From the NCBI GenBank assembly GCA_903867305.1, contig CAIPQU010000053.1, positions 1 through 64,000 of the forward strand: a stretch of DNA of 64,000 nt, read 5' to 3'. The position numbers and the translations under genes are program-made. The notes beneath the pieces are model-generated. The model saw nothing but the letters and a program-made list of their open reading frames with translations. It had not been told where the DNA came from and made no database searches. Origin of the DNA: an uncultured beta proteobacterium (GTDB lineage: Bacteria; Pseudomonadota; Gammaproteobacteria; Burkholderiales; Burkholderiaceae). Positions 1-64,000 of this stretch are shown piece by piece. Positions within the stretch are counted from its first letter, which is position 1. Every line of letters starts with the position of its first letter.

Positions 1-479
1 ATTTGATGTTTCATTGTTTTTTGATAAGAGGTAGCTACAGCATTACCCGTAAAAGAAGCCCCACTAGGGTATGTTCCATATTGGGGAATTAAAATACGAT
101 CCTTAGTTGCAGTTGAGCCACCCAAATAGCTATAAGAAAACTTCATACCCCATAAATAACTAGAGTCTTGAAATTTTTGAAAATAACCAGCTTGAATAGC
201 TGGTGCAATTGTATTACTCGAGCTCATATCAATACTTACGGGTGGACCACCAGCAGTACCAGTTGATGTTGCACCGCTTCCTGTGTTTGTGGCAGTGGAT
301 ATACCAGTTGCTTGAAGTTGCTGATCATTAAATTGCGTGGAGTGCGCTCCAAATCCTAAACCCAAATAGGCTCCGGAGGTTGGAACTAAAGAGGAGCTTA
401 CTTGCTCCGCATTGGAGATTGAAGAACAGCTCGCAATTGCAGCCAAAAGACAAAGATTTTTTTTAAATAAAGTAGACAT
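1..479 (-). CDS. outer-membrane protein (porin / beta-barrel-like), C-terminus truncated by window edge
   Basis: Minus-strand frame from ATG at 479: MSTLFKKNLCLLAAIASCSSISNAEQVSSSLVPTSGAYLGLGFGAHSTQF..., signal peptide followed by Gly/aromatic-rich beta-barrel-like sequence; open to the window edge. Confidence 0.6.
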   Translation of the reverse strand, partial: MSTLFKKNLCLLAAIASCSSISNAEQVSSSLVPTSGAYLGLGFGAHSTQFNDQQLQATGISTATNTGSGATSTGTAGGPPVSIDMSSSNTIAPAIQAGYFQKFQDSSYLWGMKFSYSYLGGSTATKDRILIPQYGTYPSGASFTGNAVATSYQKTMKHQ

Positions 480-593
480 TACGCCCCTATTTTCTAATTC
501 TGGGGCGATAGCGTTAGCAAAAGGCTAACACAGCTCAAAGTTTAATGTACCAATTATATGCTTAGATGACGAAATTTGCTTTGAGTCCGTTAT

Positions 594-630
594 CATAAGC
601 TTATGTTACAAAATTAAAGAGAGACTCTTT
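594..630 (+). promoter_or_regulatory. palindrome CATAAGCTTATG (594-605) and RBS-proximal inverted repeat AAAGAG-AGA-CTCTTT (616-630) abutting the Rieske start codon
   Basis: Read directly; perfect 12-bp palindrome and perfect 6-bp stem. Confidence 0.4.
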
Positions 631-2010
631 ATGAAAGCAGAGCAAAATGAGCTGTTGACCCGCATTGGGCTAGGCACGCCTTGCGGTTCTTTGATCCGCC
701 AATATTGGCAACCGGTAGCCTTACTGGATGAGTTTGATCCAGCGCTAGAGCCGAGTATGAAACTGCGTCCAATGAAGGCGGTTCGCCTACTGGGCCAGGA
801 CTTAGTATTGTTCAAGGACGATCAGGGCCGATGGGGTTTAATCGATCGTGATTGCCCGCATCGAGGTGCTGACCTCGCCTTTGGTCGTCACGAGGGTGAT
901 GGTATACGTTGCCCATTTCATGGCTGGAAATTTGACGCTACTGGTCAATGCCTGGAAACCCCTGCTGAACCAGCAGGAAGTAAGCTATGTGAACGCGTCA
1001 AACAACGCAGCTACGAGGTCCTTGAAAAAAGTGGCGTACTCTTCGCTTGGATGGGCGAAGAAGGCAAAGCACCAAAGTTTCCAAACTTTGATTGTTTTGC
1101 AGCCCCATCTACCCATGTGTTTGCTTTTAAAGGGATGTGGCAATGTAATTGGCTACAAGCGTTCGAGGTCGGTATCGATCCAGCACACACTTCTTTTTTA
1201 CACCGTTTTCTGAATGATGAGTCGCTTGATGGGATTGGTGACAACCCAGGCGGAAAACAATTTCGCAGTGCCAGTGCTGGCGACTTCAATGGGGAACGTT
1301 GGCCGATGACACGTATTATGCGTGAGTTCTGTAAACCAGAAATTACGTTTGAGCCTAAGCCTTGGGGCTATCAGATCACAACACTGCGACCGATGACTGA
1401 TGAACTAACTCATGTGCGAGTGACTCATGAAATTTTTCCACAAACCTTTGTGATCCCTCTATCTGAGACATTGACCATTACACAGATGCATGTGCCGATT
1501 GATGATACGCATACCTATTGGTACTCTTTCTTCACTAGTTTTTCCGGCCCTGTAGATAAACAGGCTATGCGTCATCAACGAACGCAATATATCCCTCCTC
1601 CACAATTTATTCCTAAGTCTGGTAGACATAATGATTGGGGCTTTAACCCCAAAGAGCAACGTGAGTCTACTTATCTAGGTATGGGAGAGGATGACATCAA
1701 CGTTCATGATCAATGGGCAGTGGAAAGCATGGGCCCCATTCAGGATCGTACTAGAGAACATTTAGGTACTACAGACAAGGTGATTATGGCCAACCGTCGT
1801 CAATTGTTGCAGGCGATTGAATCCGTTCAATCGGGCGGTTTAGCTCCTTGTATGGCAGATCCAACCTTGTCTGATCAACAACAAGGACCAGATACCATTG
1901 ATGGCATTGCACCAGCAGGTTCTTGGAGTAACTGGTTCAAAGAACAGGTGAATGCCAAACGTGATGGCGCTCCTTGGATTGCGAAAACAAACGAAAAAGT
2001 ACTGACGTGA
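631..2010 (+). CDS. Rieske [2Fe-2S] aromatic ring-hydroxylating oxygenase, alpha subunit (phthalate 4,5-dioxygenase-like)
   Basis: CPHRGADLAFGRHEGDGIRCPFHGWKFD Rieske motif; N-terminus ELLTRIGLGTPCGSLIRQYWQPV typical of the family. Confidence 0.9.
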   Translation: MKAEQNELLTRIGLGTPCGSLIRQYWQPVALLDEFDPALEPSMKLRPMKAVRLLGQDLVLFKDDQGRWGLIDRDCPHRGADLAFGRHEGDGIRCPFHGWKFDATGQCLETPAEPAGSKLCERVKQRSYEVLEKSGVLFAWMGEEGKAPKFPNFDCFAAPSTHVFAFKGMWQCNWLQAFEVGIDPAHTSFLHRFLNDESLDGIGDNPGGKQFRSASAGDFNGERWPMTRIMREFCKPEITFEPKPWGYQITTLRPMTDELTHVRVTHEIFPQTFVIPLSETLTITQMHVPIDDTHTYWYSFFTSFSGPVDKQAMRHQRTQYIPPPQFIPKSGRHNDWGFNPKEQRESTYLGMGEDDINVHDQWAVESMGPIQDRTREHLGTTDKVIMANRRQLLQAIESVQSGGLAPCMADPTLSDQQQGPDTIDGIAPAGSWSNWFKEQVNAKRDGAPWIAKTNEKVLT

Positions 2011-3485
2011 CAGCATTTGCAACATTATGCGGTATTCAGGATGCGGCTCGTTTAGAAGCAATCGAGCGGACTTTGCTACAAATAAAAACCCGTGAATTAG
2101 AATTGGTACGTATCGGATGGTGCGATCTTCACGGTATTGTCCGTGGCAAAACATTAGTAGCCTCCGCTTTACCTAAAACCTTTCATGAAGGGGTGAGTAT
2201 GGTAAGTACACTCATGCTCAAAGACACCTCTGATCGAACCGCTTTTAAGGTTTTTGAGCCAGAAGGTACTTCCTCATTACCTGGCTTTGGTCAAGGTGGT
2301 AATTTACTCTTGCTCCCTGACCCAGATAGTTTTCAGCAATTACCCTGGACTGACTCAACGGGTTGGTTAAGGGCGCAACCTTGGTTTACTGATGGTAGCC
2401 CTGTGGAGTTAGATACACGTCGTATTCTTCAACGTGCACTTCAGAATCTAGGGACTCAAGGCATATCTATGCAATGCGGACTCGAAGTAGAATTCCACAT
2501 CTACAAAATTGAAGATACTAATGCTCAACTCAATCCCGAGTTGGCAAATTGGCCAGGAGATGCGCCAGTTGTCAGTATGATCCATCCAGGATACAGTTTG
2601 CTGACTGAGGAGTGGTTTGACATGGCCGAACCGGCGATGCGAATCGTACAACGTACTGCACAGGAACTTGGATTACCACTATTATCACTAGAAATTGAGA
2701 TGGGACCTAGTCAAGTGGAAGCCGTGTTTGACGTCACGGACGCAATGACTGCTGCCGATAATATGGTTTTATTTCGCAGTGCAGTCAAGCAAGCACTTCG
2801 TCGGGCTGGATATCATGCTACTTTTATGTGTCGACCGCCCTTCCCGAACATCATGTCTAGTGGCTGGCATTTGCATCAGTCTTTAATTGATCAATCTTCT
2901 GGTCAAAATCTATTTCTGCGCTCTTCTCCAGCTAGTGGCTCCACCCCAATGGATGCTGGCTATATCCTTTCAGATCTTGGAGAGCATTACCTAGCAGGAT
3001 TATTGGATCATGCAAGAGGTATGACCGTATTTTGTACACCCACCACCAACGGATTTGGTCGATTTGGCGCAAACGCTTTAGCCCCCCAATCTGTTCTTTG
3101 GGGTCGCGACAATCGTGGTGCGATGCTACGTGTCATTGGAGAATGTGGTGACGCCGGCACTCGAATCGAAAATCGGCTGGGGGAATCAGGAGCGAATCCT
3201 TATCTGTATATCGCCTCACAAATTTATGCGGGACTAGATGGAATCGAACGAAAGCTTCGCGCACCTCCTGCAACCCAAGACCCTTACAACAGTTCTAATA
3301 TGCATTTACCGAATAGCCTTAGTGGAGCCCTCAATGCTTTGAATAATGACGCTGCTTTGGTCTTGGCTTTTGGAAATGATTTTTTGTCGTATTTCACCCA
3401 AATCAAAAGTTCAGAAGCACTGCGATATGAACAGGCAAAGGATAAAAACGACTTCCAGCGCCGTGAATACTTTAGTAGGATTTAA
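2007..3485 (+). CDS. glutamine synthetase-family protein (GlnT / gamma-glutamyl-amine synthetase-like)
   Basis: GS-like N-domain (VRIGWCDLHGIVRGKTL) and catalytic domain (GLEVEFHIY, FMCRPPFPNIMSSGWHLHQSL, ENRLGESGANPYLYIASQIYAGLDGI). GTG start at 2007 overlaps the Rieske stop (GTGA); the ORF track ATG at 1974 is upstream in the same frame. Confidence 0.85.
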   Translation: MTAFATLCGIQDAARLEAIERTLLQIKTRELELVRIGWCDLHGIVRGKTLVASALPKTFHEGVSMVSTLMLKDTSDRTAFKVFEPEGTSSLPGFGQGGNLLLLPDPDSFQQLPWTDSTGWLRAQPWFTDGSPVELDTRRILQRALQNLGTQGISMQCGLEVEFHIYKIEDTNAQLNPELANWPGDAPVVSMIHPGYSLLTEEWFDMAEPAMRIVQRTAQELGLPLLSLEIEMGPSQVEAVFDVTDAMTAADNMVLFRSAVKQALRRAGYHATFMCRPPFPNIMSSGWHLHQSLIDQSSGQNLFLRSSPASGSTPMDAGYILSDLGEHYLAGLLDHARGMTVFCTPTTNGFGRFGANALAPQSVLWGRDNRGAMLRVIGECGDAGTRIENRLGESGANPYLYIASQIYAGLDGIERKLRAPPATQDPYNSSNMHLPNSLSGALNALNNDAALVLAFGNDFLSYFTQIKSSEALRYEQAKDKNDFQRREYFSRI

Positions 3486-3821
3486 ATGATTACCGTTTAC
3501 TTTTTATCCACTGCAAAAGATGGATCCATCATCAATAAAAGCTTTCATACTCAGACTGGTCAAAGTCTCATGGAGGCGGCTATGAAGAATGGTATTCAAG
3601 GAATAGCAGCCGACTGTGGAGGTTTGTTAACCTGTGCTACATGCCATGTCTTTGTGAGTGAGGATTGGTCGTCAAATATACCCAAAGCAAGTGACGAGGA
3701 ATTAGCAATGCTAGAATTTACTGCGATTCCTCCCCAAGAAAATAGCCGATTAAGTTGTCAGATTTTACTGACAAAAAAGCTTGATGGGCTTACCGTAACG
3801 CTCCCTAGCACTCAGTACTAA
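3486..3821 (+). CDS. 2Fe-2S ferredoxin (adrenodoxin/putidaredoxin type)
   Basis: CGGLLTCATCHVFV (CX5CX2C) plus downstream LSCQI; starts immediately after the GS-like stop. Confidence 0.9.
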   Translation: MITVYFLSTAKDGSIINKSFHTQTGQSLMEAAMKNGIQGIAADCGGLLTCATCHVFVSEDWSSNIPKASDEELAMLEFTAIPPQENSRLSCQILLTKKLDGLTVTLPSTQY

Positions 3822-4148
3822 ATTATTTCTTTTTTAGAAAAATATTGTTGATATACACTTCAAGAGTGTTTTTCAAGCCTCAAATCAACTTAAAAAATAA
3901 AATGATGTAAATTTTTATAACTTTTTAAGAGCTTATCTGCCTTCATAAAAATTAATTTAATTATCTTTGTAATAAAAATTACATATTGGGTCCTTTTTAA
4001 TAAAGGCCAGTTTTACACATCATCACTTTTTCATCATTAAGACGTATTAATGAAATAAAAAATCCATTTCAGTGACATCTGTTTGAAATAAAAACTTTCT
4101 AAATTAGTGTTATCCCTAATTTTTAAACCTAAAGTGATTTCTTCAAAC

Positions 4149-6419
4149 ATGAAAAATACTCATCAAATAAAACCTCTTGTTTTTTCCTTAATTGTTGCAG
4201 GTCTTATCTCACCTGTAATTTCTTTTGCCCAACAAGTAACTGATGTGGGTATTGTTAATGCAACTGGAGGGGCATCTTCATCTCAAGATAATCCTAAAAA
4301 TTATCCATCTGTTGTAACTTCGCCTGTTCGCAATACTGTAGAAGTAGCACGTCCCGTTGCCGAACTCAGTAAAGAGTATATTGACAACTTTACGGCACCA
4401 ACTGCAACCTTTGCTGATCGTGCAAGTATGCTACCAGGGGCATATGGATTTAGTTCCAATGGGTCAGGTGGTGGTGATGAAAAAATTTGGTTTAGAGGCT
4501 TTAAAGACGGCAACTTTACCATGACATTTGATGGTATCCCTTTTAACGATACCAATGACCCAACTCACCATTCACAAGTCTTTTTCCCAGGACCATTCAT
4601 CGGTGGGATTACATCTGACCGGAGTCCAGGAACTGCATCCTCTCTTGGACCTGCGAATTTTGGCGGTACTGTAGGATTATTATCAAAGCCGATCGATAAC
4701 ACTCAACGTATAACTGGTGCTTATACCTACGGTAGTTTCAATACTCAGCAAATGGAGGCTGAATATGCATCTGGCTATACAAGTGAAACCTCCAATACTA
4801 AATTTTTAATTAATGCGCATCACTTTACATCTGATGGTGCTCAAAGTTTTAATCCTCAATATAGAGACGGGGCTAGCTTTAAGATTGAATCTGCACTCAC
4901 CTCTGATACTTTATTAACAGCTTTCTCTTCTTGGACACATTACCTCTCTAATGCAGGTGGGGGGGGGAATCCGGCAACCTTTGCATGCTACAACACGGGC
5001 TCTATTACTGGATGCTCTCCTAAAGCAAATTACATGTATGTCAATAGTAATGACCCAACACGCCTCGATAACATGGCGTACTCTCATTATGATGTTACAG
5101 CTTCTTTTAATTATTTAGGATTTAACTCTAACCTAGGCAATGGCTGGAAACTCGATAATAAAACGTATTTTAACTACTATAGTAACCAACAAAATTATGC
5201 TGTTTTTAAAGCACCGGATGCCTTATATAGCGCAACGGCTACAAAAGCGGGCATGGATAAATTAAATTCTTATCATACCTTAGGTAATATTTTGCGGCTG
5301 ACAAAAGATACTGAATACGGTATTTTAAGAACTGGTATACAGGTAGAAAGAGCTGATACGCCTAGACATCAAATATATGCGAATCCTGTGACAGGTGGAT
5401 ATACGAACCCTAATGGAGCTAGTGCCGGCGGTGTTTCTTTTAACGAAGACTTTGTGACGACCACAATTCAACCTTACGTTGAATTTGCAGCTAAAGTAAC
5501 TGACAAACTTACTGTTACACCAGGTGTTAAATATAATTCTTATCGAATGGATTTAACTCAATTTGCTGATGATGGAACTGTTGGAAATCTCAATGGTCAG
5601 CCCTATGTACAACATAGCGCAACATACACTGACGTTTTACCATTTTTAGATGCGCGTTATATGCTACAAAAAAATTGGTCAGTCTATGCCCAATACGCAA
5701 CTGGGGATGTCATCCCTCCATCCAGTGTATTTGATTCAACAGGTGCAAACGTTTCAGTATTGCCATCTCCCATTAGAACAACAACGAATCAAATTGGAAC
5801 AGTTTATCAAGCAAGAGATTTTATGGTTGATGCAGATATTTTCATTACAAAAGCAGATAGAAGCTATGCCTCTGCAACTGACCCGAACAATCCCTCTTAT
5901 AAATATTTTTATGCAGCACCCTCTACAACCTATAAAGGTATAGAAGTTTCAGGTAATGTGGTACTTGGTGGCGGGTTTAATCTCTATGCTAATGCTATGG
6001 CATATAACGCAACATACGATACCACAGGCTTAGCTGTAGCTAACGTTCCAAGTGATATGGAATCTGTAGCTCTATTTTATAGAGAGGGTCCTTGGGCACT
6101 TGGTGGAACAGTGAAACGAATTGGTCCACAATACCAAGACAACACGAATGTGAGTCAATCTAACGAATGGTATAGCTTAGACCCAATTTTTATTACTAAT
6201 ATTTATGCCAATTACACCTTTAATAACATTCCATCCTATGCTAAAGGTGCGAAGATACGTTTTGGAGTTAACAACTTATTCAATAAAAATTACTTGATTG
6301 CCTTCACTCCTGTATCAACTTCACAAAGTGCTTCGCATCAACCTGGAGCAGCTGCGAATGATCAAGTGACGTATACGTCTGGTATCGCTGCTTATACAAC
6401 TCTCATTGTGGACTTCTAA
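4149..6419 (+). CDS. TonB-dependent outer membrane receptor
   Basis: Signal peptide MKNTHQIKPLVFSLIVAGLISPVISFAQ; plug-like FRGFKDGNFTMTFDGIPFNDTNDPTHHSQVFFPGPFIGG; C-terminal beta-barrel; adjacent ExbB/ExbD/TonB. ORF track gives 4107; 4149 gives a clean signal peptide. Confidence 0.9.
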   Translation: MKNTHQIKPLVFSLIVAGLISPVISFAQQVTDVGIVNATGGASSSQDNPKNYPSVVTSPVRNTVEVARPVAELSKEYIDNFTAPTATFADRASMLPGAYGFSSNGSGGGDEKIWFRGFKDGNFTMTFDGIPFNDTNDPTHHSQVFFPGPFIGGITSDRSPGTASSLGPANFGGTVGLLSKPIDNTQRITGAYTYGSFNTQQMEAEYASGYTSETSNTKFLINAHHFTSDGAQSFNPQYRDGASFKIESALTSDTLLTAFSSWTHYLSNAGGGGNPATFACYNTGSITGCSPKANYMYVNSNDPTRLDNMAYSHYDVTASFNYLGFNSNLGNGWKLDNKTYFNYYSNQQNYAVFKAPDALYSATATKAGMDKLNSYHTLGNILRLTKDTEYGILRTGIQVERADTPRHQIYANPVTGGYTNPNGASAGGVSFNEDFVTTTIQPYVEFAAKVTDKLTVTPGVKYNSYRMDLTQFADDGTVGNLNGQPYVQHSATYTDVLPFLDARYMLQKNWSVYAQYATGDVIPPSSVFDSTGANVSVLPSPIRTTTNQIGTVYQARDFMVDADIFITKADRSYASATDPNNPSYKYFYAAPSTTYKGIEVSGNVVLGGGFNLYANAMAYNATYDTTGLAVANVPSDMESVALFYREGPWALGGTVKRIGPQYQDNTNVSQSNEWYSLDPIFITNIYANYTFNNIPSYAKGAKIRFGVNNLFNKNYLIAFTPVSTSQSASHQPGAAANDQVTYTSGIAAYTTLIVDF
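4959..4967 (+). repeat. homopolymeric G9 tract within the TonB-dependent receptor ORF
   Basis: gcaggtGGGGGGGGGaat read directly; encodes Gly-Gly-Gly in frame. Confidence 0.9.
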
Positions 6420-6470
6420 TCGACAATTTATTTTTAATGTGTAATTTAAAGTCTACCGAAAAGGATTTGT

Positions 6471-7094
6471 ATGTCTATTGAATTTCTACTCCGTCTAGCG
6501 AATGAATCAGGCGGAGTAATTTACCTGATGTTTGTTTTACTATTTATTGCAATATTTATCATCATTGAACGTCTAAAATTTCTAGCGGATATGAAAAAGG
6601 TAGGTTTGCAATTGATTACCTTGTGCCAAAACTCAAAGTCAGTTAACAAAGAAAGTCTTCAAGCCTTCCAAGAAAGTCATGCTGAAATTCCATCAGTAAG
6701 ATTAGTCAATGTTGCTTTAAGGGAGAATATTGAAGGCCTTACTCGCGAAGATCTTGATGGCAAACTTGAGGAGGAAATCATGCATCAAGTTCCACGGCTT
6801 GATCAAACCGTTTGGATGCTGGATACCATTATTACCTTAGCTCCCCTTCTTGGATTATTTGGAACCATTATCGGTATGTTTAATGCCATGTTTGGTCTAA
6901 CAGATATTCAGAACTCCGCTGCACAAATTTCAAGTGGTATTTCTGAGGCGCTAGTATCGACGGCATTTGGTTTAATTATTGCGATGTTAGGCCTTAGCTT
7001 CTTTAACAATATTAATACGCAGATTCGATTTCTCGTGCATCAAATGGAGACTTTAAAAGTTATGATTGTCAATCGTAGACATCTATTTGAATAA
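6471..7094 (+). CDS. exbB: MotA/TolQ/ExbB proton channel family protein
   Basis: Three-TM architecture and LDTIITLAPLLGLFGTIIGMFNAMFGLT...ISEALVSTAFGLIIAMLGLSFFN signature. Confidence 0.9.
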   Translation: MSIEFLLRLANESGGVIYLMFVLLFIAIFIIIERLKFLADMKKVGLQLITLCQNSKSVNKESLQAFQESHAEIPSVRLVNVALRENIEGLTREDLDGKLEEEIMHQVPRLDQTVWMLDTIITLAPLLGLFGTIIGMFNAMFGLTDIQNSAAQISSGISEALVSTAFGLIIAMLGLSFFNNINTQIRFLVHQMETLKVMIVNRRHLFE

Positions 7095-7108
7095 TTAGGA
7101 TAAATCAC

Positions 7109-7504
7109 ATGCGTTATCTTGAAGTTAAAAAACCAAGGATAGAAATCATTCCCATGATTGATATCATGTTATTTCTGCTGGTATTTTTTATTATGTTGGC
7201 ATTAAAGATGATCCCTACAAGTGGACATGTGACCAAATTACCTACTAGCTCAACTGCCACCACAATTCCTAATCCAAAGTTAACCGTTGAAATCCTTCCT
7301 ACCGGTGAAATTAATGTCGATAGTAAATCAAGTTCTATAGCAGGATTAACCGATTACTTAAAACAAAGAGATGCCAGTAAAATTTCCGTTACTTTAGTCG
7401 GTGCTGATACGGTTTCATTGCAACAGTTGATGTCAGTCATTGATGCGATTAAATCTGGTGGGGCATCTCAAATATCTCTTGCAGCAATTAATCGATCAAA
7501 ATAA
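7109..7504 (+). CDS. exbD: ExbD/TolR family biopolymer transport protein
   Basis: IEIIPMIDIMLFLLVFFIMLAL single-TM signature with conserved Asp; downstream of exbB. Confidence 0.9.
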   Translation: MRYLEVKKPRIEIIPMIDIMLFLLVFFIMLALKMIPTSGHVTKLPTSSTATTIPNPKLTVEILPTGEINVDSKSSSIAGLTDYLKQRDASKISVTLVGADTVSLQQLMSVIDAIKSGGASQISLAAINRSK

Positions 7505-7507
7505 TAA

Positions 7508-8212
7508 ATGACTATGCAATTTTCGATGGCTTCAGCTCATCAAAATCGCCATCCATTTTCTAAGCTAGATATTTATTTTTTTGCAATAGCTATTGAAGCC
7601 ATTCTTATTGGATTTGTTGTATTTATTTTAATGAGCAAATTTTTACGAACTTCATCTACTGAAAATACCATCAATTTAGTCTTCAATGAAATTTCTCAGG
7701 AAAAACTCCAAGAACCTGAAAAACCAAAAATAATTCCCAAACCTATTAAAGAACAGATTAAAACACCTGTAAAACCAAACACCCCTAAGGTCACTCCCGA
7801 CATACCAAGGTCTGAAATGCCATCAGAAAATCAAGCCTCCCCAATTCCTCACAATCCAAGCCATATTTCTGAAAGCACTGCATCCACGACTAGCCAAGCA
7901 TCATCCAATACGACAAATAAACCTGACCCCATGTCTCTTTATAGAGGACAAGTCAATGCAGCGATCCAAGCTGCAACTGTTTGTACGTCAGTCGCAAAAG
8001 ATATGAACCTCGTTGGTAAAACGAGAATTCAATTTAATTTAAAAGACTCTCAACAATCAGGTGCTAGTATCATGACAACTAGTGGTATTCCAATGTTAGA
8101 TAGATCGGCCATGACTGCTGTTCAAATAGCAAAATACCCGAAGCCACCTGAAGAATTTGTGGGTGAAAACAAGGTAATGACTGTTTTAGTGAATTTAAAT
8201 TGCAGTAATTAA
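7508..8212 (+). CDS. tonB: TonB-family energy transducer
   Basis: N-terminal TM, Pro/Lys-rich spacer (EPEKPKIIPKPIKEQIKTPVKPNTPKVTPDIP), C-terminal TonB-like domain. Confidence 0.85.
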   Translation: MTMQFSMASAHQNRHPFSKLDIYFFAIAIEAILIGFVVFILMSKFLRTSSTENTINLVFNEISQEKLQEPEKPKIIPKPIKEQIKTPVKPNTPKVTPDIPRSEMPSENQASPIPHNPSHISESTASTTSQASSNTTNKPDPMSLYRGQVNAAIQAATVCTSVAKDMNLVGKTRIQFNLKDSQQSGASIMTTSGIPMLDRSAMTAVQIAKYPKPPEEFVGENKVMTVLVNLNCSN

Positions 8213-8221
8213 GACTGTCTT

Positions 8222-9613
8222 ATGAAATTTATAAAAATAATTTTACTCATTTTGAGTATTGGATTGTTCGTATCTTGCTCAATCAATAATCCATCAAAGC
8301 TAAGAGAAACTCAAGCTTTTACACAGGTCTATCGAGTCGTTGGGGAAGATAAAGTCATTGTAAGAGCCATTACCAACCAGGCAAGTTGCCCATCAATTCA
8401 GTGGGATAACTCCCCGCCTTCAAGATTATCAACAAGAGTTGGTGCTGAAGATATTTCTATTCGTATAAATACTGATCAAGTTCCCTCAAAGTTTTCAGTA
8501 ACAACCTGTGAAATAGAGTGGCCTAATGGGGTTTCTCAAGCAAATATCAATGGGCAAACTCTGAAAGCTTTGAAATCTAATTTGCAACGAATTGTCATCA
8601 TCGGGGATACAGGTTGTCGACTCAAAGCATCTGAAAATGCTTTTCAAGACTGTAACTCGATCGAAAAATGGCCATTTGCTCAAACCATTCAAAGCGCCTT
8701 CAATACGAATCCAGACTTAGTCGTTCACGTTGGAGATATTCATTACCGAGAAAGTCCCTGTCCAGAAAGCCGTGAAGGATGTAAAAACTCTCCATGGGGT
8801 TATGGTTTTGATGCGTGGAACGCTGATTTCTTCATCCCCGCAAAACTTCTTCTAGATGCTACTCCCTGGGTTTTCGTTCGCGGCAATCATGAAGCTTGTT
8901 CGCGAGCAGGTCAAGGTTGGCATCGCTTTGTGGACATAAGACCTTGGAATGAGAAACTTAGTTGTAATGATCCTAAAAATGATGATTTCGCAAACTATAC
9001 TGAGCCCTATGCTGTTCAAATTGGAAAATCATCACAAATCGTTGTCTTTGATTCGGCGAATATGCCTTCTAAAGATATCAAGCCAAAGGATTTTAGCTAT
9101 CAGGTCTATAAAAATCAAATTAAAAAAGCTGAAGATTTAGCAAAGAATAAAGAATTCAATATCTTTGCCAATCACCACCCAATTTCTATCGTTTCACCCC
9201 TAAAAAAAGATTCAAGCGCTGGCGATCTAGAACTAAAATTGAACAGTTTAGGCATGCTGATGAATAATATCAAAGGAGAGTCTTTATTATCTTCTTCATT
9301 TAATGCAACCTTACATGGTCATGTTCACACCGTTCAAGCAATCTCTTATCAATTCCCTCGCCCCATCTCCCTGATCTCGGGTAATGGAGGATCTGCCTTA
9401 GAAGATTTAAAAGTAAAAAAAATTAATTTAAGTCAAAGCCAAATGGATCAGATGAAAATTCAAAAATTTGAAAGTTTTCTAGACTTTGGTTTTGCTACCT
9501 TAGATCGTCAGGATCAAAATGGTTCTAAATGGTTATTTACAGAATATAACCGTGAAGGAAAAATTATTTTTAGTTGCTCAATGAATAAAAATCAAACTGA
9601 TTGCAATAACTAA
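8222..9613 (+). CDS. calcineurin-like metallophosphoesterase, predicted lipoprotein
   Basis: Lipobox-like LILSIGLFVSCS; GDTGC, GDIHYRE, RGNHE, NHHP and GHVH metal-binding motifs. Confidence 0.85.
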   Translation: MKFIKIILLILSIGLFVSCSINNPSKLRETQAFTQVYRVVGEDKVIVRAITNQASCPSIQWDNSPPSRLSTRVGAEDISIRINTDQVPSKFSVTTCEIEWPNGVSQANINGQTLKALKSNLQRIVIIGDTGCRLKASENAFQDCNSIEKWPFAQTIQSAFNTNPDLVVHVGDIHYRESPCPESREGCKNSPWGYGFDAWNADFFIPAKLLLDATPWVFVRGNHEACSRAGQGWHRFVDIRPWNEKLSCNDPKNDDFANYTEPYAVQIGKSSQIVVFDSANMPSKDIKPKDFSYQVYKNQIKKAEDLAKNKEFNIFANHHPISIVSPLKKDSSAGDLELKLNSLGMLMNNIKGESLLSSSFNATLHGHVHTVQAISYQFPRPISLISGNGGSALEDLKVKKINLSQSQMDQMKIQKFESFLDFGFATLDRQDQNGSKWLFTEYNREGKIIFSCSMNKNQTDCNN

Positions 9614-9696
9614 GTTTAAAAGATCTCACCAATACTCGTGAGAAATTGGGATTTTGACATCCTCCCCTCCCTAAAGGGAGAGGACTCCTACCACGC

Positions 9697-9944
9697 TTAG
9701 GCTGCAAGAGCATCGAGAGTAGTATCGGTGGGTTCTTGCTTCACAGACCGATCTAACGGCATCGGATCTCCACAAGCTAACAAGCGCAGTCCGCGCTCTA
9801 AAATATTGATTGAGCCAACAGTATCGGCATGATTCTCATAGCCACAAGATACACATTGAAAGTGAGATTGGGTCTTGCGATTCTCTTTGGCAATGCGGCC
9901 ACATTGAGCTTTAACTCGAAGCGATAGGCTTGAAGGCGATTCAT
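9697..9944 (-). pseudogene. tnpB: TnpB (IS605 OrfB, RNA-guided nuclease) remnant: N-terminal ~14 aa joined to C-terminal zinc-finger tail, centre deleted
   Basis: N-terminal MNRLQAYRFELK in the frame of ORF 9798..10028; C-terminal NRKTQSHFQCVSCGYENHADTVGSINILERG in the frame of ORF 9697..9954; RuvC core absent. Confidence 0.8.
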
Positions 9945-9968
9945 ATACAAGCATGATACTTTTAGCCT

Positions 9969-10429
9969 ATGAAAAATAATAGCGATATAAGACATGGTAG
10001 GCATTGTGTATTTAAGATGCATGTACATCTGGTCTTTATTACCAAATACCGTCGCAATGTCTTTACAAAATCGATTGTTGAAGACTTGCGACTGATCTTC
10101 TCTAGCGTTGGCAATGACTTTGAAGCAGAGTTACTTGAGTGCGATAGCGAAGATGACCATATCCACCTGTTAGTTAACTACCCACCTAAAGTAGCCATCG
10201 CTAAGTTGGTGAATAGTTTAAAAGGGGTTTCAAGTCGCATGATACGGCGCAAGAGCTACCACAGCATTACAAATAGCTGTGGGGTGGAGCGCTGTTGTCA
10301 CCAAGCTACTTTGCGGAGAGTTGCGGCGAAGCGCCAATAGCGATTATTCGGCAGTACATCGAACAACAACAAACACCACATGAAGTTCTAGGACAGTTGC
10401 GCCGTCCGCGCTATTCTTCCCCGCCATGA
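9969..10429 (+). pseudogene. tnpA: IS200/IS605 TnpA (Y1 HUH transposase), frameshifted
   Basis: HCVFKMHVHLVFITKYRRNVF...DDHIHLLVNYPP (HUH motif); from about 10270 homology continues in another frame: LWGGALLSPSYFAESCGEAPIAIIRQYIEQQQTPHEVLGQLRRPRYSSPP*, which includes the expected catalytic Tyr. Confidence 0.85.
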
Positions 10430-10569
10430 ATGGCGAGGTTTGTCGCGCATCCGATCAAACTAGCTGCAACTTCATCTATACGATTATTTATAAAAATTAA
10501 GCCTCTAATGGTGCTTTTTTATTACATCTTTGATCGGACTGAATAGCCTGTCAATGTTAAGATAAAGGT

Positions 10570-11778
10570 ATGAATACACCAAGACCTAATATCCTTATTG
10601 CTGGCGCTGGGCCCGTTGGCCTCGTTGCCGCAAATATTTTTGCAGATGCAGGTATCTCCGTCGCCGTTTTTGAATCTGACGCTGAACTTCCAACAACACT
10701 GCGTGCATCTACTTTTCAACCATCCACTTTAGACCTACTCGATCGTTTCAATATCAGTGAAAAATTAATTGCGTTAGGCTTAAAAGCACCTCGCTTACAA
10801 TATCGCGACCGTCAAGGTTGGATGGTTGAACTTAATTTTGGATCGATTCGTGAGGATACTTCTCATCCTTACCGTGTGCAATGTGAACAATACAAACTAA
10901 CAAAACTATTAGCTGATCGATTACAACAATTCCCTCACGCACAAATACATTTCTCCAGCCAAGTTACTGAAGTTTCACAAACGAGTGATTCAGTTTCTAT
11001 ATCACTGAAAGGTCCAACAGGTTCTTCACAAATCACAGGTGATTGGTTAATTGGAGCCGATGGAGGTCGTAGTTTGATTCGTGATGCTCTAGGGATCAAG
11101 TTAGGCGGATTTACATGGCCAGAACGGTTTTTAGTTGCTAGCACACCCTTCGATTTTCCTTCAGTCATTCCGAATCTATGTGAAGTTAGTTATTTTGCGG
11201 ATCCTGAAGAATGGTTTTTCTTACTCTACGTCTCTGGACTATGGCGAGTCATGCTCCCCATCGGTTCTCATGAAAATGATACGGAAGCTTTATCAGATGC
11301 TAGTATCCAAAAAAGACTACAACGTATATATGCCAAGTCTGGGGATTATGAAATCAAACATCGAACAGTCTATAACGTGCATCAACGTGTTGCGGAACGT
11401 TATCGTGACGGTCGTGCTTTTCTAGCTGGAGATGCGGCTCATCTCAATAATCCACTTGGGGGCATGGGAATGAATGGTGGTATTCATGATGCCTTTTTGC
11501 TGGCAGATCTATTAGTGAAAGTACAAAAGGGTGAAATCCCCCCCTCAATACTTGACCATTACGAATCTCAACGACGACCTATCGCACTCGAATATGTCAA
11601 TACGATTACGATCGCTAACAAAAACAATCTTGAAACAAAAGATCCAGTAGAACAAAAAATCTGGCGTAAGAAAATGATGGAAATTGCAGCTGATCCATCT
11701 CTTGCTCGCGAGTATTTATTAAAAGTATCCATGATCGCTAGTTTAAGAAAGCAGGAGCAAGCAATATATGCATCATAA
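10570..11778 (+). CDS. FAD-dependent aromatic monooxygenase (PheA/TfdB/MhpA-like fold)
   Basis: GAGPVGLVAANIFADAGISVAVFE, DWLIGADGGRSLIRDALG, RAFLAGDAAHLNNPLGGMGMNGGIHDAFLLADLL. Confidence 0.9.
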   Translation: MNTPRPNILIAGAGPVGLVAANIFADAGISVAVFESDAELPTTLRASTFQPSTLDLLDRFNISEKLIALGLKAPRLQYRDRQGWMVELNFGSIREDTSHPYRVQCEQYKLTKLLADRLQQFPHAQIHFSSQVTEVSQTSDSVSISLKGPTGSSQITGDWLIGADGGRSLIRDALGIKLGGFTWPERFLVASTPFDFPSVIPNLCEVSYFADPEEWFFLLYVSGLWRVMLPIGSHENDTEALSDASIQKRLQRIYAKSGDYEIKHRTVYNVHQRVAERYRDGRAFLAGDAAHLNNPLGGMGMNGGIHDAFLLADLLVKVQKGEIPPSILDHYESQRRPIALEYVNTITIANKNNLETKDPVEQKIWRKKMMEIAADPSLAREYLLKVSMIASLRKQEQAIYAS

Positions 11779-12751
11779 ATTCATTTCCATGATCAATAAG
11801 TTCATCTTATTATTAATCCTAGGAGCTCTTTCAGGAGGAGCCATTGCTGCAGATTACCCCAATAAGCCCATAGTGATTATTACGCCCTTCCCCCCTGGAA
11901 GTACCAGCGATTTAATACCACGTTTAGTTTCCCAGGTAATGACTAAATCGATGGGAGTCACAGTATTAGTCGAGAACCGCCCCGGCGCGAATGGCTCGGT
12001 AGGCGCCAACAAAGTGGTCAATTCACCTGCCGATGGCTATACAGTCCTTCTAGCGACCACAGGAGTTCTTGCGATCAATCAATGGATCTATCCCAAACTA
12101 TCTTACTCACCTGAAAAAGATTTTGATCCTGTGATCAATGCAGCAGCAACGCCCAATATGATTGTGGTCCACCCCAGTGTTAAAGCAGATAATCTCAATG
12201 AATTGATTGCACTGGCCAAATCTAAACCTGGTGAGTTGAGTTTTGCCTCAGCCGGTAACGGGAGTACAAGTCATCTTTGTGGAGAAACACTGAAGGCGAC
12301 TACTGGTATCGATATCGTTCATATCCCCTACCAAGGTCCAGCGCCAGCCATGCAAGATGTTCTTGGAGGTCGTGTTTCGATCATGTGCGATAACTTCTCG
12401 AATGTAATACAACATGTTCGAGCAGGCCGCCTCAAAGCAATTGTGATCACGAGTAAGGAAAAAAGTGCAAAGTCTGGAGATATTCCAACCTCTGGAGATC
12501 TTGGCATACCGGATCTTGAGGCTGGTATTTGGTATGGCTTTGTCGTTCCAGCAGGTACGCCTAAAGATATCATCTCAAAGCTAAATATGGAGTTTGCTAA
12601 AGCTTTACATGACCCAGAGGTCACTCAAAAGCTAGATTCTATTGGACTTAAAATCATTGCAGACCAACCTGAAGTGTTCCGAAATTTTATTGCCAAAGAA
12701 GCTACCCGAATGCAAAAAGTAGTTAAGGCATCCGGTGCTCAAATCAATTAA
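11768..12751 (+). CDS. Bug-family (tripartite tricarboxylate transporter) substrate-binding protein
   Basis: Signal peptide; YPNKPIVIITPFPPGSTSDLIPRLVSQ...VENRPGANGSVGA; HIPYQGPAPAMQDVLGGRVSIM. Confidence 0.9.
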   Translation: MHHKFISMINKFILLLILGALSGGAIAADYPNKPIVIITPFPPGSTSDLIPRLVSQVMTKSMGVTVLVENRPGANGSVGANKVVNSPADGYTVLLATTGVLAINQWIYPKLSYSPEKDFDPVINAAATPNMIVVHPSVKADNLNELIALAKSKPGELSFASAGNGSTSHLCGETLKATTGIDIVHIPYQGPAPAMQDVLGGRVSIMCDNFSNVIQHVRAGRLKAIVITSKEKSAKSGDIPTSGDLGIPDLEAGIWYGFVVPAGTPKDIISKLNMEFAKALHDPEVTQKLDSIGLKIIADQPEVFRNFIAKEATRMQKVVKASGAQIN

Positions 12752-12871
12752 TTATTTACAAAAGATTTGAGTTAATACTTACAAATATTGACCGAACAAA
12801 AAACCAAAACTACTCAGCAAGTAAGGTTTTTTTAAATTTCTTACTTGCCAAGTAATATGCAGTTTTTAGAC

Positions 12872-12885
12872 GGGGAGGATGTCAA
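12872..12885 (+). mobile_element. solo IS605-like end remnant
   Basis: GGGGAGGATGTCAA is an exact 14-nt match to the reverse complement of 9654-9667 (tnpB-side end); preceded by TTTAG as in the intact end. Confidence 0.5.
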
Positions 12886-12889
12886 TAAA

Positions 12890-13381
12890 TTACTTCTTTT
12901 TGACTGAACAACGCTTTTCTTGTGAGCAGTTATCACCAATCACACCTACAGCCTGAATCTCTATTTCAATTCCAGGTCTTGCAAAGTTCGTAATCGTAAT
13001 CAGCGCACTACCAGGATAATTCCCATTCTTAAAAAAGTCCTTACGCATTTCAACAAAACGATCACCATAACGAGACTCTTTAATAAAGACTGTCATTTGA
13101 ACAACATTGTCTAAAGATCCACCGGCATCTTTCAAGACCTGATCAATTTGTCCAAACACTTGCTTGACTTGTGCCTCAAAATTATTTGAAATATCTTTTC
13201 CATCAAAATCTCTCGTGGCTGTTTGACCAGCAACCCAAACAGTTTTCCCACCCTCGGTAATAACGCCTGGAGAAAATGCTCTAGAGAGCTGAAATGGCGT
13301 CTTATCCATGTATTCAGCAGCATGACTTACATTAAAGGCAATACTACAAATGCTAAGTACTAGGGTCATTACATATTTCAT
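12890..13381 (-). CDS. RidA (YjgF/YER057c/UK114) family protein with signal peptide
   Basis: MKYVMTLVLSICSIAFNVSHAAEY signal peptide; FSPGVITEGGKTVWVAGQTATRDFDGKDISNNFEAQVKQVFGQIDQVLKDAGGSLDNVVQMTVFI. Confidence 0.85.
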   Translation of the reverse strand: MKYVMTLVLSICSIAFNVSHAAEYMDKTPFQLSRAFSPGVITEGGKTVWVAGQTATRDFDGKDISNNFEAQVKQVFGQIDQVLKDAGGSLDNVVQMTVFIKESRYGDRFVEMRKDFFKNGNYPGSALITITNFARPGIEIEIQAVGVIGDNCSQEKRCSVKKK

Positions 13382-13527
13382 GGGGCTCTCCTATTTTTAA
13401 TCAAACTTTATATTAGCACGCAGATCATTGAATATCGATATTCCATTTCACCAAAAAGTGACTTGTTTTTCATGACAGCCCAACTCTTATTAGATTCTAA
13501 ATATGGAATTCAACAAGCGTTGTTGGG

Positions 13528-14493
13528 TCAGTTAATCTTAATTTGCTTCGATTTAGTAATGTCTGTCCAACGCTTCGTATCATCTTGAACAAATTTTCCA
13601 AAATCATCAATTGATAAGTTAATAATTTCAGCGCCTTGAGCACTCAATTTTTCCTTCACCTCATTATCCGAGAGTGCTTTATTAACTTGATCATGCAAAA
13701 GGACAATTTGATCTTTTGGTGTGCCTTTCGGAAATGCAAAGCCAAACCAATTGGAAGTGACAAAACCGGTAATACCCTGCTCTTCAGCAGTAGCTACCTT
13801 AGGTAATAATGCCGACCTTTTCAATGAGCTAACAGCGAGCGGACGTAATTTACCCGACTGGATCCCACTTAAGGCGGTTGGAAGAGCCGCAACAATGAGA
13901 TCAATATTTCCAGATTGAAGTGCAAAATTTGCTTCACTCATCCCTTTGAATGGCACATGTGTCAATGTAATCCCTGCAGAAGCATTAAAACGTTCAGTCA
14001 CAATATGGTTCGTACTACCAACGCCAGCTGATCCATAATTGAGTTGATTAGGATTACTTTTAGCAGCACTCACTAAATCTTTTAAACTCATATATGGTGA
14101 TTCAGTACGTACGAGTATCACAAATGGGGTTTGTGTAATGAATGCACTTGGCACTAAGTCACTATTAATATCCCAAGTTAGATTATTAAATAATCCAGGT
14201 AACATGGCGTACGTTGCATCAATTAATACCGCCATTGTCCCATCAGGTGGTTGATGAGCAACATAGTCAAATGCAATTCTTCCACCAGCACCCGTTTTAT
14301 TTTCAACAATAATAGTTCTACCAGTTTGTTCACTGACTTTTTGAGAAACTAGTCTTGTATAGGTATCTGAGGCGCCTCCAACAGCAAAAGGTACAATAAT
14401 TTTAAGGGGCTTATTATTTTGAGAGTAACTAGGTAGCGCTAATGACAAAGCACATCCTGAAATAAGCCCAACTATCCATCGCTGAATCATCAT
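13528..14493 (-). CDS. Bug-family substrate-binding protein
   Basis: KPLKIIVPFAVGGASDTYTRLVSQKVSEQTGRTIIVENKTGAGGRIAFDYVA; signal peptide. Confidence 0.9.
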   Translation of the reverse strand: MMIQRWIVGLISGCALSLALPSYSQNNKPLKIIVPFAVGGASDTYTRLVSQKVSEQTGRTIIVENKTGAGGRIAFDYVAHQPPDGTMAVLIDATYAMLPGLFNNLTWDINSDLVPSAFITQTPFVILVRTESPYMSLKDLVSAAKSNPNQLNYGSAGVGSTNHIVTERFNASAGITLTHVPFKGMSEANFALQSGNIDLIVAALPTALSGIQSGKLRPLAVSSLKRSALLPKVATAEEQGITGFVTSNWFGFAFPKGTPKDQIVLLHDQVNKALSDNEVKEKLSAQGAEIINLSIDDFGKFVQDDTKRWTDITKSKQIKIN

Positions 14494-14879
14494 TGTCTCC
14501 CTCCTTCAACAATCGGCCACTGCGTCACATCAAAATCATCCTGCAAAATAACGTGCACAAAACCACGAACTTCGCGCAGAGATCGTGTGATATGTCCTTT
14601 ACCGGTAAAGTCATCAGGCAATAACAAATCTCCAGGCTTTAATACATATCTCTGACCAGTACTAACCTCAATTTCAATAATTCCAGATGTAATGATAATC
14701 AGTTGATGCCGCGGCGCATTATGATGCATTTGTACATGCCCCTCAGGAGTCTCCCGAAAGAACATTTCTTTGACCGGAAATATTTCGGAAATCGGCCGAT
14801 TTTCATTGGAAAGAGGGATTTGCCTTTTTTCCATTGCCGATTCTCCACTAACCGTGGTATGTAAACGATACATCAACAT
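14490..14879 (-). CDS. cupin-domain protein
   Basis: HHNAPRHQLIIITSGIIEIEV...LKPGDLLLPDDFTGKGH; likely start at ATG 14879 behind AAGGAGAC rather than track start 14918; stop overlaps the Bug SBP start. Confidence 0.75.
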   Translation of the reverse strand: MLMYRLHTTVSGESAMEKRQIPLSNENRPISEIFPVKEMFFRETPEGHVQMHHNAPRHQLIIITSGIIEIEVSTGQRYVLKPGDLLLPDDFTGKGHITRSLREVRGFVHVILQDDFDVTQWPIVEGGRQ

Positions 14880-14892
14880 TGAAGTCTCCTTT

Positions 14893-15693
14893 TTAAATAA
14901 TGGGGTACATAGCCCCATCCATAGTAATAATATTCGCAGTGATATAACTAGCTAAGGGTGAAGCTAAAAACAAGGCCACGTTCGCAATTTCTTCAGGTTG
15001 AGCCAGTCGCCCCATCGGAATATCATTCGTGAATTCTTTCAGAACCTCTTGTCGTGATTTACCAGTTTGCTTGGACTGTGCTTCAATTAAACCATCTAGA
15101 CGTCCCGTTAAAGTAATTCCAGGGTTAATAGCGTTAACACGAACACCACTAGGGGCGTATGCCGCGGCAAGCCCATTACTTGCCAACATAAGTGCAGCAT
15201 TGGCCGATCCACCGGAAATATGTACCGGCTTAGCAATCTTACCGCCATGACCAATAATATTGATAATACTCCCACCACCCTGCTGAGCCATCTTTTTAAT
15301 TACTGGATCAATTAAATGGATATAGGGATAAAATTTTGCATCCATCGACGCTTTCCAAGCATCAGGATTTAAATCATCTGGACCAACCCGCTTTGCAGCA
15401 CCAGAGCTATTAATCAAAACCTGGACTGGCCCAAATTGTTCCTCTGCAATATTTAATGCCTGAAGAGCTTGATTGGCATCAGATAAATTAGCAGAAATAG
15501 CTTTGATATGCGGATGTGTAGTCTGACCAGAAATTTCGATAAGTGCTTGATTCAGGTTATCTTGATGACGTGAAATAATCGAAACAAATGCACCTTCATT
15601 AAAAAAAGCTTTTGCACAAGCAAGTCCAATACCCTTACTACCGCCTGAAACGATGACATGCTGTTGTTCGAAATTAAATTGCATTTTACTCAC
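14893..15693 (-). CDS. SDR-family oxidoreductase
   Basis: VSGGSKGIGLACAKAFFNEGA nucleotide-binding motif; NPGITLTGRL; PEEIANVALFLASPLASYITANIITMDGA. The catalytic Tyr/Lys region looks atypical (HISGGSANAALMLASNGLAA). Confidence 0.85.
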   Translation of the reverse strand: MSKMQFNFEQQHVIVSGGSKGIGLACAKAFFNEGAFVSIISRHQDNLNQALIEISGQTTHPHIKAISANLSDANQALQALNIAEEQFGPVQVLINSSGAAKRVGPDDLNPDAWKASMDAKFYPYIHLIDPVIKKMAQQGGGSIINIIGHGGKIAKPVHISGGSANAALMLASNGLAAAYAPSGVRVNAINPGITLTGRLDGLIEAQSKQTGKSRQEVLKEFTNDIPMGRLAQPEEIANVALFLASPLASYITANIITMDGAMYPII

Positions 15694-15904
15694 TTAAATA
15701 GACTTATTGATAGAATGCATCCCATAAAGTATTAAATTCGTCTTTCATAAAAGACCTAAAACTCTCAAGAGACGCACATGTAGGATAGACCCAGAAATCA
15801 AATGATGAAATATCAATAAATATCAGCCTCGTTTATTCGCAAGAAATTGATTCATGCATCCACTGCGGAAATAACAAAGTCTTCATATACGAATTTTCAT
15901 TAAA

Positions 15905-16249
15905 TTAGGACTTGAATTCTACTTCCAGTAGCTTGATGACATAATCCGCTTCACTGCGCACATTATGCTCAGTTCCAATGGGATGGATCTTAAACTCCTG
16001 AGCTTTATGCTCACTTAAAAATTGAGTACCATCAATTCTTGTATGAAACAGCTTCGCATCAGTTAGATACAGGGCACTATATTGATATTCATGCTTGTGC
16101 CACCCCGTATGATCACCTGGCGCCAATTCGAAATAACTAATGCGCGTTTTATCATTATCTAAAAGCACTTGACGATGAGCTAAATTTCCTACTGGCAAAT
16201 CTTTAACATTTGACAAAGCAGTACGCGTTTCATTGTAATATTCTCCCAC
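15905..16249 (-). CDS. cupin-domain protein
   Basis: ISYFELAPGDHTGWHKHEYQYSALYLTDAKL ... KIHPIGTEHNVRSEAD. Confidence 0.75.
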   Translation of the reverse strand: MGEYYNETRTALSNVKDLPVGNLAHRQVLLDNDKTRISYFELAPGDHTGWHKHEYQYSALYLTDAKLFHTRIDGTQFLSEHKAQEFKIHPIGTEHNVRSEADYVIKLLEVEFKS

Positions 16250-16421
16250 CTCAGACTCCTATCCTTCTATTAATCAACATTGTTCTTAGAATTCAAACCG
16301 TAGAGGCTTATTTTTATTCTTTATATACAGACATGATAATTCAGGTATACCCTAGATCGAAATTATTCAATGACTAAAACTCAATTTTTGTGACCTCTGA
16401 AAATAGATATCGATAGATAAA

Positions 16422-17216
16422 TTAATTTTTCCAAACAGGTGGTCGTTTATTTAAGAAAGCATCAATACCCTCTTGATTGTCATCTAAGAACATATTACAC
16501 ACCATGGCATCTGCGGCAAGGCCATAAGCATCGGTTAAATTGCTATTCAATTGTTGATAGAAGGTTTTCTTACCTAGTGCAATCACTTCTGCACTTTTTG
16601 CTTGAATAACTTGCGCCAAGCCCTCTACACTTTGCTCTAAATCCTCTTCAGCCACCACTTCATTGACTAATCCCCATGATAAAGCTGTCTGGGCATTCAT
16701 CATATTACCGGTCAGCAACATTTCCATTGCACGCTTGCGGCTGATATTTCTTGAAACGCTCACCGCCGGGGTAGAACAAAATAGTCCAATATTAACGCCT
16801 GGTAAAGCGAACTTTGAATTACTCGATGCAATGGCAAGGTCACAAACAGATACCAACTGACAACCGGCAGCAGTTGCAATACCATGAACCTGCGCAATAT
16901 ACGCCTGAGGACTATCCATGATTTTTTGCATCAACGAATTACATTCTTGAAACAATACTTTTAACCACGCCGGGTCTCTGTGCGCATGTATCTCTTTAAG
17001 ATCATGGCCAGCACAAAAGCCTTTGCCATCTCCCTTGATGACAACTACTTTAATCGATGGATCCAATGAGATTTCAGTGATGTTTTCAATCAAAGAACGC
17101 ATCATATTCAGTGATAAAGGATTATATTGCTGACCTCGATTCAAAGTAAGGTAAACAATCCCCCCATGATCTCTCCTCACAATATATGGCATCAATTTTG
17201 TCGTTGTCATGATCAT
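16422..17216 (-). CDS. enoyl-CoA hydratase/isomerase family protein
   Basis: VVIKGDGKGFCAGHDLKEI; VHGIATAAGCQLVSVCDLAIASSNSKFALPGVNIGLF. Confidence 0.9.
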   Translation of the reverse strand: MIMTTTKLMPYIVRRDHGGIVYLTLNRGQQYNPLSLNMMRSLIENITEISLDPSIKVVVIKGDGKGFCAGHDLKEIHAHRDPAWLKVLFQECNSLMQKIMDSPQAYIAQVHGIATAAGCQLVSVCDLAIASSNSKFALPGVNIGLFCSTPAVSVSRNISRKRAMEMLLTGNMMNAQTALSWGLVNEVVAEEDLEQSVEGLAQVIQAKSAEVIALGKKTFYQQLNSNLTDAYGLAADAMVCNMFLDDNQEGIDAFLNKRPPVWKN

Positions 17217-17256
17217 CCCTTTCGGTGAGTTTTCTGATACAAGCTCTCAAGTCAAT

Positions 17257-18579
17257 TTAAATTCGGCTCTTGATGGATTTTAAATCTTGCCCTGCCCGAA
17301 ATAATCCTTGAGGTGTTCTATGTAAAGATTCAAATCCGGTTTTAGTTACCCTGATTAATTCACCAAATTGCACGCCCGCTTTTTCATCTTTCGTGATGAC
17401 ATTAGGCTGCACAACCATGCACATATTTTCTTGAAGAACTAAATCCGATGAGTGCCCTGACGGTCTACTTTTAGAACCTAAAATTGGTGCAAAATATCCT
17501 CCACCATAACCATGCACAAGATCATCATTGGTAGTAAACCCATTCTTTTCAATGACACCCGATGCTTCTATGAGTTCCTTCGTATTCACACCAGGACGAA
17601 TCGTTTTTGTAATGGCGTGAAACGCTTCAAATGCTGTATTGTGAAGATCTTTATATAGATTGGTGGGCTCCGCATCAACGCTAAAACCTCGCAATACCTG
17701 ACCTGAATAATCCCAAAATGAGGCTGATAGTTCACAAAATACAAAATCACCCTTTTGAATTTTTCTCGTCGATGTAAATTGTCTTGGAACGCTAACATCA
17801 GGTGATTGCATTGATGTCGACCCAATATAATGGATCCAATTGTTACCCCCTAGAGAGATATATGATCGCTCAATGAGATCACCCAATTGATGCTCCGTCA
17901 TACCTGGTCGAGTGCCTTTTATAAGGGCCGCCATCCCTAAATCACTCATGGCAGCACCAATACGCAACCAGGATATTTCTTCTTCTGATTTATTCATTCT
18001 TAGTTTGATGTACTCATTATCTAAACTCACAACCTGATATTTAGATTCCAAAATCTTCCATCGGGGACCAACTAAGGGTCCAATAACCCCAATTTTCTTG
18101 GGATTTTGAAGCGCTAAATGTTCCATCAAAGGGCCCATACCTTTATCTCCACCCCAGATAACTTCTACATTTTTAGCTAATATCTTCGCCAGCGGCACAT
18201 GATTATGGTATTCAACAAACATTGTGGAGGTTTGATCTTTTTTAAAGGTAGTCAGCGCTTGTTGAGTGCCAGGCCAATTCGTAATCCACCTCGTTGCATT
18301 ACCAACTCCACCTGCCGTTACTAATAAAATGATGTCGATATCAGCAGCATTCATCAGATCAACCAAAGCTTGCTTTCTACGAAGATATTCCGCCTCAGAA
18401 AACCTTGGATAAGGTTGATCAAAAATAGAGCGTAAATCACTGGGTAAATTTAAGATATCTGCCGGATTTTTAACGTCGAGCGTCTTGGCTAATAGCTCCG
18501 TCTGCGCCATGATCCCGCTACCATACAAGCCAGCACCGATACATAATTGATGAAAATTTCTGCGATTCATACTTCCCAC
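17257..18579 (-). CDS. M24-family (Xaa-Pro peptidase / creatinase-like) protein with Tat-like signal
   Basis: NRRNFHQLCIGAGLYGSGIMAQ twin-Arg signal; creatinase N-domain plus GTRPGMTEHQLGDLIERSYISLGGNNWIHYIGS ... HGYGGGYFAP. Confidence 0.8.
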   Translation of the reverse strand: MGSMNRRNFHQLCIGAGLYGSGIMAQTELLAKTLDVKNPADILNLPSDLRSIFDQPYPRFSEAEYLRRKQALVDLMNAADIDIILLVTAGGVGNATRWITNWPGTQQALTTFKKDQTSTMFVEYHNHVPLAKILAKNVEVIWGGDKGMGPLMEHLALQNPKKIGVIGPLVGPRWKILESKYQVVSLDNEYIKLRMNKSEEEISWLRIGAAMSDLGMAALIKGTRPGMTEHQLGDLIERSYISLGGNNWIHYIGSTSMQSPDVSVPRQFTSTRKIQKGDFVFCELSASFWDYSGQVLRGFSVDAEPTNLYKDLHNTAFEAFHAITKTIRPGVNTKELIEASGVIEKNGFTTNDDLVHGYGGGYFAPILGSKSRPSGHSSDLVLQENMCMVVQPNVITKDEKAGVQFGELIRVTKTGFESLHRTPQGLFRAGQDLKSIKSRI

Positions 18580-18664
18580 CTTTTTCGTTGTTGATTGATA
18601 TCCTTAAACTATATTAATTCATACTTCATCATTCCATACCACTTTTCCAAGACCTACCCCAAAA

Positions 18665-19633
18665 TCATTCCGCTTTAATTTTTGCACTTTTAGCAACTTT
18701 TGCCCACTTGAGGGTTTCCTCTGAGACAAAGCGCTCAAACTCCTTACGACTTATAGGCATGACTTCTGCACCCTCAGCAATAAACCTGTTTTTGATTTCT
18801 GTTTCCGCCAATATTTGATTACATTCAACATGTAGCTTATCTAGTAGTTCTATTGGAACACCCGCAGGGGCTGATATTCCCCACCAATTCATCGCCTCAG
18901 CATCAATCCCCTGCTCTTTGAGAGTAGGTACATTAGGCAATAATGCAACTCTTTGTCTACCAGCGATCGCCAATGGACGAATTTGCCCTGACTTAATAAA
19001 ATTTTGCATTTGAATCAAGCTCCCTAAGGATATCTGTACATGACCAGCAACCGTATCAACTACCGCTGGTCCACCACCTTTATAGTGAACTAAAGAAATA
19101 TCAGCATTCGTTTTCATCATGAATAACTCAATCGCAAAATGCTGAAAACTACCAACCCCAGCAGTTCCAAAATTCGTTTTATTCGGATTTTTTTTAGAGT
19201 ATTCAATGAGCTCTTTGATATTGTTGACGGACAATTGATTATTGACGACAAGCACACTTGGCCCAATCCCCAGCATGGCAACGGGAGCAAATGCCTTATC
19301 TGGGTCATACGCTAATTTCATGATCGAGGAGTTCATAGCAAAACTCGATGAAATCAGCAATAAAGTATTCCCATCAGGTTCGGAGCGCGCTACAAACTCT
19401 GCCCCCACAGAACCTCCTGCACCAGGTTTATTTTCGACGATGACGGAACGCTTTAACTTTAAGGATAATTGTTGCGCAATCGCTCGTCCAACAATATCAT
19501 TACTCCCACCTGGGGCAAAGGGGACGACTAACTTGATGGTCTTACTCTCCTGAGCATCTACCCTAAATATCAAAACGCACAAAAATAGAAATAGTAATTG
19601 AATGAACTTCAAGTAAAAGTCATTATTTTTCAA
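18665..19633 (-). CDS. Bug-family substrate-binding protein
   Basis: KTIKLVVPFAPGGSNDIVGRAIAQQLSLKLKRSVIVENKPGAGGSVGAEFVARSEPDGNTLL. Confidence 0.9.
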   Translation of the reverse strand: MKNNDFYLKFIQLLFLFLCVLIFRVDAQESKTIKLVVPFAPGGSNDIVGRAIAQQLSLKLKRSVIVENKPGAGGSVGAEFVARSEPDGNTLLLISSSFAMNSSIMKLAYDPDKAFAPVAMLGIGPSVLVVNNQLSVNNIKELIEYSKKNPNKTNFGTAGVGSFQHFAIELFMMKTNADISLVHYKGGGPAVVDTVAGHVQISLGSLIQMQNFIKSGQIRPLAIAGRQRVALLPNVPTLKEQGIDAEAMNWWGISAPAGVPIELLDKLHVECNQILAETEIKNRFIAEGAEVMPISRKEFERFVSEETLKWAKVAKSAKIKAE

Positions 19634-19729
19634 AGTACTAGCTTCTTTTACAAAACGAGCAAAGTCATTGGAAAACTAGGAGGCATCAGAATTAAGCGCA
19701 ATACCCCCAAGATTTATCTCAATAAAAAA

Positions 19730-20113
19730 CTATTTCGCAGGTGTGGCAACTGGCTTGCCTTTTTCTACGACATATGTTGCTAACACTTTTGTAGTACCGG
19801 CATTGGTATTAATGCCATCATGGACAAGTCCATTGGGGATAAAAAAAGTTTGTCCTGCCTGGATAATTTGGGAGGGCTTTCCGTCAATTTTTATTTCTAA
19901 TTGACCTTCTAGAACATAACCAATTTCTTCTCCTGGGTGCGTATGACGCCCAGCCGCAACCCCTTGAGAAAATTCAGCAACGGCTTGCACAACAACTTTT
20001 TCAGGAATACTTAAATCTTGGGTTTGCAATAGGGTTCTTTTAAATCCAGCCTGTTGAGCAATCGACAACCCTGCTATGCCAATCAACATGCTCGTGATAA
20101 GAATTTTTTTCAT
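19730..20113 (-). CDS. secreted cupin-domain protein
   Basis: Signal peptide MKKILITSMLIGIAGLSIAQQ; AAGRHTHPGEEIGYVLEGQLEIKIDGKPSQIIQAGQTFFIPNGLVHDGIN. Confidence 0.85.
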   Translation of the reverse strand: MKKILITSMLIGIAGLSIAQQAGFKRTLLQTQDLSIPEKVVVQAVAEFSQGVAAGRHTHPGEEIGYVLEGQLEIKIDGKPSQIIQAGQTFFIPNGLVHDGINTNAGTTKVLATYVVEKGKPVATPAK

Positions 20114-20253
20114 ATAGTCTCCTTGAATATTATTTATTAAGATTAATCTCTATATTATTTCAATTAACTCTATATTTAAAGAGATAAGTAAAATTAATAG
20201 ATAAATCGATATAGGTTATTCTAGTATGTAATGAAACTTCTTCAAAATCTCCT

Positions 20254-21258
20254 TTGAGACAAATCTGTTCTATGTTGACCTTGCTAACAAAAATTCACCG
20301 CAACTTCATTCTTTTGGGGCTTATATTGATGGGCATATCAACGATTGCTCATGCGCAGGAATTCCCTCCTAAAAAAACGATCACCATGTATGTCGGGTTT
20401 GCTGCAGGTGGAGGCTCTGATACCGCAGCGAGGATTATCGCTAAGAAACTCTCGGATAATATCGGTCAAACGATTATTGTGGAAAATCGTCCTGGCGCTG
20501 GTGGCAATATCGTTCATGGTACGGTTGCTACAGGACCATCAGATGGTTCAGTGATTTTATTGGGTTCGATTGGTCCCCTGTCCATCGCTCCTTTCTTGAT
20601 GAAACTCAATTACGATCCCATCAAAGATCTAGCTCCTCTCTCAATGGGTGTTGCCTTCCCCAATATTTTGGTGGTTTCTAGTGATTCATCGATTAAAAGC
20701 CTGAAAGATTTTATTGATCAAGCGAAAAAAGAACCTGGAAAAGTCACCTTCGCATCAACCGGCAATGGCTCTGCATCACACCTTCAAGGTGAGTTACTCA
20801 ATGTTCTTGCAAATATTGACACAACCCACGTCCCTTATAAAGGGGGTAGCCCAGCCATGATTGATGTTCTTGGTGGACGTGTAGATTCTTATTACTCCAC
20901 AATTTCTTCAGCGCAGCCACACATTAAAAGTGGCCGACTCAAGGCGATTGCAGTCACTAGTGCAAAACGTGTCGACGCGCTACCAGATATCCCGACGATC
21001 GCTGAATCTGGCTACCCTAGTTTTGATTCGACGAATTGGTATGCCTTTGTTGCTTCGAGTAAAACCCCAGACCCCCTCTTAGAAAGATGGAATCAAGAAA
21101 TTGTTAAAGTTCTCAAAGATAAGGAAGTGATTCGTGCCTTGAGTGAACATGGTCTTTATCCACTTCCTGGATCACGTGATGATCTCAAAAAGTTTATTGC
21201 AAAAGAGTCGCAAATTTGGAGCAAAATCATTAAGGATAAGCATATTACCAATGATTAA
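20254..21258 (+). CDS. Bug-family substrate-binding protein
   Basis: KTITMYVGFAAGGGSDTAARIIAKKLSDNIGQTIIVENRPGAGGNIVHGTVA; VPYKGGSPAMIDVLGGRV; the actual start may be the internal Met at 20272. Confidence 0.9.
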   Translation: MRQICSMLTLLTKIHRNFILLGLILMGISTIAHAQEFPPKKTITMYVGFAAGGGSDTAARIIAKKLSDNIGQTIIVENRPGAGGNIVHGTVATGPSDGSVILLGSIGPLSIAPFLMKLNYDPIKDLAPLSMGVAFPNILVVSSDSSIKSLKDFIDQAKKEPGKVTFASTGNGSASHLQGELLNVLANIDTTHVPYKGGSPAMIDVLGGRVDSYYSTISSAQPHIKSGRLKAIAVTSAKRVDALPDIPTIAESGYPSFDSTNWYAFVASSKTPDPLLERWNQEIVKVLKDKEVIRALSEHGLYPLPGSRDDLKKFIAKESQIWSKIIKDKHITND

Positions 21259-21287
21259 ATCATTGACCTAATGTTGTAACAAACCCT

Positions 21288-21923
21288 ATGGAAAGAATCA
21301 TGATGAAAAAATTATTTGCTTCAAGTCTATTAGTTTCTACTCTTTTAGTGAGCTTGTTCATTAGTAGCGCGTCTATCGCACAAAATTCATCAGCCCCAAT
21401 CCGGTTACGTGGTGTTGTGGAGCGTATAGATTCAGATTCCATCACGTTTAAAGAACGTCGAGGGGAAACGCTAAAAATAGCGATGCCCCCTAATCTGAAT
21501 ATCACTGAGGTCTACCCGATCAAAATGACAGATATTCAAGAAAACAGCTTTATCGGGACAGCAACCCTGACAAATTCCTCCGGCCGTTTAGAGGCACTAG
21601 AAGTATTAGTTTTTCCTGAGGCAATGCGAGGCACCGGCGAAGGACATTATTCTTGGGACCTCATGCCTGGAAGTATGATGACCAACGCTAACGTGAGCCA
21701 ATTAAAAAGTATCGGCAGTGGTCGTGAATTAAAGCTGGATTACAAAGGGGGTAGCCAAGTCGTCTTTGTACCAGAAAATACTCCTATCGTGACTTTCCGA
21801 CCAGGATCACTTGCTCTTTTAGTTCCCCAAGCCAATGCCATTTTGACGGTGATAGAGAAAGATGGCCAGCCTCAATTAACTCGTGTCACGGTCGGAAAAG
21901 ACGGCTTTAAACCCCCAATGTAA
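21288..21923 (+). CDS. secreted protein of unknown function (DUF5666-like OB-fold region?)
   Basis: Signal peptide, then IRLRGVVERIDSDSITFKERRGETLKIAMPPN. Confidence 0.55.
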   Translation: MERIMMKKLFASSLLVSTLLVSLFISSASIAQNSSAPIRLRGVVERIDSDSITFKERRGETLKIAMPPNLNITEVYPIKMTDIQENSFIGTATLTNSSGRLEALEVLVFPEAMRGTGEGHYSWDLMPGSMMTNANVSQLKSIGSGRELKLDYKGGSQVVFVPENTPIVTFRPGSLALLVPQANAILTVIEKDGQPQLTRVTVGKDGFKPPM

Positions 21924-21926
21924 AAC

Positions 21927-22229
21927 TTATTTTGTCGCGTCACCGCTCTCGATAATGACGTTTTCGACAACTCCAGCACCACTTCGCCGAAACTTCGCGG
22001 CCGCCACATATTCTGGAGATTCAAAGCACTTTACGCCATCCTCGAGTGTAGGGAACTCAATCACCACAAAGCGTTGGAAATCTTGAGGTCCTTCCATGAT
22101 TTGGAATTTACCTCCTCTAGCCAAAACCTTTCCACCATACTGAGCAAGAATTCCAGGTACTAGGTCCGTGTATTTTTTATACTCAACGGGGTCATTAATT
22201 TTTGAACGTGCTAACCAATACGCTGCCAT
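21927..22229 (-). CDS. DUF1330 domain protein
   Basis: MAAYWLARSKINDPVEYKKYTDLVPGILAQYGGKVLARGGKFQIMEG...VVIEFPTLEDGVKCFESPEYVAAAKFR. Confidence 0.9.
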   Translation of the reverse strand: MAAYWLARSKINDPVEYKKYTDLVPGILAQYGGKVLARGGKFQIMEGPQDFQRFVVIEFPTLEDGVKCFESPEYVAAAKFRRSGAGVVENVIIESGDATK

Positions 22230-22314
22230 GCTGTCTCCTTTGTTATATAAATCTTGATGATGAAACTACACATCATTGTTTTAAATAAATAGATTACTAC
22301 AAACTTGATTCATT

Positions 22315-23055
22315 CTAAAAATTCAGTCCTAACCATTCTTTGACTTGACCGTGTAAATCACCGCTAAACATCTCCTGAGATCCAGAAGTTGTAATTTTCC
22401 CCAAACTCAGTACATATAAGTACTGCGACATCTTTACCACTCGTCGAACATTATGGTCAATGAGTAATACACCCATACCACTTTGAGTAAATTTTTCTAA
22501 CCAAATAAAAATCTCTTCTGCAATCTTCGGCGACAATCCAATACTTGGCTCATCCACCAAGCACAGCTTAGGCTGTATGATCCATGCTTTGGCAAATTCG
22601 AGTTGTTTTTGTTGCCCACCAGATAACTCTCCTGCGGCCTGACGTCTTTTTTGCTTGAGAATCGGAAACAGTTCTAAGACTTCTTCATAACGACTTTCCC
22701 AACCGATAAAGGAGGATTTTCGGGATTGAACAGGTAATAACAAGTTATCCTCAACACTCAAAAATGGAAACAAACTAGATTCTTGAGGGATACAGCAAAT
22801 ACCATAATCAATCAATTGATGTGGCTTAATGTCCAGCATATTGCTCCCCTCAAAAAGGACTTCGCCTTTTTTGGGGGATAGAAATCCACAAATCGTTTTA
22901 ATGAGGGTTGATTTGCCAGCGCCATTGAGTCCAATCAGACCAGCAACTTCACCACGACGAACGATCAAATCGATATCTACTAGTACATCGATATCCTTGG
23001 CATAACCAGAGGTGACATTTTTCAGTTCAAGCAATACTTCAGACATGATCGTCAC
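22315..23055 (-). CDS. livF: branched-chain amino acid/amide-type ABC transporter ATP-binding protein (LivF-like)
   Basis: GLNGAGKSTLIKTICG Walker A; LSGGQQKQLEFAKAW; CLVDEPSIGLSP. Confidence 0.85.
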   Translation of the reverse strand: MTIMSEVLLELKNVTSGYAKDIDVLVDIDLIVRRGEVAGLIGLNGAGKSTLIKTICGFLSPKKGEVLFEGSNMLDIKPHQLIDYGICCIPQESSLFPFLSVEDNLLLPVQSRKSSFIGWESRYEEVLELFPILKQKRRQAAGELSGGQQKQLEFAKAWIIQPKLCLVDEPSIGLSPKIAEEIFIWLEKFTQSGMGVLLIDHNVRRVVKMSQYLYVLSLGKITTSGSQEMFSGDLHGQVKEWLGLNF

Positions 23056-23767
23056 CTAAATATGCTTCAATCACTTGATCATTCGAAAGAACCTCTTTCG
23101 TGGTACCTTGCGCAATCACTTTTCCGGCATTCATACAAACACACTCCGTACACAATTGCTGAACAATGGGCATATCATGACTAACCACGACAAAGGAGTG
23201 CCCTTGATGATGACGCTCCAAAATAAATTTCACCATGGTTGCCCGCATTTGCGGATGCACCGCGGCAAAGGGCTCATCTAATAATGCTAATTTTGGACTG
23301 CGCATAAAACACATCCCAAACTCCAGTAATTTTTTTTGACCACCAGAAAGCAGTCCCGCGTCGAGGAATTTAACCGGCTCCAACTCCAATTCGGCAATTA
23401 ATTGATCAGCAATTTCAACAGACTCTTTAAAAGAAACGCCAACAGCCTGTCCTGCGATTAATAAATTATCAAATGAACTGATTCGTGGAAAAACTCTCGT
23501 CATTTGAAACATCCGCATCACCCCTAATCTAGCTAGTGCAGACGGCTTCAGCTTTGAGATTTCTTGTTCTTCTAAAAAAATTTTTCCATCATCTGCTCTT
23601 AATATCCCAGAGAGCATGTTTAAAACAGTTGTTTTACCAGATCCATTAGGACCAATCAGTCCTAAAATAATCCCTTCAGGCATTTCAAAACTCACTTGAT
23701 CAACGGCTTGGTTTCCACCAAATCGTTTGGATAAGTTTTCTACTTTTAATAAGGGCAAAGAGTTCAT
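23039..23767 (-). CDS. livG: branched-chain amino acid-type ABC transporter ATP-binding protein (LivG-like)
   Basis: GPNGSGKTTVLNMLSG; LLSGGQKKLLEFG; LALLDEPFAAVHP; downstream gene overlaps its stop. Confidence 0.85.
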   Translation of the reverse strand: MNSLPLLKVENLSKRFGGNQAVDQVSFEMPEGIILGLIGPNGSGKTTVLNMLSGILRADDGKIFLEEQEISKLKPSALARLGVMRMFQMTRVFPRISSFDNLLIAGQAVGVSFKESVEIADQLIAELELEPVKFLDAGLLSGGQKKLLEFGMCFMRSPKLALLDEPFAAVHPQMRATMVKFILERHHQGHSFVVVSHDMPIVQQLCTECVCMNAGKVIAQGTTKEVLSNDQVIEAYLGDDHV

Positions 23768-24744
23768 GAGGAAACTCCTTTACGTAAACGTTTTTTATTA
23801 AGCTGTATCAGTAGTAAACCCCAAATACCTGTTCTGAAAAAACGGGCAAAAATGATGACGACGAGAGCAAAAACAATCATCTGAATATTGCCAATATCTC
23901 TTAACCACTCAGATCCCAGATAAACAATTAAAGCTCCTAATAAAGGACCTGTTAATGAACCAATCCCACCAATCACCACCATCGAAATCACCAACCCAGT
24001 CTGTTGTAAGAGTCCCATCTCCGGACTGACCAATTGGCTAAAAGATCCATACATCGCTCCAGCAAAACCACATAATGCGCAAGAAATCGTAAAAGCCCAT
24101 AATTTATAGTCAACAACAGGGATACCTCGACTTTCAGCACCATCTTGGTCATCCCGTATCGCCAGTAAGTATCCCCCAAAACGTGAACGCATAATGAAAT
24201 AAATGAGCAGGCCAACGCCCATCACCAGAGCAATAAAAAAATAATAATAGGTCAAGCGATCATCGATCATTGTCGGAACGTTGAGTCCTTGATCACCCCT
24301 TGTATATTCATGAGAATTAGAAATAATGACTCGAGCAATCTCGGCAAAAGACAAGGTGGTAAGTGATAAGTAAGGCCCTTTTAAGCGCGTCACAAGACCA
24401 CCTAAGAACAATCCCATCAAGCCACTACCAATGATGGCTAGTGGAATCGCTACCCATAAAGAAGCATGAAGATGAAAATCTAATAAGCCAACCACATATC
24501 CGCCTAACATGGCAAAAGCGGCTGGAGCCATCGAAAACTGTCCGGTATATCCAGCTAACAAATTCCAAGACATCGAAACCATTGCAAAATAAAGAGCGAC
24601 AATCAATACACCGAAGGTGTAATCCGTCAAATGGAATAATGGCACGCCACATAAAATGAAGCCAACGAAAAGCATACATCGCAAATCCTGCCGTAAGCGG
24701 TTATTCCATAAGTTCGGATGAGCTAAAGAAGCAGACTTGTTCAT
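23764..24744 (-). CDS. livM: branched-chain amino acid-type ABC transporter permease (LivM-like)
   Basis: Multi-TM; SWNLLAGYTGQFSMAPAAFAMLGGYVVGLL; GGIGSLTGPLLGALIVYL. Confidence 0.85.
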   Translation of the reverse strand: MNKSASLAHPNLWNNRLRQDLRCMLFVGFILCGVPLFHLTDYTFGVLIVALYFAMVSMSWNLLAGYTGQFSMAPAAFAMLGGYVVGLLDFHLHASLWVAIPLAIIGSGLMGLFLGGLVTRLKGPYLSLTTLSFAEIARVIISNSHEYTRGDQGLNVPTMIDDRLTYYYFFIALVMGVGLLIYFIMRSRFGGYLLAIRDDQDGAESRGIPVVDYKLWAFTISCALCGFAGAMYGSFSQLVSPEMGLLQQTGLVISMVVIGGIGSLTGPLLGALIVYLGSEWLRDIGNIQMIVFALVVIIFARFFRTGIWGLLLIQLNKKRLRKGVSS

Positions 24745-25635
24745 CTAGGCATCCCTTCCCTTTTGACCAGCAAGTCCTTGCGGTCTAAAAATCAAGACCA
24801 ATATTAAAATCAATAATCCAAAAGCATCTCGATAATCATAGGAAACATAGACCGCAAAGTAGGATTCAAAAACACCTAAAAGTAAAGCTGCAAACATGCT
24901 TCCCCAAATAGAACCAAGACCACCCAAAACGACAATAATGTAGGATTTGATGGCAGGAAAAGATCCAATATCAGGTGATGGATTTACTAAGGGCGATAAC
25001 AATGCACCTGATAATGCAGCAAGTCCGCCAGCAATACCAAAAATGATTGCAGTCGTTTTAATCGGATCAATTCCAGCTAAAGACGAACCAAATCGATTTT
25101 GGGCTACCGCCTGAATCTGTTTACCCCACAATGATTTTTTTATAAAGATAGCTAAACCCACCAACAGTAAAATGGAAACACCAGCTGCAATGATTTTTTG
25201 ACCATTAAGCATAATTGGTCCAATAGCAATTCTTTGTGATGAAGCTAGGCTTGGCCCCATAAAGGGTGAAGGTCCAATAACCTTATCGACTAGATGGATG
25301 AGCAACAAAGAAAGCGCAAAGGTCACCACAACAGCATATTCGTCTTTCACAAAAGACCAACTGCTATATCCCGCATATAAAGGACGAATCAGGAGTCGCT
25401 CTACGACAATACCTAACAAACCTCCCGAGATGGCAGCAAAGGGTAATGCAAACCAAGGATTAACTCCAAAGTAACTTGCAATCAGCGCATATGTGTATGC
25501 GCCAACCATGAAAAACTCCCCATGGGCAAAATTAATAACGCGCAAAACTCCAAAAATCATCGATAGACCAACTGCCATCAATGCATAAAACAAGCCCATA
25601 ATCAGGCCATTAACAGTAAGGTCTAAAAATAACAA
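24745..25635 (-). CDS. livH: branched-chain amino acid-type ABC transporter permease (LivH-like)
   Basis: NGLIMGLFYALMAVGLSMIFGVLRVINFAHGEFFMVGAY; VVLGGLGSIWGSMFAALLLGVFES. Confidence 0.9.
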   Translation of the reverse strand: MLFLDLTVNGLIMGLFYALMAVGLSMIFGVLRVINFAHGEFFMVGAYTYALIASYFGVNPWFALPFAAISGGLLGIVVERLLIRPLYAGYSSWSFVKDEYAVVVTFALSLLLIHLVDKVIGPSPFMGPSLASSQRIAIGPIMLNGQKIIAAGVSILLLVGLAIFIKKSLWGKQIQAVAQNRFGSSLAGIDPIKTTAIIFGIAGGLAALSGALLSPLVNPSPDIGSFPAIKSYIIVVLGGLGSIWGSMFAALLLGVFESYFAVYVSYDYRDAFGLLILILVLIFRPQGLAGQKGRDA

Positions 25636-25654
25636 GCGTTTCTTTCAAAAAATA

Positions 25655-25680
25655 GAAACGTCCTTCAAGAAGGACGTTTC
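25655..25680 (-). terminator. intercistronic hairpin between the liv SBP and LivH genes
   Basis: GAAACGTCCTTC-AA-GAAGGACGTTTC perfect 12-bp stem; on the minus strand followed by TATTTTTTG. Confidence 0.7.
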
Positions 25681-25697
25681 ATCACATCATACTGAAC

Positions 25698-26921
25698 TTA
25701 CTTGGGCATCGTAATCTTTTGTACATTAAATTCTGTACCAGGACTTTGCAGTAATGTCGTTTTGCCGACTGCTTGGTTGACATCGGTTAACTGATAGTTC
25801 ACATAAGGTATCGCTGCCCACTGCTGATAAGATACTCCAGGGGTAGAATCAAACACCATGACACCACGCGCCCCATCAAATTTACTTTTACGCATCACAT
25901 CTAAAAGCTTAGCGGAGTCAGTTGTTCCTGCTTGGCGAATCGCCTCTGTAATCACCAATAAAGAGTCTACTGCCTGATAAATTAAGCGGTTGGGATCATT
26001 ATTTGTGCGCTTTTTATACTCTACAGCAATTTGCTTTGATAACTCATTCATCTTCATATCAGGATGGTACATACCAATCGTCATCATGTACTTTCCAGCT
26101 TCTTTGACGTTTTGCCAAAAGTCAGGGTAGTCAGCCATCCCTGCACCGTCATAGACCAAAGTCTTTGGTGATGGGGCAACACCTTGCTCATATAGTTGAT
26201 TGAGCGCAATGTAGGCGGCAGGAGGCAGCATGGTCATCACAATAACATCTGGTGGATTTGCTTTGAGAGCAAGGATCGCTGGTGTAAAGTCTTTACTGCT
26301 TCGATCTAAAGTTTCAAATTTGTAATCAACTGTGGCACCTTTTCTTTTTAAAGCCTCTCCCACACCTTTTGCTAAACCTATACCATAATCAGTATTTTCA
26401 GCAAAAGCAACAACGCGTTTGACTTTCATAGCTTTTAAAGTTTCCGCCATGGAATCAGCCACAACAAAATTATATGGTGATGTGTTAATGACCTCAGGAT
26501 AACCTTTGACACGCACTGAATCAGCCCAACAGTTTGTGTTGACGTAAGGCGTTTGATAGCGATGAGCCACCTCAATTTCACTTAAACAAACAGAGCTTTG
26601 GTGAGATCCAGTAATCGCAACAACCTTATCCTTCGTGATTAACTTCTCAACCGCTGAACGTCCTTTTTCAGGTAATCCTTGGTTATCTTCAATCACCAAC
26701 TTGACAGGCCGACCCAATAGTCCACCCTTAGCATTAATCATGTCTGCATAAATTTCCATTGCGTCTTTAATTTGCGTTCCTTGAATCACTGACCCAGGAG
26801 GTGATCTAGTAATCGATAAACCAATCAAAATCGGTTCAACAGCAAAGATCAATTGAGTAAAAGATCCTAAAACGATTGCCAATACCAGAGTTCGTAAACG
26901 TGTAGTAGATATTAATTTCAT
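25698..26921 (-). CDS. livK: ABC transporter substrate-binding protein (LivK / amide-urea family)
   Basis: Signal peptide MKLISTTRLRTLVLAIVLGSFTQLIFA; IQGTQIKDAMEIYADMINAKGGLLGRPVKLVIEDNQ; clustered with LivHMGF. Confidence 0.85.
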   Translation of the reverse strand: MKLISTTRLRTLVLAIVLGSFTQLIFAVEPILIGLSITRSPPGSVIQGTQIKDAMEIYADMINAKGGLLGRPVKLVIEDNQGLPEKGRSAVEKLITKDKVVAITGSHQSSVCLSEIEVAHRYQTPYVNTNCWADSVRVKGYPEVINTSPYNFVVADSMAETLKAMKVKRVVAFAENTDYGIGLAKGVGEALKRKGATVDYKFETLDRSSKDFTPAILALKANPPDVIVMTMLPPAAYIALNQLYEQGVAPSPKTLVYDGAGMADYPDFWQNVKEAGKYMMTIGMYHPDMKMNELSKQIAVEYKKRTNNDPNRLIYQAVDSLLVITEAIRQAGTTDSAKLLDVMRKSKFDGARGVMVFDSTPGVSYQQWAAIPYVNYQLTDVNQAVGKTTLLQSPGTEFNVQKITMPK

Positions 26922-27115
26922 AAAGTCTCCATGATCCAAGTAGATGGTTTTTTAAGTTTTCAAAAAAAGACCCTTTAATCATAATCCCTGAGGGCTTGAT
27001 AATCAATCTTTGAAATTATTTTAGGTATAACGTGTTTTGGATAAAGTAAGGAGTTGAAGCGTTTAAAAGGTAATATAGCTATTACGTTGTTTATTCATGT
27101 ATGACGAGATAGGAG

Positions 27116-28537
27116 ATGTTATTCATGGTAATTGCCAAAAAGTCTACTTCAACCGCTCTAAAGAGCGCCCTTCATGAACGCCCTAGTATTATCCAAAGAA
27201 TCGATCAAGGAAAAGCCCTTCGTAAAGTTGTATCTCGAGCTATCCACGCAAATTACAAAGTATCAACTGCGCGAAGAGATCCTATTAGCATCATCCTTGA
27301 GCAAGATAAAAGTCGTATACACGAACTCGTACCTATTCGTCATGCACGCATGTTAACTTCACCTTTTGCTTTCTTACGTGGTAGTGCAAAAATCATGATC
27401 GAAGATATCGGCTTGGCTCCCACGAGCAAAATCCCAGTTCTAGCGAATGGTGATATGCATGTATCCAATTTTGGCATCTATGCTACCGCTGAGAGAAATA
27501 TTGTATTTAGTATTAATGATTTTGATGAAACACATCCTGGAGCCTGGGAATGGGACATCAAACGTTTAACCGCAAGTGCGGTTGTTTGTGCCCGTTTTTT
27601 AGGTGGCGATAAAGTAACTTGTGAACAAGCAGCAAGGTCTGTTGTGAGCTCTTACCGTCAAAAAATGGATGAGTATGCTCATACACCTTATTTGGATCTT
27701 TGGTACCACACCATCAAAGTTGAAGATGTTTTAAAGACATTATCACTGCCTGCCAAAAAAGAAATGAAGAAAGTCATCAACTCAGCAAAGAAAAAAACAC
27801 AATTAACGATGTTTGAAAAAATGTCACATACCGTGAATAATCATCGTGTCATCAAAAGCACTGGTCCGTTAATGGCACGTGATGCTCAGTTAGAGTCACG
27901 CAAAAATACCTTGAAGCTTTTGGATGGCATCTTACAAAGTTATACGGAGTCATTGACATCCGATCGTCGAAATTTAGTGAACCGTTATCAAATTCTAGAC
28001 ATTGGACGTAAGGTAGTCGGTGTTGGAAGCGTTGGCACACGTTGCTGGGTCATTCTTCTACGTGGTGTAAATGATTTTGATCCATTGCTCCTGCAAGTTA
28101 AAGAAGCTGACACATCTGTTTTAGCACCGTTCTCGGAGGTTTCTCTCCCTTACGAGAATCAAGGCCATCGCGTCGTATCTGGACAACGAACGGTCCAAGG
28201 TGCGCCAGACATTTTCCTGGGTTGGGGTGACTATCAAGCGAGAGATTTTTATGTTCGTCAACTCAGCGATATGAAGGGGGGCGCTGAATTTATTCCAGGC
28301 CAAACTAAATTATCAAATTTTGTGGAGTATTGCGGAACCTGCGGTTGGGCATTGGCTCTAGCTCATGCAAAATCTGGAGATGCTGCGATGATTTCAGGAT
28401 ATTGCGGTAATAGTGACGAATTAGATACCGCATTCACAAAATTTGCATTTCTGTATGCTGATCAAAACCAAAAAGATTATGAAGCCATGCAAATCGCTGC
28501 AAAAACAGGCAGAATCGAGGTGGCCAAGGAATTCTAA
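27116..28537 (+). CDS. DUF2252 family protein (kinase-like motifs)
   Basis: PIRHARMLTSPFAFLRGSAKIMIEDI; ANGDMHVSNFGIYATAERNIVFSINDFDETHPGAWEWDIKRLTAS. Confidence 0.85.
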   Translation: MLFMVIAKKSTSTALKSALHERPSIIQRIDQGKALRKVVSRAIHANYKVSTARRDPISIILEQDKSRIHELVPIRHARMLTSPFAFLRGSAKIMIEDIGLAPTSKIPVLANGDMHVSNFGIYATAERNIVFSINDFDETHPGAWEWDIKRLTASAVVCARFLGGDKVTCEQAARSVVSSYRQKMDEYAHTPYLDLWYHTIKVEDVLKTLSLPAKKEMKKVINSAKKKTQLTMFEKMSHTVNNHRVIKSTGPLMARDAQLESRKNTLKLLDGILQSYTESLTSDRRNLVNRYQILDIGRKVVGVGSVGTRCWVILLRGVNDFDPLLLQVKEADTSVLAPFSEVSLPYENQGHRVVSGQRTVQGAPDIFLGWGDYQARDFYVRQLSDMKGGAEFIPGQTKLSNFVEYCGTCGWALALAHAKSGDAAMISGYCGNSDELDTAFTKFAFLYADQNQKDYEAMQIAAKTGRIEVAKEF

Positions 28538-28544
28538 AAAACTT

Positions 28545-28571
28545 CAGGCCAAACCTCAATGGTTTGGCCTG
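28545..28571 (+). terminator. hairpin terminator between convergent DUF2252 and cyclase genes
   Basis: CAGGCCAAACC-TCAAT-GGTTTGGCCTG perfect 11-bp stem. Confidence 0.7.
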
Positions 28572-28598
28572 ATAGGGTTTAAATACGAAATAAGGCGA

Positions 28599-29609
28599 TT
28601 ACTTCAATACCACTGGGTTAATTGGAGATCCAACTCCGCCAGTAATCGGTAATGGGGGTGCCGTAAATAAAAACTCATAGACTTTATCAGCAGCACAATC
28701 ATCAGCTAATTCCTTGAGATTGAAAATCTCACCCATCGTAATACCAATCATCGGGATGACAATCCAGTGCCAAGGTTGATTAGCACCAATCACTTCATTC
28801 GGGCGCACTTCACAACCCCATGTATCAGTACAAATCGCAGCAATCTTTTTTTCATGAATCCAGGTGCAAGTTTCAAAACGCAAGCCTGGCGCATCACCAG
28901 CAGCATATGAATCCCAATCACCTCTGGCTAAACGCTCTTCCATCATGCCCGTGCGAACAATCACAAAATCGCCTTGCTTGATTTCGACACCCTGTGCTTT
29001 AGCACAGTCATCTAGATCTTGATTAGAAATACCATATCCATCAGGTAAAAAATCACCACCCTTAAAACGGGCCATATCTAATAGAACGCCACGACCAATC
29101 ATTTTGTCGCGAGTTTTTTCAATACCGTTTTTCTTCGCACCTGTCGAATCAACTAATGCCGCGTCATATCCATTCCACATTTTATCTTTGTAAAAAATGT
29201 GACCTAGTGCATCCCATTGTGTTCCGCACTGCAAAGGCATCGATACCATGTCATCAGCATAACGAATACCACCAGCATCTTGATTACCTGAAACAGCATC
29301 AGTACCTGTGGCTAACATCGTATGAATTGGATTGAAACGACCACCCCAGCCTGTTGTTTGTGGGCCATGCGAGTCAAAATTAAGTCCTAATGAAATCGCT
29401 TTACCTTTTTTAACTAACTTTGCAGCCTCTTTGAGTTGCTCTGGTCCAACGTAATTGAGGGTGCCGATTTCATCATCAGGGCCCCACTTACCCCAGTTAC
29501 AGGTATCTTTAGCCATTTGCTCAATCGCCGCCAGCGTTAATGTGCGATCAATATTATTATTCGGAACACCCTTCATACCAGGCGCAGTTTGTTTTGTTGT
29601 CATGAACAT
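28599..29609 (-). CDS. cyclase-family (kynurenine formamidase-like superfamily) hydrolase
   Basis: WGPDDEIGTLNYVGPEQLKEAAKLVKKGKAISLGLNFD; LQCGTQWDALGHIFYKDKMWNG. Confidence 0.8.
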   Translation of the reverse strand: MFMTTKQTAPGMKGVPNNNIDRTLTLAAIEQMAKDTCNWGKWGPDDEIGTLNYVGPEQLKEAAKLVKKGKAISLGLNFDSHGPQTTGWGGRFNPIHTMLATGTDAVSGNQDAGGIRYADDMVSMPLQCGTQWDALGHIFYKDKMWNGYDAALVDSTGAKKNGIEKTRDKMIGRGVLLDMARFKGGDFLPDGYGISNQDLDDCAKAQGVEIKQGDFVIVRTGMMEERLARGDWDSYAAGDAPGLRFETCTWIHEKKIAAICTDTWGCEVRPNEVIGANQPWHWIVIPMIGITMGEIFNLKELADDCAADKVYEFLFTAPPLPITGGVGSPINPVVLK

Positions 29610-29960
29610 CTCCTTAGAAAAAATTTTTATGAATGTATTATAGGATGAACTTTCAATCCTACGTCATTCAACCAGGAATTCAATGTAACTGATTTCCAAG
29701 CAGAGATGAATGACATTCAGCCTGCATTAGGGTTTGTACTGATTTAATTTTTATGACGTTCATGAAAAATCGAAAACTTGCAGCAGTTTTTTGATGTTGG
29801 CAAAAATTTCATATAATCATTATTCTTTACCAACATCCAAACTCTTAAAAAGAGTTAATTATAAAAATTGATGGGGGGGACAAGTCCTTTACTCAAACAT
29901 TCAGCTTGAGTCAATTTCTGTCTTTTCCGAAAAGTGTTCCATTAACAGAAAGGTTGCATT

Positions 29961-30896
29961 ATGTCAGCGAAACAAAAGAAAGTGATTATCACCTGTGCCG
30001 TCACAGGCTCGATTCACACACCAACGATGTCTCCATACCTCCCCGTAACACCGAAAGAAATTGAGGATGCGGCTGTCGGCGCTGCAGAAGCAGGCGCTTC
30101 GATTGTTCACTTACATGCCCGCAATCCAGAGAATGGTCTTCCTGATCAAACTCCAGAAGCATTTATGAAGTTTTTGCCACAGATCAAAGCCCGCTCGAAT
30201 GTCGTGATTAATCTGACTACTGGCGGCTCACCCACGATGGCGATTGAAGATCGACTCCAACCAGCTCTTCGCTTAAAGCCTGAAGTGGCATCACTCAATA
30301 TGGGTTCAATGAACTTTGGTCTTTATCCGATGTTAAATCGCTATAAAGAATTTAAATATGACTGGGAAGAACCGTATCTAGCTGGTTCAGAAGATCGTAT
30401 CTTCAAAAACACATTTAAAGATATTCGCTATATTTTAGAGTCTTGCTCTGAAAACAATACACGCTTTGAAATCGAATGTTATGACATTGCACACCTTTAT
30501 GTCGCTGCGCATTTTGTGGATCGCGGTTTACTTAAAGGTCCTCTCTTGATTCAGTCCGTCTTTGGTTTACTCGGCGGAATCGGACCTCACCCAGAAGATG
30601 TCCTAATGATGAAACGTACAGCAGATCGCCTCTTCGGTGAAGACTACTACTGGTCAGTGCTTGGCGCTGGTAAAAACCAAATGCCGATTGCTGCCATGTC
30701 AGCTGCCATGAACTCCAATATTCGGGTAGGTTTGGAAGACTCATTATGGGACGGACCTGGAACTTTGGCGAAGACTAATGCCGACCAAGTGACTCGCGCT
30801 GTCAATTTATTAAAAGCTCTGAACTTAGAGCCAGCTACTCCAGATGAAGCAAGAGCCATGCTAGGGCTTAAAGGACCGAATCAGGTCAACTTCTAA
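29961..30896 (+). CDS. BKACE-family protein (DUF849, 3-keto-5-aminohexanoate cleavage enzyme-like)
   Basis: KKVIITCAVTGSIHTPTMSPYLPVTPKEIEDAAVGAAEAGASIVHLHARNPENGLPDQ; INLTTGG. Confidence 0.9.
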   Translation: MSAKQKKVIITCAVTGSIHTPTMSPYLPVTPKEIEDAAVGAAEAGASIVHLHARNPENGLPDQTPEAFMKFLPQIKARSNVVINLTTGGSPTMAIEDRLQPALRLKPEVASLNMGSMNFGLYPMLNRYKEFKYDWEEPYLAGSEDRIFKNTFKDIRYILESCSENNTRFEIECYDIAHLYVAAHFVDRGLLKGPLLIQSVFGLLGGIGPHPEDVLMMKRTADRLFGEDYYWSVLGAGKNQMPIAAMSAAMNSNIRVGLEDSLWDGPGTLAKTNADQVTRAVNLLKALNLEPATPDEARAMLGLKGPNQVNF

Positions 30897-30926
30897 AAAA
30901 AAGTCCTGTTCATCAGGACTTTTTTT
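30895..30926. terminator. bidirectional rho-independent terminator
   Basis: AAAAAA AAGTCCTG TTCAT CAGGACTT TTTTT between convergent genes. Confidence 0.9.
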
Positions 30927-31413
30927 ATACCTTCATTCCTGAAGACGAAGGAAATGGGTGCTCGAGGGTGGAACCCAAAAAATAAATCATTCCATATAAA
31001 AAAATAATGATGAAGAGTATTAATCCAATCGCCACGATAGACCAACGACGTTGCACCTTTTGAAAGTGCTCAACACTATCCCAGTGATCGTTTTGCCATG
31101 CCCACTCTCGGCCTTTAAAACCTAACACCACATGCATAATAAAACCAATGCCTGGGACTAAGGCAAGTAAGCCTATCCAGGTTTTATTGCAAACGGCCCA
31201 AAACCATCCAAACACGAATGCTCCCCAAGACCAACCAGCAACCCCCGCTGGAATCGCTAAGTTATTACGCGCAGGACTCATCGGGGCAGAATCAATCGTC
31301 GCCATGACAGACTCGACCACTGGCGGTGCCTCCGTTGATGTCAAATCATTGCCGCATTGCGTACAAAAATATGCATGATCAGGATTACTTTTACCGCACT
31401 TAGGACAAAACAT
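30925..31413 (-). CDS. zinc-ribbon membrane protein
   Basis: MFCPKCGKSNPDHAYFCTQCGNDL zinc ribbon plus TM segments. Confidence 0.75.
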   Translation of the reverse strand: MFCPKCGKSNPDHAYFCTQCGNDLTSTEAPPVVESVMATIDSAPMSPARNNLAIPAGVAGWSWGAFVFGWFWAVCNKTWIGLLALVPGIGFIMHVVLGFKGREWAWQNDHWDSVEHFQKVQRRWSIVAIGLILFIIIFLYGMIYFLGSTLEHPFPSSSGMKV

Positions 31414-31428
31414 CGTTTACCTTTGTAT

Positions 31429-31818
31429 TTAGTGAGAATGAAGCCCAGAAACAATAAATAGGCCCACGGCACAGCCAATACCGACTGTCCAACACAAGCT
31501 TCGTAAAGTGGCTTTATCCGTCACGTAACAAATAACAAAAAGGAACCTAGCGATCACAAAAATAGAGGCCAAACAATTCACAGAACCCGTGGGAGCTTGC
31601 GTCATGGTAGCAACAAGGACTCCAGCGGCGAATAACGGAAAGGCTTCAAAGCTATTCGCTTGAGCAGCATTACCGCGAGCCCGAAAACCGGTCTGATTCG
31701 CTAACCATTGCCGAGGATTATTGTTATCAAATTTTTCAAATCCCCATTTTGCAAAGGCTGTACCAAGATAAGGCAATAACCCCGCAATTAACACACACCA
31801 TAAAGCGATTGTCATCAT
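31429..31818 (-). CDS. MAPEG family membrane protein
   Basis: Four-TM, RARGNAAQANSFEAFPLFAAGVLVATMTQA. Confidence 0.8.
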   Translation of the reverse strand: MMTIALWCVLIAGLLPYLGTAFAKWGFEKFDNNNPRQWLANQTGFRARGNAAQANSFEAFPLFAAGVLVATMTQAPTGSVNCLASIFVIARFLFVICYVTDKATLRSLCWTVGIGCAVGLFIVSGLHSH

Positions 31819-31917
31819 AACCCCCTGTATTTGCTATCAAGCTCAGATACTGTTATTTTAGTGTAAATTAGTCTGAACAATTCAATAGATAATAAAAAGA
31901 TAACGAAAGGATAGAAG

Positions 31918-32280
31918 ATGAAATTTCAAGAATCGGTCAAAACCTGCTTTAATCAATTTTCTAGTTTTCAAGGAAGAGCTTCACGTTCCGAATATTGGTA
32001 GTTTGCTTTGTTCTCTTTAATCGTCAACTTTGTCTCCAACAGTATCCTCCCCTCAAACATTGGGTTAATTGTTAGTGTGATTATTCTGGTACCTCATATC
32101 AGTGTCGCAATTCGTCGCTTGCATGACATTGGTAAAAAAGGCTATTGGATCTTGCTAGGCTTAATTCCAATCGCTGGCCTCGTACTCATTTACTGGTTCA
32201 TACAAAAATCAGAACCCGTGGCAAATGAGTTTGGTGAGGTCCCTGCAGATGTAGATCTTGCTCAAATCACTTCATCGTAG
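31918..32280 (+). pseudogene. DUF805 family membrane protein interrupted by in-frame TAG
   Basis: MKFQESVKTCFNQFSSFQGRASRSEYW*FALFSLIVNFVSN...VAIRRLHDIGKKGYWILLGLIPIAGLVLIYWFIQKSEPVANEFGE; TAG at 31999-32001 in the same frame, rest of ORF open. Confidence 0.85.
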
Positions 32281-32595
32281 ATACTCAGTAAAACGATACC
32301 GAGCAAAACCATAGGCGTGAAAAGTGCCTCATGGGATTTCATCCGCTGAAAGCCGCCTCAGTAATAACTTTTACAAACGGTTTAGTTAACACACTAAATC
32401 GTTCTATATTTTAGAAATTCACAATGAATGGAATTTCATTCAAAAAATAGTTCAATTGATGATTCACAGGCTTCCTGAAGAGCTATCGAGAGTTTTACAA
32501 ACTATTAAAATTGGGGCATAAGTTCAAATCAGCAAGAAAAGAAGGCTTACAATAGATACCACCAATACAAAAGTATTTTTTTATTTCAGGAGAAA

Positions 32596-35184
32596 ATGAT
32601 GTTAGAAGCATATCGTGCCCACGTCGCAGAGCGCGCCGCAATTGGAATCCCACCACTCCCACTCTCAAAAGCCCAAACCCTTCAATTGGTTGAACTTTTT
32701 AAAAATCCTCCCGCTGGCGAAGAAGCCACATTAACCGAATTAATGACCCATAGAGTTCCTGCTGGGGTCGATGATGCTGCCAAGGTAAAGGCAGAATTTT
32801 TAGCAAAAATCGCCACGGGAGAAGAAAAGTCTCCTTTATTAAAGAATACTGATGCTACTCAATTACTCGGTACGATGCTCGGTGGATACAATATCAAGCC
32901 TCTGATTGACTTACTCGGTGATGCACAATGTGCCCCGATTGCGGCTAGTGCATTGAAAAAAACCTTATTAATGTTTGACTTTTTTCATGATGTGCAAGAA
33001 TTAGCAGAAAAAGGCAATGCCTTCGCAAAAGAAGTGATCCAAAGCTGGGCTGATGCAGAATGGTTTACGAGCCGTCCAAATCTCCCAGAAAGCTTAAAAA
33101 TAACTGTATTTAAAGTTTCTGGTGAAACGAATACCGATGACTTATCTCCAGCACCGGATGCTTGGAGTCGTCCTGATATTCCTTTGCACGCACTTGCGAT
33201 GCTCAAAAATGGTCGCCCCGATATTACTCCCGATGAGTTAGGTCAACGTGGTCCTTTAAAACTTTTAGCTGAACTCCAACAAAAAGGAAACCTCATTGCT
33301 TATGTTGGCGATGTGGTTGGTACCGGATCTTCGCGTAAATCTGCAACAAACTCGGTACTTTGGTATACCGGTCAAGATATTCCATTTGTTCCTAATAAAC
33401 GTTTTGGTGGCGTGTGTTTGGGTAGTAAAATTGCTCCTATTTTCTTTAACACCATGGAAGATGCCGGTGCCCTCCCCATCGAACTCGACGTGAGCCAAAT
33501 GGAAATGGGCGATGTGGTTGAGTTGCGCCCTTATGAAGGTCGCGCTCTCAAAGATGGTAAAGAGATTTCAAGCTTTACAATGCGCTCAGAAGTGATTTTT
33601 GATGAAGTACGTGCCGGTGGACGTATTCCTCTGATTATCGGTCGTGGTCTCACGATGAAAGCACGTCAAGCCTTAGGTCTACCAGCGTCCACTGTATTTC
33701 GTTTACCGCAAGCTCCTGCCGACAATACCGCTGGCTTTACTTTGGCACAAAAAATTGTGGGGCGTGCCGTTGGTCTTCCAGAAGGTCAAGGCGTTCGTCC
33801 AGGAACCTATTGTGAGCCACAGATGACTACCGTCGGTTCGCAAGATACAACGGGGCCGATGACACGTGATGAATTGAAAGATTTGGCTTGCCTCGGCTTC
33901 TCAGCTGACCTCGTAATGCAGTCCTTCTGCCACACAGCAGCCTATCCTAAACTGGTCGATATTAAAACCCATCGTGATTTACCTGCATTTATGACGAGCC
34001 GCGGTGGTGTTTCTCTGCGTCCCGGTGACGGCATTATTCACAGCTGGCTCAATCGTTTATTAATGCCAGATACTGTTGGTACTGGTGGCGATAGCCATAC
34101 CCGTTTCCCGATCGGAATTTCCTTCCCTGCCGGTTCTGGTTTGGTAGCGTTTGCTGCGGCTACTGGTGTCATGCCTTTGGATATGCCAGAGTCTGTCCTC
34201 GTACGCTTTAAAGGTCAAATGCAACGCGGCGTCACACTACGAGATCTCGTGAATGCGATTCCGTTATATGCCATTAAGCAAGGCTTACTCACGGTAGAGA
34301 AAAAAGGTAAGAAAAATATTTTCTCTGGCCGTATTTTAGAAATCGAAGGCTTACCAGATCTGAAAGTTGAGCAAGCATTTGAATTATCAGATGCCTCAGC
34401 TGAGCGTTCTGCTGGTGGTTGTACAGTGCACCTCAATAAAGAACCAATCATCGAATACATGCGCTCAAATATTGCCCTCATGAAGTGGATGATTGCGAAT
34501 GATTACGAAGATGCACGCACCCTAGGTCGTCGTATTAAATCGATGGAAAATTGGATCGCTAAACCAGAACTGCTCAAAGCTGATGCAAATGCAGAATACG
34601 CAGCCGTCATTGAGATTGATTTAGCGGATATTAAGGAACCTATCTTGGCTTGCCCTAACGATCCAGATGATGTGAAGTACTTATCAGAAGTCGCTGGTGA
34701 CAAAATTGATGAGGTCTTCATCGGCTCTTGCATGACCAATATTGGTCACTTCCGCGCAGCTAGTAAAATCTTAGAAGGTCGCGACGATCTACCAACCCGT
34801 TTGTGGATCGCACCACCGACAAAGATGGATGCGATGATTTTGACCGAGGAAGGTTATTACAGTAGTTTTGGTAAGACAGGCGCGCGGATGGAAATGCCTG
34901 GCTGCTCTTTGTGTATGGGTAACCAAGCACAAATCAGAAAAGGCTCAACGGCCGTCTCTACCTCAACCCGTAACTTCCCGAACCGCTTAGGTATCGATAC
35001 GCGGGTGTATCTGTCATCCGCAGAACTCGCCGCAGTTTGCGCACTGATGGGTAAAATCCCGACTGTCGCCGAATACCTCGAGCGTTATGAGGTTATCGCA
35101 AATAAGTCAGCTGAGATTTATCGTTACATGAATTTTGATCAAATCAGTGAATTCAGTGACTTAAGTCACACCATCAACGCTTAA
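32596..35184 (+). CDS. acnB: bifunctional aconitate hydratase 2 / 2-methylisocitrate dehydratase
   Basis: [27 protein letters not shown]; AcnB swivel and catalytic motifs ([59 protein letters not shown]). Confidence 0.97.
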
Positions 35185-35212
35185 GAAAAGTTCTACGCAT
35201 TTTTGTTCATTT

Positions 35213-35246
35213 TGGCATATACTGTATATAAATACAGTATATGCCA
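35213..35246. promoter_or_regulatory. LexA/SOS box (CTGT-N8-ACAG, 35222-35237) inside a 34-bp near-perfect palindrome overlapping the umuD start codon
   Basis: TGGCATATACTGTAT-ATAA-ATACAGTATATGCCA; arms are 15-bp exact inverted repeats. Confidence 0.9.
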
Positions 35247-35651
35247 ATAATGCACACCATCCCACCATTTTTAGCCCCACTCTTTCATGATGCTATACCG
35301 GCAGGCTTTCCTTCGCCAGCATCTGACTATATCGATCAGCGCCTTGATTTACACGATTACCTAGGCGTCCACTCCGAAGCAACTTTTTTCTTACGTGTCC
35401 AAGGGGATTCGATGCAAGGAGCAGGTATTTATGACGGCGATTTACTCGTTGTCGATCGCTCTATCAGTCCGAAATCAGGTCAAGTGGTGATCGCCGTCAT
35501 TGATGGCGAATTTACCGTCAAGCGGCTACAAAAACGTGGCGGAGTCACCTGGCTCAAATCGGAAAATCCCAACTATCCACCGATTGAGTTACGCGAAGGC
35601 CAAGAACTCGAAGTTTGGGGTGTCGTTTCACACGTTGTGCATAAACCGTAA
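35241..35651 (+). CDS. umuD: translesion polymerase V autoproteolytic subunit (S24/LexA-like)
   Basis: PAGFPSPASDYI cleavage site; GDSMQGAGIYDGDLLVVDRS; DGEFTVKRL. Confidence 0.93.
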   Translation: MPIMHTIPPFLAPLFHDAIPAGFPSPASDYIDQRLDLHDYLGVHSEATFFLRVQGDSMQGAGIYDGDLLVVDRSISPKSGQVVIAVIDGEFTVKRLQKRGGVTWLKSENPNYPPIELREGQELEVWGVVSHVVHKP

Positions 35652-35654
35652 ATC

Positions 35655-36968
35655 ATGCAATTACTACCGAGCGACCGTGCCATTGCTCTGATTGATGGCA
35701 ATAATTTTTACGTTTCTTGTGAACGAGTATTTAATCCAAAACTGACTCGTCAACCGCTCGTGATTCTATCGAATAATGACGGTTGTATCGTCTCACGTAG
35801 CCAAGAGGCACGGGATCTTGATATCCCAATGGGGACGCCATTTTTTAAAGCAAAACACCTTGTCAAAAGTCATGGTTTGCAATGGCTTAGCTCAAACTAT
35901 ACGCTCTATGGTGATATGAGTGCACGGATGATGGCTGTACTCTCAGAATTCTCACCCGAACAAGAAATCTATTCTATCGATGAATGTTTCTTAGATCTTT
36001 CGCAGATGATGTCCAAGGAAAATCTAGTTCCTTACGGTAAAAAAATGAAGGAACGTGTCTATCAATATCTAGGCTTACCAACCTGCGTGGGTATCGGCCC
36101 AACTAAAACCCTCGCCAAGCTTGCCAATCATATTGCGAAAAAAAATGGATGCTTTGGTGGTGTCTTTGCATGGGCGGCACTCAATGCTCAAGAACAAATG
36201 GATTGGTTTAAAAAGATTGCGGTCAAGGAAATCTGGGGCGTTGGTCGGCGGATCAACGAGAATTTACAAGAAATGGGGATTACGACCGTCTACGATTTAG
36301 CCTGCGCAAATCCAGAAATGATTCGCCGGCGCTTCTCGGTAGTATTAGCTAGAACCGTAGCAGAATTACAAGGTGTCTCCTGCCTAGCAATGAGCGACCT
36401 CGAAGATGTGCCGCGTAAGCAACAAATTATTTCCAGTAAAAGTTTTGGACAACCCATTCAGGCGCTTCCGCCACTAGAGGAAGCAGTAGCTAGTTATATC
36501 TGTCGTGCTGCAGAAAAATTACGCTCGCAAAATAGTGTTTGCCATTATGTCACCGTCTTTGTTCGAACCAATCCATTTGCAGCAAACCAAGCACAGTATC
36601 GTAATCAAATCACCATCCCTCTATCCATTGCAAGCGCCGATAGCCGACGCCTAGTTAAAGCAGCATTATTTGGTTTATCTCGTATCTACCAACCAGGCTT
36701 TGTGTATAAGAAGGCAGGTGTGATCCTGTCAGATATACACTTAGCACAACACCATCAAGAAGATCTGTTTACCCAAATCAACCAAAAAAAATCAGTGCAA
36801 GTAATGCAAACCATGGATCACCTCAATCATCTCTATGGTGCTAATACAATTATTCTGGCAAGTACGGGAGCCACGAGGAATAATCCTCGTTTTTGGCGGA
36901 TGCGGGCCAACCATAAAAGTCAACGCTTCACCACGCGTTGGCATGAAATCCCCTTAGTAAAAACCTGA
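35655..36968 (+). CDS. umuC: Y-family DNA polymerase V catalytic subunit
   Basis: ALIDGNNFYVSCERVFNP; YSIDECFLDLS; CVGIGPTKTLAKLANHIAKK. Confidence 0.95.
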   Translation: MQLLPSDRAIALIDGNNFYVSCERVFNPKLTRQPLVILSNNDGCIVSRSQEARDLDIPMGTPFFKAKHLVKSHGLQWLSSNYTLYGDMSARMMAVLSEFSPEQEIYSIDECFLDLSQMMSKENLVPYGKKMKERVYQYLGLPTCVGIGPTKTLAKLANHIAKKNGCFGGVFAWAALNAQEQMDWFKKIAVKEIWGVGRRINENLQEMGITTVYDLACANPEMIRRRFSVVLARTVAELQGVSCLAMSDLEDVPRKQQIISSKSFGQPIQALPPLEEAVASYICRAAEKLRSQNSVCHYVTVFVRTNPFAANQAQYRNQITIPLSIASADSRRLVKAALFGLSRIYQPGFVYKKAGVILSDIHLAQHHQEDLFTQINQKKSVQVMQTMDHLNHLYGANTIILASTGATRNNPRFWRMRANHKSQRFTTRWHEIPLVKT

Positions 36969-36969
36969 C

Positions 36970-36999
36970 TACTCCCCATAGCTAAAGCAAGGGGCTTTA
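36970..36999 (-). mobile_element. possible solo IS200/IS605-like end remnant
   Basis: Minus strand CCCCTTGCTTTAGCTATGGGGAGTAGTCAG: imperfect hairpin resembling the TTTAG...GGGGAG...GTCA end at 9654; no ORF attached; limits approximate. Confidence 0.35.
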
Positions 37000-37087
37000 C
37001 GCTGCTTTTGGTAAATTAGACAAGTGATTTTGAAATAGTGAATAATAGAGGAAATCACATTTAACACTTCACAACTCAAGAGTATTT

Positions 37088-37666
37088 ATGAAAACCATTC
37101 TCAAATCACGTTTATTCATACAACTATTGCTCATCCTTAGCTTGAGCCTAGGTGCGATGAATTGCTTTGCCGGCACACAGGTTCTTTTCAAAACGACAAA
37201 AGGTGATTTTGTTGTAGAACTTGATGATGACAAAGCACCAAAAACAGTTGAGAACTTTTTAGGCTATGTCAAAAGTAATTTTTATTCAGATACGATTTTT
37301 CATCGAGTCATCAACGGATTTATGGTTCAAGGCGGTGGATTTACCAAGGATATGCAACAAAAAACAACGCGCGCCCCAATTGATATCGAGTCACAAAATG
37401 GTCTGAAAAACTATAAATATACGATTGCTATGGCAAGAACTAGTGACCCAAATTCTGCAACGTCACAGTTCTTTATCAACGTCAAAGATAACGCCATGCT
37501 CGATTACCCAAGTCGCGATGGATTTGGATATACCGTGTTTGGGAAGGTTATTTCTGGAACAGCAACAATTGATGAAATCAAATTTGCACCGACGACAGTA
37601 CGTAATAGGATGTCAGATGTTCCTACTGAGCCGATCACGATTATCTCCGCAACGGTTCAAAAATAA
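37088..37666 (+). CDS. cyclophilin-type peptidyl-prolyl cis-trans isomerase, secreted
   Basis: Signal peptide; FHRVINGFMVQGGGF; TSDPNSATSQFFINVKDN. Confidence 0.93.
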   Translation: MKTILKSRLFIQLLLILSLSLGAMNCFAGTQVLFKTTKGDFVVELDDDKAPKTVENFLGYVKSNFYSDTIFHRVINGFMVQGGGFTKDMQQKTTRAPIDIESQNGLKNYKYTIAMARTSDPNSATSQFFINVKDNAMLDYPSRDGFGYTVFGKVISGTATIDEIKFAPTTVRNRMSDVPTEPITIISATVQK

Positions 37667-37676
37667 TTAATCGTAT

Positions 37677-38237
37677 ATGAAATTTTGTACCCTATGCGGT
37701 AATGCCGTCCACATAGCCATCCCAACGGATGACAACCGTGAGCGTCACATCTGTAAAGCGTGTGGGGAGATTCACTACCACAACCCCAAAAATGTGGTGG
37801 GTACAATTCCACTATGGGAAAACAAAATTCTATTGTGTCGACGGGCGATCGAACCGCGTAAAAATTATTGGACGCTACCCGCTGGCTTTCTAGAATTACA
37901 TGAGACTAGCGCAGAAGGTGCCGTGCGGGAGACTCTCGAAGAAACTGGCGCGATCGTTGACGTCGGTGCTCTATTTACGATTCTCAATGTGCCACATATT
38001 GGGCAAATTCATTGGTTTTATATCGCTCAAATGACGAGTGCCAAATTCAGCCCTTTCACCAGCGAAAGTACTGAGGTGGCCTTATTTGATGAAGCAGATA
38101 TTCCATGGGATGAGATCGCATTCTTGACAGTCAAAACCGCTTTAAAAAACTTCTTTGCCGATCGTCACGCTGGAAAAGATTTACTACAACCGGGACTCAT
38201 TCCGCACCTGACTGATTTACGCCCAGTCACTAGTTAA
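37677..38237 (+). CDS. zinc-ribbon NUDIX hydrolase
   Basis: CTLCG...CKACGEIHYHNPK; GFLELHETSAEGAVRETLEETGA Nudix box. Confidence 0.93.
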   Translation: MKFCTLCGNAVHIAIPTDDNRERHICKACGEIHYHNPKNVVGTIPLWENKILLCRRAIEPRKNYWTLPAGFLELHETSAEGAVRETLEETGAIVDVGALFTILNVPHIGQIHWFYIAQMTSAKFSPFTSESTEVALFDEADIPWDEIAFLTVKTALKNFFADRHAGKDLLQPGLIPHLTDLRPVTS

Positions 38238-38240
38238 ACA

Positions 38241-38981
38241 ATGACTGCCATTCAATGGCTACAAACCAATAGCCCTTTCCCATCACCACGTCATTTTGAG
38301 CAAGATGATCCTGAATTACCAGATGGGCTGATTGCGGTTAGCGATTCGATCGATGAATATCGGCTCATAGCAGCGTATCGCCTAGGTATCTTTCCTTGGT
38401 ATAACAAAGACCAACCTGTCTTATGGTGGTGCACATCACCTCGCATGGTTCTCGAGACCGCAAAAATAAAAATCAGTCGCAGCCTTCACAAAAAGATAAA
38501 ACAAGTTCAAATGAATCCTCAATGGGAAATCAGGATTGACACCTCCTTCCAACGAGTGATGGAATCTTGTGCAACAAGTAATCGAAAAGAACAAGATGGT
38601 ACATGGATTACTGCTGAAATTATTGATAGTTATGTACAACTGCACCACTTAGGCTTGGCGCATAGCGTTGAAACCTGGTATCAGAACGAGCTCGTTGGCG
38701 GTCTTTATGGCATTAACCTCGGCAAAATGATGTATGGCGAATCCATGTTTACGCACGTCACAGACGCATCGAAAATCGCACTGGCTGCTTTATGCGCCTG
38801 GTGTGTTGAAGTTGATATCCAACGGATCGATTGTCAACAAGAAACAAGCCATCTTGGTTCTCTTGGTGCCGAACCAATCTCTAAAAATGAATTTCTAGAT
38901 TGGGTAGAAAGTCATATTGATTTACCAGCCCCCTCTTGGAATTGGAACAAATCAGTCCTTTGTGCATATAATCAATGTTAA
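38241..38981 (+). CDS. aat: leucyl/phenylalanyl-tRNA--protein transferase
   Basis: FPWYNKDQPVLWWCTSPRMVL; GGLYGINLGKMMYGESMFTHVTDASKIAL. Confidence 0.95.
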   Translation: MTAIQWLQTNSPFPSPRHFEQDDPELPDGLIAVSDSIDEYRLIAAYRLGIFPWYNKDQPVLWWCTSPRMVLETAKIKISRSLHKKIKQVQMNPQWEIRIDTSFQRVMESCATSNRKEQDGTWITAEIIDSYVQLHHLGLAHSVETWYQNELVGGLYGINLGKMMYGESMFTHVTDASKIALAALCAWCVEVDIQRIDCQQETSHLGSLGAEPISKNEFLDWVESHIDLPAPSWNWNKSVLCAYNQC

Positions 38982-38993
38982 ATAAAACATCGT

Positions 38994-39752
38994 ATGACGA
39001 ATCTTAACGACTTCCCCTTTAAATCGTTGCAATTTTATGCAACGGCCCCCTATGCATGTAGTTATATCGAAAACTTAGAAGCACGCTCACAAGTCGCAAC
39101 ACCACCCCAACTGATTAATACGAAAGTCTATAGTGAGCTTATCCGGGCAGGCTTTCGTCGCAGTGGACACTTTACCTACCGCCCCTATTGCGATCAATGT
39201 CAGTCGTGTATCGCCACCCGATTACCGGTCAATGACTTTGTCAGTAACCGTAGCCAAAAACGCGCATTTAAAAAACACCAGCATTTAGAAGTCAAAGTCA
39301 TTGGCTTGCAATTTATACCGGAACACTTTGCCCTCTATCAAGATTATCAACGCAGTCGCCATGCTCTTCAAATTGATGGGAGCAATCCCGATTCAGCCGA
39401 AGAGGAAGAGGATCAATATCGACAGTTTCTGATCCAATCTCATATCGATTCGTTTTTGGTAGAGTTTCGAGAAAGCGGTATCTTACGGATGGTAAGCGTC
39501 CTCGATCTTGTGAACGACGGACTCTCCTCTGTCTATACCTTTTATGATGCAACAATTGCCAATGCCAGTTATGGTACATATGGAGTTTTATGGCAAATTG
39601 AAAAAGCAAAAGAACTAGGCCTAAGGTATGTCTATTTAGGCTACTATATTGAAAAGAGTAGAAAGATGTCCTATAAAGCATTATTTAAGCCGATTGAAGG
39701 ATTAATCGATGGGCAATGGAAATTGCTCGAGCGTTCAGAAAGCCCTGAATGA
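38994..39752 (+). CDS. bpt: arginyltransferase (aspartate/glutamate leucyltransferase family, Bpt/Ate)
   Basis: [65 protein letters not shown]. Confidence 0.93.
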
Positions 39753-40783
39753 ATTTATATCCATTCATCAAACCCTTTTTATTTCGTTTTGAGGCAGAAA
39801 AAGCTCATCATCTAGCCCTTCAAAGCCTCGATCAAACCTATCGACTGCATCTTTTACCAACGTTGATTGGAACTATCCCGAGTTTACCGAAAAGCTTTTG
39901 CGGACTTCAATTACCCAACCCCGTTGGACTGGCTGCTGGATTAGATAAAGATGGGAAATATATTGATGCACTCAGTAGCTTAGGGTTTGGTTTTATTGAG
40001 CTTGGAACTGTTACCCCTCTGCCTCAACCAGGCAATCCCCTACCCCGAATGTTTCGCTTAACTGACTCAATGGCCATCATTAACCGTATGGGTTTTAATA
40101 ATGATGGCGTAGATGCCTGTGTAGCGCGCGTCAAAGCTTCGGCATTTTATCAACAGGGTGGTGTCATTGGCCTGAATATCGGTAAAAATGCAGTAACCCC
40201 CATCGAAAATGCGAGTAGCGATTACCTTACCTGCTTGCAAAAAGTCTATGGGGTAGCATCCTATGTGACCATCAATATCTCTTCACCAAATACCAAAAAT
40301 TTACGCCAATTACAAGGCGGCCAAGATCTGATCGAGTTACTCAAAACAATTTCTCACGAAAGAGAAAAATTAAGTGAGCAATACGGTAAACGCTTGCCAT
40401 TATTTTTAAAAATAGCGCCAGATCTCGATGACGATGCCATTGAAGGTATTGCCCAAGCCATTCTGGAATACAACATCGATGCTCTCATTGGAACGAATAC
40501 AACTCTCTCACGCGCGGGTGTAGAACAGGAACCCTACAAAGATGAGACAGGAGGCCTATCAGGTTTACCTGTAAAAAATTTATCGACTCAAACCTTAAAG
40601 AAATTTGCACAGCACTTGAATGGCAAAATACCCCTCATAGGTGTGGGTGGCATTATGAATGGTGAAGATGCTCTGGAAAAAATCCATGCAGGCGCCGAAC
40701 TAGTCCAACTCTATAGTGGACTCATTTACCGAGGTCCAGAACTGATTAAAGACTGTATCTCTAGCTTAAAAAGTAAAAACTAG
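39749..40783 (+). CDS. pyrD: dihydroorotate dehydrogenase (quinone), class 2
   Basis: [66 protein letters not shown]. Confidence 0.96.
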
Positions 40784-40871
40784 CTAAGTTGGTGCAAAAG
40801 TTTTTACTTTTTTTTTCATGATCCATCATTTCATGATGTGCAATTAAAAAAATGATTGCTACAATAGAATT

Positions 40872-41669
40872 ATGGTTAATCTTGAAAAAAAACCTCCGAT
40901 ACTTCCAACAGGCAAAACAGCAATCCAAGTCATCGAACGTATGATGAATCTTTTGGATGGACTTGCAGCCTCTGATGAGGCTTGCAGTTTAAAACTCTTG
41001 TCTGAACAAACTGGACTACACCCCTCTACAGCTCACCGTATTCTGAATGATATGGTCGCTTGTCGCTTAGTCGATCGTTCAGATAGCGGTAATTATCGTC
41101 TTGGCTTGCGCCTTCTAGAATTAGGTACACTGGTCAAAGCTCGATTATCGGTGCGTGACGCTGCTCAATTACCGATGCGCGCACTCCACAAAATCACGAA
41201 TCAAACCGTCAATTTATCGGTACGTCAAGGTGATGAGATTGTTTACATCGACCGCACCTATAGTGAGCGCTCAGGGATGCAAGTTGTGCGGGCGATAGGT
41301 GGTCGTGCGCCACTCCATTTAACCTCAGTTGGAAAATTATTTTTAGCGCAAGATGATGTTGCTAAAGTCCGCGCCTATGCGACTCGGACAGGACTTGCTG
41401 GCCATACACGTAATAGTATTACGCAGATAGGGCAACTTGAACAAGAACTGAATGAAGTTCGTAAAAATAGTAGTGCCAACGATAATGAAGAACTAGAACT
41501 TGGGGTAAGTTGTATGGCTGCTGGTATCTATGATGACTCCAATCAAATGGTTGCTGGCTTATCCCTCTCCGCACCTACTGATCGATTACAACGGGACTGG
41601 GCTAAATCTCTTATGGATACCGCCCTACAAATATCTCGTGGTATTGGCTTCAAAGGTTTTAAAGAGTAA
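40872..41669 (+). CDS. IclR-family transcriptional regulator
   Basis: N-terminal wHTH (LKLLSEQTGLHPSTAHRILNDMVACRLVDR) and IclR effector domain. Confidence 0.92.
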   Translation: MVNLEKKPPILPTGKTAIQVIERMMNLLDGLAASDEACSLKLLSEQTGLHPSTAHRILNDMVACRLVDRSDSGNYRLGLRLLELGTLVKARLSVRDAAQLPMRALHKITNQTVNLSVRQGDEIVYIDRTYSERSGMQVVRAIGGRAPLHLTSVGKLFLAQDDVAKVRAYATRTGLAGHTRNSITQIGQLEQELNEVRKNSSANDNEELELGVSCMAAGIYDDSNQMVAGLSLSAPTDRLQRDWAKSLMDTALQISRGIGFKGFKE

Positions 41670-41685
41670 TCACTCTGCTGATCTT

Positions 41686-42390
41686 ATGACATTGAAGATT
41701 CTTTGCTCGACCGCTTTTCATGCGGCGATGCCAGAAATATTAGAAAATTTCCAGCAACAAACAAAAATGAACTGTGATGTCAGTTTTGGTACTAGTGTAG
41801 CCATTGTAGAAAAATGCCATCAAGGTGAGCAAGCTGATCTGGTGATTTTGACCCAATCTGGTATCGACTCATTACTGAACCAACAGTTTCTTCAAACCGA
41901 TCATTTAACCGTCTTCACGAAAACTGGTGTGGGTATAGCAGCTCTTTCAAATAACCCTGCATACGATATTTCAAATAAAGAAAATTTCATCAATACTATA
42001 TTACGTTGTCAATCGATTGGCTTTACCAAACATGGTGCTAGTGGAATGTTTTTTGCTCGGTTAATCAAACAACTCGGTATCGAAGAACAAATTCGTCCTA
42101 AAGCACTGATCCCCGAAGGTGGCCTCGTTGGTGAATTGGTCAAAAGTGGGCAAGTCGAGTTAGGCGTTCAGCTAGTGAGCGAAATTCTTGCCGTGAAAGG
42201 CATTACTTTATTAGGATTTATTCCCGAAGAATTGCAAGAATGGAGTAGCTTTAGTATCGCCAAAACAAAACACTCTTTGACAAAAGAAGCAGATCTTTTG
42301 ATCGATCTATTAAAAACCTCACAGATTCAAACTCGTTTACCCTCCTACGGATTTATTAGTGAAGCAAAGATTAGTTCAGTACAGGATTAA
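41686..42390 (+). CDS. ModA-like periplasmic-binding-fold protein without obvious signal peptide
   Basis: MTLKILCSTAFHAAMPEILENFQQQTKMNCDVSFGTSVAIVEKCHQGEQADLVILTQSGID; ATG 41686 preferred over track start 41530, which overlaps the iclR gene. Confidence 0.75.
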   Translation: MTLKILCSTAFHAAMPEILENFQQQTKMNCDVSFGTSVAIVEKCHQGEQADLVILTQSGIDSLLNQQFLQTDHLTVFTKTGVGIAALSNNPAYDISNKENFINTILRCQSIGFTKHGASGMFFARLIKQLGIEEQIRPKALIPEGGLVGELVKSGQVELGVQLVSEILAVKGITLLGFIPEELQEWSSFSIAKTKHSLTKEADLLIDLLKTSQIQTRLPSYGFISEAKISSVQD

Positions 42391-43483
42391 CACTCTTTAA
42401 TTCCCTCAACGAAGGGTAATCTTGAGCGTTCTCTAACCAATCTCTGACTCGTACCGCATCAGCAAATCGTGATTGACTTCCTACCGAGTCTAAAAAAACC
42501 ATCGTATAGGATTTATTATTCACATTCGCCATCATCACCAAGCATCGTCCTGCCTCAGAGATATAGCCAGTTTTTTGAATCAATATCTCCATATCACCAG
42601 AGCGTACCAAACGATTACTATTTAAAAATGTTTGTTCACGACGATTAATTTCTTTGACATGACTAGGTGTTGTACTGAACTGCCGAATCAATGGATACTG
42701 ATAAGCCGCTTGTATCATCACAGCTAAATCTTCAGCAGTAGCCACATTTTTACTCGTCAAGCCAGTTGGGTCCGCAAATGAAGAATTTTTCATACCAATT
42801 TCTTTAGCCTTGCGATTCAGTGCCGCCATAAACGCAGTGATACCACCTGGATAATTTCGTCCTAAAGTATACGCAGCACGATTCTCAGAGGACATTAACG
42901 CCAATAACAAGGCCTCACGTCTCGAAAGAATAGTTCCCTTGGTGAGACGAGAGTGATGATAAATACCAACGTCTTCATCATTGATCTCAAGAGCCTCATC
43001 CAACGGTAATTTAGCATCTAATACCGTCATCGCGGTCAACAATTTAGTAATGGAGGCAATCGGCAATACGATTTGAGAGTTTTTATCAAAGATGACACTC
43101 TGATTTTGATCATCCACCACAATCGAAGCATTTGATTTTAAATTGAGCTGATCAGCTCTTCTACTCAAGCCTAACGCTGTACCCATAGATACTCTTGGTG
43201 AAACAGGCTCAATCGTTCTTGACCGAGGCATCACCGTAGTTCTCACCTCACGAGGGTTTTTTGGAGACTTAATATTTTTCTTAGCTTTATCATCTGCGCT
43301 GGTCGACTTGGTATTCCCGAATTTTGGTTCTTTATAGGGTTTACTCGATTTACTCTTTTCAGTTTGGGTATTCTTTTTTATATCTGCTTCATCCGTTATT
43401 TTCGAAAAACCATGAATGGAAAAAGTGGACAGCAATAGACAGGTAAGAATTAAAGAAATACAACGTAATAGAGATTTATACAT
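42371..43483 (-). CDS. D-alanyl-D-alanine endopeptidase/carboxypeptidase, S11 family (PbpG-like)
   Basis: IASITKLLTAM (SxxK), SSENRAAYTLGR (SxN), IQKTGYISEAGRC (KTG). Confidence 0.9.
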   Translation of the reverse strand: MYKSLLRCISLILTCLLLSTFSIHGFSKITDEADIKKNTQTEKSKSSKPYKEPKFGNTKSTSADDKAKKNIKSPKNPREVRTTVMPRSRTIEPVSPRVSMGTALGLSRRADQLNLKSNASIVVDDQNQSVIFDKNSQIVLPIASITKLLTAMTVLDAKLPLDEALEINDEDVGIYHHSRLTKGTILSRREALLLALMSSENRAAYTLGRNYPGGITAFMAALNRKAKEIGMKNSSFADPTGLTSKNVATAEDLAVMIQAAYQYPLIRQFSTTPSHVKEINRREQTFLNSNRLVRSGDMEILIQKTGYISEAGRCLVMMANVNNKSYTMVFLDSVGSQSRFADAVRVRDWLENAQDYPSLRELKSVNPVLN

Positions 43484-43515
43484 AGACTCAGATTAGATAA
43501 ATACAAGGAGTACCG

Positions 43516-44415
43516 TTATTTTATATCTTTCATTTGGCGCTTGAACATTTGAAAGGTGATGGGTTGATTGACTAATAAAACTCCCAATGAAGTAATCGCT
43601 GTACCAAGCACAATTAAGGGAGTCAATGGTTCATTAAAAATGAACCAAGCTAAAATTGCTGTCGTTGGTGGGGTTAAATAAATCAAACTGCTTACTCTCA
43701 CAGCTTCTCCACGACGTATCAAAATAAATAACAAACTAACAGCACCAATGGATATGAAAAAAATTGCCCATATTAAAGACCCAATTAACTCAACAGTCCA
43801 TTCAATATCTCTGGTTTCAAGAGTGAATGCAAAAATGGCAGATAAAAAAGCACTTGTTGCAAACTGAATAAAGGAACCAATACGTAAATCAAATGAAGCA
43901 CAATATTTACGTTGATAAATAGTTCCACATGTAATCGAAATCAATCCGAAAACATTCCATAAAATATTATCAAGAGTTACGCCTACCGTATTGAGCTTGG
44001 CATATAAAACAAGAATAATTCCTAAGAATCCAAAGAACAATCCAAGCCACTGACGAGAATTAATTTTTTCTGCAACAAAATAAGCTAATACGGCAGTTAA
44101 TACTGGTTGTATTCCAACAATCAAAGAAGATAAGCCCGCAGGCATTCCAGCTCGAACAGAAACCCATACACCAGCAAGATAACCAAATTGAATCAAACTT
44201 CCCGCAATAGCAATTCGGATGATCTGCGACTGATTAGGCCAAGGTATTTTTTTCCACAATATCAGCGGTAACATCAAGACACATACACCCAAAAATCGCA
44301 GGGATAAATAAGTCATCGGCTCAGCGTACGGCATACCAAACCGAGCAACAATAAAGCCAGAACTCCAAATCAAAATAAAGATGGGATAGATCCAGTTTGT
44401 ATTTTTATTTACCAT
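43516..44415 (-). CDS. EamA/DMT family transporter
   Basis: Ten-TM duplicated EamA architecture. Confidence 0.88.
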   Translation of the reverse strand: MVNKNTNWIYPIFILIWSSGFIVARFGMPYAEPMTYLSLRFLGVCVLMLPLILWKKIPWPNQSQIIRIAIAGSLIQFGYLAGVWVSVRAGMPAGLSSLIVGIQPVLTAVLAYFVAEKINSRQWLGLFFGFLGIILVLYAKLNTVGVTLDNILWNVFGLISITCGTIYQRKYCASFDLRIGSFIQFATSAFLSAIFAFTLETRDIEWTVELIGSLIWAIFFISIGAVSLLFILIRRGEAVRVSSLIYLTPPTTAILAWFIFNEPLTPLIVLGTAITSLGVLLVNQPITFQMFKRQMKDIK

Positions 44416-45317
44416 TGATATGCGATTGCTGTTCTTATTGTTTGTGCATGAATCGCAACTGTATCTTCTATGGTTTTGCCATATCCACCAGCCATTGCAA
44501 TTGCTACAGGTATTTTTCTTTCAAAACACCATTGTAATACCTTCTCATCTCGACAACGCAATCCTTCCATAGAAAGATTTAGTCGCCCTAAGCGATCTCC
44601 TTGAAATGGATCAGCACCAGCTAAAAATATGACAAACTCAGGAGAAAATTCTGTTTCTAACTGTGCCAAGCCCTCTCGTAAAGCATCTAAGTATTCTTCA
44701 TCTTCACAACCATCCATTAATCCAATATCTAAATCACTTTTTTCTTTACGAAATGGAAAATTTTTTTCACCATGCATCGAAAAAGTAAAAACAGTTGGAT
44801 CATCTTTCATGATCGATGCTGTGCCATTACCTTGATGAACATCTAAATCAATAATGGCGACACGTAAATATCGCTGTAGATGAGTCATCATGCGTTCTTG
44901 AATTTTTTTGGCCGCAATGGCTGCGTCATTAAAGACACAAAAGCCACTCCCCTTATCTGCATACGAGTGATGTGTGCCACCTGCCAAATTAACAGCTACC
45001 CCATTGCGCCAAGCTGAGATTGTTGCTGCTATCGTCGCCCCCGCTGAGCGTCGGGAACGAATAACCATCAATTCACTCCACGGAAATCCAATCTCTCGTT
45101 GCTCACTGGGAGATAGTTGACCCTGAATCACTTTGTGAATATATTCAGCGTCATGTACTAATAATAATTCGTCAACTGTTGCAAGAGGTGCTTCGAGTAA
45201 TTCAACATCTCGGTAGGAGACAACCTCATTCCTTAATAATTGATACTTGGACATGGGAAAACGATGTCCCGGTGGTAAAGGTAAAACAAAATGATCCGTA
45301 TAAAAAAGCTGTAACAT
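44409..45317 (-). CDS. histone deacetylase-family (class IV-like) deacetylase
   Basis: AGGTHHSYADKGSGFCVFNDAAIAAKKIQ; VAIIDLDVHQGNGTASI; AGADPFQGDRLGRLNLS. Confidence 0.93.
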   Translation of the reverse strand: MLQLFYTDHFVLPLPPGHRFPMSKYQLLRNEVVSYRDVELLEAPLATVDELLLVHDAEYIHKVIQGQLSPSEQREIGFPWSELMVIRSRRSAGATIAATISAWRNGVAVNLAGGTHHSYADKGSGFCVFNDAAIAAKKIQERMMTHLQRYLRVAIIDLDVHQGNGTASIMKDDPTVFTFSMHGEKNFPFRKEKSDLDIGLMDGCEDEEYLDALREGLAQLETEFSPEFVIFLAGADPFQGDRLGRLNLSMEGLRCRDEKVLQWCFERKIPVAIAMAGGYGKTIEDTVAIHAQTIRTAIAYQW

Positions 45318-45394
45318 TTAGTAGTGATATTCAGATGGTAGCGATTACTGAGAAGTCCTTTATTTTAATGGACTAAGTGGTCACAAAGGATATA

Positions 45395-45442
45395 CTTTTT
45401 TGATTATTTTTGATAACTTTTACACCTCTTTCATCAAAAAAG
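45395..45442. promoter_or_regulatory. inverted repeat CTTTTTTGAT (45395-45404) / ATCAAAAAAG (45433-45442) upstream of the phasin gene
   Basis: Perfect 10-bp arms, 28-bp spacer, just upstream of the phasin ORF. Confidence 0.4.
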
Positions 45443-45497
45443 AGTACTATAAATGCTACAGCGTTCACCAAAAATACAATGATCAAAAGGAATTAAA

Positions 45498-46052
45498 ATG
45501 ATACTTACTCAAGAGCAAATCAGCGCATCCAATAAAGCTCATTTAGAAACACTCACACAATTGACCCAAAAAGCATTTGATGGGATTCAAAAGTTAATGG
45601 AACTGAATATTCAAGTTGCTAAAACGATGATGCATGAAAATGTCGATCACATCAAAGATACCGCTCAAGCAAAAGATATAAAAGAACTGCTCTCTTTACA
45701 AGCCAACTATGTTCAACCACTGACAGAAAAAACAATTTCATATAGTAGGCATTTATACAATATTGCTACTGAAACACAAAATGCATTAAATGAAGCGACG
45801 AGTGAAGACCTTCAAACTCGGACACAAAAGCTTCAAGAACTCATTAATGATATGGGAAAACATGTGCCAAGCTCATCAGATGCTATGGTGAATCTGATTA
45901 AGCAGGCGGTGGCAAATGCAAATACGGTTTTTGAGTCTTCTCAAATGGCTGTGAAGCAAGCGATGGATATCTCATCACATCAAACTAAATCAGCAACTGA
46001 TTCTGCACTAAAGGCTAGCCAGTCAATTTTTAATAGCACTGTAACAAAATAG
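45498..46052 (+). CDS. phasin family protein (PHA granule-associated)
   Basis: MILTQEQISASNKAHLETLTQLTQKAFDGIQKLMELNIQVAKTMM. Confidence 0.92.
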   Translation: MILTQEQISASNKAHLETLTQLTQKAFDGIQKLMELNIQVAKTMMHENVDHIKDTAQAKDIKELLSLQANYVQPLTEKTISYSRHLYNIATETQNALNEATSEDLQTRTQKLQELINDMGKHVPSSSDAMVNLIKQAVANANTVFESSQMAVKQAMDISSHQTKSATDSALKASQSIFNSTVTK

Positions 46053-46072
46053 TTTTTATCGCAATCCATCCT

Positions 46073-46096
46073 GAAGCCTAGTTATGACTAGGCTTC
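46073..46096. terminator. hairpin terminator between convergent phasin and I42 inhibitor genes
   Basis: GAAGCCTAG-TTATGA-CTAGGCTTC perfect 9-bp stem. Confidence 0.65.
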
Positions 46097-46598
46097 ACTG
46101 TTTGGTAACATTCAAAATCACAATGGTTTGAAGCTTTGGCGGCCCTTGCTCCCAAGGCCTTTTATAACTTAAAGTAATTCTGTAAATACCCGTGCAATGG
46201 GGTTGGACTAACCACTCCTGTTTACCAGCAGCGCCCACTAGACGTTGCCCTTCCGAAAAATTCTCAATATAGTCATACTCCAAGTTTTCTTTCAGAAACT
46301 CTAAGCAACCCTTTAAGGGCTCGGTATACGTTTTTTCCCAACGATAACCAGTCGATGGTTTACTACCAAGTACTAAAACATACTTACCATCAACCATGGT
46401 ACGAATATTTGTTGAGCCGGAATTCGGTAAAGCGATGGGTGGTATTTCAGCAGGCATCGGTGCATTTTTTAATTGCGAAGCAGCAATGGTCGAGTGATCA
46501 ATGATCGGGTCCGGCACGCCAAACAAAACTGGCAAAACATAGGTCGAACAGCTATTTAAAATACATGGAATGAGCGCGATAAAAAGTATTTTTTTCAT
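46095..46598 (-). CDS. chagasin-like (I42 family) cysteine protease inhibitor, predicted lipoprotein
   Basis: Lipobox IPCILNSCS; KPSTGYRWE, GAAGKQEW, KRPWEQG match the three chagasin loop motifs (NPTTGY, GxxG, RPW). Confidence 0.8.
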   Translation of the reverse strand: MKKILFIALIPCILNSCSTYVLPVLFGVPDPIIDHSTIAASQLKNAPMPAEIPPIALPNSGSTNIRTMVDGKYVLVLGSKPSTGYRWEKTYTEPLKGCLEFLKENLEYDYIENFSEGQRLVGAAGKQEWLVQPHCTGIYRITLSYKRPWEQGPPKLQTIVILNVTKQ

Positions 46599-46605
46599 TT
46601 TTTGA

Positions 46606-47166
46606 TTAGGGATTATTTAATAAAGTAATCGCTTCTTTAATAAAAAGTCCTCTCAAAATTAAGAATACCCCAACACCAAATATTGCTAGAAAAAAAATGT
46701 TTTCATACCATTGAGGCTCCTTTACCCCCTGAAAATAGATCAATACTATTGCGCAAGCAAAGATCAAACCTGCCAAAGCAGTTGTCCACCAGGAGCTGGT
46801 ATTCGTATGATTTTGGGTATCATTACGGTAGGCAATAACATCAAAATAATCTGCTTTTTGTACGCCACTTACCTTGATGAGATCACCATCATTGATTTGA
46901 TAAGGGATATTAAATTTGGCCATAAAAGGCTCATCTCCCAATTGAAATTCGGCGATGTAGGTATAGCTAATATATTTCTTACGGACATCGTTTGAATCTA
47001 CTGTAATGTGTTCTTCTACCGTTTTTTGCATGCCAGAGACCACGCCAGAGCGCGAAGATAGTTTCTGACCAAATAAATCGCTAGGCTTAAATGTCATGAG
47101 TAAAACTCCTCCGATCATTAGGATCGATACGATGAAATATCTAACGAAACGTTTTTTATTATTCAT
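46606..47166 (-). CDS. DUF3592-like membrane protein
   Basis: N-terminal TM, VVSGMQKTVEEH...YISYTYIAEFQLGDEPFMAKFNIPYQINDGDLIKV, C-terminal TMs. Confidence 0.6.
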   Translation of the reverse strand: MNNKKRFVRYFIVSILMIGGVLLMTFKPSDLFGQKLSSRSGVVSGMQKTVEEHITVDSNDVRKKYISYTYIAEFQLGDEPFMAKFNIPYQINDGDLIKVSGVQKADYFDVIAYRNDTQNHTNTSSWWTTALAGLIFACAIVLIYFQGVKEPQWYENIFFLAIFGVGVFLILRGLFIKEAITLLNNP

Positions 47167-47200
47167 CCAACTATTCTAGAAACCTATTTTCACATGAAAT

Positions 47201-48415
47201 CTAAACAGTCTTTACTTGACTAGCTGCTAATTTTGCTTTTTCGCGTGCTTCATCAGTATGATCTGCGGTCGCGAGGGCAACTCCCATGCGACGCTTCATA
47301 AAAGATTCCGGTTTTCCAAATAATCGGAGAGATACCCCAGAATTTGCAAGTGCAAGGTGGACATTCGTAAAGCCAATTCCTTTTGCTTCAATACCACCAT
47401 AAATAACTGCACTCGCGCCAGGCGACTTGAGACTGACATCTGTCGCCAATCCTAAAATAGCTTTGGCATGCAATTCAAACTCGCTTTGTGTTTGTGTCAC
47501 TAAAGTAACTAAACCTGTATCGTGTGGCCTAGGACTGACCTCAGAAAACCACACCTGATCTCCTTTGACAAATAGCTCCACACCAAAAATACCACGCCCA
47601 CCTAATTGATCAGTGACTTTTTTGGCAATTTCTTGTGAGCGCTCTATTGCTAATGCACTCATGGGCATTGGCTGCCAACTTTCAACATAATCACCATTTT
47701 TTTGGACATGGCCAATGGGCTCACAAAATGAGGTATGAATTTGCCCATCTATACCAAGGGATCTCACCGTGAGTTGCGTAATCTCATAATCAAAATCAAT
47801 GAGACCTTCAACTATTACACGATTGACATTGACGCGTCCACCGGATGCCGCATAGTCCCAGGCTTTTTCAATATCTTCAGGACCATTCAGTTTAGATTGC
47901 CCCTTACCAGAAGAAGACATTACCGGTTTCACAAAACAAGGATAGCCAATACCCTTGGTAATAGCATCACGCAGTTCTGATAATGAACTTGCAAAGAAAA
48001 ATGGTGAGGTTGGTAAACCTAATTCCTCCGCAGCAAGCCGACGAATCCCTTCACGATTCATGGTCAAAAAAGCTGCTCTTGCGGTAGGGATGACCTCTAC
48101 TTGCCCCTCTTGCTCTAACTCGATGAGTGTTTGAGTAGCAATGGCTTCGATTTCTGGAACAATTAGATGAGGCCTTTCTTTAGCAACAAGCTCTCTCAAG
48201 GCTTTACCATCGGTCATATCAATGACATAAGAACGGTGAGCAACTTGATGACCTGGAGCATTCGGGTAGCGATCAACAGCAATTACTTCAATCCCAAGTC
48301 TTTGTAACTCAATGATGACTTCTTTACCTAGCTCACCACTGCCTAACATCATGACACGAATGGCATTGCTTGAAAGAGGTGTACCAATCACTGGAAAACG
48401 AGGATAGTCAGGCAT
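47201..48415 (-). CDS. purT: formate-dependent phosphoribosylglycinamide formyltransferase
   Basis: [49 protein letters not shown]-grasp domain. Confidence 0.96.
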
Positions 48416-48434
48416 TCAAAATTCCTAAAAAAAT

Positions 48435-48459
48435 AGACATGGGTTATTTTCCCATGTCT
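48435..48459 (-). terminator. rho-independent terminator downstream of the pdh operon
   Basis: AGACATGGG-TTATTTT-CCCATGTCT; minus-strand reading followed by TATTTTTTT. Confidence 0.85.
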
Positions 48460-48480
48460 TTTTAGAAGTGCTGAAAAAAA

Positions 48481-50268
48481 TTACTTTTTACGAGCTGGTG
48501 GCAAATCGGTACAGGTTCCATGAGCGACCTCAGCCGCCAGACCAACTGACTCGCCTAGAGTTGGGTGGGGATGAATAGTTTTACCAATGTCCACCATATC
48601 AGCCCCCATTTCAATGGCTAAACAAACCTCACCAATTAAATCACCAGCATTCGTCCCTACAATTCCACCACCGATAATCCTGTGCGTCGTTTCATCAAAA
48701 ATTAATTTCGTAAAGCCTTCACTACGACCATTTGCGATGGCTCTCCCACTTGCTGCCCATGGGAACAATCCCTTTTGATAGGCAATTCCCTTCGCTTTAC
48801 ATTGTTCTTCTGTTAAACCAGCCCATGCTACTTCAGGGTCGGTATAAGCTACGGAAGGAATTTGTTTGACGTCAAAATAGGACTTCTGTCCAAATGCTGC
48901 TTCCGCTGCAACATGCCCCTCATGAACTGCTTTATGAGCCAACATGGGCTGCCCAACGATATCTCCAATCGCAAAAATATGCGGGACATTGGTTCTCATT
49001 TGTTGATCTACCGGAATGAAACCACGCTCATCAACCTGCACTCCACCTCCCGCAGCATTGATCTTCTTACCATTTGGGGTTCGCCCAACAGCAACGAGAA
49101 CCAGGTCATAACACTGCTTTTCAGTTGGCGCTTTAGAGCCTTCAAACTGGACCCAAATGCCATCTTTTTTGGCTTCTGCTGAGGCAGCTTTTGTCCCCAA
49201 CATGACTTGATTGAAACGATGCAGATTCATCTTTTCCCAAACTTTAACGAGGTCCCTATCAGCGCCTGCCATGAGTCCATCAGTAAGCTCCACAATATCA
49301 ATTTGTGATCCAAGGGAACTATATACAGTAGCCATTTCTAAACCAATAATCCCACCACCAATGACCAACATACGTTTCGGAATTGACTGAAGCTGTAAAG
49401 CTCCAGTACTGTCAACGATTCTCGGATCTATTGGCAAGAAAGGCATCACGACCGACTGACTCCCTGCTGCAATAATGATTTTTTCAAAACGAATAACTTC
49501 TTTTTTACCGGTGAAGTCCCAGCCACTACCTTCGGTTTGCTGTAACTCGATATGATGCGCATCGATGAATGTTCCAACCCCTCGCAGTACCCTCACCTTG
49601 CGCGCTTTCGCCATACCTGCAAGGCCTGTAGTCAATTGTCCAATGACACTTTCTTTATGCTTTCTGAGTTGACCCAAATCAATCTTTGGAGCACCAAAAC
49701 TCACGCCATGTTTGGACATCGCTTTGACTTCTTCCATGACGGCAGCAGTATGCAGTAATGCCTTTGACGGAATACACCCAACGTTGAGGCAGACACCTCC
49801 CAAGGTTGAGTATCGCTCTACCAATACAGTATCCATACCTAAATCAGCACTTCGAAATGCAGCACTATAGCCCCCAGGTCCAGAACCCAGAACCAAGAGC
49901 TGACAAGTGTGATCTACTACCCCTGAATACGTCCCAGCAGCAGGCAATTGAAGGACCGGAGCCGCTTTTACTGGAGCAGGAGTTGGGATCGGTACTGGTG
50001 GCGCTTTTGGAGCGACTGAGATAGAACTAGTCTGTGTCTCAATTGTCAAAATCGAAGTACCTAAGCGAACTTTGTCTCCAATCTTAACATCTACCGAGAC
50101 AATCGTACCCGCCACATCACTAGGTACTTCCATCGTCGCTTTATCTGACTCTAAAACAATCAAAGCTTGCTCTTTTTTTATCACATCACCAGGCTTGACC
50201 AAAATCTCAATAACAGGAATATCCTCAAAATCACCAATATCAGGAACTTTTACCGTTTGAACGCTCAT
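48481..50268 (-). CDS. lpdA: dihydrolipoyl dehydrogenase with N-terminal lipoyl domain
   Basis: Lipoyl motif LESDKATMEVPSD; GSGPGGYSAAFRSADLG; GGVCLNVGCIPSKALLH. Confidence 0.96.
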   Translation of the reverse strand: MSVQTVKVPDIGDFEDIPVIEILVKPGDVIKKEQALIVLESDKATMEVPSDVAGTIVSVDVKIGDKVRLGTSILTIETQTSSISVAPKAPPVPIPTPAPVKAAPVLQLPAAGTYSGVVDHTCQLLVLGSGPGGYSAAFRSADLGMDTVLVERYSTLGGVCLNVGCIPSKALLHTAAVMEEVKAMSKHGVSFGAPKIDLGQLRKHKESVIGQLTTGLAGMAKARKVRVLRGVGTFIDAHHIELQQTEGSGWDFTGKKEVIRFEKIIIAAGSQSVVMPFLPIDPRIVDSTGALQLQSIPKRMLVIGGGIIGLEMATVYSSLGSQIDIVELTDGLMAGADRDLVKVWEKMNLHRFNQVMLGTKAASAEAKKDGIWVQFEGSKAPTEKQCYDLVLVAVGRTPNGKKINAAGGGVQVDERGFIPVDQQMRTNVPHIFAIGDIVGQPMLAHKAVHEGHVAAEAAFGQKSYFDVKQIPSVAYTDPEVAWAGLTEEQCKAKGIAYQKGLFPWAASGRAIANGRSEGFTKLIFDETTHRIIGGGIVGTNAGDLIGEVCLAIEMGADMVDIGKTIHPHPTLGESVGLAAEVAHGTCTDLPPARKK

Positions 50269-50277
50269 GAAAATTCC

Positions 50278-51582
50278 TTAAAGAGTGACACGACGAAAAT
50301 CGGAGATTAATTCTGCGATGTAAGCATTAAACTTAGTTCCTAAAGCACCATCAATTACTCGGTGATCTGCGGTGAGCGATAAAGGACAAATTAATCTTGG
50401 GACAAATTGACTGCCATCCCAGACAGGCTTCATAGCTGCTTTACTCACTCCCAAAATAGCGACTTCAGGCGCATTAATAATAGGTGAAAATGAAGTTCCT
50501 CCGATACCACCAACCGATGAAATCGTAAAGCTAGCACCCTGCATCTGATCTGGCTTTAACTTTCCATCACGCGCCAGTTTGGCAAGCTCACTCGTTTCTT
50601 GCGCAATCTCTAAAATATCTTTCTGATCCACATGACGAATCACCGGTACAACTAATCCATGAGGAGTGTCCGCAGCAAAACCAATATGAAAGTATTTTTT
50701 AAGAATTAATTCTTCACCATCTAAAGAGCTATTGAACTCAGGGTATTTCTTCAAGCCTTTCACACAAGCTTTCATGATAAAAGCCAGAAGAGTCACTTTA
50801 AGCCCTAGTTTTTCATTTGCCTTATTCGTTTGAATTCGGAATGCTTCTAAATCAGTAATATCAGCATCTTCATGATAAGTAACAGCAGGAATCATGGCCC
50901 AATTACGAGCAAGATTCGCGGCCGAAATTTTTTGGATTCTCGATAAAGGTCTTGTTTGAATCTCACCAAATTTCTTAAAGTCAATTTTTGGCCATGGCAA
51001 TAACTGCAAGCCATTCCCATTCGAGGCAGAAGCAACTAGTGCCGTACTTTGACCACTCAAAATACCTTTAATAAAGTTTTGGACATCTTCTTGTGTAATT
51101 CGACCTTTAATCCCAGTCCCCTTGACCTTAGAAATATCAGCACCAAGTTCACGAGCATATTTCCGCACCGATGGACTTGCATGACTAAAACTTGAAGTTT
51201 TTTCTGGCTCCGCTTTTGCTGCCAAGGGTAAGCTCACCACTTTTTCTATTGGTGCTGGCTTGTCTTCTTTTACAACTGGTGCAGTTGGGGGTGCCACAAC
51301 TTGAGGTGCTACAGCAACAGGTGCTGGCGCAGTTGCAACGGAACCTTCTTCAAGGAGTAACACGACCGTACCTTCAGAAACGTTATCACCCAACTTGACC
51401 TTTAACTCTTTCACAATCCCAGCATGTGCCGAAGGAATATCCATCGTCGCTTTATCAGACTCTAGCGTAATCAAGGATTGCTCTTTGGCAACTAAATCAC
51501 CGACCTTGACGTGCATCTCAATTATCGGAATTTCTTTGTAATCACCAATGTCCGGAACTTTAATTTCAATCATTTGTGCCAT
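50278..51582 (-). CDS. aceF: pyruvate dehydrogenase E2, dihydrolipoyllysine acetyltransferase
   Basis: One lipoyl domain (LESDKATMDIPS), peripheral-subunit-binding domain (ASPSVRKYARELGADISKVKGTGIKGRITQEDV), catalytic DHRVIDG. Confidence 0.96.
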   Translation of the reverse strand: MAQMIEIKVPDIGDYKEIPIIEMHVKVGDLVAKEQSLITLESDKATMDIPSAHAGIVKELKVKLGDNVSEGTVVLLLEEGSVATAPAPVAVAPQVVAPPTAPVVKEDKPAPIEKVVSLPLAAKAEPEKTSSFSHASPSVRKYARELGADISKVKGTGIKGRITQEDVQNFIKGILSGQSTALVASASNGNGLQLLPWPKIDFKKFGEIQTRPLSRIQKISAANLARNWAMIPAVTYHEDADITDLEAFRIQTNKANEKLGLKVTLLAFIMKACVKGLKKYPEFNSSLDGEELILKKYFHIGFAADTPHGLVVPVIRHVDQKDILEIAQETSELAKLARDGKLKPDQMQGASFTISSVGGIGGTSFSPIINAPEVAILGVSKAAMKPVWDGSQFVPRLICPLSLTADHRVIDGALGTKFNAYIAELISDFRRVTL

Positions 51583-51592
51583 GAAATGCTCC

Positions 51593-54304
51593 TTAAACAG
51601 TCATTGGATTAGGCTTAGAAATATCTAAACCATATTTTTTGATGGCCTCAGCTACTTTTTTAGCCTCAATTTGCCCTTCATCAGCAAGTGCCTTGAGAGC
51701 AGATACAGTAACCCAGTGACGATCAACTTCAAAGAAATGGCGCAGATTCTCTCGCGTATCAGATCTTCCATAACCATCAGTACCTAGCACTGTGTAGCGT
51801 TTACCTAACTGCTGAATCGCTGGACGAATTTGCTCTGCAAACATTCGTACATAGTCTGTGGATGCAATGACTGGACCAGAAAATTTAGCTAAGGACTCTT
51901 CAACATGCGACTTCTGTGCTTTCGCTGTTGGGTTGAGCAAATTATGGCGTTGCACTCGAGAAATATCTCGAGCTAATTCTGTAAAACTTGGGCAACTCCA
52001 CAAATCGGAAGCAATACCCCAGTCGGTATTTAATAAATCTGCAGCCGCCATGACCTCACGGAAGATCGTACCGCTACCGATTAACTGAACTCTGAGTTTT
52101 GACTTTGTATCACCAACACTTTGTAAGTGGTACATGCCTTTCAGAATGTCTTTCTCCGCGCCTTTTGGCATTGCGGGATGAGCATAATTTTCATTCATGA
52201 GGGTCAGATAGTAATAGACATCCTCTTGCTCAGTGAGCATGCGACGCATACCATCCTGTATAACTACAGCTAATTCAAATCCAAAGGTCGGGTCATAACT
52301 TATACAGTTCGGAATACCAGCACTAAATAAATGACTATGACCATCTTCGTGCTGTAACCCTTCACCATTTAGGGTGGTTCGCCCAGCAGTTCCCCCAAGC
52401 AAAAATCCGCGGGAACGCATATCACCAGCAGCCCAAGCTAAATCACCGATCCTTTGGAAGCCGAACATGGAGTAAAAAATGTAAAAAGGTAACATCGGAA
52501 CACCATGCGTTGAATAAGAAGTAGCCGCTGCAATCCAATCGCACATCGCACCCGCTTCATTAATACCTTCTTGCAAAATCTGGCCAGACTTATCTTCTTT
52601 ATAAAACATCAATTGATCATGGTCTTGTGGCTCATATAACTGACCAATATGACTCCAGATCCCTAATTGGCGAAACATACCTTCCATACCAAAAGTTCTG
52701 GACTCATCCGGCACAATCGGCACGACTCGTTGGCCGATGACCTTGTCTTTGACAATCATATTGAGCATGCGCACAAAAGCCATCGTTGTTGATATTTCAC
52801 GACCTTCAACCGTCGCCTCAAGCAAAGGTGCAAATACATCAAGCGTTGGCACTGTCATAGATTCTGCTTTAGCTCGACGCTGTGGCAAATATCCACCTAA
52901 GTCATAACGCTTCTTGCGCATGTATTCTAATTCAGGGCTACCATCAGCAAATTTAATGTAAGGTATCTTCTCAAGCTCATCATCTTTAACCGGCAAGGCA
53001 AAGCGATCACGAAACGCTTTTACATCTTCAATACTCATTTTTTTCTGTTGATGGGCAATGTTCATCGCCTCCCCAGAGGCGCCCATGCCGTAACCTTTAA
53101 TCGTCTTGGCTAATATCAGTGTTGGTTGACCTTGATGATTGACGGCAGAATGAAAAGCTGCATAGACTTTATGAGGATCATGTCCACCACGATTGAGCTG
53201 CCAAATATCGTCATCACTCCAGTCAGCAACTAACTCTTGTAATTCGGGTGTATTGAATACATGCGCCCGAACATAAGCACCATTCTTTGCTTTCATCGTC
53301 TGATATTCACCATCGACGATTTCAGCCAAGCGCTTGGGTAACAAACCTTTCTTATCACGGGCAAACAATGCATCCCAATGCGTTCCCCAAACAACTTTAA
53401 TAACATTCCAACCTGAACCGCGAAACTCGCTCTCCAACTCCTGAATAATGCTGCCATTACCTCGAACGGGCCCATCTAAGCGTTGTAAATTACAGTTAAT
53501 GACAAAGATTAAGTTATCTAATTTTTCACGCCCAGCCATTCCAATCGCACCCAAAGATTCTGGCTCATCAGTCTCGCCATCACCTAAAAATGCCCAAACC
53601 TTTCTACCATCCGTTTGCGCAATGCCTCGGTCTTGCATATATTTCATAAAGCGGGCTTGGTAAATAGCCATGATAGGACCAAGGCCCATCGACACGGTTG
53701 GAAATTGCCAAAAATTTGGCATTAACCATGGATGTGGATAACTAGAGATACCCTGACCACCTACCTCTTGACGGAAATGATCCAACTGCACTTCATCTAA
53801 TCGCCCTAATAAATACGCACGTGCGTAAACACCCGGTGCTGAGTGACCTTGAACAAAAATTAAATCACCGCCGTGTGCATCGGATGGTGCATGCCAGAAA
53901 TGATTAAATCCAACATCATATAAAGTTGCTGCAGATTGGAAGGAAGAAATATGTCCCCCAACATTGGTATCTTTATTGGCACGCAACACCATAGCCATTG
54001 CGTTCCAACGTGTGTAAGAACGAATCCGATGTTCAACTTCTTGATCACCGGGAATGCGCGCTTGACGATCTACGGGTATGGTATTGGTATAAGGAGTTTG
54101 TGCATGAAAAGGTTGATCAACACCATTCACCCTTGCATAGGCAATTTGTTGATCAATTAAGTATGCAGCGCGGTCAGTACCTTCGGTGTGGATGACACCA
54201 CCCATCGCATCTAACCACTCTTTTGTTTCAACCGGGTCAATATCGATCATTTCAGGGTCGTTTTGATTTGAATTGATCTCTTCGGGAACAGTCGCCATAT
54301 CCAT
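51593..54304 (-). CDS. aceE: pyruvate dehydrogenase E1 component, homodimeric
   Basis: Full-length AceE; GDGETDEPESLGAI; LVFVQGHSAPGVYARAYLLGR-type motif. Confidence 0.97.
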   Translation of the reverse strand: MDMATVPEEINSNQNDPEMIDIDPVETKEWLDAMGGVIHTEGTDRAAYLIDQQIAYARVNGVDQPFHAQTPYTNTIPVDRQARIPGDQEVEHRIRSYTRWNAMAMVLRANKDTNVGGHISSFQSAATLYDVGFNHFWHAPSDAHGGDLIFVQGHSAPGVYARAYLLGRLDEVQLDHFRQEVGGQGISSYPHPWLMPNFWQFPTVSMGLGPIMAIYQARFMKYMQDRGIAQTDGRKVWAFLGDGETDEPESLGAIGMAGREKLDNLIFVINCNLQRLDGPVRGNGSIIQELESEFRGSGWNVIKVVWGTHWDALFARDKKGLLPKRLAEIVDGEYQTMKAKNGAYVRAHVFNTPELQELVADWSDDDIWQLNRGGHDPHKVYAAFHSAVNHQGQPTLILAKTIKGYGMGASGEAMNIAHQQKKMSIEDVKAFRDRFALPVKDDELEKIPYIKFADGSPELEYMRKKRYDLGGYLPQRRAKAESMTVPTLDVFAPLLEATVEGREISTTMAFVRMLNMIVKDKVIGQRVVPIVPDESRTFGMEGMFRQLGIWSHIGQLYEPQDHDQLMFYKEDKSGQILQEGINEAGAMCDWIAAATSYSTHGVPMLPFYIFYSMFGFQRIGDLAWAAGDMRSRGFLLGGTAGRTTLNGEGLQHEDGHSHLFSAGIPNCISYDPTFGFELAVVIQDGMRRMLTEQEDVYYYLTLMNENYAHPAMPKGAEKDILKGMYHLQSVGDTKSKLRVQLIGSGTIFREVMAAADLLNTDWGIASDLWSCPSFTELARDISRVQRHNLLNPTAKAQKSHVEESLAKFSGPVIASTDYVRMFAEQIRPAIQQLGKRYTVLGTDGYGRSDTRENLRHFFEVDRHWVTVSALKALADEGQIEAKKVAEAIKKYGLDISKPNPMTV

Positions 54305-54454
54305 CTCCTTATTAATTTCTATATTCTAAAAATCGACAAGATGAAATACAAGTATTTTTTCATATCTTGGTAGTATTTTTTATATTATGAAATATAAACA
54401 CATATTGATTAAAAAAAACGACGCTAAAACGACGCATCAAGCAAAATAGATCTT

Positions 54455-57034
54455 ATGAAGAAACTATTACAGTCCTGGATGAAAACATTTAATAAAACTT
54501 ATAGGTCTACCATCAATGCCAGGAAAATCACGCAGCAATCGGTTGATTATTTATACACCCCGATTATTGCCATTATGTTATTCATGTTAGCTATGGTTGT
54601 CATTCTATGGTCTTTGTCGAAACAAGAAGCAGAACAATCAGAGTTGGTCTTTTTTCGAGAAGTGACTTATGCCGAACAAAGAATTCAAATTAATTTGGAT
54701 GAGAATGAAGAACAAGTGTTGCAGATGAGTAAATCATTACCATCATCACTTAATTACCAATTAAGCAATGACTTCTATCAAGGCGCTAGCAAAATCATTA
54801 ATAAGCATTCGGAAGTTTTAGAAATTCAAGCAATGAGTCCGGATTTGAAACGAAGTCTTACCTACCCCATGGTCAGCGAAGGTGATTGGATCACAGAGCC
54901 TAAAACAGCTAAGGCTCTCAATGCAAGCTTCCAAGAAACACTTAAAGAGGCTCTCGTGTCTGGTCACGGGCAATATAGTAATTTCATAAACCTCAAAATT
55001 CAAGGGAGTAACCAAGCCTTTAATCGAGAAAGATCTTTAGTCTTTTGGTATATTCAACCCGCTTCAAAATTTTCTGAGCAAACACACAACATTGCTATTC
55101 TCTACTCTGTTCCGTTAATGATCAGTAGAGTCATCCCGAAGGACATCATTGGCAGACATCGATTCTCGATCATCGACAATAACGGTCAAATACTGTATTC
55201 GCTAACTGATAGAAATTTAGCAAAAAACCATAGTACGCATCAAATTAAATTATCGAAATTTCCTGATAACTTAATTTTGCAAGGCGAGAGTTACCCACTG
55301 CCCAGTAACCTCACCTATCAAATGCTATTTTGGATTGTCATTGGACTTTGCTCCTATGTCATTTGGAGTTTCTGGTCGATTTGGCGTCAGATGAAATTTC
55401 GTCAAAATATTCAAAGAAATTTAATCAAAGAAACCAACTTTCGTCGCGCGATTGAAGACTCTATGCCAGTTGGCCTGCGCGTTCATGAGTTAGACGGTCG
55501 GATTAGTTATGTTAATCCAGCATTTTGTCGAATGATTGGCTGGACTGCTGAGGAACTGCAGGGTTTAAAACCTCCTTTTCCATTTTGGGCAGATGAGGAA
55601 GAAATTAACACCAATTTGCTCAAGCTTGGGGCAGTATTTCGCGGTGAAACAGAAACAAGAAGTGGTATTGAGGCAACGATCACCTCAAAAGATGGTAGAA
55701 AAATTGCTGTACGTAACTATGTTTCTCCCATGGTTGATGCTAATAATAAACAAACTGGATGGATCGCATCTTTAGTCGACATTTCAGAGCCACGTAGAAT
55801 TCGAGAAGAGCTTGCAGTATCCCAACAACGTTTTATTACTGTGCTTGAGGGCCTTTCTGCAGGAATTTCGGTAATTAATCCAAAATCTGGAGCACTCCTT
55901 TTTTCGAATAATCTTTATCGCGAAATGTTTGGCGCAAGCCCTAAGGCACATCTTTTACTTCTTGGAAATGAATCTTACTCTAGTGATAATCTAGAGTTAG
56001 ACTTAGATAATATTGATGGCTTTGCGGGCCTGCCATCTTCTGCGCTAACCCCCATTATTGGAGATTCAATAGAGGTTCAATTACCTGACAATCCTAAATG
56101 GTATGAAGTTCGAAGACGCTACATACCTTGGACAGATGGTCATCTAGCACAATTATTGATTACAACCGACATCACTGAACGACGTTTAGCGCAAGATCAT
56201 CTGCGTATTCAAGAAGAACGTATGCAATTTTCAAGCCGTCTAACGACGATGGGTGAAATGGCATCATCGATTGCCCATGAACTGAATCAGCCTCTAGCAG
56301 CGATTAATAATTACTGTATGGGAGTAGTGAACCGTTTACGCGCCAAAAATGATAACCAAATTAATGATGAAATTATTCCCGCTTTAGAAAAAGTAAGTAC
56401 CCAAGCACTCCGTGCTGGAACGATCATTCAAAGGATCCGTAACTTCGTCAAACGCAGCGCCCCTCAAAGGGAGTCCTGCAAAATCGATCACATTATTTCT
56501 CAATCCATCGAACTCGCGGAAATCGAAGCTCATCGCCAAGGCTTGGATATTGAAAAACAGGTGATACCAAACTTACCAGAATGTTTTGTGGATCCAATTC
56601 TCATTGAACAAGTAATCATTAATCTTCTTAAAAATGCGATTGATAGTATGCGTCTTACTTACTCTAGATCGATTCGAGGAAAATTGCCGGCGATTCAAAT
56701 TATTGCTGATATAGAGGACTCTACCAATCCACCGATGTTACGCATCCGAATTATCGATAGCGGTAGCGGTATCCAATCAGATGCGATTGAACAAATTTAT
56801 GAGCCATTCTTCAGCACGAAAGAGGAAGGTATGGGTATGGGCTTGAATATTTGTCGCTCGATCATCGAGTCTCATGAGGGACGCTTATGGGGTGAAAACA
56901 ATCCCCCAAAACCGTCTATGCCAAATCTAAAAAGTCCTGATGGAATTGAAGTCCATGCGGGCTGTACTTTTAATATTCTGTTACCGTTTGAGCATTATTT
57001 AAGCCTAAATCCTCGAGTCTTGACAACTTCCTAA
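54455..57034 (+). CDS. PAS-domain sensor histidine kinase (FixL/DctB-like)
   Basis: Two TM segments, PAS domains, MGEMASSIAHELNQPLAAINNYCMG H-box, EQVIINLLKNAIDSM N-box, GMGMGLNICRSIIESHEGRLW. Confidence 0.93.
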   Translation: MKKLLQSWMKTFNKTYRSTINARKITQQSVDYLYTPIIAIMLFMLAMVVILWSLSKQEAEQSELVFFREVTYAEQRIQINLDENEEQVLQMSKSLPSSLNYQLSNDFYQGASKIINKHSEVLEIQAMSPDLKRSLTYPMVSEGDWITEPKTAKALNASFQETLKEALVSGHGQYSNFINLKIQGSNQAFNRERSLVFWYIQPASKFSEQTHNIAILYSVPLMISRVIPKDIIGRHRFSIIDNNGQILYSLTDRNLAKNHSTHQIKLSKFPDNLILQGESYPLPSNLTYQMLFWIVIGLCSYVIWSFWSIWRQMKFRQNIQRNLIKETNFRRAIEDSMPVGLRVHELDGRISYVNPAFCRMIGWTAEELQGLKPPFPFWADEEEINTNLLKLGAVFRGETETRSGIEATITSKDGRKIAVRNYVSPMVDANNKQTGWIASLVDISEPRRIREELAVSQQRFITVLEGLSAGISVINPKSGALLFSNNLYREMFGASPKAHLLLLGNESYSSDNLELDLDNIDGFAGLPSSALTPIIGDSIEVQLPDNPKWYEVRRRYIPWTDGHLAQLLITTDITERRLAQDHLRIQEERMQFSSRLTTMGEMASSIAHELNQPLAAINNYCMGVVNRLRAKNDNQINDEIIPALEKVSTQALRAGTIIQRIRNFVKRSAPQRESCKIDHIISQSIELAEIEAHRQGLDIEKQVIPNLPECFVDPILIEQVIINLLKNAIDSMRLTYSRSIRGKLPAIQIIADIEDSTNPPMLRIRIIDSGSGIQSDAIEQIYEPFFSTKEEGMGMGLNICRSIIESHEGRLWGENNPPKPSMPNLKSPDGIEVHAGCTFNILLPFEHYLSLNPRVLTTS

Positions 57035-57106
57035 AGCCCTGACTAAAACACGTTATCATCTACGTTATCGAGTATTAATTAATTTTCCTTCAAATTTGGG
57101 TAATAA

Positions 57107-57748
57107 ATGAATATGAACACAATCTATATTGATAAGCCAAAAGAAATTATTTATATCGTCGATGACGATGAAGCTGTCAGAGATTCTCTTAGTTGGCTTT
57201 TGGAAAGCAATGGTTACCTTGTAAAATGCTTTAGTAGTGCTGAACGCTTTTTGCAAGCAGTCATGGGATCTGATCGTGAAGTTACCTCTTGCGCTATTCT
57301 TGATGTCAGAATGCCGGGTGTGTCAGGCCTTGAGCTACAAGAACATCTGATTGCAGAATCTATTCCCATGCCGATTGCCTTTATTACGGGACATGGAGAC
57401 GTTTCCATGGCTGTAACCACCATGAAAAAAGGTGCTGTAGATTTTATTGAAAAACCCTTTAAAGAAAATGAGCTACATACGCTCGTTGAAAAAATGCTTG
57501 TTACCGCGAGAGATTCTTACAGAATAGCTTCTCAGCAAAAAAGTAACCAAAGTCTTTTATCAAAACTCACTAGCAGAGAACGTCAAGTTCTCGAACGGAT
57601 CGTAGCAGGTCGCCTTAATAAACAAATTGCTGATGACTTAACCATTTCGATCAAAACCGTCGAAGCACACCGTGCGAATATCATGGAAAAACTCAATGTA
57701 AGTACCGTCGCTGATCTGTTGCGATTAGCACTTTCTGAAAAACCTTAA
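57107..57748 (+). CDS. FixJ/TtrR-type response regulator (REC + LuxR HTH)
   Basis: IYIVDDDEAVRDSLSWLLES; LDVRMPGVSGLELQ; LTSRERQVLERIVAGRLNKQIADDLTISIKTVEAHRANIMEKLNV. Confidence 0.95.
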   Translation: MNMNTIYIDKPKEIIYIVDDDEAVRDSLSWLLESNGYLVKCFSSAERFLQAVMGSDREVTSCAILDVRMPGVSGLELQEHLIAESIPMPIAFITGHGDVSMAVTTMKKGAVDFIEKPFKENELHTLVEKMLVTARDSYRIASQQKSNQSLLSKLTSRERQVLERIVAGRLNKQIADDLTISIKTVEAHRANIMEKLNVSTVADLLRLALSEKP

Positions 57749-57756
57749 TCTAATCT

Positions 57757-58608
57757 ATGCCCGCAAAATTACTGGACGGTAATCTTCTTTCGCGCCAACT
57801 TCGTACTGAAATTGCTACGGCTAGCGCGCTTCTCGCTGCCAAAGGAACAAAACCAGGATTGGCCGTGATCCTTGTCGGTGAAAATCCTGCTAGTGAAGTC
57901 TATGTTCGTAATAAAGTCAAAGCCTGCCAAGACACCAATATTTATTCTGAACTGATTCGACTGCCCGTAACCGTATCTGAAGAAGAGCTCTTACTGCAGA
58001 TTAGTGCTCTGAATGATAATCCCAAAATACACGGTATTTTGGTACAACTTCCTCTGCCTAAGCAAATTGATAGTCACCGCGTGATTGAGTCGATTGCTCC
58101 TATGAAAGATGTCGATGGTTTTCATGTTGCAAATGCTGGTGCACTGATGACGGGTAAACCACTTTTCAAACCCTGCACTCCCTATGGCTGCATGAAAATG
58201 CTCGAAAGCATCGACTACCCGATTCGTGGATCACGAGCTGTTATTGTGGGCGCCTCGAATATCGTAGGTAAACCCATGGCCATGTTGCTTTTACAAGCCG
58301 GTGCAACGATCACAATTTGTAATAGTAAAACAAAAGATATCGCCGCTCATACAAAAGAAGCCGATATCCTTGTAGTCGCAACAGGTATCCCTAAAATGAT
58401 CACTGCAAATATGGTCAAACCAGGAGCTGTTGTGATTGATGTTGGTATCAACCGATTACCCGATGGAAAACTCTGTGGGGATGTCGATTTTGATGGCGTT
58501 AAATACGTCGCTGGCTGGATCTCTCCTGTTCCTGGGGGCGTTGGACCAATGACGATCACGATGTTATTACAAAATACATTAGAAGCAGCAAACCACTTTC
58601 ATCATTAA
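57757..58608 (+). CDS. folD: bifunctional methylenetetrahydrofolate dehydrogenase/cyclohydrolase
   Basis: [70 protein letters not shown]. Confidence 0.97.
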
Positions 58609-58620
58609 GAAATTTACCCT

Positions 58621-60732
58621 ATGAGCAATCCCTTATTAGACATGGGTCATGATCTACCCAATTATGCCGCCATTGAAGCAAACCATATCGAAGAAGCTAT
58701 GAGTGTACTGCTTAAGAAAGCGTACTCGGCACTTGATGATGCCGTGGCACTAGATACTCATCCACAATGGGATAACCTCATTACGCCCTTAGAAATCGCT
58801 AACCAAGCGCTGGGGAGAACCTGGGGTGTCGTGAACCATTTAACCAGTGTGGCAGATAATCCAAAACTACGCGCAGCGCACGCTAAAATGCTTCCTGAAG
58901 TGACCGCTTATAGCAGTTCCTTTGAACAAAACTTAGCGCTTTTTCAACACTATAAAGAACTCAAAAATTCGCCTGAATGGCAGCGTTTATCCAAGGCTCA
59001 GCAAACCGTGATTGATCATTCTATCCGGGACTTCCAATTGGGCGGAGCCGAACTCCCTGAAGAGATCAAGCCACAATTTGCAAAAATCTCTGAAGATTTG
59101 GCCAACCTGACGAAAACATTTTCAGATCACGTACTCGATGCTACCGATGCCTATGTTCATATTGTTAAAAATGAGTCAGACCTCCAAGGCTTGCCAGAAG
59201 ATGTATTATTAGCAGCGAAAGAATTAGCCACAAATCATCAAGAGACTGGCTGGGCCTTTAGCTTAAAATTTCCATCCTACTTTCCAGTTCAACAGCTTGC
59301 CCAAAATCGTCAACTTCGAAAAACTCTCTACCAAGCCTACGTGACCCGAGCCTCAGAACTCGCCGTAACATACGCTAATGGAAAAACAGATTGGGATAAT
59401 CGTCAAATTGCGCTAGATATTCTGCGTTTGCGTCATGAAGAAGCAACTTTATTAGGTATTGAGAATTATGCAGCTCTGAGCCTAGTTCCAAAAATGGCTG
59501 GCTCTGTCAGCGAGGTAAGGTCGTTTTTGCAAGAATTTGCAAAACGGGCTCATCCAAGTGCACTCAAGGATTTAGAGGAACTCCAAGCATTTAGCAAGAC
59601 TGAATTAGGACTTGATCACCTTGCGGCATGGGATATTAGTTTTGCCTCTGAAAAATTAAAGCAGGCAAAATACCTTTTTTCTGAAAACGAGGTCAAACAA
59701 TACTTCCCAATTGACTCTGTTTTAAGTGGCTTGTTTCATGTGATTCAAACCATCTTTCAGGTAAAAATTGAAGCTGCAGAGTTACCAGTCTGGCATGCAG
59801 ATGTAAAGTCTTTTAGCGTCAAAAATGATCAATCAGAAGTGATTGCCCATTTTTATCTGGATGCATATGCCCGGAATGGTAAACGCGGTGGCGCTTGGAT
59901 GGATGATGCTCGGGGTCGGATGAAGTATGAAGATGGAACATTACAAACTCCAGTTGCTTATCTCGTTTGTAACTTTCCAGCACCAACGACCTTAGAAGAT
60001 GGATCTATCCGCCCTGCAACGATTAGCCATGATGATGTGATTACCCTCTTCCACGAATTTGGGCATGGTCTGCATCACATGTTAACCAAAGTCGATACTT
60101 TAGGCGTTTCTGGCATTAACGGTGTTGAATGGGATGCAGTCGAATTACCAAGCCAATTTATGGAAAATTTTTGCTGGGACTTTGAGGTTATCCAAAGACT
60201 ATCTTGCCATATCGAAACGAAAGAAAAGTTACCTGTAGAACTCTTCAATAAAATGCTGGCAGCGAAAAACTTCCAAAATGGTTTATTCACTTTACGCCAA
60301 GTTGTTCTCGCTAGTTTTGATTGGGAATTACATTCGAGCTTTGATGCAAAAAATGCTCAGCCCGACGATATTCTGAAATTATCACAAAACATCAATGATC
60401 AAATTCATGTCATTCCACAAGCAGCAATCTCGAGATGGCCAAATACCTTCAGCCATATTTTTGCAGGTGGCTATGCTGCCGGTTATTACAGTTATAAATG
60501 GGCGGAAGTATTGTCGGCAGATGCCTTTGCGGCGTTCGAAGAAAAAGCTGCTGACTTTGGCTCCATTCTGAATCCCGCAGTTGGCATTGTGTATCGGAAA
60601 AACATTCTGGAGGTTGGCGGTAGCCGCCCAGCCGCTGAATCCTTCAAAGCCTTTCGTGGAAGAGCCCCTTCAATTGATGCTTTGCTTCGACATGGTGGCC
60701 TAAGCTCAGAAGACTCTGCCATCAATGTCTGA
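58621..60732 (+). CDS. prlC: oligopeptidase A, M3 family
   Basis: LFHEFGHGLHHML (HEXXH); GINGVEWDAVELPSQFMENFCWD; GYAAGYYSYKWAEVLSADAFAAFEE. Confidence 0.96.
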   Translation: MSNPLLDMGHDLPNYAAIEANHIEEAMSVLLKKAYSALDDAVALDTHPQWDNLITPLEIANQALGRTWGVVNHLTSVADNPKLRAAHAKMLPEVTAYSSSFEQNLALFQHYKELKNSPEWQRLSKAQQTVIDHSIRDFQLGGAELPEEIKPQFAKISEDLANLTKTFSDHVLDATDAYVHIVKNESDLQGLPEDVLLAAKELATNHQETGWAFSLKFPSYFPVQQLAQNRQLRKTLYQAYVTRASELAVTYANGKTDWDNRQIALDILRLRHEEATLLGIENYAALSLVPKMAGSVSEVRSFLQEFAKRAHPSALKDLEELQAFSKTELGLDHLAAWDISFASEKLKQAKYLFSENEVKQYFPIDSVLSGLFHVIQTIFQVKIEAAELPVWHADVKSFSVKNDQSEVIAHFYLDAYARNGKRGGAWMDDARGRMKYEDGTLQTPVAYLVCNFPAPTTLEDGSIRPATISHDDVITLFHEFGHGLHHMLTKVDTLGVSGINGVEWDAVELPSQFMENFCWDFEVIQRLSCHIETKEKLPVELFNKMLAAKNFQNGLFTLRQVVLASFDWELHSSFDAKNAQPDDILKLSQNINDQIHVIPQAAISRWPNTFSHIFAGGYAAGYYSYKWAEVLSADAFAAFEEKAADFGSILNPAVGIVYRKNILEVGGSRPAAESFKAFRGRAPSIDALLRHGGLSSEDSAINV

Positions 60733-61585
60733 ATTACGGATCGCTACATGGAATGTGAACTCACTAAAAGTGAGACTGCCACATTTACTTAAATGGTTAG
60801 AGGCTTGCCAAAAAAACCAACAAACGATTGATGTCCTCGGACTTCAAGAGTTAAAACTCACAGATGATAAGTTTCCGGTCGAGGAACTTGCTCGAGCAGG
60901 CTATCTCAGTTTGTTTATGGGCCAAAAAACGTATAACGGTGTTGCAGTTTTAGTCCGACAAGCTTCGCTGACCCATCTCAATCAAGATGTCGATACTGCT
61001 TTTTTGCAAGTTCAAAAGAATATTCCCGGATTTGTGGATGATCAACAGCGCTTACTAGCAACGACCCTCCACTTTAAACAAACCCAACCAATCCGCATCA
61101 TCTGTGGATACTTCCCGAATGGGCAAGCACCTGGGACTGAAAAATTTGACTATAAATTAAAGTGGTTAGAAGCGCTCCATCAATTTGTAATAACCGAACT
61201 CCAGCATCATCCGAGACTCGTTCTTCTTGGTGACTACAACATTGCCCCACAGGATGAGGATGTCCACGATCCAGCAGCTTGGGTTGGTCAGAACCTGGTG
61301 TCAGAGCCCGAGCGTGGCTTCTTTCAATCTTTTTTAGGGCTAGGGTTAATTGATAGCTTCAGAATGTTTACACAAGCACCTAAAATATTTAGTTGGTGGG
61401 ACTATCGAATGATGGGTTTTCGCAGGAATGCAGGTATGAGAATTGATCATTTACTGATCTCGCCAGCACTCAAAGCAATTTGTAGTGCCTGCCACGTGGA
61501 TAAAGAACCTCGTAAATGGGAGCAGCCTTCTGATCATGCTCCCGTAGTCATTACTTTAACCCAAGAAGAGTCAGTCAATCCCTAG
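60725..61585 (+). CDS. xth: exodeoxyribonuclease III
   Basis: RIATWNVNSLKVRLPHLLKWL; LGLQELKLTDDKFP; LLGDYNIAPQDEDVHDP; SDHAPVVITL. Confidence 0.94.
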   Translation: MSELRIATWNVNSLKVRLPHLLKWLEACQKNQQTIDVLGLQELKLTDDKFPVEELARAGYLSLFMGQKTYNGVAVLVRQASLTHLNQDVDTAFLQVQKNIPGFVDDQQRLLATTLHFKQTQPIRIICGYFPNGQAPGTEKFDYKLKWLEALHQFVITELQHHPRLVLLGDYNIAPQDEDVHDPAAWVGQNLVSEPERGFFQSFLGLGLIDSFRMFTQAPKIFSWWDYRMMGFRRNAGMRIDHLLISPALKAICSACHVDKEPRKWEQPSDHAPVVITLTQEESVNP

Positions 61586-63079
61586 CTCTTGTAGTTTTCG
61601 AGTAATCGTATTACGCCCAATTCCGAGACGCTCAGCAGCCACCACCTTTCGACCACGGGTGATCTCTAGAGCTGCTTCAATTACTGCTTTTTCAAAAACA
61701 TGGTGTAGTTCTTGATAAACATTTTCACGTCCATCCTCTAACATTTTCTTCGCAATATTCTTTAGCTGACTATCCCAATTACCTGATTTTAATGAATTAT
61801 TTCCTTGCTGAGATTGCAGATCCCGGTTCAGGTTGGGAATCAATGTCGAGGACTGATTCACTATCCCACTGTGAGATAAGACAGTTTGAGCCGCTAAAGG
61901 TGGATAAGTAAGGTCTTTGGGTAAATCACGTACCTCAATCTCAGGGTTCGAAATCATCACGGTTAACCAATGACAAATACTCTGTAACTGCCTGACATTT
62001 CCAGGATAAGGTAGCTGAGATAAAACATCCAAGGTTTCTGGTTTGATAATCTTGGGCTTAACATTCAACTGGCTAGCACTTCGTGCCAAGAAATGCTGTG
62101 CCAAAATAGCAATATCTTCGGCACGATCCCGCAATGCTGGCAATCGTAAACGGATCACATTTAAACGATGAAATAAATCCTCTCTAAAGCTACCATTCGC
62201 CACCAATTGCTCTAAATTCTGATAGCTTGAGGCAATGATCCTGACATTCGACCTGAGCTGTTCAGAACCTCCCAATCGATAAAACTTACCATCCTCAAGC
62301 AGTTGCAAAAGAGAGCTTTGCAAAGATAGTGGCATATCTCCAACTTCATCCAAGAATAAAGTACCACCATCGGCCATCTCAAAAAGACCACGCTTCATCG
62401 TTGCCGCATTAATAAAGGCGCCACGCTCATAACCAAAGAGTTCTGCTTCAATGAGATCTTTCGGTGTTGACGCCAAATGTAATTCAACAAAAGGCGCACT
62501 GGCTCTTGCACCATGACGGTGCAAAGCTTTCGCCACCAACTCTTTTCCAGTACCTGATTCACCAGTAATTAAGACAGTAGCGTTGGAGTTCGACAAACGA
62601 CCGACAGCACGAAACACTTCTTGCATGGCTGGTGCCTGACCAATTAACTCAGGAGCTATATTGCTAGATCGAGAACCTGTGCTAGGCGCGAATTGTGTCT
62701 TAATGACCTCCGCACTTTTACTCTCATCAATCGCACGATGCAATATTTGCATGACATTGGCAATGTCAAACGGCTTTGTAATATATTCAAACGCACCGCC
62801 CTGAAAAGAGGCAACGGCAGAATCCATATCAGAATAGGCCGTCATAACAATGACGGGCAGTTTCGGGTGGTCTTGTTTAATTTGTTGCAGTAGATGAATA
62901 CCATTGCCTTTTGGCATGCGAATATCAGAAATGACCACTTGGGGCATTTCTTTTTCAAAAGCATCTAGTACATCATTCGGATTAGAGAAACTTTTAAAAG
63001 GAATCATTTCTCTGGTTAAAGATTTTTCTAGCACCCAACGTATGGACTGATCGTCATCCACAATCCAAACAGATTTCAT
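61571..63079 (-). CDS. ntrC: nitrogen regulation response regulator NtrC (sigma-54 activator)
   Basis: VWIVDDDQSIRWVLEKSL; GESGTGKELVAKALH; C-terminal Fis-type HTH VVAAERLGIGRNTITRKLQELGID. Confidence 0.95.
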   Translation of the reverse strand: MKSVWIVDDDQSIRWVLEKSLTREMIPFKSFSNPNDVLDAFEKEMPQVVISDIRMPKGNGIHLLQQIKQDHPKLPVIVMTAYSDMDSAVASFQGGAFEYITKPFDIANVMQILHRAIDESKSAEVIKTQFAPSTGSRSSNIAPELIGQAPAMQEVFRAVGRLSNSNATVLITGESGTGKELVAKALHRHGARASAPFVELHLASTPKDLIEAELFGYERGAFINAATMKRGLFEMADGGTLFLDEVGDMPLSLQSSLLQLLEDGKFYRLGGSEQLRSNVRIIASSYQNLEQLVANGSFREDLFHRLNVIRLRLPALRDRAEDIAILAQHFLARSASQLNVKPKIIKPETLDVLSQLPYPGNVRQLQSICHWLTVMISNPEIEVRDLPKDLTYPPLAAQTVLSHSGIVNQSSTLIPNLNRDLQSQQGNNSLKSGNWDSQLKNIAKKMLEDGRENVYQELHHVFEKAVIEAALEITRGRKVVAAERLGIGRNTITRKLQELGID

Positions 63080-64000
63080 AATTCTCCTAAAGGTTCAGTG
63101 ATATTCAAATTATCACTAGTTGTATATGGAATTTGAACATGAAAATCTGTCCGTTCTGGTTCACTTTGCACACTTATGAAGCCTCCATGCATCTGAATGA
63201 ACGATTGTGCAAGCGTAAGCCCCAGTCCGCTTCCAGATGCACGCCCCGAAACTAGGGGTAAAAAAATGTGATCAATAATTTCAACAGGTATTCCTGGACC
63301 GTTATCGATGACATGAATATTGAGGGCTAACTTAAAGCGTTTTTTTGCGATGGTCACATTTCGAGAAATGCTGGTCTGCAACTGAATCTTTGCATCCCCC
63401 GCCTGGCGACGATCTTCTAAAATTTGCGCCGCATTATGCACAATATTCAGAAGTGCTTGAATTAAAAGCTCTTTATCACCAATAATTTCCGGCAGACTCA
63501 CATCATAAAATCGAGTAATCGCCAGTCCAGCTGGGAATTCTGCCAAGACAACGCTTCGAACACGTTCTAAAACCTCATGAATATTAACCTCACTAATGAC
63601 TTTTTGACGCTTGTGAGGGGCCAATAAACGATCGACCAAGGTCTGTAAACGGTCGACCTCCTTAATCATGACCTTCGTATACTCCTTTAAGGCTGGATCC
63701 GGCAATTCATAATCTAATAATTGTGCTGCGCCACGAATACCTCCTAAGGGGTTCTTAATCTCGTGAGCTAAATTCCGCATGAGGTCTTTATTGGCGCGGG
63801 CTTGAAGAATTAAACGCTCTTCTCTAGCCGTTTTGGTTTGTTGTGCGATTTCAAACCACTCAAAAACCATTAAATCAGAGCCTTCGAGAGCCGCTAAGGT
63901 CACATAGGCCAAAAATTCTTTTTGATCAGGACGAAGTGGTCCTTGGTACAAGAACATATCAATCCGTTGCGTTGCTGATTCACTCGTGCATTTCGCAAGC
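63076..64000 (-). CDS. ntrB: nitrogen regulation sensor histidine kinase NtrB, N-terminus truncated by window edge
   Basis: NLAHEIKNPLGGIRGAAQLLDYELPD; GSGLGLTLAQSFIQMHGGFISVQSE; frame remains open upstream of track start 63957 to the window end. Confidence 0.94.
   Translation of the reverse strand, partial: LAKCTSESATQRIDMFLYQGPLRPDQKEFLAYVTLAALEGSDLMVFEWFEIAQQTKTAREERLILQARANKDLMRNLAHEIKNPLGGIRGAAQLLDYELPDPALKEYTKVMIKEVDRLQTLVDRLLAPHKRQKVISEVNIHEVLERVRSVVLAEFPAGLAITRFYDVSLPEIIGDKELLIQALLNIVHNAAQILEDRRQAGDAKIQLQTSISRNVTIAKKRFKLALNIHVIDNGPGIPVEIIDHIFLPLVSGRASGSGLGLTLAQSFIQMHGGFISVQSEPERTDFHVQIPYTTSDNLNITEPLGEL

Follow-up and report, generated by a model that had tools for sequence, protein, structure and literature searches.

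At positions 631–3821 of the window, which here denotes the whole stretch of 64,000 nucleotides that was analysed, three genes are arranged head to tail on the + strand; they encode a Rieske oxygenase, a glutamine synthetase (GS)-like ligase and a ferredoxin (Table 1). The GTG start codon of the ligase gene at 2007 and the TGA stop codon of the Rieske gene (2008–2010) form a 4-base overlap, and the ATG of the ferredoxin gene at 3486 follows directly after the TAA of the ligase gene; open reading frames and junctions were found as given in a preliminary description of this DNA. The window starts at base 1 of contig C53, and the visible sequence 5′ of the operon comprises 630 bp. A promoter and terminator scan gave hits that were no more numerous than in shuffled sequences. 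In comparison with the nearest full relatives, the first two genes are under strong purifying selection (pN 0.07–0.14, pS 0.79–0.84).

Table 1. Position and predicted products of the operon genes and of the ligase entry loop in the window.
Feature	Position	Strand	Basis
Rieske non-heme iron oxygenase alpha subunit, Group I alpha-only, phthalate-dioxygenase type, 459 aa, ATG	631..2010	+	Pfam, alignment
GS-like organic-amine gamma-glutamyl ligase (GoaS/SadB-like), 492 aa, GTG at 2007	2007..3485	+	Pfam, tree, model
Part of ligase '15th motif' entry loop, K72-DTSDR-T78	2220..2240	+	Alignment; K72 at NpaA1 Phe75 position
Plant/putidaredoxin-type [2Fe-2S] ferredoxin, 111 aa, ATG, cysteines 44/50/53/91	3486..3821	+	Pfam, PDB matches

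The Rieske protein was matched by PF00355 (1.3e-18) and LigXa_C (PF19301, 1.4e-23) and the ferredoxin by Fer2 (PF00111, 3.4e-8), in all cases above the curated cut-offs. The Rieske ligands C75/H77/C94/H97, the bridging D183 and the iron ligands H186/H191/D360, as assigned by alignment, are intact. The predicted AlphaFold model of the Rieske protein was too poor to use (pLDDT 44), and its nearest solved structures in the PDB are phthalate-type oxygenases. These matches, together with the absence of a beta subunit from the window, bear out the earlier assignment of the oxygenase to the alpha-only, phthalate-dioxygenase type. The best PDB matches of the ferredoxin are putidaredoxins (1.6e-25), and it is likely the electron donor to the Rieske protein. 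When a GAT-1 amidotransferase, a beta subunit and two reductases were used as tblastn queries, none was found within the window, as had been described before; the sole weak 'reductase' match (28%) lies inside a dihydrolipoamide-dehydrogenase gene at 48.5–50.3 kb.

The ligase contains the catalytic domain Gln-synt_C (PF00120, 1.3e-72, above the curated cut-off) and retains the ATP, glutamate and metal residues E129/E131/E212/E220/H269/H271/R321/R339/R344/R355/E357/R359 (GlnA numbering), so that it could be taken for an ordinary or secondary glutamine synthetase which neighbours the oxygenase by chance. This is scarcely credible in view of its scores, residues, tree position and genomic context. 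It reached 196.6 bits with the GlnA model and 206 bits with that of type III GS, against cut-offs of 429 and 470 bits, respectively. Asp50 and Glu327 of GlnA, which are ammonium-site/flap residues, are replaced by S and L, a loss also seen in NpaA1, and the adenylylation Tyr of GlnA is not kept. In the tree the ligase is located outside GlnA and among organic-amine ligases with a support of 98/98, and the host possesses a canonical glnA shortly beyond the window, with an NtrB-like gene behind it. Canonical GS identity was therefore ruled out, and on sequence grounds the ligase is not a glutamine synthetase; the grouping with canonical GlnA that the preliminary description had named as speaking against its proposal was found neither in the tree nor in the residues. 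The ligase also carries the extra N-terminal loop ('15th motif') typical of organic-amine glutamyl ligases, which, together with the conserved ATP, glutamate and metal residues and the separation from GlnA, makes up the features of GoaS enzymes. The top match of its predicted structure, a monomer model in which the entry loop is of low confidence from residue 74 onward, was NpaA1 (8wwu, E 5.6e-50, TM 0.88), ahead of every true GS. The alignments behind the structure models took in genome loci only, with no plasmid rows.

In the aniline and naphthylamine systems a GS-like enzyme forms a gamma-glutamyl amide and a dioxygenase produces the catechol (PMC11335346, PMC4539516), and in the case of NpaA1 the amide is taken directly by its dioxygenase (PMC11335346). 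The DcaQ/TdnQ, AtdA1 and NpaA1 systems resemble the operon in that a Rieske dioxygenase is fed by a GS-like ligase that has the same fold (8wwu) and the additional N-terminal loop. However, the aniline, chloroaniline and naphthylamine systems have an alpha-beta oxygenase, an FNR-type reductase, a GAT-1 amidotransferase and Phe or Val at the entry loop, and their ligases are 38–40% identical to that of the window. None of the three additional components of the aniline dioxygenases (TdnQTA1A2B/AtdA1-5), i.e. GAT-1, beta subunit and FNR-type reductase, was detected in the window by tblastn, and the ligase belongs to another clade. A reading of the operon as a pared-down aniline dioxygenase is not supported; it falls into an arrangement of its own, sadABD, which is widespread and has been described before.

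Deamination of 4-aminobenzenesulfonate is carried out by the Rieske, GS-like and ferredoxin proteins of sadABD (PMC5632844), and the work of Gan et al. 2012 on them in Hydrogenophaga is cited in PMC5632844 and PMC3704786. The sad operon was fairly conserved across all Hydrogenophaga genomes known at that time, and a natural substrate of the operon was suggested (PMC5632844), and GS-like genes beside similar Group I oxygenases have been noted in Novosphingobium (PMC3704786). Both papers noted this operon, or similar ones, in bacteria for which hardly any contact with sulfanilate, or none at all, is known, and described its natural substrate as unknown (PMC5632844, PMC3704786). With the 4-aminobenzenesulfonate 3,4-dioxygenase system of Hydrogenophaga intermedia PBC the locus shares, by gene arrangement, an operon of Rieske, GS-like and plant-type ferredoxin genes; in the window the Rieske gene is of the Group I alpha-only kind, lacks a beta-subunit partner and is adjoined by a GS-like gene and then by a plant-type ferredoxin gene. 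As judged from these genes, the operon is a new copy of the known sadABD operon type in an unexpected bacterium. The reductase of sadABD (sadC) is said to have been located outside the operon by Gan and coworkers in 2012. On plasmid pSA3 of the sulfanilate degrader Novosphingobium resinovorum SA1 (PMC5632844), an alpha-only Rieske gene (55% identical product) and a GS-like ligase gene (45%) with Lys at the entry loop are adjacent as in the window, but ferredoxin and FAD reductase are encoded in a separate divergent block, a maleylacetate reductase gene is nearby and the ligase belongs to another, clade II-like group.

For the neighbourhood survey 84,980 species genomes were scanned, which revealed 44 related loci, all from Burkholderiales or labelled just Proteobacteria. 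The Rieske ortholog adjoins the GS-like gene in all 40 long loci with uncut sequence, which removes the earlier reservation that neighbours in relatives might lack conserved co-occurrence. A ferredoxin gene is present in 29 of the 44 long loci, and the 4-base overlap was found again in 46 of 68 loci. A ligase relative was detected in 87 of 401 genomes of the family Comamonadaceae (E<=1e-80). Since 23 of the 30 clade I test proteins lacked the scan peptides, Hydrogenophaga non-matches in the scan are uninformative; a genus search starting from an NCBI-labelled Hydrogenophaga MAG covered two genomes.

Two main ligase clades pair with alpha-only Rieske genes, and the aniline-type ligases of alpha-beta oxygenases form a third group on the tree. 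Clade I, to which the window ligase belongs, comprises proteins mostly 52–80% identical to it and a small number of more distant ones with values in the high 40s, and its loci have no adjoining reductase gene. The clade II operons (Cupriavidus, Burkholderia-family genomes and the Polaromonas JS666 plasmid) have the same gene order and Lys at the entry loop, but differ in their ligases (approximately 42–49% identical to the window ligase), in the FAD reductase gene adjoining most loci and, sometimes, in a GAT-1 amidotransferase or a BCAA-type ABC transporter. A dedicated ferredoxin reductase homologous to that of clade II was also sought elsewhere in the host genome and was not found, the best match being NirB.

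The neighbourhoods of the related loci differ. In eight Limnohabitans-like loci (L029, L033–L036, L040, L042 and L044) a divergent gamma-glutamyl cyclotransferase-like gene (PF06094; e.g. L035:6100–6543) adjoins the Rieske/GS-like pair, and the pair and this gene are located between miaB and, where the sequence reaches, ffh, with no ferredoxin gene after them. Beside miaB in the other Comamonadaceae tested no PF06094 homologue was found, distant homologues only being present. The PF06094 protein might trim gamma-glutamyl intermediates. In L005 (9816–15666), L026 and L020 (1618–5841) genes for an ABC transporter, an NMT1-like binding protein and an amidohydrolase follow or flank the operon, with an additional metallo-beta-lactamase-fold protein in L005 and L026, suggesting that in loci of this type the amine may be freed from an imported amide. 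In Polaromonas and Ramlibacter loci (e.g. L018:9843–17342) the region 3′ of the operon encodes an ABM-domain protein, a divergent MarR, a 3-hydroxybenzoate 6-monooxygenase and an FAD oxidoreductase, and the same block holds gentisate 1,2-dioxygenase, FAH and TRAP transporter genes.

According to the ligase alignment, K72 replaces Phe75 of NpaA1, the tunnel bottleneck that is important for aniline. Lys is present at this position in all 120 ligases paired with an alpha-only Rieske protein (76/76 in clade I, 44/44 in the others), while the four ligases with alpha-beta partners and five orphans possess Phe or Val. The positive charge would fit a sulfonate- or carboxylate-bearing substrate, as in sulfanilate, and we infer that the substrate is an anionic aromatic amine, perhaps 4-aminobenzoate-like. 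This is narrower than the unknown amine or acid of the preliminary description. The link between K72 and anions is a correlation across related clades, and the distribution of K72 could reflect a single inherited change instead of repeated selection for anions.

Within the genus of the host the operon was present in one of 186 genomes, i.e. in this one. The best match in the host's own family was 48%; metagenome genomes of Comamonadaceae gave up to 80% and grouped with the window sequence at 100/100, and the cassette is nested among Comamonadaceae sequences. Assembly contamination as the origin of this Comamonadaceae-like operon is unlikely, because aceE of the contig is 86–87% identical to that of same-genus genomes and the GC3 of the cassette is near that of native housekeeping genes; by these measures the contig is native to the host. 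Since synonymous sites are saturated in comparison with the nearest relatives and GC3 fits the host, a transfer, if any, would be old or its true donor unsampled.

Downstream of the operon, positions 4107–8212 encode a TonB-dependent receptor and, after it, an ExbB-ExbD-TonB set of its own. Homologues of this block with about 60% identity were found in four other same-genus genomes only, none of them was seen next to an oxygenase operon, and the block was therefore rejected as a part of the system. Further along the window at least four TctC-type tripartite transporter receptors are encoded within 10 kb (11768–12751, 13528–14493, 18665–19633 and 20254–21258), and the first is adjoined by a gene for an FAD aromatic hydroxylase-like monooxygenase (PF01494; 10570–11778), which scored below the cut-off for the named NCBIfam members shown.

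Taken as a whole, the operon probably represents a sadABD-type amine-activating dioxygenase system by which an acidic aromatic amine would be glutamylated and its ring subsequently oxidised. This chemistry is proposed because the anatomy of the locus matches the aniline and naphthylamine systems. Based on family, residues and fold, the ligase would use ATP to form an amide bond between the gamma-carboxyl group of glutamate and the nitrogen of an acid-bearing aromatic amine. The alpha-only Rieske protein would then dioxygenate the gamma-glutamyl anilide at the nitrogen-bearing carbon and its neighbour, and the diol would yield a catechol with release of the nitrogen, probably as glutamine. Electrons would flow from a reductase encoded elsewhere via the operon ferredoxin to the Rieske protein. 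The mechanism put forward in the preliminary description, in which gamma-glutamylation is coupled to an alpha-only Rieske oxygenase served by a ferredoxin, is thereby largely retained, but not its implied novelty. What is new is modest and concerns the occurrence in this host, the possible protocatechuate outlet and the K72 pattern.

A different substrate class, an aliphatic amine like isopropylamine or putrescine on which the Rieske protein would perform N-dealkylation or side-chain hydroxylation, is improbable. Many Rieske enzymes are monooxygenases, but this one is of the phthalate-dioxygenase type and relatives of the operon adjoin aromatic-catabolism genes. The wider family does include GS-like ligases that act in isopropylamine and putrescine pathways (PMC11335346); the closest characterised relatives, however, use anilines.

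For an aromatic substrate, the catechol would most plausibly enter the chromosomal protocatechuate 4,5-cleavage pathway of the host, whose genome contains a cluster with ligA, ligK and pobA above the curated cut-offs as well as ligB- and ligC-like genes. Protocatechuate formed from 4-aminobenzoate could be consumed by this pathway, so that 4-aminobenzoate, or something closely similar, would be the best guess at a single substrate. The catabolic genes beside many relatives, i.e. those for gentisate dioxygenase, 3-hydroxybenzoate 6-hydroxylase, FAH and a TRAP transporter, suggest a gentisate route instead of a protocatechuate one; all of them are absent from the window. The same glutamylation and Rieske chemistry might thus deliver a product that is cleaved via gentisate, the substrate then not being an analogue of 4-aminobenzoate or sulfanilate. 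A same-strand gentisate dioxygenase homologue is located downstream in 18 of the 44 long loci (the copy in L018 scored 528 bits with a cut-off of 442), and it follows the operon in L009, L010 and L038 with no intervening opposite-strand gene detected, but the operon and the gentisate block are in the majority of loci separated by a divergent MarR gene, and other relatives have an ABC transporter and an amidohydrolase (L005, L026), TRAP genes alone or nothing. The host itself has gentisate-dioxygenase-like genes at C9 and C63, both below the cut-off. Dioxygenation of the ring at the C–N bond, according to textbook chemistry, yields a catechol and not a para-diol, and cleavage via gentisate is on balance rather unlikely.

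The sadABD-type reading with a protocatechuate outlet may be extended, tentatively and with the odds against it, to the whole clade: the clade of the window would be a natural, non-xenobiotic branch tuned by Lys72 to anionic amino-aromatic acids, and a mobile, minimal three-gene cassette that makes use of the aromatic-acid pathway of each new host (protocatechuate meta-cleavage in the present one, gentisate in the case of Polaromonas and Ramlibacter). In the survey ligase relatives were present in about a fifth of the sampled Comamonadaceae genomes, and K72 provides a concrete candidate for a specificity determinant, with anionic aromatic amines as the candidate substrate class. If this is correct, gamma-glutamylation would be a routine activation of natural aromatic amines and not specific to pollutants.
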